Below, piece by piece: positions 1 to 64,000 of a stretch of DNA of 64,000 nt (within the stretch, counting starts at the first letter, position 1; the number at the start of each line of letters is the position of its first letter). Location: positions 280,141 through 344,140 of the forward strand of contig NZ_JAUFQF010000004.1 in NCBI RefSeq assembly GCF_030409635.1, given 5' to 3'. The DNA is from Vibrio agarivorans. GTDB lineage: Bacteria > Pseudomonadota > Gammaproteobacteria > Enterobacterales > Vibrionaceae. The position numbers and the translations under genes were made by a program. The notes under the pieces are model-generated. The model worked only from the letters and a program-made list of their open reading frames with translations, was not told the DNA's origin and ran no database searches.

Positions 1-676
1 CCACACGAAGTTGGACAGTCAGGGTTTGATTTCGAGCACGATAAGAGTCTAGGTAGAGCTCGGTTAGATTGTCATTCAGCTCTCGCTTGCGGTACTCATG
101 TTTTAGCCTATCCATTGAGCGGCTGATAATACGAATTTCGGTCGAAAGAATACGATTAATTTCATCGCGTAAGCTCTGTGCATAGGCCAAGCCTTTAGGT
201 AGCTCTTCGTATGGTGAATCAATCACCTCGCCCGTAGCCTGACGGTATGCGATTGGGCGACCAAAAAAGTCACCGTTGCGGCTACGCTCTATCACCGCCC
301 AATCCAATGGTAAGCTTGTTTCAGCGATGTCTGTTTCTAAGAAAGAAACAAAATCTGAACCATATAAGTCGCGATTCGCCACCTTGATATTGAAGCGGCG
401 AATTAGGGTATTATCCTGAATTTGCTCCGGCACATCAGGGAGCATCTCTTGCAGGTAACTCACCGGCACTTTTTCATCGGCGTACAACTGCCCGACAATC
501 TGCGTACCGTCATGGGTCGTCCACATCGTCAGTTCTGTAGGCCAAAAATAGGAGAGGCCTTTCCAGCCGATCAGTAACAATAAGCCTAGAACGGAGAGCA
601 GGCTGATACTAACCGCGCCACCAGTTAGCCATATCCACGGCGCGCCAGACTTAAACCAGCGAGTACCTAGCTTCAT
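1..676 (-). CDS. pstA: PstA, phosphate ABC transporter permease (partial, N-terminal part)
   Basis: The reading frame starts at the ATG read leftward from 676 and stays open to the window edge, so about 225 residues are present and the C-terminal permease core is missing. The N-terminus (MKLGTRWFKSGAPWIW) leads into one hydrophobic segment at about residues 12-42, then a long polar region with a coiled-coil-like, charge-rich stretch. This fits the enlarged PstA of Vibrio and relatives, which has a big insert before the transport domain. It starts 19 bases after the pstC stop, so the two are co-transcribed; a GGGA motif lies just upstream. Role by family: inner-membrane channel subunit of the PstSCAB high-affinity phosphate importer. 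Identification rests mainly on context and N-terminal character. Confidence 0.85.
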   Translation of the reverse strand, partial: MKLGTRWFKSGAPWIWLTGGAVSISLLSVLGLLLLIGWKGLSYFWPTELTMWTTHDGTQIVGQLYADEKVPVSYLQEMLPDVPEQIQDNTLIRRFNIKVANRDLYGSDFVSFLETDIAETSLPLDWAVIERSRNGDFFGRPIAYRQATGEVIDSPYEELPKGLAYAQSLRDEINRILSTEIRIISRSMDRLKHEYRKRELNDNLTELYLDSYRARNQTLTVQLRV

Positions 677-695
677 TGTTCCCAAACCTTCTTCA

Positions 696-2894
696 TCATA
701 GCGCGCGATATTTCTCTCGTAATCGTAAACGTACCCATTCAGCAAGCGAGTTCACTGCAAAAGTAAATAGCAGCAGCAATAGTGCCGCCAAGAATAAAAT
801 TCGGTAGTGTGAGCTAGCCACGTCAGATTCAGGCATCTCCACGGCGATCGTGGCCGCAAGGGTTTTCATGCCTTCAAAAATATTCCAATCCATCACTGGG
901 GTGTTACCCGTAGCCATCAAAACAATCATGGTCTCTCCAACTGCGCGCCCCAGCCCCATCATAATCGCAGAGAAGATCCCCGGGCTTGCAGTGAGCAATA
1001 CCACATATACCAAGGTTTGCCATGGCGTAGCCCCGAGAGCTAACGAGCCATCTGATAGGTGTTTCGGCACAGAGAAAATAGCATCTTCTGCAATCGTGAA
1101 AATTGTCGGAATCACAGCAAAGCCCATCGCAAAACCTACGACAAGAGCATTACGTTGATCGTAACTGATCCCGTAATCTGCCAGTACTCTGCGCACATCG
1201 CCTTCAAACAGCCACATCTCTATATCGCCGCTCAGCCAAATGAGAGCAACCACAATGGCAATAATTACAGGCATTAAGATAAGGGCATGCCAACCGTTCG
1301 GCATATCATCGAGAACCTTACGCGGTAAACAGTGCCACAGACCGCCCACCAACACCGTCGATATCGGTAAAAAGATCAGCAGTGCGATAACCGCAGGAAG
1401 GTAAGTTTCCACCACTGGCGCAAACCACAGCCCTGCCAGAAAGCCAATGATCACGGTTGGAAAGGCTTCCATTAGCTCCACCGATGGCTTTACGAACTGG
1501 CGCATTTGCGGTGACATAAAGTAAGCCGTATAGATTGCCCCAAGTACCGCAATCGGCACCGCAAATAGCATCGCAAAGGCGGCTGCCTTTAAGGTGCCAA
1601 ACACGATTGGCGATAAACTAAATTTAGGCTCGAAGTTGTCGCTGCCCGCTGTGGTTTGCCACACGTATGCTGGCTCAGGGTAGCTTTCGTACCACACCTC
1701 TTTCCACAACGACGAGAATGAAATTTCTGGGTGAGGGTTCTTTACATGGGCGACATCAATAGCCCCATCGTGATAAGCCACTACGAACTTTTCGTTGTTC
1801 GACATTGCGACCAACTCAGGCGCTTGTTGATAGGCGCGCTCAAACAACACCAGTTTTTCACTGGTGGTGTAGTGACTTTGCAGCGTACCGTTGCGATAGA
1901 AGCTGTAAAAACCCTTTCTGTATGTATCGGGGAGTAGCAACTCCAACTCTGAGGCCAGCTTGAACTGACGAATAAGCGCCAACTGTCGGCGTTCCTCGTC
2001 AATGACTTCAAACCACTGAGATACCGCCCCATCCTGATGAGTTATCAGTAGAGAAAATGCACCCGCAAGAAAAGTCATGTCTGTCGCGATATGCTTCTCA
2101 TCACCAAGAGAGAGATCAACCACTTCACGCACCGTGTAGTGATTGTCTTGACGAACCAAAACCACGAGCTCTGAGTCAGTGCGCACGAACAGTCGCATAC
2201 CATCAGAAGTCAACAGGAGTTGCTGTGCGTTATGGAAATGACCAGAAAGAACTTGTTGATAGGACATCTCACCGGTTGTTCCCCAACGAAGTAGAATGCG
2301 TCCATCATCGAGCAGGCCAGCAAGTGAAAGGTGTTCTCTACTGTAGCCGAAGGTAAAGCTTTCTAGTGTTGTCCCGTTTAACGCTAACCGACCTTCCGGT
2401 GTAATCTGCTCAACACTTGCGGCGAGTGTTTGTTGGTTATCATCATAAATCGAAGCAAACTGCGGGCGATAAAGACGAATATCGCCTTGCTCACTCGCTG
2501 TTGCAAACCAGCGATCCGCACCTGTTTGAGTGACAATCTGCTTTGGTTCGTCAAATAGAGAGAATTGATAGTTAGGTTCAATTGAAGGTTGATTCAAAAA
2601 CCAATAATCGAGCTGCCCCTGCTCTGATAAAACATAAATCTGCTCACCTTGGTCATCGACACCCATTAAAACGGGATAAGGGGTTGAGATACGGTGTTGC
2701 TGGTAACCCGTTTCTATTTCTGCATCCGAAAAGAGCGGCAGTACAACGATAGCCAGGTAAACAAAAATCAGCACCAAACCCGCCAACACGCCATTGCCAC
2801 CAATAGACACAGCTGCGCGAAACAAACGATCTTTGATCGCTCGTTTAGTATCGCGTTCTCGCAATGAAAAGCTTGCTTTTGCCATCTCTATCAC
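696..2894 (-). CDS. pstC: PstC, phosphate ABC transporter permease with large N-terminal domain
   Basis: A 732-residue inner-membrane subunit of the Pst phosphate importer. After a first membrane segment at about residues 33-53 comes a roughly 350-residue soluble, beta-rich region resembling propeller repeats, then the ABC permease core from about residue 430 onward with several membrane helices and an EAA-type loop (GATPWQTLVYVVL). Escherichia coli PstC is about 320 residues, so more than half of this protein is extra; such long forms are usual in Vibrio-type PstC. The start is GTG at 2894, with AGGG four bases upstream; an in-frame ATG nine bases further in (MAKASF) is the alternative but has poorer spacing. 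Expression is probably PhoB-dependent through the box at 2933-2950. Confidence 0.93.
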   Translation of the reverse strand: MIEMAKASFSLRERDTKRAIKDRLFRAAVSIGGNGVLAGLVLIFVYLAIVVLPLFSDAEIETGYQQHRISTPYPVLMGVDDQGEQIYVLSEQGQLDYWFLNQPSIEPNYQFSLFDEPKQIVTQTGADRWFATASEQGDIRLYRPQFASIYDDNQQTLAASVEQITPEGRLALNGTTLESFTFGYSREHLSLAGLLDDGRILLRWGTTGEMSYQQVLSGHFHNAQQLLLTSDGMRLFVRTDSELVVLVRQDNHYTVREVVDLSLGDEKHIATDMTFLAGAFSLLITHQDGAVSQWFEVIDEERRQLALIRQFKLASELELLLPDTYRKGFYSFYRNGTLQSHYTTSEKLVLFERAYQQAPELVAMSNNEKFVVAYHDGAIDVAHVKNPHPEISFSSLWKEVWYESYPEPAYVWQTTAGSDNFEPKFSLSPIVFGTLKAAAFAMLFAVPIAVLGAIYTAYFMSPQMRQFVKPSVELMEAFPTVIIGFLAGLWFAPVVETYLPAVIALLIFLPISTVLVGGLWHCLPRKVLDDMPNGWHALILMPVIIAIVVALIWLSGDIEMWLFEGDVRRVLADYGISYDQRNALVVGFAMGFAVIPTIFTIAEDAIFSVPKHLSDGSLALGATPWQTLVYVVLLTASPGIFSAIMMGLGRAVGETMIVLMATGNTPVMDWNIFEGMKTLAATIAVEMPESDVASSHYRILFLAALLLLLFTFAVNSLAEWVRLRLREKYRAL

Positions 2895-3237
2895 TCAACC
2901 CTGATTAAAGCTATGAAGACTATGTCATTTAGGTGACACTAATATGACATCAACCGTTAAAGCACTGAAAAACCTACCTGCCCCAACCCATACTCTATAC
3001 TGATAAATTAAGACATCTTGTTTAAACAGAGCGAAAAATTTGCATTAATTTCGTATAAAAAGTGGGATTTATTAATATTTTAAACGATATTTATTGTGAA
3101 CCACTAATTATCACACGAAATGAAATAGAAATGTCATAAAAAAAACATAGAGTCCCTCACGACTTCAGGCTCGTCTCACCCCGAGAAAGACGCTAGGGCA
3201 TATCAACAAGAATACTATGGCATTGGGAAGGTGCAAC
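2895..3237. other. Divergent pstC/ppk regulatory region
   Basis: About 340 bases separate the divergent pstC and ppk starts. The region is AT-rich and holds the Pho box for pstC (separate entry). On the plus strand, at 3131-3148, ATGTCATA is followed by an A-rich tract: one good Pho half-site with a poor partner, which could serve ppk. I see no open frame with a credible start here. Confidence 0.6.
2933..2950 (-). promoter_or_regulatory. Pho box upstream of pstC
   Basis: Read leftward the 18 bases are ATGTCATATTAGTGTCAC, which match the PhoB consensus (two TGTCA-containing direct repeats 11 bases apart) with about three mismatches. A third, weaker repeat (ATGACAT) follows in the same 11-base register toward pstC. 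The box ends 39 bases before the pstC start, as expected for a PhoB-activated promoter. Confidence 0.8.
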
Positions 3238-5346
3238 ATGAGTGGAGAAAAACTCTACATAGAAAAAGAACTTAGCTGGCTATCATTCAATGAACGTGTT
3301 TTGCAGGAAGCAAAAGACAAATCCGTTCCATTGATAGAGCGCATTCGCTTCCTTGGCATCTTCTCCAATAACCTAGATGAGTTTTACAAGGTACGCTTTT
3401 CAGATGTGAAACGTCGAATCATCATTAGCCAAGAGCAAGGCGTCGATGATAACTCCAAGCATTTATTATCAAAGATGCAATCAAAAGCCCTTAAGTTGAA
3501 CCAAGACTTTGATGAGCTCTACAACGAACTCATCCTCGAAATGGCGCGTCGCCGCATCTTCCTTGTCAACGAGACACAACTGACAGAATCACAACAAAAG
3601 TGGGTTAAAAAGTACTTCAAAAAAGAAGTGCAGCCTCATATTTGTCCGCAGTTCATCACCAAAGACACCGACTTGCTGTCATTCTTAAAAGATGAATACG
3701 CTTATATCTCTGTAGAGTTAACCAAAGAGCAAAAGCGTCAATATGCTTTGATTGAGATCCCAACCGACCAACTGCCTCGATTCGTGATGGTACCTGAACA
3801 AAAAGGTAAGCGCCGTAAAACCATCATCTTACTCGACAACATCATTCGCTACTGTCTAGATGAACTGTTCCAAGGCTTCATTGAATATGACGAGCTGCAA
3901 GGGCACTCCATGAAAATGACGCGCGACGCAGAATATGATTTGAGTCATGAGGTTGAACACAGCTTGCTTGAGCAAATGTCAGAGGGTATAGAGCAACGTA
4001 TAACCGCCATGCCTGTACGCTTTGTTTATGAACGAACCATGCCTCAGCACATGCTGGATATGTTGTGTGAGAAGCTCAAGATCTCAAATTACGACAGTTT
4101 AATTGAGGGTGGACGCTATCATAATTTCAAAGACTTTATCGGCTTCCCTAATGTGGGTCGTGAGTATTTAGAAAACAAGCCTCTTCCCCCGATGACCTGC
4201 GCAGACTTTGAAGGCCATAAGAACGCGTTTGATGCGATTCGAGCCAAAGATATTCTGCTCTACTACCCGTATCACACCTTCGATCACATGACTGAATTAG
4301 TCCGTCAGTCCTCATTTGACCCTAAAGTGTTGAGTATCAAGATCAACATCTATCGTGTTGCTAAAGAGTCACGTCTGATGCACTCATTGATGGACGCTGT
4401 ACACAATGGCAAGCAAGTGACGGTTGTAGTCGAGCTACAGGCTCGTTTTGACGAAGAGGCTAATATTGAGTGGGCTAAAGTACTGACAGACGCAGGAGTA
4501 CAGGTTGTGTTTGGTGCGCCGGGTCTAAAGATTCACTCTAAACTGCTACTTATTAGCCGCAAAGAGGAAGGGAAGATTGTTCGATACGCGCATATCGGTA
4601 CGGGCAACTTTCATGAAAAAACCGCACGTATCTACACTGACTTTTCTCTTTTGACCGCTGATGAAACCATCACGACTGAAGTGCGAAATGTCTTTGGCTA
4701 TATCCAAAATCCATATCGCCCCGTTAAATTTAATCAACTGATTGTCTCTCCTCGTAACTCGAGAAAGCAGCTCTACCGATTGATTGACACCGAAATCGCC
4801 AATGCCAAATTAGGAAAAGAGGCGTCGATTACGCTGAAGGTAAATAACCTCGTTGATAAAGGCCTGATTAACAAGTTGTATGGTGCGAGCAACGCAGGTG
4901 TTCAGATCCGCATGATCATTCGAGGTATGTGCTCACTGGTGCCTGGTGTCAGTGGCGTGAGTGACAATATCAAGATCATCAGTATTATCGACCGATTCTT
5001 AGAGCATCCACGCGTGATTATCACCCATAGCGATGGTGATCCGCAGGTATATATCTCCTCTGCCGACTGGATGACAAGAAACATCGACAACCGGATTGAA
5101 GTGGCAGTACCAGTAAAAGATCCTGTTTTAAAACAGCGAATTATCGACATTATTGATATTCACTTTACCGATACGGTCAAAGCTCGCTGGATAGATAAAG
5201 AGATGACAAATACCTATGTTCCTCGTGGTAATCGTAAGAAAGTTCGTTCACAATTAGCTATTTACGACTATCTTAAACAAGTAGAAAAGCAAACGAGAAA
5301 ACAGCAGAGTCTATTACAGAATAATGAGCCAACAACCATCGAGTGA
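3238..5346 (+). CDS. ppk: Polyphosphate kinase 1
   Basis: Makes and degrades long-chain polyphosphate from the gamma-phosphate of ATP. The chosen start gives 702 residues beginning [20 protein letters not shown], the usual Ppk1 N-terminus; GGGAAGGTG lies just upstream, whereas the longer frame from 3217 has no ribosome site. The N-terminal domain includes [13 protein letters not shown]. The two catalytic-domain histidines are seen in [10 protein letters not shown] (about His433, equivalent to the autophosphorylated histidine) and [15 protein letters not shown] (about His452). The 3' end overlaps ppx by 23 bases, so the two genes are translationally linked. It diverges from pstC, and a possible Pho half-site lies upstream. 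Confidence 0.97.
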
Positions 5347-6862
5347 AATCATTCATCAAAGCCGTGACGTTGCGGCAATTGATTTAGGGTCAAACAGTTT
5401 TCATATGGTCGTCGCAAAAGTCGTCGACCAAGACTTACAACTGGTAAGTCGACACAAGCAGCGAGTTCGCTTGGCTGATGGCCTTGATGATCACAAGAAC
5501 CTCGACCACGCTTCAATGGAGCGTGGTTTAGAGTGTCTTGCTATGTTCGCGGAGCGCCTAAAAGGCTTTGAACCGAGTAATGTTCGTATTGCTGCGACTC
5601 ACACATTACGTCAGGCTTCTAACGCTCACCTATTTATCGAACGTGCCAAAGAAGTGCTGCCCTATCCTATTGAAGTCATTCCAGGCGAAGAAGAAGCGCG
5701 ATTGATCTACCTTGGTGTTGCCCATACACAGATTGAATCAGAGACCAAGCTCGTCATCGATATTGGTGGTGGCAGTACAGAGATGATCATCGGCAATGGC
5801 TTTGAAGCGAAACTTCTCAACAGCAAGCAGATGGGTTGTGTCAGCTACAACAATGCGTATTTTTCTAATGGCAAATTGTCTAAAAAGAACTTTGCTAAAG
5901 CCTCGCTTGCTGCTCAACAGCGTCTAGAATCGATTTCTAGCAAGTACCGTAAACACGGATGGGACATTGCCCTCGGCTCATCGGGTACCGTTAAAGCGAT
6001 TCGAGAAGTTCTGATAGGTTTAGGGTATGACGACGGCCGAATCACTCTAAAACGCTTAGATAAATTAATTGAAACCTTGTGCCAGTGGAATCACATCGAT
6101 GAGATAGAACTCACAGGTTTAACGCCAGAGCGCAAACCCGTATTTGCGGCTGGCGTAGCGATTCTGCACGCCATCGTCAAAGACTTGAAAATCGATACCT
6201 TACACTTCTCTGAAGCGGCACTGAGAGAGGGGCTGTTGTATGAAATGGAAGATCGCTTCAAGCGCTCTGATATCCGTATGCGCACAACGGAAAACTTGGC
6301 CAATATACACCGTGTCGACCTCGAGCACGCTGAATCTGTCAGCCAAACAGCACTCTATCTACTCAATCAAGTGGATGAAGAGCTAGGTATTGCTAAGAAA
6401 ACCGAGCTTGTAGACCTTCTCCAATGGGCTGCGCTACTGCATGAGGTCGGTCTTAGTATCAGCCTGCAAGCATTTCATCGCCATTCAGCCTACATCTTAC
6501 GTCACACCAATATGGCGGGCTTCAACCAAGAGCAGCAGCAAGTGCTATCGACCTTGGTCCGTTTTCAGCGTAAAGCTCTCAAACTGCATGAGATGGAACC
6601 TTTTACGCTATTTAAACGCAAGCATATTCTGACTCTCATCCGTATTTTACGTCTTGCTATCGTACTCAACGGACAACGTAATGATGAGCCTGTGCCTAAA
6701 CTCTCTATTTCGATAGATAAAGATTGCTGGACACTTAGCTGCATGGACCAAAAATGGCTAGACGATAACAAGCTACTACATGCAGATCTCTTAACTGAGC
6801 AAGCCTACTGGAAAAATGCTGACTGGGATTTGCTCCTAGAGCCCATTGATAGCGAAGAATAG
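5324..6862 (+). CDS. ppx: Exopolyphosphatase
   Basis: A 512-residue Ppx/GppA-family phosphatase that removes terminal phosphates from polyphosphate, opposing Ppk encoded just upstream. The actin-like ATPase fold is shown by the phosphate 1 motif [17 protein letters not shown] near the N-terminus, [13 protein letters not shown] around residue 120 and the phosphate 2 motif [14 protein letters not shown] around residue 145. The C-terminal part (from about 310) is the helical HD-like domain typical of long Ppx proteins. The start overlaps the end of ppk, giving a two-gene operon that ends in the hairpin at 6903-6941. GppA is the main alternative, but the ppk linkage and length favour Ppx. Confidence 0.95.
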
Positions 6863-6902
6863 CGCTTCCTAGACCCAGACTTAGACCTGGCCCCCAAATA
6901 GA

Positions 6903-6941
6903 AAAGCGGCACCACTTTCAATATGTCAGTGGTGCCGCTTT
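6903..6941. terminator. Bidirectional terminator between ppx and pstS
   Basis: A perfect 14-bp stem (AAAGCGGCACCACT with its complement) and an 11-base loop lie between the convergent ppx and pstS stops. The A-rich and T-rich flanks allow use in both directions. Confidence 0.85.
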
Positions 6942-6968
6942 AATCATTGTGATTGAAAAATCTGTCAG

Positions 6969-7949
6969 TTACTCAGCCGGAAACACGCCAACTTTCGCTA
7001 ACTCTTGCTGTGCAATCTCTCCTCCGACTGATAGATAGCCATCATCTTCGACAAGCTCTTGCCCCTCTTGAGAAAAGATAAAACGGACAAATTCTTGCTC
7101 AATATCCGACAACGGTTTGTCTGGGTGCTTATTGACATAAACATATAAAAAACGCGACAGAGGATAGCGTCCAGAAAGGATATTCTCATGACTTGGATAG
7201 ACATATTCATGACCCGTTTCAGCGACAGGAACCACTCGTGCGCCAGACACTTGATAACCTATACCAGAATAACCAATACTATTGATTGATGAGCTTACCG
7301 ATTGAACCACGGAAGAAGAACTCGGCTGCTCATTCACATTCGCTTTAAAGTCACCCGCACACAGCGCATTCTGTTTAAAGTAACCGTAAGTGCCAGAAAC
7401 AGAGTTGCGGCCAAATAACTGCATATTGCGTTTCGCCCAGCGATAGTTAAGCCCTAGCTCTGACCAACGCGTGACTTGCGTGTTATTACCACAGCGCAGG
7501 GTGACTGAGAAAATACTATCGAGCTGACGAAAGTTCAGCCCTTCAACGGGGTTATCTTGATGAACAAAGATACCGATCGCGTCAATTGCAACGCGAAGTT
7601 GTGTCGGAGGATAACCATGCTCTCGAATAAAAGCTTCAACCTCTCGACTGCGCATCACACGACTCATTGGGCCGATCTGAGCTGTGCCTTCAATCAATGC
7701 CGGCGGTGCGGTAGACGAGCCCGATGCTTGCACTTGAACATTTGCCCCGGGATAAATTCGACCAAACTCACTCGCCCATAAGGTCGTCATGCCCGCTAAG
7801 GTGTCTGACCCTACTGAAAACAGATTTCCAGAAATAACTCGCTCTTTTTCATAGGGTGTTAATAACGACTTTGCCGCACTCACGGAAGTGAGTGCGGCCA
7901 TAGTCAATGAAATCAGCGTCGCTTTATGTAGCAAGCTCTTTAATCGCAA
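6969..7949 (-). CDS. pstS: PstS-family periplasmic phosphate-binding protein
   Basis: A 326-residue solute-binding protein with an N-terminal signal peptide (hydrophobic LISLTMAALTSVSA, cleavage near residue 25). Phosphate-binding family signatures are SVGSDTLAG, QASGSSTAPPALIEG and GRNSVSGTYGYF. It is the third gene of the phoB-phoR-pstS unit, 24 bases after phoR, while the permease genes lie across ppk-ppx in a separate unit. Family role: captures periplasmic phosphate for PstC/PstA and helps signal phosphate status to PhoR. The gene ends at the shared terminator at 6903-6941. Another phosphate-binding PstS paralogue elsewhere in the genome is possible. Confidence 0.88.
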   Translation of the reverse strand: MRLKSLLHKATLISLTMAALTSVSAAKSLLTPYEKERVISGNLFSVGSDTLAGMTTLWASEFGRIYPGANVQVQASGSSTAPPALIEGTAQIGPMSRVMRSREVEAFIREHGYPPTQLRVAIDAIGIFVHQDNPVEGLNFRQLDSIFSVTLRCGNNTQVTRWSELGLNYRWAKRNMQLFGRNSVSGTYGYFKQNALCAGDFKANVNEQPSSSSVVQSVSSSINSIGYSGIGYQVSGARVVPVAETGHEYVYPSHENILSGRYPLSRFLYVYVNKHPDKPLSDIEQEFVRFIFSQEGQELVEDDGYLSVGGEIAQQELAKVGVFPAE

Positions 7950-7973
7950 GGTGATATCTATCCTTTAAAACAA

Positions 7974-9269
7974 TTAAGCTAACAGGCGAGTCGGCAGCGT
8001 AAAGGCAAATTCACTGCCCTTGCCTACCTCACTCTGAACCTCTAGATGTGAATCGTGGTGGTTAAGCGCATGCTTCACAATGGCTAACCCCAAACCGCTG
8101 CCACCCGTATCGCGAGAGCGCGCTTTATCAACACGATAGAAACGTTCTGTTAGGCGGTGAAGGTGCTGCGGTTCAATACCTTCACCAGTGTCACGCACGC
8201 TCAAATGTGCGCCTTGGCTATCTTGGTACCAACTTACGTGCACCTCACTGCCATCGGGGGTGTATTTCACGGCGTTATACACCAAGTTTGAAATCGCACT
8301 GCGCAGTTGATCCACATCCGCGTAAACTTTCAGAGAGGTATCGATATTAAAGAACAGTTTATGTTCACGGTCACCACTCAAGCTAGCCGCTTCTTTCTCA
8401 AGCACCTCAAGCATAGCAGGGACATCCACCACTTCATCGAGCTCGACGTGGCTTGAGGCTTCTATTTTAGATAGCGTCAGCAGCTGCTCAACCAAACTGT
8501 TCATCCGGCTTAGCTGCTCAGTCATTACCCCATGTGCTTTTGACCACATTGGGCCAACGACCATATCTGGGTCTTCGGTCATTTCTAGATAACCTTGCAG
8601 CACCGTCATTGGAGTGCGAAGCTCATGCGAGACATTGGCAAAGAAATTGCGGCGCATGCCTTCAAGCTGTTTAAGCTGACTCACATCACGCACAACCATC
8701 AGAAGCTCACCTTCAGTGTAAGGCACGACACGCAATTCAAGCATACGCTCTACATTGAGCGGAGAGCACATTTCTAAAGGCTCAGAAAAGTCCCCTTTCT
8801 GCAGGTACTTAATAAAATCTGGCGTACGAATAAGGTTTGATATTGGCTGCCCAGTGTCATCAGGCCAGCGGAATCCTAGAAGATGCTGCGCGAGTTTATT
8901 ACACCAAACAATGTTGCCTTCTCCACGGAAAACCACAACCGCATCGGGCAGCGTTTCAGCACCGTTACGGAAACGGCGAATAAGATTTGTCAGCTCTTTA
9001 CGCTTGCGTCGGGTGCGCTGCTGCATGCGGTACACACCGTTAAACACCCCTTCCCAAGGCCCAGAGCCAGAAGGCGGCGTTAAGCGTTTGTCATCGTATA
9101 ACCAAGCCGAGAATCGAACCAAGTTATTCAGATTCCAAAGCAACAAAACCGCGGTTGCAACAAACAGCAGCCACGGCATATAACCAAAAATTGCCCCTAG
9201 AATGACCCAAGGGGTATAAAAAAAAGCCAGCACCCAAGCTAGCTTCTTCCACGTTAAACGTTCTACCAC
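7974..9269 (-). CDS. phoR: PhoR, phosphate-regulon sensor histidine kinase
   Basis: A 431-residue inner-membrane sensor kinase. Two closely spaced hydrophobic segments lie at about residues 10-50, then a linker, a PAS domain (about 95-200, [17 protein letters not shown]), and the HisKA domain with [12 protein letters not shown], phosphoacceptor His215. The ATPase part carries the N box ([13 protein letters not shown]), G1 (VRDTGEGI) and G2 ([14 protein letters not shown]). The lack of a sizeable periplasmic loop is typical of PhoR, which reads phosphate state from the Pst transporter via PhoU. It starts 18 bases after phoB and precedes pstS in the same operon. Confidence 0.97.
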
Positions 9270-9287
9270 TTAACTCTCCAAGTGTGT

Positions 9288-9977
9288 TTACGCTTTAGTC
9301 GAGAAACGGTAACCCGCACCACGAACCGTTTGAATCAGCTTATCATGACCCGCTGCTTCAAGAGCCTTACGAAGGCGACGAATGTGTACATCGACCGTGC
9401 GGTCTTCAACATACACGTTTGTACCCCATACGTTGTTCAGCAGTTGCTCACGGCTGTATACACGCTCTTGGTGCGTCATAAAGAAGTGCAGCATCTTGAA
9501 TTCAGTTGGGCCCATATCGATAGGGTCTTCACCTGATGTGACTCGGTGAGAAACAGGGTCTAGGCGCAAACCTTGAACATCAATTACTTCTTCTAATGCT
9601 GTTGGTGTCACACGACGAATTACCGCTTTAAGACGAGCCACCAGCTCTTTTGGTGAAAATGGCTTAGTGATGTAATCATCTGCACCCACTTCCAAACCAC
9701 GAACTTTATCTTCTTCTTCACCACGTGCGGTTAGCATGACAACAGGAATGTTGCGCGTTAGCTCTTCACGCTTCATGTGTTTGATGAAGTTGATACCACT
9801 GCCACCAGGAAGCATCCAGTCCAACAGAACAAGATCGGGGAACGGTTCAGCCAACTTATTTACTGCAGTGTCATAATCCTCTGCTTCAACCGCTTGATAG
9901 CCTTTTTGCTCTAGTACAAAGCACAACATTTCACGAATTGGTGCTTCATCCTCAACAACCAGGATCCTTCTAGACAT
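9288..9977 (-). CDS. phoB: PhoB, phosphate-regulon response regulator
   Basis: A 229-residue OmpR/PhoB-family regulator. The receiver has the acidic pair in VVEDEAPI, phosphoacceptor Asp53 in [11 protein letters not shown] and the conserved lysine (Lys105) in [14 protein letters not shown]. The winged-helix domain includes the recognition segment [18 protein letters not shown]. It is phosphorylated by PhoR and activates the pst, ppk and other phosphate-starvation genes at Pho boxes. It is the first gene of phoB-phoR-pstS and is preceded by a Pho box with a well-placed -10 element, so it should be autoactivated. rdgC is transcribed divergently. Confidence 0.98.
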
Positions 9978-10036
9978 GTTTGAATTACCTTATGATTAAT
10001 CTATTTTCTTGGGCTATTAACCCTGCAACTGTAGGC

Positions 10037-10070
10037 ATTATCACTATTCATTATGACACTTTTGTGACCC
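10037..10070 (-). promoter_or_regulatory. Pho box and -10 element of the phoB operon
   Basis: Leftward, GGGTCACAAAAGTGTCAT (10070-10053) matches the Pho box with about four mismatches, keeping both TCA half-sites 11 bases apart. Ten bases further on is GATAAT (10042-10037), a good -10 at the spacing usual for PhoB-activated promoters. The phoB start is 60 bases downstream. Confidence 0.8.
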
Positions 10071-10271
10071 TTGAAAACAAAATTTAATATAACTTTTGCT
10101 AGACATTCACAGAGCTGAACTTTGTTTGCAGAACTCTAACAGCCGACTTGAGACTCTAATCATGTCGATTTTTACCATCGAGTGTTGGCTAGCATTTTCT
10201 CGAAATCGAATAGGACAAGCGCTGCTAAAACCTCTATGATTGGCATCACTTTACAGAAACTGAGAACAACT

Positions 10272-11186
10272 ATGTGGTTTAAAAACTGCCTTGCTTATCG
10301 CGTTAATCGTGAAATCAAATTTGATGCTGAACAGCTTGAAAAACAACTCCAAGAGTTTCGCTTTACTCCGTGTGGAAGCCAAGACAAACAAAAGTTTGGT
10401 TGGGTGCACGCTATGGGTAAACACGGCGATATGATGACGCATGTTTCTGAAAACCGCATTCTGATCTGTGCAAAGAAAGAAGAAAAGATGCTACCCGCAT
10501 CGGTCATCAAAGACTCTCTCAATGCGAAGGTTGAAGCGATGGAAGCAGAAGAAGGTCGCCCACTGAAGAAGAAAGAGAAAGATAACCTGAAAGATGACAT
10601 CATTATGGATCTTCTTCCTCGTGCATTCAGCCGCAGCGCGCTGACTTACGTGCTTATTCTGCCAAAAGAAGGTTTTGTACTGGTTGATGCAAGCAGTTCG
10701 AAAAAAGCAGAAGACGTCCTTGCACTACTACGTAAAACCATGGGTAGCCTGCCAGTTGTTCCTGCTATTCCAGAAAAGCCAATTGAAAACACACTGACAG
10801 AGTGGGTTAAGAGTGGTGATACTCCAGCGGGTCTGCAAATGCTGGATGAAGCGGAGCTTAAATCTGTGCTTGAAGAAGGCGGGATTATCCGCTGTAAGAA
10901 GCAAGAGCTGACCACAGATGAGATTCGTGCGCACATCGAGTCAGACAAAATGGTGACCAAGCTTGCTCTTAACTGGCAAGACCGTATTGAGTTTGTGCTT
11001 GGGGACGATGCAAGCATCAAGCGCCTGAAGTACTCTGACGAGTTAAAAGATCAAAACGATGATATCCCTCGTGAAGATCGCGCGGCACGTTTTGACGCTG
11101 ACTTTTCACTGCTGTGCGGTGAGTTCAGCGCATTCCTGCCAAGCCTTTACGAATCACTCGGTGGCCTTCCACACCCTAATGCGTAA
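10272..11186 (+). CDS. rdgC: RdgC, recombination-associated DNA-binding protein
   Basis: The chosen ATG gives 304 residues beginning [15 protein letters not shown], matching the N-terminus and length of RdgC; the frame open from 10182 has no support upstream. Family knowledge: RdgC forms a ring-shaped dimer that encircles duplex DNA and restrains RecA-promoted exchange. Internal segments such as [20 protein letters not shown] and [17 protein letters not shown] are family-typical. It stands alone, divergent from phoB, and ends at the hairpin at 11207. Confidence 0.96.
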
Positions 11187-11206
11187 TTAATAACGCCGCT
11201 ATCCCT

Positions 11207-11235
11207 AGGGCTAGCCTTGTGCTAGCCCTTTCTCT
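11207..11235 (+). terminator. Terminator after rdgC
   Basis: A 9-bp stem AGGGCTAGC/GCTAGCCCT with a five-base loop, followed by TTCTCT. Confidence 0.75.
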
Positions 11236-11354
11236 ATCCATGCCTCACCATTTCAATTGCTATACTTTTTAGACGCTTTCACGTAGAATTTGCGCCCCTA
11301 ATCCCATTAGGTGGGATCAGCCTGACTTGTGATCAGAATTAGAGAATTGAAGCA

Positions 11355-12755
11355 ATGACAACTCAAAAACCTTTTGTACCAGAACTCCTGTCTCCTGCAG
11401 GTAGTCTTAAGAACATGCGTTACGCGTTTGCCTACGGCGCAGATGCCGTGTATGCAGGCCAACCACGTTACAGCCTTCGCGTTCGTAACAACGAGTTTAA
11501 CCACGAAAACCTACAGATCGGTATCGATGAAGCGCATGCGATGGGCAAAAAGCTCTACGTGGTATGTAACATCCAGCCGCATAACTCTAAGTTGAAAACG
11601 TTTATTCGTGACCTAAAACCGGTTGTTGAAATGGGCCCTGATGCACTAATCATGTCTGACCCAGGTCTAATCATGATGGTACGTGAAGCATTCCCTGACA
11701 TGCCGATTCACCTCTCTGTGCAAGCGAATGCTGTAAACTGGGCGACCGTAAAGTTCTGGTCAACTCAAGGTGTTGAGCGTGTGATTGTGTCACGTGAGCT
11801 TTCACTGGAAGAGATCGAAGAGATCCGTGAGCAGTGTCCTGAAACAGAGATTGAGGTCTTTGTGCATGGCGCACTGTGTATGGCCTACTCTGGTCGTTGC
11901 CTACTGTCTGGCTACATCAACAAGCGTGACCCTAACCAGGGCACTTGCACCAATGCCTGCCGTTGGGAATACAATGTAGAACAAGGTAAAGAGAACGAAA
12001 CTGGCGATATCGTTGAAGCGTTCGATCCAAACGAAGCACAAGCTGTCGAGGTTCAAGATGAGCGCCCTGAGACCACAATTGGTCGCGGCAAGCCGAGCGA
12101 TGAAGTGGTGTTGCTTTCTGAAAGCCACCGCCCTGAAGAGAAGATGGCCGCATTTGAAGATGAGCATGGTACTTACATCATGAACTCAAAAGACCTACGC
12201 GCTATCCAGCACGTTGAGCGTCTAACTCAAATGGGTGTGCACTCTCTAAAAATTGAAGGTCGTACAAAGTCGTTCTACTACTGTGCTCGTACTGCGCAGG
12301 TTTATCGTAAAGCGATTGATGATGCGGTTGCTGGCCGTCCATTCGATGAGTCATTGATGACTACCCTAGAGAGCCTAGCGCACCGTGGTTACACGGAAGG
12401 CTTCCTGCGTCGTCACACTCACGATAGCTACCAAAACTACGACTATGGCTACTCAGTTTCAGACGCACAGCAATTTGTTGGTGAGTTCACGGGTAAACGC
12501 CGTGGCGCACTGGCGGAAGTTGAAGTGAAAAACAAGTTCATTGTCGGCGATTCTTTAGAGCTGATGACACCAAAGGGTAATGTGATCTTTACGCTAGAAG
12601 CGATGGAAAACCGTAAGTCGGAAACCATTGAAGATGCGAAAGGAAACGGTCACTTTGTATTTATTCCAGTACCAGAGGATATGGATCTGTCCTACGCACT
12701 GCTAATGCGTAACTTGAACTCAGGACAAGATACGCGCAACCCAACTGGGAAGTAA
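11355..12755 (+). CDS. trhP: TrhP (YegQ), tRNA U34 5-hydroxylation protein, U32 peptidase family
   Basis: A 466-residue U32-family protein, long annotated as a protease (YegQ). Family landmarks are PELLSPAGSLKNMRYA near the start, YGADAVYAGQPRYSLR, the cysteine-containing VFVHGALCMAYSGRCLLS around residue 175, GTCTNACRWEY and SLKIEGRTKSFYYCA. Known role: hydroxylation of wobble uridine 34, the first step toward cmo5U/mo5U, dependent on prephenate and iron-sulfur biogenesis. The four conserved cysteines probably hold an Fe-S cluster. It is followed one base later by the ferredoxin gene yfhL, which in E. coli is needed for the same modification, so the pair is a functional operon. Confidence 0.93.
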   Translation: MTTQKPFVPELLSPAGSLKNMRYAFAYGADAVYAGQPRYSLRVRNNEFNHENLQIGIDEAHAMGKKLYVVCNIQPHNSKLKTFIRDLKPVVEMGPDALIMSDPGLIMMVREAFPDMPIHLSVQANAVNWATVKFWSTQGVERVIVSRELSLEEIEEIREQCPETEIEVFVHGALCMAYSGRCLLSGYINKRDPNQGTCTNACRWEYNVEQGKENETGDIVEAFDPNEAQAVEVQDERPETTIGRGKPSDEVVLLSESHRPEEKMAAFEDEHGTYIMNSKDLRAIQHVERLTQMGVHSLKIEGRTKSFYYCARTAQVYRKAIDDAVAGRPFDESLMTTLESLAHRGYTEGFLRRHTHDSYQNYDYGYSVSDAQQFVGEFTGKRRGALAEVEVKNKFIVGDSLELMTPKGNVIFTLEAMENRKSETIEDAKGNGHFVFIPVPEDMDLSYALLMRNLNSGQDTRNPTGK

Positions 12756-12756
12756 T

Positions 12757-13014
12757 ATGGCACTGCTCATTACCGATAAATGCATTAACTGCGATATGTG
12801 TGATCCTGAATGCCCAAATGGCGCGATCACTATGGGTGACAGTATCTTTGAAATTGACCCAGACCTATGTACCGAGTGTAAAGGCCACTACGATAAGCCG
12901 ACGTGTCAGTCTGTATGCCCGATCACTAAATGCATTATTACCGATCCCAACCATATTGAGACTGATGAACAACTCCTTGAGAAGTTCGTTATTATCCAAG
13001 GGTTAGCGGATTAA
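12757..13014 (+). CDS. yfhL: YfhL, 2[4Fe-4S] ferredoxin
   Basis: An 85-residue ferredoxin with the first cluster motif CINCDMCDPECP and a second set CTECKGHYDKPTC followed by CP, giving ligands for two [4Fe-4S] clusters; the insert in the second motif marks the YfhL/Alvin type. It directly follows trhP. Published E. coli work found yfhL to be required for ho5U34 formation to the same extent as yegQ, and this adjacency supports an electron-donor role in that reaction. The unit ends at the strong hairpin at 13025. Confidence 0.94.
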   Translation: MALLITDKCINCDMCDPECPNGAITMGDSIFEIDPDLCTECKGHYDKPTCQSVCPITKCIITDPNHIETDEQLLEKFVIIQGLAD

Positions 13015-13024
13015 GCGGTAACAG

Positions 13025-13054
13025 AAAAGGCTCATCACCATGATGAGCCTTTTT
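13025..13054. terminator. Bidirectional terminator after yfhL
   Basis: AAAAGGCTCATCA pairs with TGATGAGCCTTTTT around a short loop. The T-run favours rightward use after yfhL, and TTTTC on the other strand can serve the leftward gene ending at 13084. Confidence 0.85.
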
Positions 13055-13083
13055 GATTTTTATCCACTGCTGTGTGAGCGTGA

Positions 13084-13401
13084 TTATAGCCCTGGGGCTG
13101 ATTTGGCAATCGGAAATATGTTGCAATAGAGCTCTTTCTCATACTGGAGTTCGAGCTGCTCTCTCCAATTAACGGCGTTACCTATCGGTAATAAGAAGAA
13201 GTCTTCCCTCGCCATATCTGTCACGAATGCAAATCCGTACTGCATCATTTCAAAATGAACATCATGAACGAACCCCATCGTGAAACGGGTTCGCCCAGTA
13301 AGATGACTGACATCTTTTCTGGACATAGTGATCGGTTTTGTCTCGCTGCCATATCTCGCTTTTAGCCACTCAGCAAATTCTTTTGCGCAAACCATAGTCA
13401 T
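13084..13401 (-). CDS. Small uncharacterised protein
   Basis: A 105-residue protein that I do not recognise. The ATG at 13401 is preceded by GAGG at eight bases, a good ribosome site, so I take it as a real gene. The sequence is soluble, with no signal peptide or membrane segment. It has an amphipathic N-terminal helix (CAKEFAEWLKARYG), a mid-region MSRKDVSHLTGRTRFT that could be a short helix-turn-helix-like element, and an aromatic C-terminal half. It lies alone between convergent yfhL and leftward mepA, separated from mepA by 271 bases without features, so context gives no functional clue. Confidence 0.6.
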   Translation of the reverse strand: MTMVCAKEFAEWLKARYGSETKPITMSRKDVSHLTGRTRFTMGFVHDVHFEMMQYGFAFVTDMAREDFFLLPIGNAVNWREQLELQYEKELYCNIFPIAKSAPGL

Positions 13402-13672
13402 GGGAGTGTCCTCAAGTTACTGAATTCAAGGGAGTAAGCCTCTCTCACCTATCAATTCCTCACTTATTACGCTTTGGTGTTCTCCTGCTAATTCTACCTT
13501 GCCACAAGTCATTAATTTATTGTTATTGCCTAGCTTCACACGTAATCGTGCTCCGTTAGAAACAAGTATCACAGTAGAGAACCAAAGTTGTTTTGTTTTA
13601 CTTCCTTTTAAAGATAGGAAAGCTTGATCGTTTTCTCCAACGAAAAATTGTCTCTAATTTGAACCATTTGAA

Positions 13673-14515
13673 TTAATTTTCTTGTGAAACGTTCGCTATC
13701 AATGGCTGACATTGCGGTGGCATGATCTTTTTAGGTCGTGGTTTTGGTTTCGTTTGTACCGTTTTCTCAGGCTTTTTCACTGGCACACTGTTTGGGAACC
13801 AACTCGTCAACTCAACACCGCAACCATCACCTTTGGGCGGGCTTTTTTGTTCGCGGCAATCCGGGCTCCCTTCGGGGCAATGCAAACGAACATGCATGTG
13901 ATAATGATGTCCCCACCATGGACGGACTTTTTGTAACCAGTCACTATTGCCAGTTTCTTGCTCACAAAGCTGCTTTTTGATCACAGGGTGAATAAATATA
14001 CGCGCCACATCTGGCTGTAGGGCAGTCAGCTTAAACAGCTCAAAGTGCTCGGGCAGCCAACGTTCTTCTCTTAATGTGTAGTAGTCGAGATCGACCAAGC
14101 TTTTCGGTTGGGGCTTTTTAAGCTGATTATCACTCCAAGGTGATTTGTCCAGTTGAAGCCAGATATCGATATCTAAACCTGTTTGATGGCTTGTGTGCCC
14201 AGAAGAGAACTGCCCTCCTCTAGGCAACGACATATCGGCAACCAAAAGATTACGCTGAAATTGACTATAAGCTTGCTGGGAAAGAGTCTCGATAAACTGA
14301 ATGGTGGACGGATGAGCAAAATTACGCCGATTTTGACTACGCAGAATCTGATAGCCCTCACCATCAAGAGGCAGTGCCTTGCCCCCAATTAAGCAACCAT
14401 TAGCATAACTACCAACGGATTGAGCGGGCGCAACACTCGGTGCTGCGACTTTCTCCCAAGGAGAGGCATAGCCCACACTCGTTACGGCGAATAGACACCA
14501 TAAAGCCCGTTTCAT
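13673..14515 (-). CDS. mepA: MepA, penicillin-insensitive murein endopeptidase
   Basis: A 280-residue periplasmic LAS-type zinc metallopeptidase that cuts D-Ala-mDAP (and mDAP-mDAP) cross-links in peptidoglycan. It has an N-terminal signal peptide (MKRALWCLFAVTSVGYAS), the zinc motif SSGHTSHQTGLDIDIW (His and Asp ligands) near residue 110 and WGHHYHMHVRLHCP near residue 210 supplying the third ligand and catalytic histidine. Paired cysteines in the C-terminal half fit the disulfides of MepA. The tail is lysine- and proline-rich. Length is close to the E. coli protein (274). It may be transcribed with the broken gene upstream of it. Confidence 0.95.
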   Translation of the reverse strand: MKRALWCLFAVTSVGYASPWEKVAAPSVAPAQSVGSYANGCLIGGKALPLDGEGYQILRSQNRRNFAHPSTIQFIETLSQQAYSQFQRNLLVADMSLPRGGQFSSGHTSHQTGLDIDIWLQLDKSPWSDNQLKKPQPKSLVDLDYYTLREERWLPEHFELFKLTALQPDVARIFIHPVIKKQLCEQETGNSDWLQKVRPWWGHHYHMHVRLHCPEGSPDCREQKSPPKGDGCGVELTSWFPNSVPVKKPEKTVQTKPKPRPKKIMPPQCQPLIANVSQEN

Positions 14516-14549
14516 ATCCCTCTCCCTGCGCTTAGTTAGTAATGATCAA

Positions 14550-14881
14550 TTAGTAGTGCTCACCATTATCATAGTAGCTCGCTGCATTAAGCGCGGTAAA
14601 AATAACTGCAACATCAACATCTTTACCCAATACATGACGAACTTGCTCAGTCAGGATGAGTGCCACTTTATCTTGTGTCTCTTGCCCACGGTCGAACCAA
14701 AGCACCTCAACAAACGGATAAGCCGTTGAAGGCTTGCCATCAAAAAAAAAGCAGCTGGGATGTGTTCAAAGGTAAAGTCTTCACGAGGGCAGTTCATTAA
14801 AGGCTGCAGTTGATCCGCGAGCGGGGTGCTCAGCTCTTGAACCATTGCAGGCTCAATAGCGCGAAAGCGTAAATGAGGCAT
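14550..14881 (-). pseudogene. DUF1904-like gene, frameshifted at a run of nine T
   Basis: The leftward frame begins MPHLRFRAIEPAMV at 14881 and runs 46 codons to a homopolymer of nine T on the coding strand (14742-14750). After it the frame must shift by one base to continue as DGKPSTAYPFVEVLWFDRG and on to a TAA at 14550-14552. With one more T the product would be about 110 residues and read AAFFFDGKPS across the junction; as given it continues in the wrong frame to a stop at 14651. The N- and C-terminal parts look like DUF1904, a small family I believe is tautomerase-like. Cause unknown: assembly error, mutation or slippage-controlled expression. It precedes mepA on the same strand. Confidence 0.75.
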
Positions 14882-15041
14882 ATTGACTCCAATAATTAGG
14901 GTTAAGAAGCGCATAATAGCAAAATTCATCACAACATGGCTTAAGCTATCCGGTTAAGCATATAATCTGAACATGATGCCGCTAGCCAAAGAAAGGCTGG
15001 CCCAAAATATGATGACAAAAGGCACGATGATAGAGGACACA

Positions 15042-16025
15042 ATGGCTCAAGACTACCTAGCATTTCTTTCTGATATTGGCGTTGCTGACATCCATCACTC
15101 CGAGCGTATTCAATCTCTGTGGAGTGGCTATGGTGAATTGGTTCGGCTGGGTATCTCTGGCCTTGAATACCCCTCACTGATAATAAAGCATGTGACGCTA
15201 CCACAAGAGATGCTTCATCCGAGAGGCTGGAACAATGCACGCTCACACCAGCGTAAAGTCACTTCGTATCAAGTAGAGAGCCTTTGGTATGCAAACTTCT
15301 GTCGTCAGGTTGATAGTCGATGCCCGATGCCACGCTCTCGGCTCAACGCAACGGGCAGTCATCACTGGCTCATAGTCATGGATGATCTCGCTAACTACGG
15401 CTTTGTTCAAACCTGTGATAGAGCATCAACTCACCACCTCTCTGCCTGCCTCTATTGGCTTGCAAATTTCCATGCCAAATACATTGGTAATGAGGGCGCA
15501 GGGCTTTGGGAGTCAGGAACCTACTGGCATTTAGAAACGCGGCCAGATGAGCTAGAAGCTCTGGATGATTTACCATTAAAATCCGCAGCAAAGGAGATTG
15601 ATAGCGCGCTGAAAAAGACGCCTTTTCAAACCCTGGTTCATGGTGATGCTAAGCTGGCTAACTTCTGCTTTACCGAATCTGGAGACAAGGCGGCGGCTGT
15701 CGATTTTCAATATGTAGGGAAAGGCTGTGCGATGAAAGATGTCGCGCTGTTCATGAGTAGCGCTGTCGAGCCTGAACACTGCTCTGAAATGGAGAGTTGG
15801 ATTCTTGATGAGTACTTCCATCATCTTCATCAAGCCATCACACACTATCAACCGACTCTGTCACCTAATGAGGTAGAACAAGCGTGGCGTCCGATGTTTG
15901 CAATTGCTTGGGCTGATTTTCAGCGTTTTGTGAAAGGGTGGAGCCCTAACCACTGGAAGATTAATGCTTACACAGAGTCATTGAAAGAGCGAGCCCTTGA
16001 ACAGCTCGCTCGCAGAGATAACTAA
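15042..16025 (+). CDS. Choline-kinase-like small-molecule phosphotransferase
   Basis: From the ATG at 15042 (GAGG five bases upstream) the product is 327 residues starting MAQDYLAFLSDIGV; the frame extends upstream to 14973 without a better start. It belongs to the APH/choline kinase/ecdysteroid-kinase-like fold: the catalytic loop is TLVHGDAKLANFCF (His-Gly-Asp and Asn) and the metal-binding Asp lies in AAAVDFQYVGKG, both about two-thirds along. WLIVMDDLANYGF is the hinge-like segment. Substrate is unknown; a hydroxyl group on a small metabolite is likely from the family. The 3' end overlaps the convergent acetyltransferase gene by four bases. Confidence 0.8.
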   Translation: MAQDYLAFLSDIGVADIHHSERIQSLWSGYGELVRLGISGLEYPSLIIKHVTLPQEMLHPRGWNNARSHQRKVTSYQVESLWYANFCRQVDSRCPMPRSRLNATGSHHWLIVMDDLANYGFVQTCDRASTHHLSACLYWLANFHAKYIGNEGAGLWESGTYWHLETRPDELEALDDLPLKSAAKEIDSALKKTPFQTLVHGDAKLANFCFTESGDKAAAVDFQYVGKGCAMKDVALFMSSAVEPEHCSEMESWILDEYFHHLHQAITHYQPTLSPNEVEQAWRPMFAIAWADFQRFVKGWSPNHWKINAYTESLKERALEQLARRDN

Positions 16026-16513
16026 ACCTTTATTCTCGCCATATAGTAGGTACTGACATACTCACCATCACGAAAACAAGACATCTTTGCTTCGCCTTCT
16101 ATCTCGAAGCCAAACTTCTTATAGCAGGCGATCGCAGCTTGATTGTCTGAGTTAACTTCAATCTGAATGCGTTTTACTTGCAGCCAGTTGTCGGCTAGCT
16201 CAATCACCGTTTCAATCAAACGACTGGCGACCCCTAAGCCGTGAAAGCTATCGTGCACCCCCAAGCCAAAACTGGCGCAGTGTGACGTTCTCGGGCGTTG
16301 AGAGTGCTCAAAACCGATATTGCCCACAACGCGCCCATCAATCTCAGCAACGAAAGAATAAACACCTGCTGGGATACTCTCCAAGCGGCTTTGCCACATC
16401 GCTATCGAGGGGTTAGGAAGCTGCAGCGTTTGACGCTGGGCTTCCGGCTGAGCGTAGATGTCACAAATTGCCTTTGCATCAGAAACTTGTGTTGGGCGAA
16501 CAGTAATTTCCAT
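16022..16513 (-). CDS. AaaT/YhhY-like GNAT acetyltransferase
   Basis: A 163-residue GNAT protein. The acetyl-CoA loop is seen in DSFHGLGVASRLIETVIELADNW split over motif A (Q/RxxGxG/A type, HGLGVA) and motif B (VNSDNQAAIACYKKFGFEIEG). It resembles E. coli YhhY (AaaT), an L-amino-acid N-acetyltransferase, along its length, for instance IYAQPEAQRQTLQLPNPS, QRPRTSHCASFGLGV and RDGEYVSTYYMARIKV. The predicted role is N-acetylation of certain amino acids or analogues in the cytoplasm. It converges on and overlaps the phosphotransferase gene by four bases, with no terminator between them. Confidence 0.78.
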   Translation of the reverse strand: MEITVRPTQVSDAKAICDIYAQPEAQRQTLQLPNPSIAMWQSRLESIPAGVYSFVAEIDGRVVGNIGFEHSQRPRTSHCASFGLGVHDSFHGLGVASRLIETVIELADNWLQVKRIQIEVNSDNQAAIACYKKFGFEIEGEAKMSCFRDGEYVSTYYMARIKV

Positions 16514-16591
16514 AATAATCAGATCCCTTTTATCTTTTCACTGTTATACCCAAATCCGACATTAAGCTCAACGCCATCAGTTAGTAGAAAA

Positions 16592-17536
16592 TCAGCTCAC
16601 AGAGAAAAGGCCTTTCACTGCAGCATGGTCTGAGGCATATCTATCAGCCTCGAAGCTTGGGGTAACTAAATGTCGATCATAGATATTCACCCGCTCAACC
16701 TGCAGCGCCTGTTTTGGGTGCTGTGAGACAAATTCATTAGACAGCAAAAGATAGTCAAGCACATTGCCTTTATCACCAAAGTAATGGGTGGCAGGCCTTT
16801 GCGTAGGTCGCTGTTTTTGTAGGGCGAAGCTATCGTGCAATGCGTGTGTATGCGCCATTGAGGCGAGGTTGTGAAACTCACTCGCCGACAAGTCTTGGTT
16901 AAAATCGCCAAGTAACACTACCGGCCGACGATGTTGGCGATGAACCTGCTTGATGTAATGACTTAGCATTTCAGCTTCACTACCACGTTGCTCAGTAGAG
17001 AGCCAACCGCCATGAACACTGGCTTGATGACGCTGATCTTCACTCATTTGCTCATCAACTTCTAACGAAGGGCGCTGTGATTTAAGGTGCACCACAATCA
17101 CATCAATCAGCCCCAACCTAGGGACTTCGATAACACAATGGAGAGGAGCTCGACTAAAAGCGTGCTTACTGGAAACATTGCGTATATTGCGACTTTCAAC
17201 CGCTGTACTACTGATAACTGGGAAACGAGAAGCCAACGCGACAGGGGGCTGTGAATAAACGTAATCAGACTCTACTTTTGGTGCGCCCCGGCATGCAAAA
17301 TAGGTGTACCCCAATCTCACGCACTGCTGGTTGAGATCTTCAGGGCTAAATACCTCTTGAAAGGCAACAATATCAGCACTCAGCTCTGACAGATACTCTT
17401 CTAGCCAGCGCTGCTTACCACGCCACTCTTCAGCAGTATAGATATTGTCAAACTGATAGTAAGCATTGGGTGGTGCGAGATAATTAAACAAGTTAAATGT
17501 GGCGATAGAAAAACCGGAAATCGAGCAGTTCGACAA
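16592..17536 (-). CDS. Endonuclease/exonuclease/phosphatase-fold protein
   Basis: A 314-residue metal-dependent hydrolase of the EEP superfamily (DNase I, exonuclease III, sphingomyelinase and inositol phosphatase relatives). Motifs appear in the right order: SIATFNLFNYL near the N-terminus, DIVAFQEVF with the metal-binding glutamate near residue 60, VVHLKS around 150, LLGDFNQDLS around 210 and the C-terminal YASDHAAVKGLF with catalytic Asp-His. No clear signal peptide is present, suggesting a cytoplasmic location. Substrate cannot be told from sequence. It lies alone between the acetyltransferase and the sec operon. Confidence 0.85.
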   Translation of the reverse strand: MSNCSISGFSIATFNLFNYLAPPNAYYQFDNIYTAEEWRGKQRWLEEYLSELSADIVAFQEVFSPEDLNQQCVRLGYTYFACRGAPKVESDYVYSQPPVALASRFPVISSTAVESRNIRNVSSKHAFSRAPLHCVIEVPRLGLIDVIVVHLKSQRPSLEVDEQMSEDQRHQASVHGGWLSTEQRGSEAEMLSHYIKQVHRQHRRPVVLLGDFNQDLSASEFHNLASMAHTHALHDSFALQKQRPTQRPATHYFGDKGNVLDYLLLSNEFVSQHPKQALQVERVNIYDRHLVTPSFEADRYASDHAAVKGLFSVS

Positions 17537-17586
17537 GTGTACGTCCTATAAAACTATGGAGACTCTGTTGATAGTACACCACAACG

Positions 17587-17619
17587 AAAAAACCGCTGCA
17601 TGAAAACATGCAACGGTTT
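17587..17619 (-). terminator. Terminator of the yajC-secD-secF operon
   Basis: A 13-bp stem with one C-A mismatch (AAACCG.TGCATG with its partner) around an AAAA loop. Read leftward it is followed by six T, so it serves secF, whose stop lies about 50 bases upstream. Confidence 0.85.
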
Positions 17620-17670
17620 ATCTTTAAGAGAGTGATTTCTCGAGAGCGATCTTTTTGAAAAGAACGCGCC

Positions 17671-18618
17671 CTATGGCATCTCTTCGAACTCTTCGCCTTC
17701 TTTGTCCACTTGTGGCGGCATAAGGTGTTCTTTTTGAATACCCAATTTAATTGCCAGCGCAGAAGCTACGTAGATCGATGAGTAAGTACCAACCGTGATA
17801 CCGAGTAGCAATGCAGTTGCAAAGCCGTGGATCATGGCTCCACCCTGAGTGAAGAGTGCGATAACCACGAACAAGGTCGTACCCGATGTAATCAACGTAC
17901 GGCTCAATGTTTGCGTGATCGAGTTGTTGATCACGTCCGCTGGCTCACCCTTACGCATCTTGCGGAAGTTCTCACGAATACGGTCAAATACAACGATAGT
18001 ATCGTTGAGTGAGTAACCGACAACGGTGAGAAGTGCAGCAACGATGGTTAAGTCGACTTCGATTTGCAGTAAAGAGAAAACACCAAGCGTGATGATGACA
18101 TCGTGTGCCAGTGCCATTACCGCACCCGCAGCAAGACGCCATTCAAATCGCATCGAGACATAGATCAAGATACAGATTAGAGAAACAAGGATAGCAAGAC
18201 CACCCGCTTCCGTTAGCTCATCACCCACGTTAGGGCCAACAAACTCAATACGGCGCATCTCTACGCTTTTGCCCGTGCCGGTTTCAATCGCTGATAAGAT
18301 TTGCTGTCCTAGCATCTCACCTGACACATCGTCACGAGGGCGAAGGCGAACCATCACTTCACGAGCAGAGCCGAAGTTCTGTACCGTAGCATCACCGAAG
18401 TCTTTGGCCTCTAGCGCTTCACGGATCTCTTCAAGGTTTGCAGGCTGTTCAAAGCCTACCTCAATCAGAGTACCGCCAGTGAAGTCTAAACCCCAGTTGA
18501 GCCATTTAGTCGATAGCGTAAAGAGTGCAGCACCAATCATCACGATTGAGAGCATGAACGCTACCTTCGACCAACGCATAAAGTCGATCGTTTTGTCTGC
18601 TTTTAGAATCTGAAACAT
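17671..18618 (-). CDS. secF: SecF, protein translocase subunit
   Basis: A 315-residue inner-membrane protein with six predicted membrane segments and one large periplasmic loop. Family marks are WGLDFTGGTLIEVGF (first periplasmic domain), RRIEFVGPNVGDEL and, in the C-terminal half, GYSLNDTIVVFDRIRENF and SRTLITSGTTL. With SecD and YajC it uses the proton or sodium gradient to help pull preproteins across the membrane and recycle SecA/SecYEG. It starts 14 bases after secD, and the operon ends at the hairpin at 17587-17619. Confidence 0.97.
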   Translation of the reverse strand: MFQILKADKTIDFMRWSKVAFMLSIVMIGAALFTLSTKWLNWGLDFTGGTLIEVGFEQPANLEEIREALEAKDFGDATVQNFGSAREVMVRLRPRDDVSGEMLGQQILSAIETGTGKSVEMRRIEFVGPNVGDELTEAGGLAILVSLICILIYVSMRFEWRLAAGAVMALAHDVIITLGVFSLLQIEVDLTIVAALLTVVGYSLNDTIVVFDRIRENFRKMRKGEPADVINNSITQTLSRTLITSGTTLFVVIALFTQGGAMIHGFATALLLGITVGTYSSIYVASALAIKLGIQKEHLMPPQVDKEGEEFEEMP

Positions 18619-18632
18619 ACTAATTCCTAGCC

Positions 18633-20489
18633 TTAGATCGACAGTTTATCAACACGCTTACCACCGTATAGCAGGTTAACCACACAACGTGTGCCCACAA
18701 TAGCCGTAAACATGGAAGTCAGAATACCAATCGACAGAGTCACTGCGAAACCTTTGATCGCACCCGTACCGACAGCAAACAAGATGATTGCTGTAATCAG
18801 AGTAGTAATGTTCGCATCGGCGATAGTACTGAACGCGTTTGAGTAACCTTGGTGAATCGCTTGCTGTGGGTTGCGCCCTTCTCGCAGCTCTTCACGGATA
18901 CGCTCAAATATCAGTACGTTGGCGTCGACCGCCATACCGACCGTCAATACAATACCGGCGATACCTGGTAGCGTCATTGTCGCCCCTGGGATCATCGACA
19001 TAACACCAATAATCAGAACCAGGTTAGCCATCAGTGCCATGTTGGCAATGAAGCCAAACTTACGGTAGTAAACCAGCGTAAACAACATGACGGCGACCAT
19101 ACCCCAAATACACGCTTGAACACCCATATCGATGTTCTGTTGACCCATTGAAGGACCAATCGTACGCTCTTCGACAATCGAGATTGGCGCAATCAGAGCA
19201 CCAGCACGAAGCAGTAGTGCTAGGTTGTGTGCTTCTGCTGCAGAATCAATACCTGTGATACGGAAGTTACGACCTAATGCTGACTGAATCGTCGCCTGGT
19301 TGATCACTTCTTCGTGCTTAGCCAGGATAACGCTGCCTTCTGGAGTGCGACGACCGCTGTCTTTGTATTCAGTAAAGACAGTTGCCATCAGCTTACCGAT
19401 GTTCTGACGTGAGAACGCAGACATACGGTTACCACCTTCACTATCGAGTGAGATGTTTACCTGAGGACGACCATATTCATCGGCACTTGAGCTTGCATCA
19501 GTGATGCTTGAACCACCCAAAATAACGCGCTTCTTCAACACAACAGGGCGACCATCACGATCTTGCTTCACCTCACTGCCAGCAGGAACACGGCCAGAAG
19601 CCGCAGCGGCAACATCCGCTTGAGAATCGACTTCACGGAACTCAAGTGTTGCGGTTGCACCAAGGATCTCTTTTGCACGAGCAGTGTCTTGAACACCGGG
19701 TAGTTGAACAACGATACGGCTTGCGCCCTGACGCTGTACCACCGGCTCTGCAACACCGAGTTCGTTAACACGGTTGCGAAGAATAGTGATGTTTTGTTCA
19801 ATCGCGTAGTTACGGATCTCTTGCAGACGCGCGTCGGTGAACTTCGCAATCAAAGCAAAGCGACCGTTTGAGTCTGAATCCGAAAATAGCATATCTGGGT
19901 GAGCAGATTCGAGAACACGTTTAGCCTGAGCCAACTGTTCTGCGTCACGTAAAAGCACCTCTACTGCGTCACGCCCTTGAGGACGAATAGCACGGTAACG
20001 AATACGCTCTTCACGCAGTTCGCCACGAAACGCTTCTTCTTGTTGCGAAATCAAACGTCCCATAGCGGCATCCATATCCACTTCCATCAAGAAGTGAACG
20101 CCACCACGTAGATCAAGACCAAGCTTCATTGGTTCTGCACCAATAGCTTCTAGCCAAGTCGGGGTTGCCGGAGCAAGGTTGAGTGCGACAATTTTCTCAC
20201 CGCCGACCGCTTCTGCGATCACATCACGAGCGTTAAGCTGTGTATCGGTGTCGTTGAATCGAACGAGGATGGTTCCATTTTCGAGAGCAATGGATTTATG
20301 AGAGAGTTGCTCTTTATCAAGAGCTTGAGTGACAGTATCCAGCGTCGACATATCTACAGAGGCGCCACGCGCCCCTGTAACTTGAATAGCCGGATCTTCA
20401 CCGTATAGATTAGGAAGTGCATAAAGTGCCGCAATGGCAATGGTGAAAATCACCATCAAGTACTTCCATAAAGGATAACGGTTTAGCAC
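18633..20489 (-). CDS. secD: SecD, protein translocase subunit
   Basis: A 618-residue inner-membrane protein: one N-terminal membrane segment (about 8-27), a large periplasmic region including the P1 domain with [15 protein letters not shown], and a C-terminal five-helix block containing [19 protein letters not shown], the conserved Asp/Arg-bearing segment linked to ion-driven movement. Length matches SecD of enteric and marine relatives (about 615). It lies between yajC (23 bases upstream) and secF (14 bases downstream) in one operon. Confidence 0.97.
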
Positions 20490-20512
20490 AGCGAGGATCC
20501 TTCTTTGCTGTC

Positions 20513-20842
20513 TTATAGAGACTTAAGCGTACCTTTTGGTAACACAGCAGTCACGAAATCTTTCTTGATCACAACTTCGTTGTTCGCGTTAAGCTCGATC
20601 GCGATGTAATCATTGTCTTCAGCGATTTTAGTGATTTTACCCACTAGACCACCGCTAGTGATCACTTCATCACCTTTGCCCATAGACGCCATCAGGTTCT
20701 TGTGCTCTTTCACACGCTTAGATTGTGGGCGGTAAATCATGAAGTAGAAAATAACCGCAAACATACCTAGCATGATCAGCATTTCGAAACCGCCACCTGC
20801 TGGTGCACCTTCAGCTGCTGCGTGAGCTTGAGAAATAAACAT
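20513..20842 (-). CDS. yajC: YajC, Sec translocon accessory subunit
   Basis: A 109-residue single-pass membrane protein: membrane helix at about residues 20-37 ([20 protein letters not shown]), the family signature [14 protein letters not shown] right after it, and a small cytoplasmic domain with [14 protein letters not shown]. It associates with SecDF-SecYEG. It is the first sec gene after tgt on the leftward strand; 105 bases separate it from tgt. Confidence 0.96.
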
Positions 20843-20947
20843 AAAATGTCCTCGTTGTTTTTATAGATAATCCAATCACATTGGGTAACGCCACCTTATT
20901 TTCAAGTCACTACGTGGTCAAAAACAAGATGGCGTCACAAAATCTTA

Positions 20948-22141
<1,194 letters not shown>

Positions 22142-22281
22142 TTACCCTAGTATAGGAGCGGTCGCTTTCCATGCGAGAGGCAGTACTTTCTGCTTCCTAG
22201 CCTACTGCTAGCACTCGTAAATTGTTGCTTAGTTTAGTGGCGGTGCGTGACGCTTTTATCACAGCTCCCTGCGCTTCTGTA

Positions 22282-23334
22282 TTAAGCGGTCTTTTTGTTG
22301 ATAAACATCGAATCACCGTAGCTAAAGAAACGGTACTGGTTATCAACGGCATGCTGATATGCCTTCATGGTATTTTCATAGCCAGCAAATGCGCTGACTA
22401 GCATGATCAGGGTCGACTCTGGCAAGTGGAAGTTAGTGATCAAGCAGTCAATCAACTGAAATTCGTAGCCCGGATAGATAAAGATCTCCGTGTCACCGAA
22501 AAATGGCACAAGCTCTGTACCCTTTTTTAGTGCGTCTTGCGCTGCGCTCTCCAGAGAACGCACAGAGGTTGTCCCCACCGCGATCACTCTTCCACCGCGA
22601 GCTTTAGTTTCATTGATAGCATCAACAACTTCTTGTGTCACTTCCACATATTCAGCGTGCATGTGGTGTTCAAGTACGTTATCCACCTTCACCGGTTGGA
22701 ACGTACCTGCCCCAACGTGCAATGTTACGTAAGCAAGGTTGGCACCCTTGGCTTTGATCTTTTCTAACAGCACTTCATCGAAATGCAGACCTGCAGTTGG
22801 TGCTGCAACTGCACCTGGTTTCGCGTTGTACACCGTTTGGTAACGCTCTTTATCAGAGTCTTCATCAGGGCGGTCAATGTACGGTGGTAATGGCATATGG
22901 CCAACTTGCTCTAGAATCTCAAGCACGGTTTTATCAGATTGGAACTCAAGCTCGAACAGCGCATCGTGACGCGCGACCATCAGCGCTTGGTACTCATCGC
23001 CTTCACCAAGAAGAATCGTTGAGCCTGGCTTTGGCGACTTAGAACAACGAACGTGCGCGAGAATACGTTTATCGTCCAGCATGCGCTCCACCAGCACTTC
23101 CAACTTACCGCCTGATGCTTTGCGCCCAAACATACGTGCCGGAATAACGCGCGTATTGTTAAACACGATTAAATCACCTTCACGTACCTGCTCTAACACA
23201 TCGGTGAATGTACCGTCAGTCAAACTGCCTGTGTTGCCATCTAGCTGAAGCAAACGGCTGGCCGTGCGCTGGGCGTTAGGATAACGAGCAATCAGCTCAT
23301 CAGGGAGTTCAAAGTGAAAGTCAGATACTTGCAT
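22282..23334 (-). CDS. queA: QueA, S-adenosylmethionine:tRNA ribosyltransferase-isomerase
   Basis: A 350-residue enzyme that transfers and isomerises the ribosyl moiety of S-adenosylmethionine onto preQ1-modified tRNA, giving epoxyqueuosine. Start [19 protein letters not shown] is typical. Other family segments are [48 protein letters not shown] and [19 protein letters not shown]. The length is standard. It heads the leftward queA-tgt-yajC-secDF cluster, though the 188-base gap to tgt leaves room for a second promoter. Confidence 0.97.
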
Positions 23335-23620
23335 GGTGAAATCTTCTACCGTAATTCAAAATTTAAGCGGGTTTATCGCAGCAGCGCAGTATACATCAAG
23401 CCCCCGATAAGTTCACCTATTCCACAAGCTCTTTGCCCTGTCACTTTTTTACTGCAAACCGAATGAATAAACGTGCACATACACGCCATTAAAATTCACA
23501 AATTACCCTTTAATTACAGCATCTTACATTAATAACTTAGCAATAAGTGAGAAAAACGAACTAGCTCTCAGTTCACCTCAAATAAACCTTCTATATTTAA
23601 AGAAAAACAAGGAGGCCACT

Positions 23621-24067
23621 ATGATTAAGGTCGAAGACATGATGACACGCAACCCACACACCCTGCTGCGTTCGCACTCCTTATCTGATGCACGAGATAT
23701 GATGAGCGCGCTCGATATTCGGCACATCCCAATTGTTGATACAGATAGGGCATTGCTCGGAATCGTCACACAACGAGATATTCTCGCCGCACAGGAATCC
23801 AGCCTACTCAACAATCCGTCTCAACTCTCATATACCGCAGATACCCCACTCCATGAATTGATGCACACCAAGCTCATGACAGTGATCCCACAAGCAGGCT
23901 TAAAAGAGAGCGCAAAGTATATGCAGAAACACAAAGTCGGCTGCCTACCTGTGGTTGAAAACAACCAACTGGTTGGGATCATCACCGACAGTGATTTTGT
24001 TTCCATTGCGATCAATTTATTGGAGTTGCAGGAGGAAGTGGAGCCAGAAGGTTTTGAAGGAACTTAA
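23621..24067 (+). CDS. CBS-domain-pair protein
   Basis: A 148-residue protein made of two CBS domains and little else: the first at about residues 5-60 (VEDMMTRNPHTLLRSHSLSD to RALLGIVTQRDIL), the second at about 78-135 (LMTVIPQAGLKESAKYMQKH to NQLVGIITDSDFV). Both end in the hydrophobic plus T/S-D/R-D motif typical of adenine-nucleotide binding. Such stand-alone proteins usually sense AMP/ATP or related ligands and modulate partners; no partner can be named here. An ideal AGGAGG site precedes the ATG. It is monocistronic, divergent from queA and 249 bases ahead of the chemoreceptor gene. Confidence 0.85.
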   Translation: MIKVEDMMTRNPHTLLRSHSLSDARDMMSALDIRHIPIVDTDRALLGIVTQRDILAAQESSLLNNPSQLSYTADTPLHELMHTKLMTVIPQAGLKESAKYMQKHKVGCLPVVENNQLVGIITDSDFVSIAINLLELQEEVEPEGFEGT

Positions 24068-24316
24068 ATTACATAGCTCGACGACTTACACCAAATAACC
24101 CTCATATAATATCGCGTTCAAACCGCTATAGCGTGTGAGGGTAAGCACTTAGCCTACCGTCAGATAGAGGTGAAATCCACGTACACCAATTCCTACAAAG
24201 AGCCTAATCCATTGTTTTACAATACCTAAACATTGACACTTATGATTAGGTGATTTTACTCAGTGTCTTAAACTGCCCTAGCCTAGCGTCCTTCTTTCTG
24301 GACTTTTCGGCTTGCC

Positions 24317-26263
24317 ATGTTAAATCGAATCAACTCTATCTATAAAAAAATCTACCTTATCATCGCAGCAACCACGCTTGCCTCTCTTATCATCGCTGCG
24401 GCGGGTTACTATGCTGTCTCACAAATACGCTATAACTTTATGGAGTTTCGTGATGCGAACACTCAGGCGTTAATGGCGTCTCGTGTTCAGCAAGAGCTGC
24501 TCCTCACGCGTATACAGGCTCTAACATTTCGCAATACACAAAACCCACAAGACCTTACAGAGGCGATGTTTCGTATTGAAAATATGGAAACAGAGATTGC
24601 CGCAGAGGCTCACTCTAGCCCTGAACAAACACAGCAACTGCTGAGCAATGTGATGCAACAAGCTGGCACTTATCAAGAGAACCTTGAGAGTGTTGCTGAC
24701 ATCATGAGCCAAAGAGCTGCGATTGGTGACAAAATCAATCAACAAATTCACACTATTACTCACATCATCTCGCGCACTAGAAAACAATTTAGCCAGCAAC
24801 CGGATGTTCTGCGCGAACTCTATGATGTGGAATCTCAGTTTCACGCAGCTAACTTATATCTACGTGAGTTTCTGATCACCAATAAACTCGAGGACTACCA
24901 AGAGTTTCAGACAAGCTCACAAACACTACGTGGTGAAATAGATGACCTTGCTCAACGTTACCCTCACCTTGAGCTAAGCGAAATCATGCAAAACCTCAAC
25001 GTCACGTATCGTGATACCCAGAAAATACAAGCTTTGATCCTTGAACGAAATAGCATATGGAACGATAACTTAGCCATGTTGGGTCAAGAGATTACCCAGC
25101 AGCTTGATCAACTGAAACAGCAAGCCTTTTATGAGCAACTCAACATAAAAGAAGCGACTACAGTCGTAGTAGAGAACGCCAACTGGACTCTATTATTGAC
25201 CCTACTTATTACAACACCGCTCGTGCTGCTTTTGAGTCATCGTGTTTGCGTCAATATCGTGCGCCCAATCAAGACTGCTCAGTTACGCGCAGAACAAATG
25301 GCTCAGGGGATCTTGTCACCTTGGTATCAAGTCACGGGGCAAGATGAAGTCGCTGCGCTGCGCCATGCTCTTCTCACCATGGAAACCAAGTTCTATCAAA
25401 CGGTCGAAGAGATAACCCGTACTAGTGACACATTGGCTACCTCAGCGGAAGAGTTATCGACCATTAACAGCACCGTTCAATCAGGTATTTCTGTTCAACA
25501 ACAAGAGACCGACCAAGTCGCAACAGCGATCAATCAAATGACGGCGGCCATTAATGAAGTCTCTGCTGGGGCTTCTCTCGCATCAGAGCAAGCCGTATCG
25601 GCACATGACCTTGCTGACAACGGCCAAGCGGTAATGAACACTGCGATGAATCAAGTCACAGAGTTAGCTCAGCAGATGGAAGTCTCAGAGCAAGAAGTCA
25701 TGCGCTTAAAAAGTGGCACTGAAGAGGTCAGTGATGTCATGAATGTCATTCAAACCATTGCAGAACAAACTAACCTACTGGCCCTCAATGCGGCGATTGA
25801 AGCGGCACGTGCTGGCGAGCAAGGCCGTGGTTTTGCTGTGGTTGCAGACGAAGTTCGTCAGCTGGCGCAACAAACGCAGCGAGCCGTTGAACAGATTGAA
25901 GGTCAAATCACCTCCTTACAAGATGAGACAACAGGAGTGGTCGACTCAATCCAAGCAACCAAGACAACCTTGCATGACACAATAGAGCAATCAAGAACCG
26001 CCAGCGAGGCGTTCGAGAAGATTAACCATAGCGTGAATCAAAGCAGTGACCTGAGCACGCAAATGGCAACCGCAACGGAAGAGCAAAGTGCGACTGCTGA
26101 AATGATCAACCAAAGCATTACCCAAGTACGTGATCAGGTTGAAGAGACCGCTCTGATGATTCAAGACTGCTCACAAGCCTCGGAGCAACTGGCCAATATG
26201 TCAGTCTCGCTGGCTGATTATGTACGCTTCTTTCAGCTCAAAGCAAAAAATGAACAACAGTAA
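24317..26263 (+). CDS. Methyl-accepting chemotaxis protein
   Basis: A 648-residue transmembrane chemoreceptor. Membrane segments lie at about residues 12-32 and 285-305, enclosing a long all-helical periplasmic domain of about 250 residues, the size of the helical bimodular (HBM) ligand-binding type. A HAMP domain follows (about 305-360, [17 protein letters not shown]), then the coiled-coil signalling domain with the conserved hairpin tip [20 protein letters not shown] and [19 protein letters not shown]. Glutamine/glutamate pairs suit CheR/CheB methylation. No C-terminal CheR-binding pentapeptide is seen. The ligand is unknown. The gene sits alone next to the c-di-GMP cluster. Confidence 0.93.
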
Positions 26264-26273
26264 GGTTCGACAC

Positions 26274-26302
26274 TCAGTACATTCCAAAATGGAATGTACT
26301 GA
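26274..26302. repeat. 13-bp perfect inverted repeat with AAA triloop
   Basis: TCAGTACATTCCA pairs fully with TGGAATGTACTGA around AAA. It lies ten bases after the chemoreceptor stop and 64 bases before the response-regulator start. No T-run follows on the plus strand (CTTCCACAATTTCC), so it is not a standard terminator; an operator or an RNA-stabilising hairpin is equally possible. Confidence 0.7.
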
Positions 26303-26365
26303 CTTCCACAATTTCCAAAACGTCTCACCTATACTTCAGCACGTAAATTAACTTAGGAGGTTGAA

Positions 26366-27001
26366 ATGAATCGATCGTTTAATTGCTTGGTTGTTGATGC
26401 CTTTCCTATTGTGAGGAGAAGTCTGCGCAAAACCCTTGAAAGCCTACCCTGTGTTTCGCACGTTTCAGAAACTGGTCAAGTAGAAAAGGCATTGAGTATA
26501 CTTAAGCAGCAGCCTATTGATCTCCTCACGCTCGACATCAAGATTGGCAATAGCAACGGCTTTGAACTGTTACGTCGCGCTAGAGCTCATGGTTTCGAAG
26601 GAAAAGTACTGTTCATCAGCAGCGAAGACTATTGCACCTATTCTCAGTTAGCAAAAGAGAGTTCCGCCAACGGCTACATCAGTAAAACGGAAGAAGAGGG
26701 CTTAATTAGGGATGCGATGCAAAGCATCTTGAAAGGCTACTCACTATTTAAGCTCGATAGCCATGCTGGCACTCATAAACAAACCCACTTGTCTGAGCGA
26801 GAGCAAGTGGTGTTTGATTATCTTGTTCAGGGGTATTCAAACAAGCAAATCTCAGAGTTGTTATCTTTGAGTGCCAAGACCATCAGCACCTACAAATCAC
26901 GTATCTTAGACAAGCATAATGCGTCTTCGATTATTGAGTTGATGAACTACCAAAATCACAGACCAAGCGCCCCTTCTCTATACACTCAAAGAGTGCTTTA
27001 A
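26366..27001 (+). CDS. NarL/LuxR-type response regulator (second RocA-like regulator)
   Basis: A 211-residue regulator with a receiver domain (about 5-122) and a LuxR-type helix-turn-helix (about 143-200, LSEREQVVFDYLVQGYSNKQ). The phosphoacceptor should be Asp57 in LLTLDIKIGNSNGF and the conserved lysine lies in YISKTEEEG. The acidic pocket is reduced: Asp11 is followed by Ala rather than Asp/Glu (VVDAFPIV), so metal binding and phosphorylation may be altered. It is clearly a paralogue of the regulator at 29274-29876 (shared ARAHGFEGKVLF/AKAHGYKGKVLF and TISTYKSRILDK/TVSTYKKRILDK). AGGAGG precedes the start. Its last 71 bases overlap the LysR gene on the other strand. Confidence 0.88.
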   Translation: MNRSFNCLVVDAFPIVRRSLRKTLESLPCVSHVSETGQVEKALSILKQQPIDLLTLDIKIGNSNGFELLRRARAHGFEGKVLFISSEDYCTYSQLAKESSANGYISKTEEEGLIRDAMQSILKGYSLFKLDSHAGTHKQTHLSEREQVVFDYLVQGYSNKQISELLSLSAKTISTYKSRILDKHNASSIIELMNYQNHRPSAPSLYTQRVL

Positions 27002-27842
27002 ACAGCGGGTGGTAACGATTAGCCAAGCGACAACATATCGCCACTGGCTGCTCGATACGCAAATGCTCTGGCGGCGAGATCAGTTCAAAGTCCGGCTCAT
27101 TGAATAGCCAAGGAAGGCCCAAGAAACCATAACCATGTTTACGCATCACGCTTTTTGCTACCGTCAGGTTATCCAAATAGATTTTGTAGTCTAGATTAAT
27201 GCCAAATTGACGGCTTCGCTCATTAAACCACTCGTGTTCATCATTCCATCCGGCGATACGATAAAAGACAAAAGGCTGCTCAAACGCCTTTTCCCAAGTG
27301 GTGACCCCTGTTGATGAGGGTATCGCGATCACCAGAGGAGCATGCAATAGTGTTTTCTGATACAGCGATTTAGTACGACCAACATTTAGGAAGTTAACCC
27401 CTACATGAATACGCCCATCAATGATGTCCTGCTCGGTGCTTGATGACCACGTTTTAATACCCACTTTCGCATGAGGGAAGCGCTCTCGAACCGCTTCATA
27501 TATTGGTTCAGCAAAGTATTCCACCGCAAGAGTGTGCAAGGCGACTTTAATTTCACCATCATAATCTTTTGCAGAAAAAGCGGGGGTTGAGACAATAGCT
27601 TGGTCAATAAGATCAAGCCCTTGTTCGATTTCGCTGATCATCTCAATCATCTTAAAGGTCGGCTCTAAGCCCTCTGCAGTGCGCACAAAAAGTGGGTCAT
27701 CAAAGTGCTCTCTTAGATGACTAAGGTGCTTACTCACTGCGCTCTCGGTGACACCTAAATACACCGCGACTTTTTTAAGATTGCGGTGTCGATAGATCAG
27801 TACCAACTCACGCAGCAAATTGTAATTCAAACCTTTTGGCAT
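26931..27842 (-). CDS. LysR-family transcriptional regulator
   Basis: Using the ATG at 27842 (AGGGA just upstream) the product is 303 residues, MPKGLNYNLLRELVLIYRHR. The winged helix-turn-helix is at about residues 5-65 (KVAVYLGVTESAVSKHLSHL, then DPLFVRTAEGLEPT), followed by a substrate-binding-like effector domain (about 90-295). The start lies ten bases after the stop of the GGDEF gene, so it is the last gene of the leftward kinase/c-di-GMP operon. The final 71 bases overlap the 3' end of the rightward response-regulator gene. The target genes and inducer are unknown; regulation of this operon or of the neighbouring regulator is an inference. Confidence 0.88.
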   Translation of the reverse strand: MPKGLNYNLLRELVLIYRHRNLKKVAVYLGVTESAVSKHLSHLREHFDDPLFVRTAEGLEPTFKMIEMISEIEQGLDLIDQAIVSTPAFSAKDYDGEIKVALHTLAVEYFAEPIYEAVRERFPHAKVGIKTWSSSTEQDIIDGRIHVGVNFLNVGRTKSLYQKTLLHAPLVIAIPSSTGVTTWEKAFEQPFVFYRIAGWNDEHEWFNERSRQFGINLDYKIYLDNLTVAKSVMRKHGYGFLGLPWLFNEPDFELISPPEHLRIEQPVAICCRLANRYHPLFKALFECIEKGRLVCDFGSSSTQ

Positions 27843-27852
27843 ATTGTCCCTA

Positions 27853-29271
27853 TCACGATTGCATGTACTCGACCTCAACAACATCGGGCAACTGACGATT
27901 TCTTTTGGCCACATAAAGCTGGGCATCTGCTCTTTTTATAGCATCCGCCAAAGACTCTCTCAAACGCATCTCAACACACCCAACACTGATGTTCACTCGA
28001 AGATCTGCATTTGTGACCGGTAGCTGACTGACCTTGTGGGTCAACTGCTGGCATAAGCGTTGCGAAACAGTAATAGGGCAATTAGGCAGTACCACGATAA
28101 ACTCATCCCCTCCCGTTCTCACCAGATAGTCAGTATCACGAAATGACTCTTTCATGGTATCCGCAATATGCTTGATCACCTCATCACCAACATGGTGTCC
28201 ATGTACATCATTCACTTGCTTAATATTGTCACCATCAATCGCCAGAACACTCACTGGCAATTGACTAATCGCCGTTTTAAAGTGCAGCTCTTTAAACACT
28301 GAGCGATTATATAGTCCGGTAAGATCATCTCTGTTCACCCGACGCTGGGTATAAGCAAGTTGGTGTCGATTGAGTTTTAGCTCAGACATTTTCCACATAA
28401 AGATAAAGGTGAAGCTCCAGAGCAAACCAAACAACCATGCGTAATCAACGAACAATTTACTAAAAGGGATCTTGTAGACAAACATGGTGTTGTTATCAGC
28501 GATAAACTCTTTTACATACGCAAAATCAGCGAGAGGGTAAGACACATCTTCAATCACATTGACCTTATATGCGCCTCGTATATCTAAAGAAATTCTATCG
28601 CTATTAATTTCATAACTATCACGCAAATAAATATCAACAATAAAATCCCCTACCACAACATTATCCACATACACCGGACTGACAATACTGATCACATTAA
28701 GACCCGTAATAGCATCCTGATAGACAGGCGAGATCACCAATCTATCTTCCAATTGCCGCTTAGAGGCATACTTAGTACACGCCCCCGTCTCCTCACAACG
28801 CTCACGAGTGAAGGCGCGCTCGGTCAATTGAAAGCTGGGCTCATGTTTCGTCATCAGCATTTTTCGCCCACTATAAGAGCGAAAGATAAGATTGAAATTG
28901 CGCGCGGAAAAAGCCACAGGCATATAATCAACCAATGAACTCATCATACGCAATGCAACCACTTCACTTGCTTGCAGGTCCGTTTTATCGTCTAACCGAT
29001 GTATATAAATCCCACTCTTTGCTTGATAAGCTTGAATCGCGTCTGGATACTCATAGTCCTCAAGCTTTTCTTCAGTAAGTTGTGCCAAAAGTACGGCATT
29101 GATCATATGGCGATTCAGAATCTCAGTCACCAAGTTAAACTGCGTCAACTCTCTCTCAATTAGATTCTCTTTTGCACCCGATAGAAAAATGCCAAACAAA
29201 AATAAAGAAGCAAACAGTGACACTAACACGGTCAACTTTAGGTCTTGAAGCCGTTTTTTAAATACACTCAT
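27853..29271 (-). CDS. Membrane diguanylate cyclase (GGDEF)
   Basis: A 472-residue protein: membrane segment at about 13-31, a 240-residue periplasmic sensor region with a Cache-like pattern (ISIVSPVYVDNVVVGDFIVD) and two nearby cysteines at about 159 and 165, a second membrane segment at about 276-296, then a GGDEF domain from about 312. The catalytic motif is the canonical GGDEF (387-391) and the inhibitory RxxD site is present five residues before it (RDTD, 378-381), so an active, product-inhibited cyclase is predicted. DDLTGLYNRSVF marks the domain start. It begins two bases after the response-regulator stop, in an operon that also encodes a c-di-GMP phosphodiesterase. Confidence 0.93.
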   Translation of the reverse strand: MSVFKKRLQDLKLTVLVSLFASLFLFGIFLSGAKENLIERELTQFNLVTEILNRHMINAVLLAQLTEEKLEDYEYPDAIQAYQAKSGIYIHRLDDKTDLQASEVVALRMMSSLVDYMPVAFSARNFNLIFRSYSGRKMLMTKHEPSFQLTERAFTRERCEETGACTKYASKRQLEDRLVISPVYQDAITGLNVISIVSPVYVDNVVVGDFIVDIYLRDSYEINSDRISLDIRGAYKVNVIEDVSYPLADFAYVKEFIADNNTMFVYKIPFSKLFVDYAWLFGLLWSFTFIFMWKMSELKLNRHQLAYTQRRVNRDDLTGLYNRSVFKELHFKTAISQLPVSVLAIDGDNIKQVNDVHGHHVGDEVIKHIADTMKESFRDTDYLVRTGGDEFIVVLPNCPITVSQRLCQQLTHKVSQLPVTNADLRVNISVGCVEMRLRESLADAIKRADAQLYVAKRNRQLPDVVEVEYMQS

Positions 29272-29273
29272 CG

Positions 29274-29876
29274 CTAGGTGTCTGCCACTTTTAATAGCTC
29301 AAATACGTTACTGACTTGGTATTTGTCCAAGATGCGTTTTTTGTAAGTGCTAACGGTTTTTCCGCTGATCGACAATATATCTGCGATCTCTTTGTTGGCC
29401 TTACCTTGAACTAGGTATTTCATCACCACTGTCTCACGTTCTGACAACGCAACGGTTTGTTGTGTCAATGGTTGTGAAGTTCGGAACTTAAAGAAGGTAT
29501 AGCCATTAATGATGCCATCCACCGCATCGCGCAAGATGGTAAAATCTTCCGATTTACAGATATATCCATCCGCACCAATACGAAACGCCATGTCTGTCAA
29601 TCGTTGACTATCTGACCCTGATACAAACAGCACCTTACCCTTATAGCCGTGCGCTTTGGCACGACGATAAAAATCGAATCCATCACTTGAACCCAGATCA
29701 ACATCGAGAATCAGCAGCTCAAAACTCTGTGATTTGAGTAAAGTGTGTGCATACGTGGCATCATAAACGGTGCTTATTTCTGCTACATAACTGAGTGAGC
29801 TAAGGATGTTCTTGATCGCTAAACATACTAGAGGGTGATCATCCACCACCAAGCAATTAATGACTCGTTGATTCAT
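29274..29876 (-). CDS. NarL/LuxR-type response regulator (RocA-like)
   Basis: The ATG at 29876, with AGGAAA upstream, gives 200 residues starting MNQRVINCLVVDDHPLV. Receiver: acidic pair Asp12-Asp13, phosphoacceptor Asp58 in LLILDVDLGSSDG, lysine in ICKSEDF. C-terminal LuxR-type helix-turn-helix: LSERETVVMKYLVQGKANKE and IADILSISGKTVSTYKKRI. Layout and neighbours match RocA1/SadR-type regulators that work with a BvgS-like kinase and a REC-EAL protein. It sits eight bases after the REC-EAL gene and two bases before the cyclase gene. Unlike its paralogue at 26366-27001 the acidic pocket is complete. Confidence 0.92.
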   Translation of the reverse strand: MNQRVINCLVVDDHPLVCLAIKNILSSLSYVAEISTVYDATYAHTLLKSQSFELLILDVDLGSSDGFDFYRRAKAHGYKGKVLFVSGSDSQRLTDMAFRIGADGYICKSEDFTILRDAVDGIINGYTFFKFRTSQPLTQQTVALSERETVVMKYLVQGKANKEIADILSISGKTVSTYKKRILDKYQVSNVFELLKVADT

Positions 29877-29884
29877 ACTATTTC

Positions 29885-31042
29885 CTATAAAAACGTTCTG
29901 TGAAGTGCATCGATATCCATCGGCCGACCAGTGAAGTAGCCTTGGCAAACATCAACACCTAGTGACTTAAGAGAAAACCACGTGGTTTCATCTTCAACAC
30001 CTTCCGCCACAAGGCTCATTCCCATTCTCTTAGCCAATTCACAAATACAAGCCACAATATGAGAGTGCTTGGCATTGGTTCTAAACATCTGAATAAATGA
30101 ACGATCAATTTTTATTTCGGTAAACGGCAGTTGAGATAACTTGCTCAGAGACGAATAGCCTGTGCCAAAGTCATCGATCGCCAAACCAACGCTGTTAAGG
30201 CGCAAGCGCGCTAGATTGCGATAAAGATTCGTCGAGTCTCGATAAACCTCGGTTTCAGTAAGCTCGAGTGTGATCATTGATGGCGAGACGCTGTGGTGCT
30301 GGCACTTCTCTAAAAACTGATGAGAAAAGTTCGCCTGCTCGAGCTCGTTATGCGTCACATTGATGGCAGTAGAACATGGCAGCTTATCGGCTTTGATGTC
30401 TTTAATGACATTACTAAATACCGTGCTAAATAACTCATTTTGCAAGCCACAGCGCTCAACAATAGGTAAGAACACGTTGGGATAAATCACACCATGCTTA
30501 GGGTGTACCCAACGAGCCAAAGCCTCTACGCCCACAAGTAGCCTAGAAGAAAAGTTAAACTTGGGCTGATAGTGATTAATCACCTGACCACTTGCTAACG
30601 CAAACAAGAACTCTTCATCATTGATCACTATCGACTCGGCTTTACGCTCTGGTTCCACACAGTGATAGGTGCAACTTTGCACCAGCTGACGAACTTCTTT
30701 ATCCGAACAGGGCTTATCGATGGCACCCACCACTTTCAAACCCAGCGCCAAACACATCCAGCGCACTGACGAGATAATGGACTCCTCCAAAGCACTCATC
30801 AGAACAATATGTCCCGAGTAATCTATTTGGGCTAGCTGAGAGAGCAGCTCAACACCATCCATCCCTGGCATATTCAAATCACAAAAGAGCAGGTCACAAG
30901 AGTGAGACTCCAAGTGTTTCAATGCATCAGCCCCAGAGGTGAGACAATCGATAGACCTGACATTCAGTGCGAATAATTGACTCTGCATTCGTTTTAATTG
31001 CAACGGGTGGTCGTCCACCACCAACACACGCAAGCTATTCAT
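29885..31042 (-). CDS. REC-EAL response regulator, c-di-GMP phosphodiesterase (RocR-like)
   Basis: A 385-residue protein: receiver at about 1-125 (VVDDHPLQL, phosphoacceptor Asp55 in LLFCDLNMPGMDGVELL, lysine in AIDKPCSD) joined to an EAL domain at about 140-380. Catalytic features are intact: the EAL glutamate (Glu173) in VGVEALARWVHP, INVTHNEL, TLELTETEV, the loop-6 region AIDDFGTGYSSLSKL, EIKIDRSFI and VAEGVED. Same architecture and size as Pseudomonas aeruginosa RocR (392 residues). There is no DNA-binding domain, unlike VieA. The first eight bases overlap the kinase gene, indicating translational coupling. Predicted role: hydrolyse c-di-GMP when phosphorylated by the adjacent kinase. Confidence 0.94.
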   Translation of the reverse strand: MNSLRVLVVDDHPLQLKRMQSQLFALNVRSIDCLTSGADALKHLESHSCDLLFCDLNMPGMDGVELLSQLAQIDYSGHIVLMSALEESIISSVRWMCLALGLKVVGAIDKPCSDKEVRQLVQSCTYHCVEPERKAESIVINDEEFLFALASGQVINHYQPKFNFSSRLLVGVEALARWVHPKHGVIYPNVFLPIVERCGLQNELFSTVFSNVIKDIKADKLPCSTAINVTHNELEQANFSHQFLEKCQHHSVSPSMITLELTETEVYRDSTNLYRNLARLRLNSVGLAIDDFGTGYSSLSKLSQLPFTEIKIDRSFIQMFRTNAKHSHIVACICELAKRMGMSLVAEGVEDETTWFSLKSLGVDVCQGYFTGRPMDIDALHRTFL

Positions 31043-34000
31043 TTTGCGCCGCCTCCAACATCACTTGTTGCCATTGATGCACTCTTTGAATTTGAGAAGT
31101 GACTCTCTCCACAAGATTTTCCTGCACATTAGAAAGCTGAGTCGATGGCACATTCTCCCCTTCAATACAAAGCTGGCGAATATCTTCTGCACCGACCGCA
31201 CTCGCACCTCCTTTGATGCGATGAATAACTGCTCTGATTTCCGTTTCACCACATGCTTGCAGTAAGTGCTCGACATCTTGCTGCATAGTCGAGACAAAAA
31301 GAGTCACGATCTCACTGGCTTCCTCTAGGCTAAACGCGCCGAGCCACGCTATGGTCGAGTCTATGGTGGAATCTATATTTTCTGACGAAAACATCCCATT
31401 CCCACCCTGTTCTGACTCAATGGTGATATCACTGGCCACGTCAGTAGGTAAAAATGGCAGCAATAATGACGCGAGGCTTTCCAGGGTGTAGGGCTTACAC
31501 AGCACAGCATCTATCGCTTGCTGCTCTGATTGGAATCGCGCTGAGCGAGAGTCTTCGGCCGTACAAGCAATGATCGGTAATGAACGCCACTCCTGAGAAC
31601 GGCGAACTCGGTGGGCGAGTTGATGACCGTCGAGCCTTGGCATATGTACATCTGTGATCAGTAGATCGACACTACCATGACTCTCTTGCAGTAAAAGATC
31701 CCAAGCTTGCTCACCATCATTAGCGATCAACACCTCAACCCCAAGCTCGGTGAGTTGACGAGCCATAATGTTCTGATTTATCGGATTATCTTCCGCTACC
31801 AAAACACGGCCATTAAACCTGACGGCAGGCTGAGTCCAGTGCACCTCTCCTCTCGTTACAGCAGGTGTAATGGCACTCGATAACCACGAATAAAGCTGAT
31901 CGGGATAACAAGGCACACATAGAGGTTCGTCTACTTTGTCGCTAGATTGCGTGCGGGTCAGGGACAACAAGCCAGACTCTTTATAACTCAAGTGATACGC
32001 TCTTTGAGCTTCGGTAACACCAAACACCGGCAGCCACTGAGCCCAATCACACAAGACAGCAAAACTTGCCTGTAAGTCTCCAAGCGCTATCTGTTGTAGC
32101 TCACCAGAAAACTCCGACTCCACGTCTAACGGTATTGAGACATGTACTTTCGTACCTTGGCCCAAGCAACTTTCAATCTGAAAGCTGCCCTGCATGCAGG
32201 TGACTAACTTGTCAACGATACTCAACCCCAACCCTGTGCCGCCAAATCGACGAGAAATCGAGTTATCTGCTTGAGTAAATGGGGTTCTCACAACACTGAT
32301 TTGCTGCTCAGTCATACCAATACCGGTATCTTCAATAAATACCTCAAGTCGTGACTGATCAACCAGAACATCCACTGTAATGCCACCTTCCTCGGTGAAC
32401 TTAATCGCATTAGAGAGCAAGTTACCAATAATTTGGGCAAATCGCGTGGCATCCATTTGAACAAGCTTTGCGCGAAATGGATGGATGTTGATCGTGTATT
32501 GCAAGCCTTTTTGCTGTACCTTGAGCTCGAATGATCGCAACACATCGCCAATGGTTTGCAATAAAAACGTTGATGTTGGTTGAATCGATAACGCGTCCGC
32601 CTCCAGTTGAGAGAAGTCGAGAATCTCATCCACCAGCGAATTTAGGTGCTGACTTGAGAACACCGCTTGTTCAAGCAACTGCCCGACATCTTTAGACACC
32701 GCAGCGCGCCGTGCAATCTCCAAAGATCCCAACAATCCGACAATCGGCGTTCTCAATTCATGACTGATTGTCGCGAGGAAGCGCTCTCTTGCTATCACCG
32801 CGCTTTGGGCTGTTTTTTCTGCCTCTATCAGTGCATTCTCTCGCTCTTTTTGCTCCGAGATATCTTGGATAACCGTGAGAACGAATTTTTGTCCAGTCTT
32901 GACACTAGTTATGCATTTTCTCTCTCGATGTACATACGAAAGCCCTAGTTGACAGCCTTGAGTGCGGCAGTCTTCGACCAGCTGCTCATCGTGCTCTAAT
33001 ACACGCTGAATCTGCCAATAGTCCTCAACACAGGGTGTTTGCGTATAGTAGTCCTGAATCAAGCACTGACGGCACTCCCCTGAACGATAACGCGCACAGT
33101 TACTTAACATGAGGTTGTGTTGCTCATCATGAATAAACACCATGTAGGGCAGTTCATTGATGATTTTCTGCAACCACTTTTTTTCACCTTCTTGCTCAGA
33201 GACTTTCTGTTTCGAGACCGAAATTTTCAGGCGTAAATTGGAATAGGCAAAGAAACTCGCGATTAAAATCAATACCACGATCGCGGCAACCGCCATTGCC
33301 CAGTTCAGTACATGATCTTTTTCAAACCCATACACCAATTGAAACTGACGATAGCTTCGCACCAGCTTTTCAACTTCATTGTTGTCTACGGTTTCTAAAA
33401 CGCTATTGAGTACATCGAGCAGAAATGGGTTATGCCTGTCGACTGCAAACGCCATATTCAACACCATCGAACCGCTCTGTTTTAGCGACAGTTGATCCAT
33501 GCCTGTCTGAAGCAGCAGAGATTTAGCGATATCCTTGGGCACAAATGCAGAGCGTAGCTTTCCTCGCATCAAATCATCTAATAGCGCCTGAATATTGTTA
33601 TAACGTTGGATACCCTCAAAGGTGTTGTCTAAGGCCTGAACCGGCTCGCCTTCAGTGTGCATCAGCATACCTTCAGGCCGCTTATCCAGCGGTGCAAACT
33701 TAGCCCCTCGTACCACCAGCTGACTGTACTCAACTTGATGGAAAGGTTGAGTTACCAACCAAGATGGCGAGCGCGCTATTCCGGTATACACAACAGGAAA
33801 AAAATCGACTGGTCGCCTTGTAGTAAAGTCGTGTCCTTCTGACTCTGGCGGATAAAACTGAAAAGACAAACCTGATCGAGCCTGCAAGATCTTCAAAAAA
33901 TCCGGTAGCATGCCGTCAATTTGCCCGTCTTGATTGCGAAACAAAATAGGAAATGCTGATTCACTCATCGAGTAAATCAGTCGCTTGCCTAGTGGGTTGC

Positions 34001-34811
34001 GCTCACGATACGCAGATAGAAATTTGTCGCTCAAGTGATAAGGGTTATTTGAGACGATAGAAGGCGTGTTAAGCCCTTGAGCTTCACGCGTCAGCACAAG
34101 ATCAACAAGCTCTACCAGACCATGATTACCTTTTGCAGTAATTAAGCTAACAGACTCATTCGGCAGCCACTCAGGTATCTTGATGCTGCCACGAATAACA
34201 TCGTGTGTGTCTAGATATTCAGTGAGCGACACAAAGTTAGCGACAACAGCATCGGCGCGCCCCTCATTCACTAACTGCATCGCTTCGTCAAAGCTAGCAA
34301 CAGGGATTAACCGCCCAATATCCACTTGTGATATATATCGGCAGTAGACTGTGCCTTGCACACAGGTCCAGTTCAGTTCGGTTTGGCCTAAAAAAGCGAA
34401 TTGACGCTTACGATACCAAGCAGCAATCGTCCCAGAAAAGAACGGCTTTGAAAAAGAAAAACGCTCTTCTCGATCCGGTGTTGAACTGAAGCCCACGGCG
34501 GCATCCACCTGCTTATGCTCAACCGCCTCAAGAAGCGCCTCGACACTCGGGTAGCTCTTATATTTCAGAGTGACATTAAGAAGTGTTGCGATATTGCTCA
34601 GGTAGTCGATGTTGATACCGTAGTAAGCCCCCAACTGGTCAATATCAAAGTAAGGACGCCATGAGGTAGAAGAAACACCGACCGTAATCTCTCGATGCTG
34701 CTGTAGATAGGATTGCTGCTCATCAGTCAGAACTAACTCATTACCAAAAGCAGTCGCAGCACTGAACGATGAGCAGATCAGTGCAATATAAGTGAGTAGA
34801 CGAGTTATCAT
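31035..34811 (-). CDS. Unorthodox hybrid sensor kinase (BvgS/EvgS/RocS type)
   Basis: From the ATG at 34811 (GGGGA upstream; 34823 is less likely) 1258 residues. Order: signal peptide (1-23), two tandem solute-binding (SBP_bac_3) domains in the periplasm (about 35-255 and 275-490), membrane helix (about 503-525), a cysteine-rich PAS domain (545-655), HisKA with TISHELRTPIVGLLGS (His684), HATPase with NLLSNAIKFTEEGG and GGTGLGLSIV, a receiver with phosphoacceptor Asp1054 in LLITDVHMPRLDGHQL, and a C-terminal Hpt domain with VIHRIKGGASAVGA (His1197). This is the full BvgS-type four-step relay. Venus-flytrap domains suggest control by a small molecule or periplasmic condition. First gene of the leftward operon, overlapping the REC-EAL gene by eight bases. 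Confidence 0.95.
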   Translation of the reverse strand: MITRLLTYIALICSSFSAATAFGNELVLTDEQQSYLQQHREITVGVSSTSWRPYFDIDQLGAYYGINIDYLSNIATLLNVTLKYKSYPSVEALLEAVEHKQVDAAVGFSSTPDREERFSFSKPFFSGTIAAWYRKRQFAFLGQTELNWTCVQGTVYCRYISQVDIGRLIPVASFDEAMQLVNEGRADAVVANFVSLTEYLDTHDVIRGSIKIPEWLPNESVSLITAKGNHGLVELVDLVLTREAQGLNTPSIVSNNPYHLSDKFLSAYRERNPLGKRLIYSMSESAFPILFRNQDGQIDGMLPDFLKILQARSGLSFQFYPPESEGHDFTTRRPVDFFPVVYTGIARSPSWLVTQPFHQVEYSQLVVRGAKFAPLDKRPEGMLMHTEGEPVQALDNTFEGIQRYNNIQALLDDLMRGKLRSAFVPKDIAKSLLLQTGMDQLSLKQSGSMVLNMAFAVDRHNPFLLDVLNSVLETVDNNEVEKLVRSYRQFQLVYGFEKDHVLNWAMAVAAIVVLILIASFFAYSNLRLKISVSKQKVSEQEGEKKWLQKIINELPYMVFIHDEQHNLMLSNCARYRSGECRQCLIQDYYTQTPCVEDYWQIQRVLEHDEQLVEDCRTQGCQLGLSYVHRERKCITSVKTGQKFVLTVIQDISEQKERENALIEAEKTAQSAVIARERFLATISHELRTPIVGLLGSLEIARRAAVSKDVGQLLEQAVFSSQHLNSLVDEILDFSQLEADALSIQPTSTFLLQTIGDVLRSFELKVQQKGLQYTINIHPFRAKLVQMDATRFAQIIGNLLSNAIKFTEEGGITVDVLVDQSRLEVFIEDTGIGMTEQQISVVRTPFTQADNSISRRFGGTGLGLSIVDKLVTCMQGSFQIESCLGQGTKVHVSIPLDVESEFSGELQQIALGDLQASFAVLCDWAQWLPVFGVTEAQRAYHLSYKESGLLSLTRTQSSDKVDEPLCVPCYPDQLYSWLSSAITPAVTRGEVHWTQPAVRFNGRVLVAEDNPINQNIMARQLTELGVEVLIANDGEQAWDLLLQESHGSVDLLITDVHMPRLDGHQLAHRVRRSQEWRSLPIIACTAEDSRSARFQSEQQAIDAVLCKPYTLESLASLLLPFLPTDVASDITIESEQGGNGMFSSENIDSTIDSTIAWLGAFSLEEASEIVTLFVSTMQQDVEHLLQACGETEIRAVIHRIKGGASAVGAEDIRQLCIEGENVPSTQLSNVQENLVERVTSQIQRVHQWQQVMLEAAQNE

Positions 34812-34925
34812 GGCAGTCCCCATACTGGTATTGGACTGCGCAGACTAATGATGTACTCCAGGATGTCAAAAGCACCACGCAAGCACACAAACTTTAACCA
34901 ACTGTATTTATTGAGTTATTTACAA

Positions 34926-34971
34926 CACTGTAGGACCAGGACTACAACAAACTCCTACTAGGACTACAGTG
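34926..34971. repeat. Repeat cluster upstream of the kinase operon
   Basis: Between ynjF and the kinase gene, CACTGTAG (34926-34933) and CTACAGTG (34964-34971) form an inverted pair. GGACTACA occurs twice (34939-34946, 34961-34968), and TGTAGGA and TCCTACT also occur. The multiple short arms look like a binding region for a helix-turn-helix regulator; the position, 115-160 bases before the kinase start, suits control of that operon. No T-run follows, so it is a poor terminator for ynjF. Confidence 0.5.
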
Positions 34972-34972
34972 G

Positions 34973-35587
34973 TTAATGGTCATCGACAAGGGTATGAAAC
35001 CCAGAGTAAATCCTCGTGAAAGTCGTAAACCAACATAAAACGCCAAATACCCACGCCATCAAAGCAAAGTAGTTGGGAAATAGGCACATCAACACAAAAC
35101 AGGTGATTGTTTCTGTTCCCTCAGTCAATCCACTCATGTAATACAGCGACTTTTGCTTATACACCGGATTATCAATGCCTCGCTTTCCGGCCATTACTGC
35201 GAAGGCGAGAAAGCTACTGCCAGTGCCAACAAATGAAAAGACTAAAAATGCCCCAGCAATGGCATTCATCTCAGGGTTAGCTAACACAAACCCAAATGGC
35301 ACCATTGAGTAGAACAGGAAGTCGAGACTAATATCAAGAAAGCCCCCTGCATCCGTGATCCCTTGAATCCTCGCCAAAGCGCCATCTAAACCATCAAAGA
35401 TCCGGTTCAACGCAATAAAAACTAAGGCCCAGGTATAGTGTTCTAGAGCCAATAACGGCAATGCAAGGCAGCCCAACGCAAAGCCTAGCAAGGTGATTTG
35501 GTTCGCTTTTATCCCACGATGATCCAATTGCTTAGCGCACTGTGCTAGGGGCCAGCGAATAACTTTAATACTTAACCTATCGAGCAT
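34973..35587 (-). CDS. ynjF: YnjF-like CDP-alcohol phosphatidyltransferase family membrane protein
   Basis: The ATG at 35587, with GGGAG upstream, gives 204 residues starting MLDRLSIKVIRWPL and overlaps the end of ynjD by 11 bases. It is a polytopic membrane protein with the CDP-alcohol phosphatidyltransferase signature DGLDGALAR, followed by GGFLDISLDF, giving the aspartates that bind metal and CDP-alcohol. Family members condense a CDP-linked lipid with an alcohol; the substrates of YnjF are unknown. E. coli also has ynjF after ynjBCD (with ynjE between), so linkage to this transporter is conserved. The usual eight-residue spacing after AR is one shorter here, which I believe is a variant of this subfamily. 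Confidence 0.85.
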   Translation of the reverse strand: MLDRLSIKVIRWPLAQCAKQLDHRGIKANQITLLGFALGCLALPLLALEHYTWALVFIALNRIFDGLDGALARIQGITDAGGFLDISLDFLFYSMVPFGFVLANPEMNAIAGAFLVFSFVGTGSSFLAFAVMAGKRGIDNPVYKQKSLYYMSGLTEGTETITCFVLMCLFPNYFALMAWVFGVLCWFTTFTRIYSGFHTLVDDH

Positions 35588-36227
35588 GAGTGTTCTCCCA
35601 CGGCCATTTGAGCACGAGACTGCCTGTCGGAATGTCTTGCTCATCATGAGTCACCATTAACGCAGGAACATTAGCCGACTTAAGTTGCTCAAACACCCAG
35701 TCGCGAAATTGGCTGCGTAAGTTTTTGTCCAGCTTACTAAATGGCTCATCCAGCAACACCGCTTTCGGTTTCGCCAGTAACATACGAGCTAAGCTAACTC
35801 GTGCTCGTTGACCACCTGAAATCTGTACTGGCATTGAATCGGCGAGCTCTAACAAGCTAAGTTGCTCAAGAGCATGAAGGGCGAGCTCTCTGCGCTTTTC
35901 TCCTTTTACAGAGTTCGGTAATGCAAAGGCTAGGTTCTCCCAAACACTCAGGTGTGGGAAGAGCAAATCATCTTGAAATAAGATACCCACTTCTCTCAAG
36001 TGAGGTGATACCTTATCGATACGCTCATTGGATAAATATACCTCTCCAGAGAATCGAAATTCATCGGATAAATGTCCTGCAATCACATCAAGTAAGGTAG
36101 ACTTACCACAGCCACTTGGCCCCATTAAAGTGAGGATCTCGCCAGCCTCAACCGAAAAAGAGAGATCTGAGAATAGCTCGCTACCATCTCGTTTAGAGAT
36201 GGTGAGGCTTGTTAGAGACAGACTCAT
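35577..36227 (-). CDS. ynjD: YnjD-like ABC transporter ATPase
   Basis: A 216-residue ATPase, about the length of E. coli YnjD (217). Walker A GPSGCGKST near residue 38, Q-loop in VGILFQDDLLFPHLSV, signature ISGGQRARVSLARMLL, Walker B AVLLDEPFSKLD and switch histidine in VTHDEQD. It energises the permease YnjC. The start overlaps the end of ynjC by 35 bases and the end overlaps ynjF by 11 bases, so the four genes form one tightly coupled unit. Confidence 0.92.
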   Translation of the reverse strand: MSLSLTSLTISKRDGSELFSDLSFSVEAGEILTLMGPSGCGKSTLLDVIAGHLSDEFRFSGEVYLSNERIDKVSPHLREVGILFQDDLLFPHLSVWENLAFALPNSVKGEKRRELALHALEQLSLLELADSMPVQISGGQRARVSLARMLLAKPKAVLLDEPFSKLDKNLRSQFRDWVFEQLKSANVPALMVTHDEQDIPTGSLVLKWPWENTHAR

Positions 36228-37902
36228 GAGTCAATAAATCCTTTTGTACTGGTCGCTGTTTTTTCATTGAAAGGCGACTAAAAACGATAGCAAAAGCAAA
36301 GAAAATCAACGGCAATAGGGCCTGCCATATTGCGTAAATCGCCGTCACACGGCGGTCAAATCCACTAGAGAGTGCGACGGCCTCAGTCGTCAACGTACTC
36401 ACTCGACCAGCTCCTAGTACCAATGTTGGTAGGTATTGAGCTAAGCTCACACTGGCTCCGACCGCCCAAGCAAACAGCACCGCAGATCGCAGCTGTGGAA
36501 ACTTAATCATAAAGAACACGGTGATCGGGTGTTTACCTAGACTCAGGGCAAGCCGTGTGTAGCCTGAGTGATAAGCTCGCCATGGGCCATCTAACGCTAG
36601 ATAAACAAACGGAAAGGCAAAGAAAATATGTGACCAGCATACCCAAAGCCAGTACGCACTGCTTTGGACATGTAGTGTAACTACCTGCAAACCAAAGAGC
36701 AGCGATAGCTGTGGAATCAGCATAGGCACAGCTATCAAATAACCTGGGACTTGCAAACGGTACTTAATTCGATACTCGTGAGCGATAATGGCGAGAATCA
36801 ATGCTACAGACGATGAGATAACCGCCAATATAAGACTTTGCTCAATCGTACCGACAATCCCCGCCCACTCATATTGCCAAAAGCTGAAGCTATAACGACT
36901 AGGCAGTAGATCAGGAAAACGCCAACGGTGTGCAACGCTCCAAAGCATCATCAAGGGAAGCATAAGGCCACTTATCGTCAGTATCACCCCAAATAGACTC
37001 AACCCTGGAAGATAAAGTCCATGACGTCCAGAATACTGCCAATATCGTAGTCCTTTAGTCACCAACCATTCTACAACTCGTTGTATGGCAATCACCCCAC
37101 CAGCAATGACAAACAACAGCATTGCCCCTGCCGATGCACGCGGCAATAGCACTAGGTCTGGGTCGTTGAACCACTGCCAAACCAAAACCGCAAATGTAGG
37201 AGGATTAGTAGGCCCAATAATTAATGCAACATCAACAACCGACACACCGTAAGCCAATACCGCTAACAATGGAAACCGCATTTTAGTGAGCCATTGAGCA
37301 AACAGTGCCTTCCACCAAATATGGCGTTGTTTATAACCTAAGGAGAGCCCTACTCTCGTGACCTTCTCTACTTCTAACTGCTTGAGCACTGGTATGCTCA
37401 TTAAGAGTAGAAATGGGATTTCCTTAAGGGTTAACATCACGATTAGACCAAGACCATATGGGTCTTTGACAAGTGTTGCTAAGCTTTGATCAACAGCATC
37501 ATTAAGATCAATGCCGAACCACTGGAGCAGTGCTCTCGCCCCAAGACCTGTTGGAGCAAACAGAAATGCAAATCCAATCGCGTACGCAACATGCGGGATA
37601 GACAACAAAGGAGACAGGCACAATTCAATTCGCCTCCAACGACGTCCCCCCCACGAGCTTTGCAAAATAGAGAAAGCGGCTATACCAGCTAGGAGCGTAC
37701 TGACTAAACTCGTGACGACAGTCAGCCGAATTGAAGTAAATACCCCCTGCCAAGAGAATAACTGTGTATAGCCATCAAGGCTAAACGAGTGCATTCCAAG
37801 TGGCGGTATATAACCTAAAGATGATAAGACAACCCCAGTGATACCTGGGATTGTCGGAACCATACAGAGAATAACTACGATTAAATAAGAAAGTCTTAAC
37901 AT
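36193..37902 (-). CDS. ynjC: YnjC-like ABC transporter permease (fused double permease)
   Basis: A 569-residue inner-membrane protein with about 12 predicted helices in two homologous permease halves, each with an EAA-like loop: VTRVGLSLGYKQRHIWWKA in the first half and YTRLALSLGKHPITVFFMIK in the second. This internal duplication is like thiamine/iron-type permeases (ThiP, FbpB) and E. coli YnjC (511 residues). It begins 22 bases after ynjB and overlaps ynjD by 35 bases. Substrate is not established. Confidence 0.9.
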   Translation of the reverse strand: MLRLSYLIVVILCMVPTIPGITGVVLSSLGYIPPLGMHSFSLDGYTQLFSWQGVFTSIRLTVVTSLVSTLLAGIAAFSILQSSWGGRRWRRIELCLSPLLSIPHVAYAIGFAFLFAPTGLGARALLQWFGIDLNDAVDQSLATLVKDPYGLGLIVMLTLKEIPFLLLMSIPVLKQLEVEKVTRVGLSLGYKQRHIWWKALFAQWLTKMRFPLLAVLAYGVSVVDVALIIGPTNPPTFAVLVWQWFNDPDLVLLPRASAGAMLLFVIAGGVIAIQRVVEWLVTKGLRYWQYSGRHGLYLPGLSLFGVILTISGLMLPLMMLWSVAHRWRFPDLLPSRYSFSFWQYEWAGIVGTIEQSLILAVISSSVALILAIIAHEYRIKYRLQVPGYLIAVPMLIPQLSLLFGLQVVTLHVQSSAYWLWVCWSHIFFAFPFVYLALDGPWRAYHSGYTRLALSLGKHPITVFFMIKFPQLRSAVLFAWAVGASVSLAQYLPTLVLGAGRVSTLTTEAVALSSGFDRRVTAIYAIWQALLPLIFFAFAIVFSRLSMKKQRPVQKDLLTHESVSNKPHHL

Positions 37903-37924
37903 CTATTCTTGTGTCGATTAAAGG

Positions 37925-39070
37925 CTATTGGCCGTAGCGTTTTAGCCACTCTTTCTCGATGGCAGCCTGCCAACTCGGATGTGGCTCGGCAATTGACTTG
38001 AACTGTTGCGTTTGTTTGGCACTACCTACCAGATATTGAGACTCAACAACGGCGGGGTCGCCCCACACATTCAAATCGCCTTTGCGAGACTGAGCTTCAG
38101 GGCTGATCAAAAAGTTAATCGCCACCAAAGCGCCTTCACCCGCACTTGCATTCCAAGGTATGGCTAAGAAGTGAATATTCGACAATGCCCCTGTTTCAAA
38201 TGCGTAAGCCCGGGTGCTTTCTTCAAGCTTTCCCGAAGCTTGAGCCGAATACACGGCGTTAGGGTTAAATGTGATAGCTAGATCTAATTGACCATCATCC
38301 AGCAAGCGAATCATCTCCGCTGTCCCTGCGGGGAACTGCTTTCCTTTACGCCATGCAACCTGATGAAACTCATCAAGGTATTGCCACAAAGGTGCTGTCA
38401 GTGACTTAAAGTCACTCTCTTCAACGGGCTTTTGTAGATCAGGATGGTTATCAATCAGTTCGATAAGCAGCGCTTTTAAGAAACTCGTACCATGAAACTC
38501 TGGTGGTTTCGGGTAACTCAAACGGTTTGGAAACGCGTTGGCGTAACTGAGCATCTCTGCAAATGAGTTTGGTGGGTTATTCACTTCGGCTTGGTCATGA
38601 ATAAACACCAACTGTCCAACACCCCAAGGCGCCTCAAGGCCATCGGTCGGCTCAGAAAAATCGACATCAATAGGAAGTTGCTTATCGATAAACTGCCAAT
38701 TCGGTAGTGCCTGCGTAAATGGGCCAAACAACAGGTCATTTTGCTTCATGGATTTGAAGTTTTCCCCATTGATCCAAACTAAATCAACACTGCCGCCCTG
38801 ATTTGTGTTTACCGCCTTTTCAGCGAGCAGTCTCGAGATGGTTTCAGCAATGTCCGTTACTTTAATGTGATTGAGAGTCACACCATACTGCTGCTGAAGT
38901 TGCTGGCCAGCCCATTGGATATAACGATTGATCTCTTGGCTACCTCCCCAAGCATGAAAGTAGACCGTTTGACCCTGCGCCTTCTCTTCAACTTGCTGCC
39001 AATTGATCTCTTGCGCGCTCAAAGAAAAAGAGACCGAGCAAGCTATTGAGGCTGCGAACAGTTTTTTCAT
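37925..39070 (-). CDS. ynjB: YnjB-like ABC transporter substrate-binding protein
   Basis: Taking the ATG at 39070 gives 381 residues with a clear signal peptide (MKKLFAASIACSVSFSLSA, cleavage AQ-EI region); the frame extends upstream to 39163 but that part has no ribosome site and would bury the signal. The mature protein has the look of a type 2 periplasmic binding protein (VDLVWINGENFKSMKQNDLL, GLEAPWGVGQLVFIHD, ITFNPNAVYSAQASGKL). E. coli YnjB is 388 residues. Ligand unknown; the family is only loosely related to thiamine and iron binding proteins. First gene of ynjBCD-ynjF. Confidence 0.88.
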   Translation of the reverse strand: MKKLFAASIACSVSFSLSAQEINWQQVEEKAQGQTVYFHAWGGSQEINRYIQWAGQQLQQQYGVTLNHIKVTDIAETISRLLAEKAVNTNQGGSVDLVWINGENFKSMKQNDLLFGPFTQALPNWQFIDKQLPIDVDFSEPTDGLEAPWGVGQLVFIHDQAEVNNPPNSFAEMLSYANAFPNRLSYPKPPEFHGTSFLKALLIELIDNHPDLQKPVEESDFKSLTAPLWQYLDEFHQVAWRKGKQFPAGTAEMIRLLDDGQLDLAITFNPNAVYSAQASGKLEESTRAYAFETGALSNIHFLAIPWNASAGEGALVAINFLISPEAQSRKGDLNVWGDPAVVESQYLVGSAKQTQQFKSIAEPHPSWQAAIEKEWLKRYGQ

Positions 39071-39240
39071 AGTAACGTCCATTGTTATGATTTTGTTGTA
39101 CAAAAGGAATAGTAATACTTCTAAAAACGCAGTAACAGAACAAAAGCCCATTTCTGCGCACATTCACTCACCAGACCTAGAAAGTGGTTAATTCCTTTCA
39201 TATTTTTCCTACTCATATCAATGAGTCAAACTGAACCCAT

Positions 39241-39265
39241 AAAAAAACCAGCCCGAAGGCTGGTT
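39241..39265 (-). terminator. Terminator of guaA
   Basis: Leftward: an 8-bp stem AACCAGCC/GGCTGGTT with tetraloop, followed by a run of seven T. It lies 23 bases after the guaA stop. Confidence 0.9.
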
Positions 39266-39288
39266 CTTAACTAAAGCTTTAAGGTGGA

Positions 39289-40842
39289 TTATTCCCACTC
39301 GATCGTCGCTGGTGGCTTACCAGAGATATCGTAAACAACGCGAGAGATACCGTCGATTTCGTTGATAATACGGTTAGAAACCTTACCTAGGAAGTCGTAT
39401 GGTAAGTGCGCCCAGTGTGCCGTCATAAAGTCGATAGTCTCAACTGCACGTAGAGAAACAACCCAGTCATATTTACGGCCATCGCCCATTACGCCTACTG
39501 AGCGTACTGGTAGGAACACTGTGAATGCTTGAGATACTTTGTGGTATAGGTCCGCAGCGTGTAACTCTTCAATGAAGATCGCATCTGCACGACGCAGTAG
39601 GTCACAGTACTCTTTCTTAATCTCGCCAAGAACACGAACACCTAGACCAGGACCCGGGAACGGGTGGCGGTATAGCATGTCGTAAGGCAGACCAAGCTCT
39701 AGACCGATCTTGCGAACTTCATCTTTAAATAGCTCACGTAGAGGCTCAACAAGACCCATTTCCATATCGTCTGGCAGACCACCAACATTATGGTGAGATT
39801 TGATGACGTGTGCTTTACCTGTCTTAGAAGCCGCTGACTCGATCACATCCGGGTAGATCGTACCCTGTGCTAGCCATTTAGCATTTTCTAGTTTCTTCGA
39901 CTCTTCATCGAATACGTCAACAAACACGTGACCGATTGTCTTACGCTTGTCTTCTGGATCAGACTTGCCCTCAAGCGCGGTTAGGAAGCGCTCTTCAGCA
40001 TCTACTTTGATAATGTTTAGGCCGAACTTGTCGCCAAACATATCCATTACTTGCTGACCTTCGTTTAGACGAAGTAGACCGTTATCAACAAATACACATG
40101 TCAGTTTGTCACCGATTGCACGGTTAACCAGCATAGCAACAACTGATGAATCAACACCACCAGACAGGCCTAGAATAACCTCATCGTCACCCACTTGCTC
40201 TTTGATACGAGCCACTGCATCTTCGATGATAGACTCAGAAGTCCAAAGACGCTCACAACCACATGCACCAAGAACGAAGTTCTCTAGCATTTGTAGGCCT
40301 TGTTTCGTGTGTGTCACTTCTGGGTGGAATTGAACGCCGTAGTATTTCTTCTCTTCGTTCGCCATTGCCGCGTAAGGACATGTTTCTGTCTCGCCAACTT
40401 TCACGAAGTCTGCTGGGATTTCTACAACCTTGTCACCGTGGCTCATCCAAACGTCTTGAGTCGCTTCAAGATCTTTGAAAATAGCTGATTCGCCAGATAC
40501 GCTAACTTGTGCGTAGCCGAACTCACGCTCTTCTGAACTTGCTACCTTACCGCCTAGCTGCTCTGCCATTGTTTGCATGCCGTAACATACACCAAGAACA
40601 GGAACACCAGAATCAAATACATATTGAGGAGCGCGCGGAGAATTTTCTTCCGTCACACTTTCAGGGCCACCAGAAAGGATAATACCGTCTGGATTGAATT
40701 CACGAATATCCGCTTCTTCTACATCCCAGCTCCATAGTTCACAGTAAACACCGATCTCACGAACGCGGCGTGCGACTAGCTGAGTGTATTGCGATCCAAA
40801 ATCTAGGATCAGGATACGTTGGTCATGAATATTTTTCGTCAT
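39289..40842 (-). CDS. guaA: GMP synthase (glutamine-hydrolysing)
   Basis: A 517-residue bifunctional enzyme converting XMP to GMP. The N-terminal class I glutaminase domain has the nucleophile elbow GVCYGMQTM (Cys at about 85) and [12 protein letters not shown]; the ATP pyrophosphatase domain has the P-loop [13 protein letters not shown] at about residue 225; the C-terminal dimerisation domain ends with KPPATIEWE as usual. It follows guaB by 132 bases. That gap holds a hairpin and a PurR-like operator, suggesting guaA is not expressed only by read-through from guaB. The gene ends in the terminator at 39241-39265. Confidence 0.98.
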
Positions 40843-40876
40843 TTTAGGCAGTCTTTTTAAGCTGGATTAAGAAAAC

Positions 40877-40896
40877 GAGGCGAGTTTACTCGCCTC
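40877..40896 (-). terminator. Intercistronic hairpin between guaB and guaA
   Basis: Perfect 8-bp stem GAGGCGAG/CTCGCCTC with a four-base loop. Leftward it is followed by GTTTTCTTAA, a weak T-rich tail, so it could act as a partial terminator or attenuator between guaB and guaA. Confidence 0.55.
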
Positions 40897-40917
40897 TCTT
40901 CAATGCTTCAAGGAAAA

Positions 40918-40933
40918 AAGCAAACGTTTTCGT
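40918..40933. promoter_or_regulatory. PurR-like operator between guaB and guaA
   Basis: AAGCAAACGTTTTCGT matches the PurR consensus ACGCAAACGTTTNCNT at all defined positions but one. It lies 76-91 bases upstream of the guaA start and just inside the guaB 3' side, before the hairpin at 40877-40896. Confidence 0.7.
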
Positions 40934-40974
40934 CAGGTGTTTCTTATACAAAACAATTTAGTTTTGTAGAGAAA

Positions 40975-42438
40975 TTAACCACGACGGTAGTTTGGTGCTT
41001 CCTTAGTGATTTGAACGTCATGCACGTGTGACTCAGCCATACCTGCACCAGAGATTCGTACAAATTCAGCCTTCGTACGCATATCTTCAATCGTTGCAGA
41101 GCCAGTCAGCCCCATGCTTGAACGTAGACCACCCATCTGTTGGTGAACGATCTCTTTTAGGCGACCTTTATATGCGATACGACCTTCGATGCCTTCTGGC
41201 ACTAGCTTGTCTGCTGCATTATCAGTCTGGAAGTAACGGTCAGAAGAACCTTGAGACATTGCGCCTAGTGAGCCCATGCCACGGTAAGCCTTGTATGAAC
41301 GGCCGTTGTAAAGAATCACTTCACCTGGCGCTTCTTCTGTACCTGCGAACATAGAGCCCACCATCACACAAGATGCACCCGCAACGATAGCTTTACAGAT
41401 GTCACCAGAGAAACGGATACCACCATCAGCAATCACAGGAATACCATGCTCGTTTGCCACTTCTACAGCATCTGCAATAGCCGTAACTTGAGGAACACCT
41501 ACACCAGTAACGATACGAGTTGTACAGATTGAACCAGGGCCAATGCCCACTTTAACGGCACTTACACCAGCGTCAATTAGCGCTTTAGCGCCTGCGCCAG
41601 TTGCTACGTTACCACCAACGATGTCTAGATCTGGGTATGCAGCGCGAGTTTCGCGGATACGGTTAAGAACACCTTCAGAGTGACCGTGAGAAGAGTCGAT
41701 AAGTAGAACATCGATACCAGCTTCAACTAGAGCAGCAACACGCTCTTCGTTGCCCGCACCAGCACCAACAGCAGCACCAACACGTAGACGACCTTGTGCA
41801 TCTTTACATGCATTTGGCTTACGCTCAGCTTTATGGAAATCTTTTGCTGTAATCATACCTGTAAGTTGGAACTCTTCGTTCACAACTAGGACTTTCTCAA
41901 CACGTGCTTTGTGCATTTTCTCTTGAACTTCTTCACGAGTTGCACCTTCTTGAACCGCAGCTAGGCGCTCTTTTGGCGTCATTACTGCGGCAACAGATTG
42001 CGTTAAATCAGTAACGAAACGTACATCACGGCCAGTAATAATGCCCACAAGCTCTTTGCTTTCAGTCACTACAGGGAAACCAGCAAAGCCGTGTTTTTCA
42101 GTCAAAGCAACAACGTCAGCGATCGTTGCATCAGGGTTAACCGTTACAGGATCAGTAACAACACCCGCTTCAAACTTCTTAACTTTACGAACTTCAGCAG
42201 CTTGCTGCTCAATAGACATGTTCTTATGGATAAAACCAACGCCGCCTTCTTGCGCAAGTGCGATAGCAAGACGTGCTTCCGTTACGGTATCCATAGATGC
42301 AGAGATCATTGGGATGTTGAGGGTAATATTCTTCGTCAGCTGAGTGCGAAGATCAGCTGTGTTTGGGAGAACGGTGGAGTGTGCTGGCACAAGTAATACG
42401 TCGTCGAATGTCAGCGCTTCTTTGGCAATTCTTAGCAT
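40975..42438 (-). CDS. guaB: IMP dehydrogenase
   Basis: Starting at the ATG at 42438 ([16 protein letters not shown]) the product is 487 residues, the usual length; the upstream extension to 42495 has no support. It oxidises IMP to XMP with NAD, the committed step to guanine nucleotides. The TIM-barrel has the catalytic cysteine in [15 protein letters not shown], the flap [18 protein letters not shown], and two CBS domains inserted at about residues 95-200 ([34 protein letters not shown]). guaA follows in the same direction. xseA is divergent. Confidence 0.98.
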
Positions 42439-42550
42439 TTGCAATATCTCACAATAGGAAAGTAAATGGATTAACCCAAACTCATCGTTTCGCATAATGA
42501 GTCGCAGTGGCCTGCTTTGGATTAGATATTGCGGAGGGATTATACGGTCA

Positions 42551-42566
42551 ACGCAATCGCTTGGCT
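42551..42566. promoter_or_regulatory. Possible PurR box upstream of guaB
   Basis: ACGCAATCGCTTGGCT keeps the CAA.CG.TTG dyad core of a PurR site, with several departures from consensus. It lies about 115 bases before the guaB start in the guaB/xseA divergent region. The match is weak and the call is a suggestion only. Confidence 0.35.
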
Positions 42567-42654
42567 ACACATTTTTATATTTTTAATTTGCATTTACCCC
42601 CTTGATATGTAGTATATTGCCGCTAACTTCCATACTCATGTCTTGAGATTAGCC

Positions 42655-43986
42655 GTGCCTGCTGCGTCCAACCCAAACATTTTCACTGTTTCTCGTCTAA
42701 ATTCTGAAGTTCGTTTACTGCTCGAAAATGAAATGGGCATCGTTTGGTTGGTAGGAGAAATCTCAAACTTTTCTGCGCCAGTCTCTGGCCACTGGTACTT
42801 CACCCTGAAAGACGCTCGCGCTCAAGTAAAGTGTGCGATGTTTAAAGGCAATAACCGCCGCGTTAGTTTTAAACCTCAATCCGGTCAGCAAGTGTTGGTT
42901 AAAGCCCGCTTATCTCTTTATGAGCCTCGTGGTGACTACCAGTTAATTATCGAAAGCATGCAACCCGAGGGCGACGGCCGCCTGCAACAGCAGTTTGAAG
43001 AGCTCAAAATGCGTCTTGCGGGTGAAGGGTTATTCGCACAAACCAACAAGCGTCCTCTTCCAGAACACCCAAGCCGTGTCGGCGTCATCACCTCGCAAAC
43101 GGGCGCTGCTCTGTTTGATATTCTTGACGTATTGAAACGCAGAGATCCTTCATTACCTGTTGTAATTTACCCAACCATGGTACAAGGCGAAGGTGCTGCT
43201 ATTCGAATAGCTCAAGCAATTGGTACAGCGAACGAGCGTAATGAGTGTGATGTATTAATTGTTGGTCGAGGCGGCGGCTCACTCGAAGATCTATGGTGCT
43301 TTAACGAAGAGATCGTGGCACGCACAATTGCAGCCAGCCAAATTCCGATTATTAGTGCCGTTGGGCATGAAATCGATGTAACGATTGCTGATTTTGTTGC
43401 TGATATGCGCGCGCCTACCCCTTCAGCCGCGGCTGAGTTGGTGAGCCGAGATAACAGCCATAAAACACAAAATGTACAAGTGCGCGTTAATCGCCTTTTT
43501 AATGCCACCAAGCTTTATTTCCAGCAGCAAAAACAAGCGATGACACACCTAGTTCATCGTCTTGAAAAGCAGCACCCTAGCTATCAGCTTGAGCGTCAAT
43601 CTCAGCAACTAGATGATCTCGAGCGTCGTTTTCAACGAACGATGCAACAGTTTATTCTGCGTCGCCAAGATGCCCTTGAGCGCAAACAGACCCGTATTGA
43701 GCAAGCCTCGCCAACTCGGGTGATCAACTTGCAAACTCATCAACTGAATCGCGCAGAGCAAAAACTTATTGAGGCGATGAAGCGACAATTACTTGTCTCA
43801 AAACACCAAGTTGCGCTTGCGGCTGAGAAGCTCGATACAGTAAGTCCGCTAGCGACATTGAAGCGTGGTTATTCCATCACGCAATTAGACTCTGGTGAGG
43901 TGATAACCGAACAGAAACAAGTCAAGACAGGTGATGTGCTCATCACTCGATTGGCGGAAGGGAAAGTAACTTCTGTCGTTCAATAA
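42655..43986 (+). CDS. xseA: Exonuclease VII large subunit
   Basis: I place the start at GTG 42655, giving 443 residues from MPAASNPNIFTVSRLNSEVR; the frame extends to a TTG at 42643 but without a ribosome site. The N-terminal OB-fold holds EISNFSAPVSGHWYFTLKD, and the catalytic domain has RVGVITSQTGAALFDIL, VGRGGGSLEDLWCFN and SAVGHEIDVTIADFVADMR. A long coiled coil (about 270-400) and LATLKRGYSIT at the end complete the family pattern. With XseB it degrades single-stranded DNA to oligonucleotides. It stands alone, divergent from guaB, and ends at the hairpin at 44009. Confidence 0.95.
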   Translation: MPAASNPNIFTVSRLNSEVRLLLENEMGIVWLVGEISNFSAPVSGHWYFTLKDARAQVKCAMFKGNNRRVSFKPQSGQQVLVKARLSLYEPRGDYQLIIESMQPEGDGRLQQQFEELKMRLAGEGLFAQTNKRPLPEHPSRVGVITSQTGAALFDILDVLKRRDPSLPVVIYPTMVQGEGAAIRIAQAIGTANERNECDVLIVGRGGGSLEDLWCFNEEIVARTIAASQIPIISAVGHEIDVTIADFVADMRAPTPSAAAELVSRDNSHKTQNVQVRVNRLFNATKLYFQQQKQAMTHLVHRLEKQHPSYQLERQSQQLDDLERRFQRTMQQFILRRQDALERKQTRIEQASPTRVINLQTHQLNRAEQKLIEAMKRQLLVSKHQVALAAEKLDTVSPLATLKRGYSITQLDSGEVITEQKQVKTGDVLITRLAEGKVTSVVQ

Positions 43987-44008
43987 AAGATGAGACAAGC
44001 GTGTTAAT

Positions 44009-44035
44009 AACAAAGGGGCGATAAGCCCCTTTGTT
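44009..44035. terminator. Hairpin after xseA
   Basis: An 11-bp stem AACAAAGGGGC/GCCCCTTTGTT with a five-base loop, 23 bases after the xseA stop. The stem ends in TTTGTT; no long T-run follows. It may also serve the convergent yfgJ. Confidence 0.7.
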
Positions 44036-44047
44036 CGTTCTAGCTCT

Positions 44048-44091
44048 CTTTGCGAACTCTCCGAGAACTCTTAGAGAACTCTCCGAGAACT
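44048..44091. repeat. Four tandem 11-bp repeats
   Basis: The units on the plus strand are CTTTGCGAACT, CTCCGAGAACT, CTTAGAGAACT and CTCCGAGAACT, head to tail with no spacer. The last unit ends inside the yfgJ stop codon. The 11-bp period is one helical turn. No function is known. Confidence 0.85.
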
Positions 44092-44311
44092 ACCTTTGTT
44101 CAAACTTAAACTGAACTCGTGATTTTGATTTGAGCTCGTTACACGTATTACAGAAATAGCTGGCTGCGCCGCACGCTTGCAGCTTTTCTAGCTGCGATGA
44201 GCAGTCAGGACAATTGCCAATTTTATTGTACTTTAGGTCACAAGCCTGGCACACATAGCCCGCATCCCACTTAAGTTCCGCTTGGCATTTAGGACAAATA
44301 TTCTCTGTCAT
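44090..44311 (-). CDS. yfgJ: YfgJ-like zinc-ribbon protein
   Basis: From ATG 44311 the product is 73 residues (76 from the alternative at 44320). It carries four Cys-x2-Cys pairs: CPKC, CQAC, CPDC and, after LQACGAASYF, CNTC, the arrangement for a double zinc ribbon. It is similar along its length to E. coli YfgJ, including the central CPDC..L..L.ACGA..YFC pattern, and E. coli yfgJ also lies near xseA and guaB. The function is unknown. The stop codon coincides with the end of the 11-bp tandem repeats. Confidence 0.85.
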   Translation of the reverse strand: MTENICPKCQAELKWDAGYVCQACDLKYNKIGNCPDCSSQLEKLQACGAASYFCNTCNELKSKSRVQFKFEQR

Positions 44312-44578
44312 CTTAAACATCTCTCACAAAAACATACTGCCATTAAAGATACTGAATCCAATCCAAGATAAAATGATCTCAATCATGCAAAAGATCAAAG
44401 GCCGATCATCGGCATTTTCCAATGTGATCAGCGATCTGCCTCATTAAGAACATTTATATAACCACACACCGAAAGCATAAGTTACATATGCTGCATTTCA
44501 ATTTTTAGCGACATAAAAATCCACAAAAATCCACAAATACCATCTCATGCAGGATTTTATGAAATGATCGATTTTTCA

Positions 44579-45454
44579 CTATGCCGCTGTTACACAAGTA
44601 CGCATTTCAATATTCTGAGCGTCTTTAACCGATAAAGTCACTGTAATCGCAGCATATTCAGTCAATGACTGAACATGTGTACCACCACACGGAATCACTG
44701 CTGGTGCTTCTTCTCCTAGATCACAATGCCAGTATCTAGAGTTAGTCAGTGCATTTCCTTGGCACTCCATAGCAACATCACTTCCCTTAGCTAACCATGT
44801 TGCCAATTGATCATTCACTTTCACGGCCAGTGTGTCGATATTATTCAGCATATCTGCACTGTTAAGGCCTCGTTTACGTAAAGTTTTGCCTAATCGATAC
44901 TGATCAACACACAAATCTTCAAAAACAAAACTGGTCTCTTGAGCATAGCTGTTGAAGTCATAGTTGCCGTGCGGGTCTTTACGATCCGCTTTCTTACGCC
45001 AATAGCCGCCTTCAACCAGCACTTTATTGAGTGCTAGGTAAGCAAGATGCCCTGCACTATGGCCACGGCTTAAGGCTTGTTGATACGCTTTATCGACCTC
45101 TAGCTCTACCACACTACCTGCTTCAGGCCTCACTTCCTCATTGAGTACATGAACCACGACAAATGCCCAACCAAACTCGTCACGCTTTACAGGGATCGCT
45201 TTATCGACATGCAGCGCCTGAGTTGAGAGCTCTACCGCACCAACCAAACAATCCACTACTGAATAAGCATTTTCTTCTATTTTTATCTGTCCTCGGTCCG
45301 CAGGGTGATCTGGCCAAATGTGGCTCACTGGATGGAAAGGAGTTTGATCGGTGATTAGGTAAGTCTTTCCATCTTCATGCTTTACCAGTTGTACTTGAGC
45401 AGAGAGAGACCAAGTGTTGTGACAGAATTTCACCTTTGTTGGAGAAAGTTGCAT
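44579..45454 (-). CDS. AlaX-like alanyl-tRNA editing protein
   Basis: A 291-residue protein homologous to the editing domain of alanyl-tRNA synthetase. The zinc-binding motifs are RGHSAGHLAYLALN (HxxxH) at about residue 135 and PCGGTHVQSLTEYA (CxxxH) at about 253. Stand-alone AlaX proteins hydrolyse mischarged Ser- or Gly-tRNA-Ala. The N-terminal stretch (VKFCHNTWSLSAQVQLVKHE, then DQTPFHPVSHIWPDHPADRG) matches the beta-barrel part but is unusually worded, which may set it apart as a divergent subgroup. It is leftward, after der and its terminator, and apparently monocistronic; 258 bases without recognisable features lie to its left. Confidence 0.85.
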   Translation of the reverse strand: MQLSPTKVKFCHNTWSLSAQVQLVKHEDGKTYLITDQTPFHPVSHIWPDHPADRGQIKIEENAYSVVDCLVGAVELSTQALHVDKAIPVKRDEFGWAFVVVHVLNEEVRPEAGSVVELEVDKAYQQALSRGHSAGHLAYLALNKVLVEGGYWRKKADRKDPHGNYDFNSYAQETSFVFEDLCVDQYRLGKTLRKRGLNSADMLNNIDTLAVKVNDQLATWLAKGSDVAMECQGNALTNSRYWHCDLGEEAPAVIPCGGTHVQSLTEYAAITVTLSVKDAQNIEMRTCVTAA

Positions 45455-45477
45455 ATTAATTCCTTGCTATAAATGCA

Positions 45478-45511
45478 AAAAGCGCCATAGACCATCGTCT
45501 ATAGCGCTTTT
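45478..45511 (-). terminator. Terminator of der
   Basis: AAAAGCGC and ATAGAC pair with GTCTAT and GCGCTTTT, with one C-A mismatch between them, around a four-base loop. Leftward it ends in five T. It lies 18 bases after the der stop. Confidence 0.85.
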
Positions 45512-45528
45512 AATTCAATCGTAATTGA

Positions 45529-47013
45529 CTATTTTTTGCGATTCTTCATCATGCCCATAAGCTTTTTACGCTTACGCTCTTGAGAAAGAGTCATCTTATT
45601 TGTTTTACCCTCAAACGGGTTTTCACTGCTCTGGAATTGGATACGGATCGGTGTACCCATGATCTCTAGAGACTTACGGTAATAGTTCATCAAGTAGCGC
45701 TTGAATGAATCTGGTAGCTCATTCACCAAGTTACCGTGGATAACGACGATTGGTGGGTTGTAACCACCAGCGTGCGCATACTTCAATTTCACACGACGAC
45801 CACGCACCATTGGCGGTTGGTGATCTTCTGTTGCCATTTTCATGATGCGAGTCAGTACAGAAGTACCAACACGAGTCGTTGCAGACTTGTAGGCTTCTTG
45901 AACAGACTCAAACAAGTGACCGACACCTGTACCATGCAAAGCAGAAATAAAGTGAATACGCGCAAAGTCGACAAAACCTAGACGGCGATCGAGCTCTTTC
46001 TTAACGTGTTCTTTCACGTCCATATCAAGGCCGTCCCACTTATTAACTGCAATCACAATTGAGCGACCTGCGTTAAGGGCAAAGCCGAGTAGGCTTAGGT
46101 CTTGATCTGAAATATTCTCACGAGCATCAATCACAAGCAGCACAACGTTGGCATCTTCAACCGCTTTTAGGGTTTTAACGACTGAGAACTTCTCAACCGT
46201 TTCATTGATGCGTTTACGACGACGTACACCTGCAGTATCGATCAGTACGTATTCGCGCCCATCACGTTCCATCGGAATGTAGATAGAATCACGTGTTGTA
46301 CCTGGCATGTCGTACACAACTACACGCTCTTCACCCAGAATACGGTTTGTTAGGGTCGATTTACCCACGTTTGGACGACCGATAATCGCAAGCTTGATCG
46401 GCTTTTCTTGCAAACGTTGATATTCCGCTTCCGCTTCTTCTTCGGTGTAATCAAGCTTTTCTTCTTCTGCGTCAACAAACTGAGTAAGATCTTCAATCTC
46501 ACCTTGCTGTTCGATCAACTGCTCTGCAAATGGGTTAAGCGCTCGGTCGATCAATGCACTCACACCACGCCCATGTGCCGCTGCGATTTGGTACATTTGC
46601 TCAACACCGAGTTGCCAGAAATCAGCACTCGCCGCATCGGCATCAATACCGTCAACCTTGTTGACCACCAGCATGGATGGCTTTTCAATCTTACGTAGGT
46701 GATCGGAGATAGCGATATCTGAAGGCGTTAGGCCTGCACGGCCATCAACCATAAATAGCACCACATCAGCTTCGTCAATCGCCGCTAGCGACTGCTCTGC
46801 CATTTTGGTCTCTACACCTTCTTCTGTACCATCGATACCACCCGTATCAATCACGATAAATTCGTGTTCACCAAGTTTTGCTTGGCCGTACTTGCGGTCA
46901 CGAGTTAACCCAGGGAAATCCGCAACCAATGCGTCGCGAGTACGAGTCAATCGGTTAAATAACGTTGATTTACCAACGTTCGGACGCCCAACAAGGGCAA
47001 CAACAGGTACCAT
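45529..47013 (-). CDS. der: GTPase Der (EngA), ribosome assembly factor
   Basis: A 494-residue protein with two G domains and a C-terminal KH-like domain. The first G domain begins [16 protein letters not shown] at about residue 5 with [11 protein letters not shown] and NKVDG; the second begins [13 protein letters not shown] at about 210 with [11 protein letters not shown] and NKWDG. An acidic linker ([17 protein letters not shown]) separates them. The KH-like part ends in a basic tail ([15 protein letters not shown]). It is needed for 50S subunit maturation. It lies 186 bases after bamB, whose terminator intervenes, so it has its own promoter. Confidence 0.98.
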
Positions 47014-47144
47014 AATAACCTCTACACTATGTTCTCTCTGTAGTTATAGGTAACCACTTGCTTGTCTGTAAACCAGCGCGTTACCTATAACCACAAACAC
47101 TAAAAGATGGAGTAATTTTCGTCCCTTATTTACTCGCTTTCAAT

Positions 47145-47179
47145 AAAACGGCTCCTAACTGCAGAACAGCCAGGAGCCG
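47145..47179 (-). terminator. Terminator of bamB
   Basis: An 8-bp stem CGGCTCCT/AGGAGCCG with an inner CTG/CAG stem. Leftward it is followed by TTTTATTG. It sits 20 bases after the bamB stop. Confidence 0.8.
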
Positions 47180-47199
47180 AGTGTGAATAATATCACAAA

Positions 47200-48363
47200 T
47201 TATTTGTTGATCGTCAGTTTCTTTATATCGCCATTACGAGTGACAATCACATAACCATCGTCAACAGCGACAGGACCAACTGCAAATCCGCTATCATCTA
47301 CCAACTGTTTAGACACAAACTCACCCGTTTCGCGATCAATCCAGTACAGGTAACCTTCGGTATCACCGACCACCAAATAGCGTTCGATAATCGTTGGTGC
47401 GGTTAGCAAGCGGTGCTCTAGCTTGTCGTTAACCCATAGCTCGGTGCCACTGCGCGCATCAACAGCAACGAGGTGATCTTTGTCTGTCGCTAGGAAGATA
47501 CTGCGGTTGTCTGTTGCAATGTCATTTGATGACGAATAAGGACGTTTCCAGATTGGCTGTCCAGAACGAAGATCAACACTGACTAAGTTGCCATTGAAAC
47601 CGATAATGTACAGTGTACTACCAAGGATAATTGGCGAAGCATCTACGTCAACCAAACGATCAATCTCAGTCGCACCTTGCGGCATACCGATAGGTTGTTG
47701 CCAAATTAGTTGCCCGTTCTCTACAATCGCTGCAGCTAAACGGCCATTCGCTGTTCCCCAGAACACACCGCCAGAGACTGACGCTGGACGGCTGTCTCCA
47801 CGTAGCGTTAGGTTTGGCACGTCCATACTGATCGCCCAGCGCTGCTCACCTGAGTCTTGAGCAAGAGCAATGAGCATTCCGCGAGCGGTATGCACGATAA
47901 TCAAGTTACTTTCTGCAATCGGTGCAGCCAGTACTTCGCCTTCAACCTTAGCTCGCCATAGCTCTTCGCCGGTCTCTTCATCTAGCGCGATCACTTCACC
48001 GTTTTCGCTGCCGATAAACACCTTAGAGTAAGCGGCGAGAATGCCACCTGACAATAGTGCTGAAGTATCACCTTCCAGATCGGTCTGCCAAATCTGCTTA
48101 CCACTTTCAGGCTCCATCGCACGAACTAAACCTTTACGGTTTGCTGCAAACACTTTGTCGTAAGCGTATTCCGGCGTTAGTTTTGAGAAGTATTGCTCTA
48201 CGCCACTGCCAATCGAACTTTTCCACTGTTGCTGAGGAGAAAACTCATTCGTCACCTCTGGCACTGGTGCCATGATGATAGTGTCTTCTTCTCCCGCACA
48301 TCCTGCCAAAATACCAATTGCCATTGCAGGCATCAGCACTTTGCGAAGCAGTTTCTTCATCAA
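47200..48363 (-). CDS. bamB: BamB, outer-membrane protein assembly lipoprotein
   Basis: A 387-residue lipoprotein of the BAM complex that inserts beta-barrel proteins into the outer membrane. The signal peptide ends with the lipobox LAGC (Cys22), followed by GEEDT. The mature part is an eight-bladed PQQ-type propeller; repeats such as GLVRAMEPESGKQIWQTDLE, GEVIALDEETGEELWRAKVE and HLVAVDARSGTELWVNDKLE are plainly visible. Two ATGs are adjacent at the start and either could be used. It follows yfgM by nine bases and ends the rodZ-ispG-hisS-yfgM-bamB run. Confidence 0.96.
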   Translation of the reverse strand: MMKKLLRKVLMPAMAIGILAGCAGEEDTIIMAPVPEVTNEFSPQQQWKSSIGSGVEQYFSKLTPEYAYDKVFAANRKGLVRAMEPESGKQIWQTDLEGDTSALLSGGILAAYSKVFIGSENGEVIALDEETGEELWRAKVEGEVLAAPIAESNLIIVHTARGMLIALAQDSGEQRWAISMDVPNLTLRGDSRPASVSGGVFWGTANGRLAAAIVENGQLIWQQPIGMPQGATEIDRLVDVDASPIILGSTLYIIGFNGNLVSVDLRSGQPIWKRPYSSSNDIATDNRSIFLATDKDHLVAVDARSGTELWVNDKLEHRLLTAPTIIERYLVVGDTEGYLYWIDRETGEFVSKQLVDDSGFAVGPVAVDDGYVIVTRNGDIKKLTINK

Positions 48364-48372
48364 AGAGTGTCC

Positions 48373-48987
48373 TTATTTCGCGAGATCGTCTAGCTTCATC
48401 TGAAGCGTTTGGCTGTTATCGGCAGATTGTTGCGCTTCAGAGTATGCTTGGTAAGCAGCGTCTTTATCACCCGAGCGTAGTAAGATATCACCACGTAGCT
48501 CAGCAACACGGCCAGCCCAATCACTATGAGTTAACGCATCTAGCTCGCTCAATGCTTCTGTATCTTTACCCTGCTCAACCAACACTCGCGCAACGCGATA
48601 TGTCGCAACTGCAGTCAGTGCAGTATCTTTTGAATTCGATTTTGCCCAGTTCAACTGCTCTAAAGCCGCATCTAACTCACCAGCTTCCACCTGCACTTTT
48701 GCGAGTTGAAGCGCTGCGAGCGTTGCGTACTCTGAGTCACTGTTAGCCGTGATAAAGCTCTGTACTGTATCTTGTGCATCTGCACCTTGCGCTGCAAGTT
48801 GCGTGACCGCTGTAGTGTAAGCATCTGAAGCCGCTTCTTGTGCTTCGATGACAGAGTCTTGATAAAAGCGCCAACCTAATAGGCCACCGATACCAACGAC
48901 CGTACCTAAAATGACGGCCTTACCGTTTTCCTTCCACCAATCCTTAATGGCTTCTACTTGTTGTTCTTCGCTATCGTAGAGTTCCAA
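48373..48987 (-). CDS. yfgM: YfgM, periplasmic TPR-like ancillary protein of the Sec translocon
   Basis: A 204-residue protein with a short cytoplasmic N-terminus (MELYDSEEQQVEAIKDWWKE), one membrane helix at about 24-41 and a periplasmic region with tetratricopeptide-like helical repeats (ALEQLNWAKSNSKDTALTAV, then YRVARVLVEQGKDTEALSEL). In E. coli YfgM works with PpiD at SecYEG and influences envelope stress signalling. It lies between hisS and bamB, nine bases before bamB and 66 bases after hisS; that longer gap holds a hairpin. Confidence 0.93.
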   Translation of the reverse strand: MELYDSEEQQVEAIKDWWKENGKAVILGTVVGIGGLLGWRFYQDSVIEAQEAASDAYTTAVTQLAAQGADAQDTVQSFITANSDSEYATLAALQLAKVQVEAGELDAALEQLNWAKSNSKDTALTAVATYRVARVLVEQGKDTEALSELDALTHSDWAGRVAELRGDILLRSGDKDAAYQAYSEAQQSADNSQTLQMKLDDLAK

Positions 48988-49014
48988 CGTCTTATCCTCT
49001 TTAAATCTATGCGA

Positions 49015-49036
49015 GAAGGCAGTAACAACTGCCTTC
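49015..49036. repeat. Intercistronic hairpin between hisS and yfgM
   Basis: A perfect 9-bp stem GAAGGCAGT/ACTGCCTTC with a four-base loop. No T-run follows leftward, so it more likely affects mRNA decay or yfgM translation than termination. Confidence 0.7.
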
Positions 49037-49053
49037 CTAAATTATGTTGGTCA

Positions 49054-50322
49054 TTAAACCAGTTGTGTGAGCTTTTCTACAGCATCTTGTTGTGTAATTG
49101 TGGACTGCTCACCACCAACAAGGTCTTTTAATACCACTGTACCATCAGCCACTTCGTTCTCGCCTAACACAAGCGCGACAACCGCACCCACTTTATCGGC
49201 ACGCTTAAACTGTTTCTTGAAGTTGCCGCCACCGAAGTGATTCATCACACGAAGGCCTGGGATCTGTTCGCGTAGCTGTTCTGCTAGCTTCATACCCGCC
49301 ATCATTGTGCCTTCACCTGCAGTAACCATGTAAACATCCACACTGCGACGTACGTCGGTAAGTTCTAATGTTTCCATCATCAGCACGAGTCGCTCTAGAC
49401 CCATCGCAAAACCGACGGCTGGCGTTGGCTTGCCGCCTAACTGCTCAACTAAGCCATCATAGCGACCGCCACCACAGACTGTGCCCTGTGCACCTAGGCT
49501 CTCAGTGATCCACTCAAACACGGTGCGGTTGTAGTAATCGAGGCCACGAACCAAACGTTCGTTAACCGTATATTCGATGCCAGCAGCGTCTAGAAGTTCA
49601 CAAAGACCAGCAAAATGTTGCGTCGACTCTTCGCTCAAGTAATCAGAAAGACGCGGCGCATCACCAAGGATAGCTTGCACGTCAGGGTTCTTGGTATCTA
49701 GCACACGCAGTGGATTAGTATGCATGCGACGCTTACAGTCTTCATCAAGTACTTCTTCGTGCTGCTCGAGGAAAGCAATTAAAGCGGTGCGGTAGTTAGC
49801 GCGATCTTCAGTTGAGCCAATAGAGTTCAGCTCAAGACGCACATGCTTCTCGATACCAAGCTCACGCCATAAGCGTGCGGTCATCATGATAAGCTCAGCG
49901 TCAACGTCAGGGCCATTAAGACCAAATACCTCAACACCACACTGATGGAACTGACGGTAACGACCTTTTTGTGGACGTTCGTGGCGGAACATTGGTCCCA
50001 TATACCACAAGCGTTGTTCTTGGTTATACAGTAAACCGTTTTCGATGCCAGAGCGCACACAACCTGCAGTCCCTTCTGGGCGCAACGTCAAGCTATCGCC
50101 ATTTCGGTCTTCAAAAGTGTACATCTCTTTTTCAACCACGTCGGTCACTTCACCGATCGCGCGGCTAAATAGATGCGTCATCTCAACGATTGGCATGCGA
50201 ACTTCGTTGTAGCCGTATGCACTGATTACGTTTTTAACTGTACCTTCCACTTTCTGCCAAAGTGGAGATTGCGTTGGGAGGCAATCGTTCATGCCTCGAA
50301 TTGCTTGGATTGTTTTTGCCAC
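49054..50322 (-). CDS. hisS: Histidyl-tRNA synthetase
   Basis: A 422-residue class II synthetase. Motif 1 is in the N-terminal quarter ([18 protein letters not shown]), motif 2 is [21 protein letters not shown] split at about residues 110-130, and the histidine-binding signature [15 protein letters not shown] lies around 258. Motif 3 is [14 protein letters not shown]. The C-terminal anticodon-binding domain follows (about 325-422). It is in the ispG-hisS-yfgM order common in gammaproteobacteria, starting 25 bases after ispG. Confidence 0.98.
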
Positions 50323-50347
50323 AATACTTACCGTAATGTCGTTGAGA

Positions 50348-51472
50348 TTAATTTGATTCGATATGTTTAACGTCGATACGATTATCGCTATCGAGCGTTG
50401 CCGCTTTAGCGCGGATTTTCGCTTCGAGTTGATTGACTAGATCGTCGTTATCAAAGCGTTCTTTTTGGCGCTTACCATCTTCATAGAAAGCGCTCTTTTT
50501 GTTACTACCTGCAAGACCTAGATGTGAAACCTCGGCTTCACCTGGGCCATTCACCACACAGCCAATGATAGAGACATCCATTGGGGTAATGATATCTTCT
50601 AAACGCTGCTCAAGCGCGTTGACTGTGCCAATCACATCAAACTCTTGACGCGAGCAGCTTGGACAAGCAATAAAGTTGATACCGCGAGAGCGAATACGTA
50701 GAGACTTGAGAATATCAAAGCCCACTTTAATTTCTTCTACTGGATCAGCTGCGAGAGAAATACGCAGCGTATCGCCAATTCCTTCCGCGAGAAGCATACC
50801 AAGGCCAACCGACGATTTTACTGCACCCGCTCGAGCACCACCAGCCTCTGTAATACCAAGGTGTAGTGGCTGATCAATTTTTTGTGCTAGCAATCGGTAT
50901 GAATCAACCGCAAGGAAAACATCTGATGCTTTAACGCTGACTTTGAATTGATCGAAGTTCAGTCTATCGAGGATATCAACATGACGCATCGCAGACTCAA
51001 CCAGTGCTTCTGGCGTTGGCTCGCCGTACTTCATCTGGATGTCTTTTTCTAAAGAGCCGCCATTAACTCCGATGCGAATTGGGATATTTTTGTCACGCGC
51101 GCAATCGACCACCGAGCGAATACGGTCTTCTTTACCAATATTGCCAGGGTTTATACGCAAACAATCCACGCCATATTCCGCTACTTTCAAAGCGATACGG
51201 TAGTCGAAGTGGATATCAGCAACCAAAGGAACGTTAACTTGTTGCTTGATCTGCTTGAAGGCTTCCGCCGCATCCATTGTAGGAACGGAAACACGCACGA
51301 TGTCTGCGCCGACATTTTCAAGTGCGCGGATCTGTGCAACGGTTGCATCTACATCCGTTGTACGTGTGTTTGTCATTGATTGAACGGCGATTGGCGCACC
51401 ATCACCAATAGGCACATCGCCCACATAAATACGCGTTGATGGACGACGCTTGATCGGAGATTCGTATTGCAT
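50348..51472 (-). CDS. ispG: IspG, 4-hydroxy-3-methylbut-2-enyl diphosphate synthase
   Basis: A 374-residue iron-sulfur enzyme of the MEP isoprenoid pathway, converting MEcPP to HMBPP. The TIM-barrel N-terminal part includes [15 protein letters not shown] and [13 protein letters not shown]. The C-terminal [4Fe-4S] site shows [11 protein letters not shown] and [16 protein letters not shown], giving three cysteine ligands and the conserved glutamate. It starts eight bases after rodZ and precedes hisS. Confidence 0.98.
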
Positions 51473-51480
51473 AATGTTTA

Positions 51481-52413
51481 CTATGGTAAGGTGATTCTTG
51501 CTACTTTACCTGCAGTATACCCAGAAAGGTCGACTGGTTCACTCGCAAAAGTGATAGAAACATTCTGAGGTGCTCCTAAAACGAGACTGTAGCTGCCTTC
51601 TTGATCAAAATCGAGGACTTCACCCGCACTCTTGGTGCCAATCGCAAGTGTCTTGCCAGTCGCATCTTTTACTTGTAACCAGCAGTCACCGTCAAGCGTA
51701 ATACGCAAGCGTGGCAGGGCTTGTGGCTCTGTCACAACAACGTCTTCAACCGCTAGCTCATCAGTACCACTCACCGCTTCATCCAGCAGTTCATCAACAA
51801 CGGCAGGCGCATCAACCAAGGACTCTGTTGTGCTTGTCATGCTATCTTCCGTTGTAGGAAGTGCAGTCACAGTGTCATCTACTGATACTGAAGGGGTTTG
51901 GCTATCAGTAACAACAACCTCTTCGAGGCTCGGTAACGTTTCCGTAATTTCAGTGACTTCTGTTGCTGGTGTACTTTCTTGTACTTGCTCAAGCTCACTA
52001 TTATCACGCTCGTTGAACCACCAAAGAACAGAGATACCTACAATGGCAATCAAAATACCCCAGGTCATCAACATAATGCGACTGTCATGCTTCTCTTTGT
52101 TGGTTTTCTTCGAGAAGCTGTGCATTTCCTGTTCTTTGCGTTGTGTTGAGTCGCAACCATCTAAAGCTCCCATAATCTCGCTTTCTGGGATGCCGACTAA
52201 CTTTGCGTAATTACGAATATAGCCTCGTGTAAAAGTGGCGACTTGCAGTTGAGAAAAGTCATTGTTCTCAAGTTTTTTAATCACAGAAACCTTGAGGCAT
52301 AAACGATCCGCCACCTGCTGCTGAGACCAACCAAGCTCTTGTCGCTTAGTTTGTAAAAGTATGCCTGCTTGTACTTGCGGGGTGTCAACGACACCCGTTT
52401 CTTCATTTGTCAT
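51481..52413 (-). CDS. rodZ: RodZ, cell-shape protein
   Basis: A 310-residue bitopic membrane protein that links MreB to the elongation machinery. The cytoplasmic helix-turn-helix of the Xre type spans about residues 16-80 ([20 protein letters not shown]). A basic juxtamembrane stretch ([11 protein letters not shown]) precedes the membrane helix at about 113-133. A Thr/Val/Glu-rich linker and a C-terminal beta domain (DUF4115, [20 protein letters not shown]) lie in the periplasm. It heads the run to bamB, with its own promoter in the 307-base gap upstream. Confidence 0.95.
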
Positions 52414-52720
52414 CGAGAATCTTATTTAAGTTGGTCTATCCGGAGGTAATATCGTTATTTTTTTTCGTGACCCGAACAGAGAGTGTGCTTTAGTCAGTAT
52501 AACCGCGTTAAGTTACAAAATAGCCAATAGACGAGACTGCGGTTGAATAAACTTACAATTATCTATTTCATTCTAATAGATATTAGTCATGAAACAACAT
52601 GACTTGCGGGCAGAAATTGACTACTCATCAATGTTTTTTCAGAAAACTGACATTTTTTAGCCATCATAATGTGAAAAACCAGGTCTTTTGACCTGGTTTT
52701 TCAATTATATAGCGATTGCG
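52414..52720. other. Gene-free gap between rlmN and rodZ
   Basis: The 307 bases hold the rlmN terminator (52673-52702) and presumably the rodZ promoter. No open frame with a credible start is present. Many gammaproteobacteria carry the type IV pilus lipoprotein gene pilW/pilF between these two genes; none is recognisable here. Confidence 0.7.
52673..52702 (-). terminator. Terminator of rlmN
   Basis: A 12-bp perfect stem GAAAAACCAGGT/ACCTGGTTTTTC around a six-base loop. Leftward the stem ends in five T. It lies 18 bases after the rlmN stop. Confidence 0.88.
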
Positions 52721-53845
52721 TTACATGCTTTTCACATCAATCGTTTCGCCTTTGGCCACTCGATTAATTTGAGTACGCTTAGTTCTATCAATCACATCAC
52801 CGACTAACTGCCCACATGCAGCGTCAATATCATCACCGCGAGTTTTACGCACAGTAACGGTATGATCATATTGCATCAGTGTCTTTTGGAAGCGATCAAT
52901 ACGAGAGTTACTTGGTTTCTTATATGGCGAACCTGGATATGGGTTGAACGGGATCAAGTTAATCTTACAAGGCGTATCTTTTAGAAGTTCTGCCAGTTCA
53001 CGAGCATGGTCCATGTCATCGTTAACATGATCAAGCAACACATACTCAATCGTCACTTTTCCGCGGTTTGCATTTGAAGTAGCGATATAACGGCGAACCG
53101 ATGCTAAGAAGTCTTGGATATCCCAACGATCATTGATTGGCATGATTGAGCTGCGAAGCTCATCGTTTGGTGCGTGCAATGAAATTGCCAAAGCCACATC
53201 AATCTGACCCGCCATCTGATCTAGACCTGATACTACGCCAGAGGTTGATACCGTCACACGGCGTTTAGACAAACCAAAGCCAAGATCATCAAGCATAATT
53301 TCAAGCGAAGGGATCAAATTCTTCATGTTAAGCAGAGGCTCACCCATACCCATCATCACGACGTTGGTGACTGGACGACGCCCAGTCTCTTTTTCTAAGC
53401 CAACTTCACGTGCAGCACGCCAAACCTGACCAATGATTTCAGAGACTTTTAGGTTACGGTTAAAACCCTGCTGAGCCGTTGAGCAGAACTTACACTCAAG
53501 CGCACAGCCTACCTGTGAAGATACACAGAGGGTTGCGCGGTCATCTTCTGGTATATAAACCGTCTCAACATCCTGACCACCGACACGCATCGCCCACTTG
53601 ATGGTACCATCGGCTGAATGCTGCGCATCAGAAACCACGGGAGCAATCACTTCACATTTCTGATGAAGCTTCTCGCGCAGTTTCTTGTTAATGTTCGTCA
53701 TTTTATCGAAGTCATCGATACCAAAATGGTAAATCCACTTCATCACTTGGTCAGCACGAAACGCTTTCTCGCCTAGTTCATCCGCGAAGAATGCTCGCAT
53801 TGCCTTGCGATCAAAATCGAGTAGATTGATTTTTTCTGTGGTCAT
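52721..53845 (-). CDS. rlmN: RlmN, 23S rRNA A2503/tRNA A37 C2-methyltransferase
   Basis: Starting at ATG 53845 (GAGAGG upstream) gives 374 residues, [17 protein letters not shown]; the longer frame to 53869 lacks a ribosome site. It is a radical SAM enzyme with the cluster motif [15 protein letters not shown] at about residue 120. The SAM site [13 protein letters not shown] follows, as do the two methyl-transfer cysteines, one in the radical domain and one near the C-terminus ([11 protein letters not shown]). It is flanked by its own terminator and by the ndk terminator upstream, so it is a single-gene unit. Confidence 0.97.
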
Positions 53846-53971
53846 ATGGCCTCTCAAATGACAGAACACGAAATAAGGGCGCGAATTGTACAGCCTTTAT
53901 GCGACTTCAACAAGTCTTAGGCTTTAATCACACGGTAAGTCATTGATTAGCTATATAAGGGAACATAAAGA

Positions 53972-53996
53972 AAGCCCCAAGCTAAGCTTGAGGCTT
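53972..53996 (-). terminator. Terminator of ndk
   Basis: AAGCC and CAAGC pair with GCTTG and GGCTT, with one C-A mismatch, around a three-base loop. The leftward tail is TTTCTTTATG. It lies 15 bases after the ndk stop. Confidence 0.75.
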
Positions 53997-54010
53997 GAAG
54001 ACAGGTCGTC

Positions 54011-54439
54011 TTAGTTGCGCGGGTAAATCTCTGCGCTTGGGAAAAAGAACTCAATCTCACGTGCTGCAGATTCTGGACTATCAGACCCGTGTACTGAGTT
54101 ATGGCGCATGCTTAACGCGTAATCCGCGCGAATGGTGCCACAGGCCGCTTCTTCTGGGTTAGTTTTTCCCATCAGCTCACGATAACGGCAAATTGCATCT
54201 TCACCTTCTAGCACCTGAACCATAATAGGGCCTGATGTCATAAAGGCTTTCAAATCTTCGAAGAATGGTTTGCCTTCATGCTCTGCGTAGAAACCGCTTG
54301 CTTGGTCTTCATTTAGGTGAAGCATTTTCGCTGCTACGATCTTTAGACCCGCTTTTTCAATGCGGTGATAAATCTCACCGATCAAATCACGCTTCACGGC
54401 ATCCGGTTTAATGATAGAAAATGTTCTTTCTAAGGCCAT
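54011..54439 (-). CDS. ndk: Nucleoside diphosphate kinase
   Basis: A 142-residue enzyme exchanging the terminal phosphate between nucleoside triphosphates and diphosphates. [18 protein letters not shown] is the standard start, and the phosphorylated histidine lies in [16 protein letters not shown] near residue 117. It starts 33 bases after the pepB stop in the same direction, so the two are probably co-transcribed. It ends at the terminator at 53972-53996. Confidence 0.98.
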
Positions 54440-54472
54440 AAATTTTCCCTTTGACTGTTCTGTTTTTACTTC

Positions 54473-55768
54473 TTATTTTGCTGCGTCAGTTAACACACGC
54501 GCCAGTGTTCGCACACCAACACCGGTTGCGCCCGCTGACCACTTGTCTGTTGGTGACTTACGATAAGTTGCTGCGCAATCAAAGTGCAACCAACCTTTTT
54601 TGTAATCATCAACAAAGTAAGACAGGAACGCGGCAGCTGTACTTGCCCCTGGTACATAGTCACCACTTGCGATATTTGAAAGATCAGCAAAGCTAGATGG
54701 CAACATTCCACGGTGGAAGTCAGCGAGAGGAAGAGGCCACAAACCTTCTTTCTCTTCTCTTGCAGCGGTTAGCGCTTGATGAGAGAGCTCATCATCGAAA
54801 CTCATCAACGCATGGTAATCATTTCCTAGGGCATTTTTTGCAGCACCCGTTAGCGTTGCACAGTCGATAATTAGCTCTGGTTTCTGCTCACTCGCGTAAA
54901 TCAGGCCATCAGCCAATACCAAACGACCTTCGGCATCAGTGTTCATGATCTCGACAGTTTTACCATTTTTGTAGGTAATGATATCGCCTAGCTTAAGAGC
55001 ACGACCTGAGATCATGTTCTCTGCACAACATAAAATGAGCTTAACGCGCTTATTTAAGCCACGTTGAATGGCAAGCCCAAGACCACCGGTGATGGTGCCA
55101 GCACCACCCATATCCGATTTCATCGCTGTCATGAAGTTAGAAGGCTTGATACTGTAACCGCCAGAGTCAAACGTGATGCCTTTACCAACTAGACAAGCAA
55201 ACACAGGTGCATTCTCGTCACCCGTTGGGTTGAAATCTAACTGTAGCATTGCCGATGTGCGTTCAGAGCCACGACCAACCGCAAAAATACCTTGCCAATT
55301 TTCAGCCAACAGATCCTTATCTTTGACTATTTTCGCGGTCACTGTACCTTTCGGAGCAACAGACTTAATGTATTCTGCAGCCATCGAAGCCAATTGGCGT
55401 GGTGCAACTTCTTCTGCTGGCTTGTTGATGATATCGCGAACAAAAGTGGTGGCGTTAACACGAGCCTCAAGCTCATGCTGGTCAGCTTCGTTTAACGGTT
55501 GCCATTCTAACGTATTGGTCTTTTTAGGGTTCTCATACCCTAGATGAAAAGCCCATACTGACTCAAGATCCCACCCTTCACCTTGCAGTGATACAGAACG
55601 GATGCCTTGGCTGTCGAGCTTGCGTGCGGCACGTTGAATAACACCAAGATCGTGGGTTTGATCTTGATGGATGATGGTTGCGTCTTCCGTAAATGAAATG
55701 ATTGCCTTGTCACCCCACTGCTTTGCAGCAGGTGCTTGGCTTAATTGAACTAACATCTGGTTAGACAT
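54473..55768 (-). CDS. pepB: Peptidase B (M17 leucyl aminopeptidase family)
   Basis: A 431-residue M17 metallo-aminopeptidase. The active-site signature [14 protein letters not shown] lies at about residue 275, preceded by [16 protein letters not shown] and [14 protein letters not shown], which give the two-metal ligands and catalytic lysine. Length fits PepB (about 430) rather than PepA (about 500). Its position next to the isc operon is conserved in enterics and vibrios, but the isc terminator at 55861-55889 lies between, so pepB has its own promoter and leads into ndk. Confidence 0.95.
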
Positions 55769-55860
55769 AGTCTCTCCTTGTCTTGCAGCCTCATTACGCT
55801 GCTATTTTTCGTTTTGCCTTGGGATGTTAGCATTATGTACCGCTTAAGTGTCAATTAGAT

Positions 55861-55889
55861 AAAAAAAGCGAGCACTCAGGCTCGCTTTT
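55861..55889 (-). terminator. Terminator of the isc operon
   Basis: AAAAGCGAGC/GCTCGCTTTT, a 10-bp stem with a six-base loop. Leftward it is followed by a run of seven T. It lies 20 bases after the iscX stop. Confidence 0.9.
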
Positions 55890-55908
55890 ATGGCTCAAGG
55901 CACCATTT

Positions 55909-56103
55909 CTAGTCGAATTCATCCATCCAACACAAAATGACAGCCTCTAAAATTTTTTCATTACAGTGATTTGGGTCATCATCAAACTCTTCCAGTTCCA
56001 TTATCCACTGACGCAAATCGGTAAAACGCACAGTTTTAGGATCCGTCTCGGGAAATAGGTCACAAAGCTCAATTGCGATATCTCGTGAATCAGTCCATTT
56101 CAT
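55909..56103 (-). CDS. iscX: IscX, small acidic Fe-S assembly regulator
   Basis: ATG 56103 with AAGGA seven bases upstream gives 64 residues, [20 protein letters not shown]; a GTG 15 bases upstream is possible but less likely. IscX binds IscS on the same face as frataxin and ferredoxin and modulates its activity. Conserved features are WTDSRDIA near the start, [14 protein letters not shown] in the middle and the terminal [17 protein letters not shown]. It closes the isc operon before the strong terminator. Confidence 0.95.
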
Positions 56104-56149
56104 ATCATCATCCTTCACTCATTCAATCACTAAAGAATCAATCGGTCGA

Positions 56150-56488
56150 TTAATGGTCTTCCGACGCATGGTTTAGCGTGTACTTAGGGATCTCAACAAC
56201 AAGATCCTCGTCAGCAATTTTAGCCTGACAACCGAGGCGAGATTCTGGTTCTAAACCCCAGGCTTTATCCAACATATCGTCTTCTAGCTCTTCGCTCTCT
56301 TCAAGGGAATCAAAGCCTTCTCGCACAATAACGTGACACGTGGTGCAAGCACATGACTTTTCACATGCATGCTCAATACCGATACCATTTTTTAGTGCAA
56401 CATCCAAAACCGTCTCACCAGTATCCGCTTCCAATACAGCGCCTTCAGGGCAAAGGTCTTCATGTGGTAAAACAATAATCTTAGGCAT
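56150..56488 (-). CDS. fdx: [2Fe-2S] ferredoxin of the isc operon
   Basis: A 112-residue adrenodoxin-type ferredoxin. The cluster ligands are in CEKSCACTTCHV and, further on, RLGCQAKI. MPKIIVLPHEDLCPEG is the usual start. It supplies electrons for cluster assembly on IscU. It starts 12 bases after the hscA stop, with iscX 46 bases downstream. Confidence 0.97.
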   Translation of the reverse strand: MPKIIVLPHEDLCPEGAVLEADTGETVLDVALKNGIGIEHACEKSCACTTCHVIVREGFDSLEESEELEDDMLDKAWGLEPESRLGCQAKIADEDLVVEIPKYTLNHASEDH

Positions 56489-56500
56489 AACGTTTATCTC

Positions 56501-58354
56501 TTAAATATCATCAACTGACTGACCTGATAGGGCAGCTCGGATAGATTTGTCCATTCGACGCGAAGCAAACTCTTGGCTTGCCTTGTCCGTCTCTTTAATT
56601 CCTTGCTCAATCGCATCGGCATTGTCACCATTGCGCAGCGCAATTAGCTGCTCAATTACAGCCAACAACTGTTGCTGCTCTTGCTGTGAAAGCAGTTCAT
56701 CGCCATCAGCCTGCAAAGCCGATACCAAACCTTCTATGACACGATCAGCCTCTACACGCTGCTCGGCTAATGTTCTAGCTTGCATATCTTCTTTGGCATA
56801 TGTCATCGAATCGCGAAGCATATTAGCGACTTCATCGTCACTCAGTCCGTAAGATGGCTTAACTTGAATCTCTGATTGAACCCCAGTGCTCTTTTCCATT
56901 GCTGTCACAGACAGTAGGCCATCGGCATCAACTTGATAGGTCACTCGAATGTGCGCTGCACCCGCAGCCATTGGAGGGATACCTTTCAAAGAAAAACGTG
57001 CTAAAGAGCGGCAGTCATCAACCATTTCACGTTCACCTTGAACGATATGAACTGACATCGCTGTTTGGCCGTCTTTAAATGTAGTGAACTCTTGAGCTCG
57101 AGCAACTGGAATCGTGGTGTTGCGCGGCACGATCTTTTCTACCAACCCACCCATGGTTTCGATACCTAAAGAGAGTGGGATAACATCAAGAAGCAGCATT
57201 TCTGAGTCAGGCTTGTTACCCGCCAGAATATCGGCTTGAATTCCCGCACCAATAGCCACCACTTCATCTGGGTTAATACTGGTTAGTGGCGGACGTTCAA
57301 AAAAGTCACCCACCATTTCACGTACTAGGCGGGTTCTGGTTGAGCCACCGACCATCACAACTTCTAAGACATCATCAGCATCGACATCTGCATCTTTCAA
57401 TGCTCGTCGGCATGATAAGAGTGTCTTCTTAACCAATGGCTGAATAAGTGCTTCAAACTCATCGCGAGTCACTTGTCCTTTCCAACCAAACACTTCGACG
57501 TCAACAGCTTCTTGCTCAGAGAAAGCGATCTTCGTCGCTGTAGCAATGTTCAATACCACACGGTTTTGTTCTGCACTTAGCGGTGTGGTAACACCAGATT
57601 GCTCAACCAGGTGTTCAGCTAGCAAGTGATCAAAGTCATCACCACCTAGCGCAGAATCACCACCCGTCGCCAGCACTTCAAATACACCTTTAGACAAACG
57701 CAAGATAGAGACATCAAACGTACCGCCACCAAGGTCATAAACCGCAATGATTCCCTCTTGACCGGAGTCTAAGCCGTAAGCGATAGCTGCAGCAGTAGGC
57801 TCATTTAGAAGGCGAAGTACATGCAACCCCGCTAACTTAGCCGCATCTTTAGTACCCGCACGCTGCGCATCATCAAAATAAGCAGGAACGGTAATCACAA
57901 CACCAGCCAATTCACCACCCAGCGTTTCTTCTGCACGCTGACCAAGTGCCTTTAAGATGTCAGCAGAGACTTCTATCGGGTTTTTATCACCAGTTTGTGT
58001 ATCGAGAACGGGTAGGCCATTATCACTCGCTTTAAAGCGGTACGGCAGTGATGGATAACGTTGGTTGATGTCTTTTAGAGAGCGGCCGATTAGGCGCTTC
58101 ACTGAGATGATCGTATTTTCAGGATCTGTTTCAGCAAGATCTTTCGCCTTATACCCTACTTCGGGTTGAGCACCAGAATAGTTGACGATAGAAGGAAGAA
58201 TGCTTCTGCCTGCTGAGTCATTTAGCGTCACGACACTGCCACTGCGGACAGAAGCAACTAAAGAGTTAGTTGTCCCTAAATCAATACCTGCAGCTAGTTT
58301 ATGCTCATGCGGTGCCGAGCTTTGACCCGGTTCTGCTATTTGAAGTAATGCCAT
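56501..58354 (-). CDS. hscA: HscA, Hsp70-type chaperone for Fe-S assembly
   Basis: A 617-residue specialised Hsp70. The ATPase domain shows [61 protein letters not shown] and [17 protein letters not shown]. The substrate domain includes [19 protein letters not shown]. It works with HscB to release clusters from IscU, recognising an LPPVK motif that is present in the IscU encoded here. It follows hscB by 16 bases. Confidence 0.97.
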
Positions 58355-58370
58355 TGGAGATCCTTTGTAA

Positions 58371-58886
58371 CTAGTCGAGCAAGTGGTCTTCTACTCGTTC
58401 AATTTCTGACTTGAGTTTTGCTATGAATTTGAGTTTACGAACAACATCTGCCGCTTCAGACCATAATTGCTCATTTAATAGCGTTTCAAGTTGCGATATA
58501 TGCTGCTTATACATTTTGCTGACTTTACGGTCAAAGTCGAATAAGTCATCAGCACCATCAGGGCTCGCAGATATATGCTCTAGCTCTTCTCTCAATTCCA
58601 TCTGCTCCATCAAGAACATTGGATCTTGCAACGTCTGCTGCTCGCCTTTTAACTCAAGATCATTGAGAGACAATATGTATTCCGCGCGTGAGATAGGCTG
58701 TTTAAGCGTTTGATAAGCATCATTGATTTCAGACGCCTTTTGAACAGCTAATAAACGATCTCTTTCAGAGGCGCTGGCATAATTGTCAGGGTGAAATCGT
58801 TTTTGTAGTTCACGGAATTGAGAAGAAAGAAGGCTACCATCCAGTGTGAACTGGTTTGGTAGCCCAAATAATTCAAAGTAGTTCAT
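58371..58886 (-). CDS. hscB: HscB, J-domain co-chaperone for Fe-S assembly
   Basis: A 171-residue co-chaperone. The J domain spans residues 1-75 ([13 protein letters not shown]; the HPD motif is in [26 protein letters not shown]), then a C-terminal three-helix IscU-binding domain. It delivers IscU to HscA and stimulates ATP hydrolysis. It is separated from iscA by 59 bases containing an inverted repeat. Confidence 0.96.
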
Positions 58887-58913
58887 TCAGAGTTCAGTCC
58901 TTGGTCTTTGAAC

Positions 58914-58934
58914 AGCGGAGATACTCACTCCGCT
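58914..58934. repeat. Intercistronic hairpin between iscA and hscB
   Basis: AGCGGAG/CTCCGCT, a 7-bp stem with a seven-base loop, just after the iscA stop. Leftward the tail is not T-rich. It may protect the upstream message or dampen hscB expression. Confidence 0.6.
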
Positions 58935-58945
58935 TAAATCATTAA

Positions 58946-59269
58946 TTAGACGTTAAAGCTCTCACCACAACCACACTCACCTTTCGCATTTGGGTTGTTG
59001 AATTCAAAACCTTCGTTTAGGCCCTGTTTAACGTAATCAAGTTCAGTACCATCAAGATACACCAAACTCTTCTGATCAATAATTACTTTTACACCAGCGT
59101 GCTCGAAGACTTCGTCTTCTTCATTGAGTTCATCAACAAACTCAAGTACGTAGGCCATGCCCGAACACCCGGTTGTCTTTACCCCTAGACGAAGACCAAC
59201 GCCTTTGCCTCGACTATCTAGGAAAGCTCGAACTCGGCTTGCTGCGGAATCTGTTAATGAAATGGCCAT
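58946..59269 (-). CDS. iscA: IscA, A-type Fe-S carrier
   Basis: A 107-residue A-type carrier that receives and hands on Fe-S clusters. The three ligand cysteines are in [15 protein letters not shown] (Cys35) and the C-terminal ECGCGESF (Cys99, Cys101). [17 protein letters not shown] is the standard start. It lies between iscU and hscB, flanked on both sides by short hairpins. Confidence 0.97.
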
Positions 59270-59303
59270 ACTACACCCTGGTTTTCAATTTAATTTCTTT
59301 ATC

Positions 59304-59321
59304 GGCGAGCTTACGCTCGCC
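59304..59321. repeat. Intercistronic hairpin between iscU and iscA
   Basis: GGCGAGC/GCTCGCC, a perfect 7-bp stem with a TTAC-type loop, immediately after the iscU stop. No T-run follows in the leftward direction. Confidence 0.65.
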
Positions 59322-59327
59322 ACTTAA

Positions 59328-59711
59328 TTATTGGTCGTGCTTCTTTTTGTAGTCAGCAACGGCTGCTTTGATCGCATCTTCAGCCAAAATAGAGCAGTGA
59401 ACCTTCACTGGAGGAAGCTCTAGCTCTTCAGCGATTTCTGCATTCTTGATTGCGGCAGCTTCATCGATTGACTTACCTTTTACCCACTCTGTAACAAGCG
59501 AGCTAGACGCAATCGCACTACCACAACCATACGTTTTAAACTTCGCATCTTCAATAATGCCTTCCGGCGTTACCTTGATCTGAAGCTTCATTACGTCACC
59601 ACAAGCTGGTGCACCTACCATGCCACTACCAACGTTTGGATCTTCTTTATCGAAAGAACCTACGTTACGTGGGTTTTCATAGTGATCAATTACTTTTTCG
59701 CTATATGCCAT
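59328..59711 (-). CDS. iscU: IscU, Fe-S cluster scaffold
   Basis: A 127-residue scaffold. The cluster ligands are Cys37 (GAPACGDVMKLQI), Cys63 (YGCGSAIASSSL) and Cys106 (VHCSILAEDAI), with Asp39. The HscA recognition motif LPPVK lies just before Cys106. Clusters are built here with sulfur from IscS. It follows iscS by 53 bases. Confidence 0.98.
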   Translation of the reverse strand: MAYSEKVIDHYENPRNVGSFDKEDPNVGSGMVGAPACGDVMKLQIKVTPEGIIEDAKFKTYGCGSAIASSSLVTEWVKGKSIDEAAAIKNAEIAEELELPPVKVHCSILAEDAIKAAVADYKKKHDQ

Positions 59712-59764
59712 AATAATTTACCTCGAATCCTCTATATCAATCCTTTGGAATGATGAACAACTGA

Positions 59765-60979
59765 TTAGTGGTGTGCCCACTCAACCGTGCTCAAATCAAT
59801 CCCTTCTTTGTACATATCCCATAGAGGAGACATGTCGCGCAGTTTAGTGACTGCAGTACGAATCTGTTCAATTGCGTAGTCCACTTCTTCTTCGGTTGTA
59901 AAGCGACCGAACGAGAAACGAACCGAGCTGTGTGCTAACTCGTCATCTAAACCTAAAGCACGCAATACATACGATGGTTCAAGACTTGCTGATGTACATG
60001 CACTACCCGAAGAAACCGCTAGGTCTTTTAACGACATAAGAAGCGACTCACCCTCAACGAAAGCAAAGCTTACGTTTAAATTGTGGGGTACACGCTGCTC
60101 GAGATCACCATTTACGGTAACCGCTTCAAGGTCTTTTACACCGTCTAGCAGACGGTTACGTAGAGCCATTGCATGATCGAAATCTTTCTGCAGGTCTTCT
60201 TTAGCAACACGGAATGCTTCGCCCATACCCACAATTTGATGCGTAGGTAGAGTTCCAGAACGGAAACCACGCTCGTGGCCACCACCGTGCATTTGAGCTT
60301 CAAGACGAATACGAGGCTTACGACGTACGTAAAGTGCACCGATACCTTTTGGTCCGTATGCCTTGTGCGCAGATAGTGAAATTAGATCCACTTTCATTTC
60401 CTGCACATCGATTGGTAGTTTGCCCGCCGACTGAGCCGCATCGACATGGAAGATAATCTTACGTGAGCGACAAAGCTCACCAATAGATGCGATGTCTTGA
60501 ACAACACCAATTTCATTGTTAACGTGCATAATTGACACTAAAACTGTGTCTTCGCGCATCGCAGCTTCAAGCTTGTTTAAGTCGACAATACCATTTGATT
60601 CTGGCTCAAGGTAAGTCACTTCAAAGCCTTCACGCTCAAGTTGACGACAAGGGTCTAGAACCGCTTTGTGCTCGGTTTTGACAGTAATAACGTGCTTGCC
60701 TTTCTTTGAGTAGAAATGTGCTGCACCCTTGATTGCTAAGTTGTCTGACTCAGTTGCTCCCGAGGTGAATACGATTTCACGTGGGTCTGCGTTAAGAAGA
60801 TCGGCAATTTGCTCACGAGCGTTATCAACCGCTTCTTCAGCTTGCCAACCGTAACGATGCGAACGTGATGCTGGGTTACCAAACGTCCCGTCCATCGTCA
60901 TATACTGAACCATTTTTTCTGCAACTCGCGGATCGACTGGGCAAGTTGCTGAGTAATCAAGATAAATAGGCAGTTTCAT
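59765..60979 (-). CDS. iscS: IscS, cysteine desulfurase
   Basis: A 404-residue PLP enzyme giving persulfide sulfur for Fe-S clusters and tRNA thiolation. The PLP lysine is in [12 protein letters not shown] (about Lys206) and the catalytic cysteine is in [14 protein letters not shown] (about Cys328) on a mobile loop. [17 protein letters not shown] is the standard start. The length equals that of E. coli IscS. It follows iscR by 27 bases. Confidence 0.98.
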
Positions 60980-61006
60980 TATTTTCTCCAGTGTAATACC
61001 TTGCCA

Positions 61007-61513
61007 CTATGAGCGAACGTCAACGCCAATTGAAGATAAGCTCGAGCCACTGTGTGTAAGGCTATGATTTAGTACAAGATCGATATCTTGCTTATCAGAG
61101 ATCTCTAGGACTTCGTTGTCCTTCATCAATTGACCTAACGTAATGTTGTTAAGGAAGTCTGAGATTCGAGCACTCAGGTCTCTCCATAACGTGTGTGTCA
61201 GACAGCGTGTTCCGCCCTGACAATCTCCCTTACCGTTGCATTTAGTCGCATCTACAGACTCATCAACAGCAGAGATCACGGTACCAATTGATATTGTATT
61301 TGCTTCAGCTCCAAGGCGATATCCACCACCCGGACCTCTCACACTCGCGACCAAGCCCGCTTTTCTTAATTTAGAAAATAGTTGCTCTAGGTACGAAAGC
61401 GAAATCCCTTGTCGCTCTGAAATATCAGCCAAAGGAACGGGGTTCTGCTGTGAATGAAGAGCCACATCGAGCATGGCTGTCACTGCATATCGTCCTTTCG
61501 ATGTTAATCTCAT
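61007..61513 (-). CDS. iscR: IscR, Fe-S-sensing repressor
   Basis: A 168-residue Rrf2-family regulator. The winged helix-turn-helix comprises residues 1-75 ([39 protein letters not shown]). The [2Fe-2S] ligands Cys92, Cys98 and Cys104 with His107 lie in [20 protein letters not shown]. The holo-protein represses the isc operon at type 1 sites; two such sites lie directly upstream (61556-61605). It is the first gene of the operon. Confidence 0.98.
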
Positions 61514-61555
61514 AATTCATCCTTTCCACACTGTTTATGTGGTAAGGAGTTTTTC

Positions 61556-61605
61556 ATACCTGACTAAAATGGTCAAGTATTTATTTGACTAAAATAGTCA
61601 GGTAT
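61556..61605 (-). promoter_or_regulatory. Two abutting IscR type 1 operators
   Basis: Two 25-base sites, 61556-61580 and 61581-61605, each carry the GACTAAAAT.GTCA core with ATA/TAT-type flanks of the IscR type 1 motif. The right-hand site is less perfect on one arm. They lie 43 to 92 bases upstream of iscR and overlap the expected promoter, in keeping with autorepression. Confidence 0.85.
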
Positions 61606-61619
61606 TATTTTCAACCTAA

Positions 61620-62357
61620 CTATTTAAAATTCTTTGCTTTCTCTATTGCAGTTAAAACACCACGTAAGATGTTCAGCTCTTGAGATTCTGGACGAGCACG
61701 GGTAAACAGACGACGTAACTTGTCCATCACCTTCTGCGGTTTGTCTCTCTCAATAAAGTGGGTATCGTACAAGACTTTTTCAAGGTGTGAATAGAATTGT
61801 TCTAGCTGTTCATAGCGAGGGTACGCTTCCTGAGGCGATGGCTCATACTGGCTCTGTTCCATCGCTAGGTAAGCCATACGAATCTCATATGATACAGTCT
61901 GTACCGCCATCGCAAGATTCAGAGAACTGTACTCAGGATTTGCAGGAATAGTCAGATGGTACTGGCACTTTTGCAGCTCTTCATTTGTCAAGCCGGTACG
62001 TTCTCGACCAAACACAACTGCGACACTACCAGACTGTTCTAGTGACAACGCTTCAACCAGCTTTTCTCCGCACTCCCTTGGCTCAACCATAGGCCAATCA
62101 AGTGTACGCGAACGAGCACTGGTACCAATAACCAAAGAGCAATCTGCTACCGCTTGTTCAACCGTGTCAACCACCTGGGCATTCATCGCTACATCGCTTG
62201 CGCCCGCAGCGAGTGCGGTCGTTTGACCATCTCGCTCACACTGGGGGTCGACAAGTACAAGGTTAGATAATCCCATAACCTTCATTGCTCGAGCCGCAGA
62301 GCCTATATTGCCTGCATGAGATGTACCTACCAGTACGATTTTAACGCGGTCTAACAT
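61620..62357 (-). CDS. trmJ: TrmJ, tRNA (cytidine/uridine-32-2'-O)-methyltransferase
   Basis: A 245-residue SPOUT-class methyltransferase that methylates the 2'-OH of residue 32 in several tRNAs. The trefoil-knot cofactor site is made by [20 protein letters not shown] near the start, [17 protein letters not shown] in the middle and [19 protein letters not shown]. It lies upstream of iscR on the same strand, 106 bases away, with the IscR operators between; suhB is divergent. Confidence 0.96.
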
Positions 62358-62532
62358 GTTGATGATTTACCCTTTAAAATGGACGCAGAATGTTATCATA
62401 TTAATAAGAAGCACGTCATACCGATTTAAAACCAACACTCAGAAAGAACAAAAAATAACCACTTCCATTTATAGAAATAACTGATATACTCGTCGCGTTT
62501 TTTGTTCTTTAACATCCGTTGGGAAGATATCT

Positions 62533-63336
62533 ATGCATCCTATGCTTAATATTGCTATTCGTGCTGCACGAAAAGCAGGTAACCATATCGCTAAATCACT
62601 AGAAAATGCTGACAAAATTGAGTCGACACTAAAAGGTACGAACGACTTCGTAACTAATGTAGACCAAGAAGCAGAAGCAATCATCATCGATACGATCAAA
62701 AACTCGTACCCTGATCACTCTATCGTTGCTGAAGAAAACGGTCTTATTGAAGGCAAAGACAAAGATGCACAGTGGATCATTGACCCTCTGGATGGCACGA
62801 CTAACTTTGTAAAAGGTCTACCACATTTCTCTGTATCTATCGCAGTTCGCCTAAACGGTAAAACTGAAGTAGCTTGTGTTTACGATCCAATCCGTAATGA
62901 ACTGTTCACTGCACAACGTGGTGCTGGTGCACAGCTAAATAATACTCGCATCCGTGTTAAGCAGCTAAAAGACCTTCAAGGTACTGTTCTTGCGACTGGT
63001 TTCCCATTCAAGCAAAAGCAGCACAGCGAGTCTTACCTAAAGATCCTATCTTCTCTATTTGTAGATTGTTCAGACTTCCGTCGTACAGGCTCTGCGGCTC
63101 TTGACCTATGTTACGTTGCTGCAAACCGTGTGGATGGCTACTTTGAAATTGGTCTAAAACCATGGGATATCGCTGCAGGTGAGCTGATTGCACGTGAAGC
63201 TGGTGCTATCGTTACTGATTTTGCAGGCGGCACTGAATACATGAAGTCTGGCAACGTTGTCGCTGCAAGTGCACGTGGCGTGAAAGGCATCATCAAACAC
63301 ATCCGTGAAAACAGCAACGAAGGTCTTCTTAAGTAA
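62533..63336 (+). CDS. suhB: SuhB, inositol-1-monophosphatase and antitermination cofactor
   Basis: A 267-residue protein, the same length as E. coli SuhB. Metal-binding and catalytic motifs are present: VAEENG, the signature WIIDPLDGTTNFVKGLPH around residue 80, and the C-terminal KPWDIAAGELIAREAG. It dephosphorylates inositol phosphate in vitro and in E. coli is part of the rRNA antitermination complex with NusA/B/E/G. TATACT at 62485-62490 is a plausible -10. It ends at the terminator at 63359 and is divergent from trmJ. Confidence 0.96.
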   Translation: MHPMLNIAIRAARKAGNHIAKSLENADKIESTLKGTNDFVTNVDQEAEAIIIDTIKNSYPDHSIVAEENGLIEGKDKDAQWIIDPLDGTTNFVKGLPHFSVSIAVRLNGKTEVACVYDPIRNELFTAQRGAGAQLNNTRIRVKQLKDLQGTVLATGFPFKQKQHSESYLKILSSLFVDCSDFRRTGSAALDLCYVAANRVDGYFEIGLKPWDIAAGELIAREAGAIVTDFAGGTEYMKSGNVVAASARGVKGIIKHIRENSNEGLLK

Positions 63337-63358
63337 TTCGTTTCTCGTTAAAAATATT

Positions 63359-63384
63359 AAACCTCGCTTCGGCGAGGTTTTTTT
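63359..63384 (+). terminator. Terminator of suhB
   Basis: ACCTCGC/GCGAGGT with a TTCG tetraloop, followed by a run of T ending in TTTTTTTA. It lies 22 bases after the suhB stop. Confidence 0.92.
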
Positions 63385-63656
63385 ATGCGTGTTAAAAATT
63401 ATTATTCGCTATCCAATAGCTAATCTAGCTGGTCTCAATAGCTAACGCGCTCGGTCGCACATCCATCGATGTTGCTACGGCACTATGTTGGGCTTGATTT
63501 TGAAGGCATGCGAAATTGTTCAAGCAAATGCGTAGATAATGTTTACGGACAACAGATTAAACGAGTTTGAAGATTACAGTCTTAGAAAGATATAGATTCG
63601 ACCGGGCTGGCGTACCACGTAGACGGCTAGTTCTACTTTGAAGAAGCGATAGATAC
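63385..63656. other. Gene-free spacer between suhB and the tRNA genes
   Basis: About 270 bases with no credible open frame, tRNA or clear repeat. It is downstream of both flanking units (suhB rightward, tRNA unit leftward), so no promoter is expected. I see nothing identifiable. Confidence 0.6.
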
Positions 63657-63684
63657 AAAAAAGCCCCGTCTTTCGACGAGGCTT
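63657..63684 (-). terminator. Terminator of the tRNA (possibly rrn) operon
   Basis: Leftward: AAGCCTCGTC and GACGGGGCTT pair with one mismatch around a GAAA tetraloop, followed by six T. It begins eight bases after the tRNA-Trp 3' end. Confidence 0.85.
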
Positions 63685-63691
63685 TGATATA

Positions 63692-63768
<77 letters not shown>

Positions 63769-63797
63769 ATCTTCGTTTTTATTGAGACGACTCTCTG

Positions 63798-63818
63798 ATA
63801 AGTGGCGGAATGGCCGGG
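63798..63818 (-). repeat. Partial duplicate of the tRNA-Asp 3' end
   Basis: These 21 bases match 63865-63885 (the tRNA-Asp 3' end plus five bases beyond it) at 19 of 21 positions. The copy is cut off in the T arm and then diverges into two small hairpins (GCTTG/CAAGC and TTCGACC/GGTCGAA). It looks like a tRNA remnant in the tRNA-Asp/tRNA-Trp spacer. Confidence 0.65.
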
Positions 63819-63869
63819 CTTGCGCTCAAGCGGGACTCATTCGACCGAAGGTCGAAACCTTCAAATAAG

Positions 63870-63946
63870 TGGCGGAGTGGACGGGACTCGAACCCGCGAC
63901 CCCCGGCGTGACAGGCCGGTATTCTAACCAACTGAACTACCACTCC
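63870..63946 (-). tRNA. tRNA-Asp (anticodon GTC)
   Basis: A 77-base cloverleaf with encoded CCA: acceptor pair GGAGTGG/CCACTCC, discriminator G, anticodon stem CCGGC/GCCGG with loop CTGTCAC (anticodon GTC), and T-loop TTCGAGT. Leftward, 101 bases before tRNA-Trp. The Asp-Trp order after 5S rRNA is known from E. coli rrnC, so an rRNA operon may lie to the right of the window. tRNA-Asp is also a substrate of the queuosine enzymes QueA/Tgt encoded here. Confidence 0.97.
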
Positions 63947-64000
63947 GCAGTGGTCTATTTAAAGTCTTATCTAAAACGTGCTTTAAACAGATAATGTTCA

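What the first reader, a model, noticed from the sequence alone, without database searches (positions are those of the whole stretch)
26931..34811. Expanded Roc/Sad-like c-di-GMP phosphorelay in a five-gene operon
Seen: five leftward genes with junctions of -8, +8, +2 and +10 bases encode a BvgS-type kinase (two periplasmic binding domains, PAS, HisKA, REC, Hpt), a REC-EAL protein, a REC-LuxR regulator, a membrane GGDEF protein and a LysR regulator. Known: Pseudomonas RocS1-RocR-RocA1 has the first three. Inferred: the cyclase and LysR have been added to make one locus that sets c-di-GMP both ways and also controls transcription. Vibrio VieSAB differs, since VieA carries EAL and DNA-binding domains in one protein. 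I do not know of a description of this exact set.
Basis: partly seen in the sequence, partly recalled or inferred. Interest (0 to 1): 0.72.

Follow-up and report, generated by a model that had tools for sequence, protein, structure and literature searches.

The report
Mix-and-match Vibrio c-di-GMP control locus
Side by side in this marine bacterium lie a sensor, an enzyme that destroys and an enzyme that makes the signal molecule c-di-GMP, and three gene regulators; the set is kept together in a good number of related species, and no description of it turned up in the papers that could be searched.

Summary
The reading needs widening. A sixth gene belongs to the set: a convergent second REC-LuxR regulator (26366-27001, +) overlapping the LysR gene by 71 bases. 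From a search of 227 genomes of the genus (Vibrio, by named proteins), 27 annotated loci, the window's included, hold all six genes and 35 the first four; lower bounds. The six evolve together beyond species relatedness (partial r 0.83-0.97; control gene 0.32-0.46). The set is modular: kinase-REC-EAL-REC-LuxR stands alone in one fetched locus, cyclase-LysR-<LuxR2 in ten. It is neither Roc (gene order differs) nor VieSAB (EAL and HTH on separate proteins); the kinase is nearer VieS-type than Pseudomonas kinases. Active sites of both enzymes are intact, so the locus can probably set c-di-GMP both ways. New lead: the kinase PAS domain carries four near-invariant cysteines, absent from two Aeromonas kinases and not matched by three Pseudomonas ones. 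Co-transcription, phosphotransfer and output are untested. Verdict: real, conserved, a new variant of a known kind.

The parts
31035..34823 (-). BvgS-type unorthodox sensor kinase: tandem periplasmic binding domains, TM about 505-528, four-cysteine PAS, HisKA (H688), HATPase, REC (D1058), Hpt (H1201); likely start 34811
32790..33212 (-). PAS domain of the kinase with near-invariant Cys576, 584, 587, 624
29885..31042 (-). REC-EAL c-di-GMP phosphodiesterase; phospho-Asp D55 and the checked catalytic residues present
29274..29876 (-). REC-LuxR response regulator with a canonical receiver (D12, D13, D58, S86, K108)
27853..29271 (-). membrane diguanylate cyclase: periplasmic part with invariant Cys159/Cys165, GGDEF, I-site RxxD (R378, D381)
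26931..27842 (-). LysR-family regulator (start ATG at 27842)
26366..27001 (+). second REC-LuxR regulator (LUX2), convergent, overlapping the LysR 3' end by 71 nt; second acidic receiver residue is Ala12, phospho-Asp D57 kept
24317..26263 (+). methyl-accepting chemotaxis protein; orthologues lie near the set or its remnants in 12 other fetched loci; optional member

Best explanation
A modular, co-inherited c-di-GMP control locus of Vibrio. Shown by sequence: a BvgS-type kinase with His-Asp-His relay residues; two receivers with the phosphorylation residues (REC-EAL and REC-LuxR); an intact phosphodiesterase site; an intact cyclase site with product-inhibition site; conserved linkage and co-evolution of these with a LysR gene and a convergent second REC-LuxR gene. 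Inferred: ligand at the periplasmic clamshell domains, modulated by the cysteine-bearing PAS, sets kinase activity; phosphate passes from H688 to D1058 to H1201 and then to REC-EAL, lowering c-di-GMP, and to REC-LuxR, changing transcription. The cyclase has its own periplasmic part and no receiver, so it is not a relay target; it supplies the opposing activity under a separate signal. LysR and LUX2 form the transcriptional half of the cyclase module; LUX2's variable acidic pocket suggests weak or phosphate-independent control.
For: Gene content and spacing. Six-gene set in 27 loci, order kept in 25. Partial correlations of distance matrices among the six genes, after two housekeeping genes, 0.83-0.97, against 0.32-0.46 for queA given guaA. 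Residues: REC-LuxR receiver 39 of 39; REC-EAL phospho-Asp 47 of 47 and catalytic residues 46-47 of 47; GGDEF 56 of 56; I-site Arg 53 and Asp 54 of 56; kinase H688 41 of 41, D1058 and H1201 40 of 41 with one gap. Cyclase-LysR-<LUX2 stays in L093 where the trio is missing between flanks shared with L057 and L033.
Against: No transcript, phosphotransfer or c-di-GMP data. Gaps of 23-237 bases precede LysR in the other six-gene loci of normal order, so LysR may have its own promoter there. Some loci lack the cyclase (L032, L069, L076, L083), others lack LysR or both LysR and LUX2, so no strict mutual need. The distance test has no significance value and close relatives weigh in it; shared tree splits within the set (12-19 of 24) overlap those with queA (9-15). 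Conserved linkage does not by itself show joint function. For a possible V. alginolyticus counterpart of the cyclase (VA3192, PMC10552763; orthology not verified) the deletion gave more swarming and 60-90% of wild-type biofilm, but over-expression lowered biofilm instead of raising it.
Confidence: 0.7

Rival explanations
1. An ordinary Roc or Vie phosphorelay that merely lies beside an unrelated cyclase-LysR pair; the neighbours do not work together.
For: Both halves exist alone (L032; L084-L088, L090-L093, L095); the cyclase has no receiver and has its own periplasmic part.
Against: The combination recurs in 27 loci with mostly short or overlapping junctions in the first four genes, and the halves' distances agree far better with each other than with two housekeeping genes.
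Confidence: 0.2
2. LUX2, not the operon REC-LuxR, is the main transcriptional output of the kinase, and the five-gene operon is partly redundant.
For: LUX2 co-evolves with the kinase (partial r 0.955) and keeps phospho-Asp in 45 of 47 rows.
Against: LUX2 has D or E at the second acidic position in only 14 of 47 rows, and it persists where no kinase gene is nearby.
Confidence: 0.1
3. The cysteines of the PAS only stabilise structure and the kinase senses solely by its periplasmic domains.
For: No ligand or metal is shown; cysteine spacing differs in VieS-type kinases.
Against: Four of the ten positions that are at least 95% conserved in residues 530-660 are these cysteines, in the cytoplasm, where lasting disulfides are unusual (general knowledge).
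Confidence: 0.35

Closest known systems
VieSAB of Vibrio cholerae (PMC4352251, passages seen)
   Same: BvgS-type kinase with two periplasmic domains, REC and Hpt, first in the operon, followed by a REC-EAL protein; VieB-like REC-TPR proteins lie at 16 fetched loci of the present kind
   Different: VieA-type proteins carry REC, EAL and a LuxR-type HTH in one chain (585 and 606 aa in L039 and L038); no cyclase, LysR or second REC-LuxR directly beside the VieSAB-type locus L039; the window has no VieB-like neighbour
Roc1 (SadARS) of Pseudomonas aeruginosa (PMC12051241: abstract, introduction and passages seen)
   Same: BvgS-type unorthodox kinase, REC-EAL and a REC-DNA-binding regulator
   Different: rocA1 is divergent from rocR-rocS1 (same layout in L179); no cyclase or LysR annotated in that stretch; PAS without the four-cysteine pattern
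PvrR (NCBIfam NF052596)
   Same: best NCBIfam match of the REC-EAL protein, residues 1-378
   Different: 283 bits against a cut-off of 580, so not a member by that model
EvgS redox-switch PAS (PMC8174306, passages seen)
   Same: a BvgS-type kinase in which PAS cysteines act in signalling
   Different: two cysteines, C671 and C683, in the last two strands; here four, three of them before the long middle helix of the model

Membership tests
Roc1/SadARS | BvgS-type unorthodox kinase with REC and Hpt | tested here: met
Roc1/SadARS | REC-EAL phosphodiesterase beside it | tested here: met
Roc1/SadARS | regulator gene divergent from a REC-EAL-kinase operon | tested here: not met
   kinase first and all co-directional; Pseudomonas layout
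Roc1/SadARS | control of cup fimbriae | not tested
   no search for cup genes was made
VieSAB | kinase first, then REC-EAL protein | tested here: met
VieSAB | EAL and DNA-binding domain in one protein (VieA) | tested here: not met
   385 aa REC-EAL without HTH, separate REC-LuxR; VieA-type proteins of L038 and L039 do have it
VieSAB | VieB, REC plus TPR, in the operon | tested here: not met
   none among the window neighbours scanned; present at 16 other fetched loci
BvgS-type kinase / REC-EAL phosphorelays (broad kind) | relay residues H, D, H and a receiver-linked EAL with catalytic residues | tested here: met
BvgS-type kinase / REC-EAL phosphorelays (broad kind) | phosphotransfer from Hpt to the receivers | not testable with these tools
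   needs biochemistry

The most novel reading that the evidence does not exclude
The kinase PAS domain is a four-cysteine metal, iron-sulfur or thiol redox sensor (Cx7Cx2Cx36C), present with other spacings in VieS-type kinases, so that this whole group of Vibrio BvgS-type kinases couples intracellular redox or metal state to c-di-GMP breakdown, while the linked cyclase reads a separate periplasmic signal through a domain with an invariant cysteine pair.
Probability: 0.35. Interest if true: 0.68.

Novelty: new variant of a known kind. Interest (0 to 1): 0.5.

Why it matters
Vibrio genomes hold many c-di-GMP enzymes (62 in V. parahaemolyticus by PMC11176486, 63 in one V. alginolyticus strain by PMC10552763), and which of them act together is hard to tell. 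A recurring cassette that pairs one degrading and one making enzyme with three dedicated transcription regulators names a unit to test, and its natural sub-versions (trio only, cyclase-LysR-LuxR2 only, a likely recent loss of the trio) are ready-made comparisons. The four-cysteine PAS gives a concrete input hypothesis for kinases of the VieS type, whose signal PMC4352251 calls unknown.

Tried and rejected

Literature. AcsS (PMC12405303, abstract and passages) was considered as the LysR and set aside for lack of any link to this locus. VPA0041 (PMC9029033, one find for GGDEF, EAL and neighbour words) gave only a reference-list hit and was not settled. VPA1429 of PMC12542678 (passages) was rejected: its deleted bases reach 1931, too long for the REC-EAL gene. 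PMC6343004 (one find) gave only a reference. VPA0737-VPA0743 of V. parahaemolyticus fit the L061 order (VPA0737 response regulator in PMC4284723, one passage; VPA0741 transcriptional regulator and VPA0743 'Response regulator VieB', both lowered by calcium, in PMC11176486, passages), but this is inference from annotation. VA3192/VA3193 of V. alginolyticus (PMC10552763, section 5 and passages) fit by size (453 and 384 aa) and numbering, but orthology is unverified, and a REC-LuxR gene would be expected between them; in L081 (99.8% to a V. diabolicus cyclase) REC-EAL and cyclase do adjoin, the REC-EAL being shortened. That the set is undescribed rests on the listed rows (titles and abstract starts, capped), in a held open-access library only.

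L089 (G134) reads cyclase and LysR as one 776-residue frame. It differs by one base there from its close relative L085, in a draft assembly, so it was not used as evidence.
Full report
WHAT IS THERE. Reading the start codons gives overlaps and gaps of -8, +8, +2 and +10 bases. The kinase probably starts at 34811. Its two periplasmic halves are tandem clamshell domains: they align to each other with hhalign probability 94%, and a stretch of the first matches BvgS structures. The linker is a PAS by prediction (mean pLDDT 90.2, pTM 0.79), with PAS and LOV hits and the BvgS PAS 6zj8 in the list. Pfam alone showed neither the second clamshell nor a PAS in the window protein.

A SIXTH GENE. Directly downstream and convergent lies a second REC-LuxR gene, 26366-27001 (+), sharing 71 bases with the LysR gene. 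I call it LUX2. It resembles the operon's REC-LuxR (mean identity 39% over 27 loci). An MCP gene follows upstream of LUX2 at 24317-26263 (+); 12 other fetched loci have an orthologue of 544-659 residues, in both orientations and also beside remnants of the set, so it looks optional.

HOW WIDESPREAD. Of 227 genomes of the genus, 61 have a REC-EAL match at E <= 1e-75 (70 places) and 53 a cyclase match at E <= 1e-45 (61 places). Of these, 50 REC-EAL places and 57 cyclase places are covered by the window and the 68 stretches I fetched (some of the 68 are of more distant relatives). Not fetched: 20 REC-EAL places, most with long VieA-like frames but six or so of ordinary length, and 4 cyclase places (G246, G115, G133, G150:C13). 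The stretches were annotated with profiles from five loci and the window. Counting the window, 27 loci hold all six genes and 35 the first four. In 25 of the 27 the order is as in the window; in L068 LysR and LUX2 lie upstream of the kinase, and in L078 a VieB-like gene comes between cyclase and LysR. In L037 the kinase is split into two frames. Four-gene forms without LysR and LUX2 include L036, L067, L048 and L051. The genus is Vibrio: the window's cyclase is 72% identical to one of V. astriarenae, and the L061 cyclase is 99.8% identical to a V. parahaemolyticus protein. All counts are lower bounds, set by my thresholds.

CO-EVOLUTION. For the 27 six-gene loci, pairwise distances of the six proteins correlate at 0.90-0.98. 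After removing guaA and queA distances the partial correlations are 0.83-0.97; queA against the same genes, given guaA, reaches only 0.32-0.46. No significance was computed, and close relatives among the loci weigh in. Trees share 12-19 of 24 splits within the set, 7-10 with guaA, 9-15 with queA, and guaA and queA share 14 with each other; so the split counts overlap, and the distance test is the stronger one. LUX2 is as tightly tied as the operon genes. The window's own branch is long (0.93 on the cyclase tree), so its exact place is unsure.

MODULES. The trio kinase-REC-EAL-REC-LuxR occurs alone in L032 and, without the cyclase but with LysR and LUX2, in L069, L076 and L083. Cyclase-LysR-<LUX2 occurs without the trio in 10 fetched loci (L084-L088, L090-L093, L095) and in L089, where cyclase and LysR share one frame. 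On the cyclase tree the stand-alone label needs two changes: an old group of 10 rows (joined by L096, which has neither LysR nor LUX2 beside it) and L093, which is nested beside L057 and L033 and shares their flanks, so there the trio was probably lost recently. The direction of change in the old group is open. L056 has a kinase fragment of 153 residues; L081 has lost the kinase and REC-LuxR. G135 holds both a combined and a stand-alone form (L075, L095). VieB-like proteins lie in 16 fetched loci of this kind, directly beside LUX2 in ten; of the four of them scanned, all have REC and three a TPR match over its cut-off. At the window's own chromosomal site, G206 and G250 keep REC-EAL and cyclase (L063, L066) about 5 kb from queA, while a six-gene copy lies elsewhere (L079, L078).

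RESIDUES (rows besides the window). Operon REC-LuxR: both acidic residues, phospho-Asp, Ser and Lys in 39 of 39. REC-EAL: phospho-Asp 47 of 47; catalytic E, N, E, D, D, K 47 of 47, the later E 46 with one gap, Q 46; two of the 47 rows are VieA-type. Cyclase: GGDEF 56 of 56; I-site Arg 53 and Asp 54 of 56; periplasmic Cys159 and Cys165 56 of 56. LUX2: phospho-Asp 45 of 47, Ser and Lys 47 of 47, but the second acidic residue is D in 6 and E in 8 of 47 and something else in 33 (Ala in the window; Asn in all ten rows of the old stand-alone group). Kinase: H688 41 of 41; D1058 and H1201 40 of 41, one gap.

THE CYSTEINE PAS. In the kinase linker (residues 530-660) only ten positions are at least 95% conserved and four are cysteines: 576 (40 of 41), 584 (39), 587 (41) and 624 (41). 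Of the three exceptions two are in one row, L039, a VieS-type kinase with another spacing, and one in L082. Of the fetched kinases of more than 700 residues that score over 600 bits, all 44 have four or more cysteines in the 120-residue stretch before HisKA; three Pseudomonas kinases have 3, 1 and 3, not in this pattern, and two Aeromonas ones none. Two weaker, distant kinases (L044, L045, about 345 bits) fell below the cut and have no cysteine in the stretch printed. In 295 genomes of the order the PAS profile matched in 18, at 22 places; the full spacing appears only in the four strongest, all of them kinases of this set already known, while weaker ones show other cysteine sets or none. A pair in the first clamshell (154, 161) is in 41 of 41. 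The pattern suggests a metal, cluster or thiol switch; nothing bound is shown. EvgS, a relative, uses two PAS cysteines in an aerobic, ubiquinone-linked switch (PMC8174306, passages).

HOW IT LIKELY WORKS. Relay from kinase to REC-EAL and REC-LuxR is what these families do (Roc interactions as summarised in PMC12051241), and the residues needed are present; it is inferred here. The cyclase has no receiver, so its link to the kinase is by shared genetics and by the shared messenger, not by phosphate. LysR and LUX2 go with the cyclase half.

KNOWN OR NEW. It works like VieSAB and Roc but fails a defining feature of each, so I file it under neither. The listed rows showed no description of the set; subscription papers are not covered. 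In V. parahaemolyticus it probably is VPA0737-VPA0743 (inferred from L061 and two transcriptome papers).

Noticed in passing
window 34973-39163 (-): A gene run resembling E. coli ynjF, ynjD, ynjC and ynjB (CDP-alcohol transferase and ABC ATPase by Pfam; permease and binding protein by eye; the ynj names are recalled) lies upstream of the kinase in the same direction, about 150 bases away.
   Followed up: no
L089 6589-8919: Cyclase and LysR read as one 776-residue frame in draft genome G134; a one-base difference from L085, perhaps a sequencing error.
   Followed up: partly
L033, L037, L048, L049, L050, L052, L055, L056, L057, L061, L068, L073, L074, L078, L080, L093: VieB-like proteins (split into two frames in L049) near the set, as if VieB were a portable part.
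   Followed up: partly
L080 and L082: LUX2 has Asn and Pro at the acidic pair and Glu at the phospho-Asp site, and both loci lack LysR: a pseudo-receiver.
   Followed up: partly
G000:C4:2061000-2078000 (L044): A second, distantly related REC-EAL locus in the same genome, with a 1117-residue kinase and a 558-residue protein that begins like a receiver.
   Followed up: no
G020:C3 (L031 and L032): One genome carries both a six-gene set and a separate three-gene Roc-like set about 63 kb apart.
   Followed up: no
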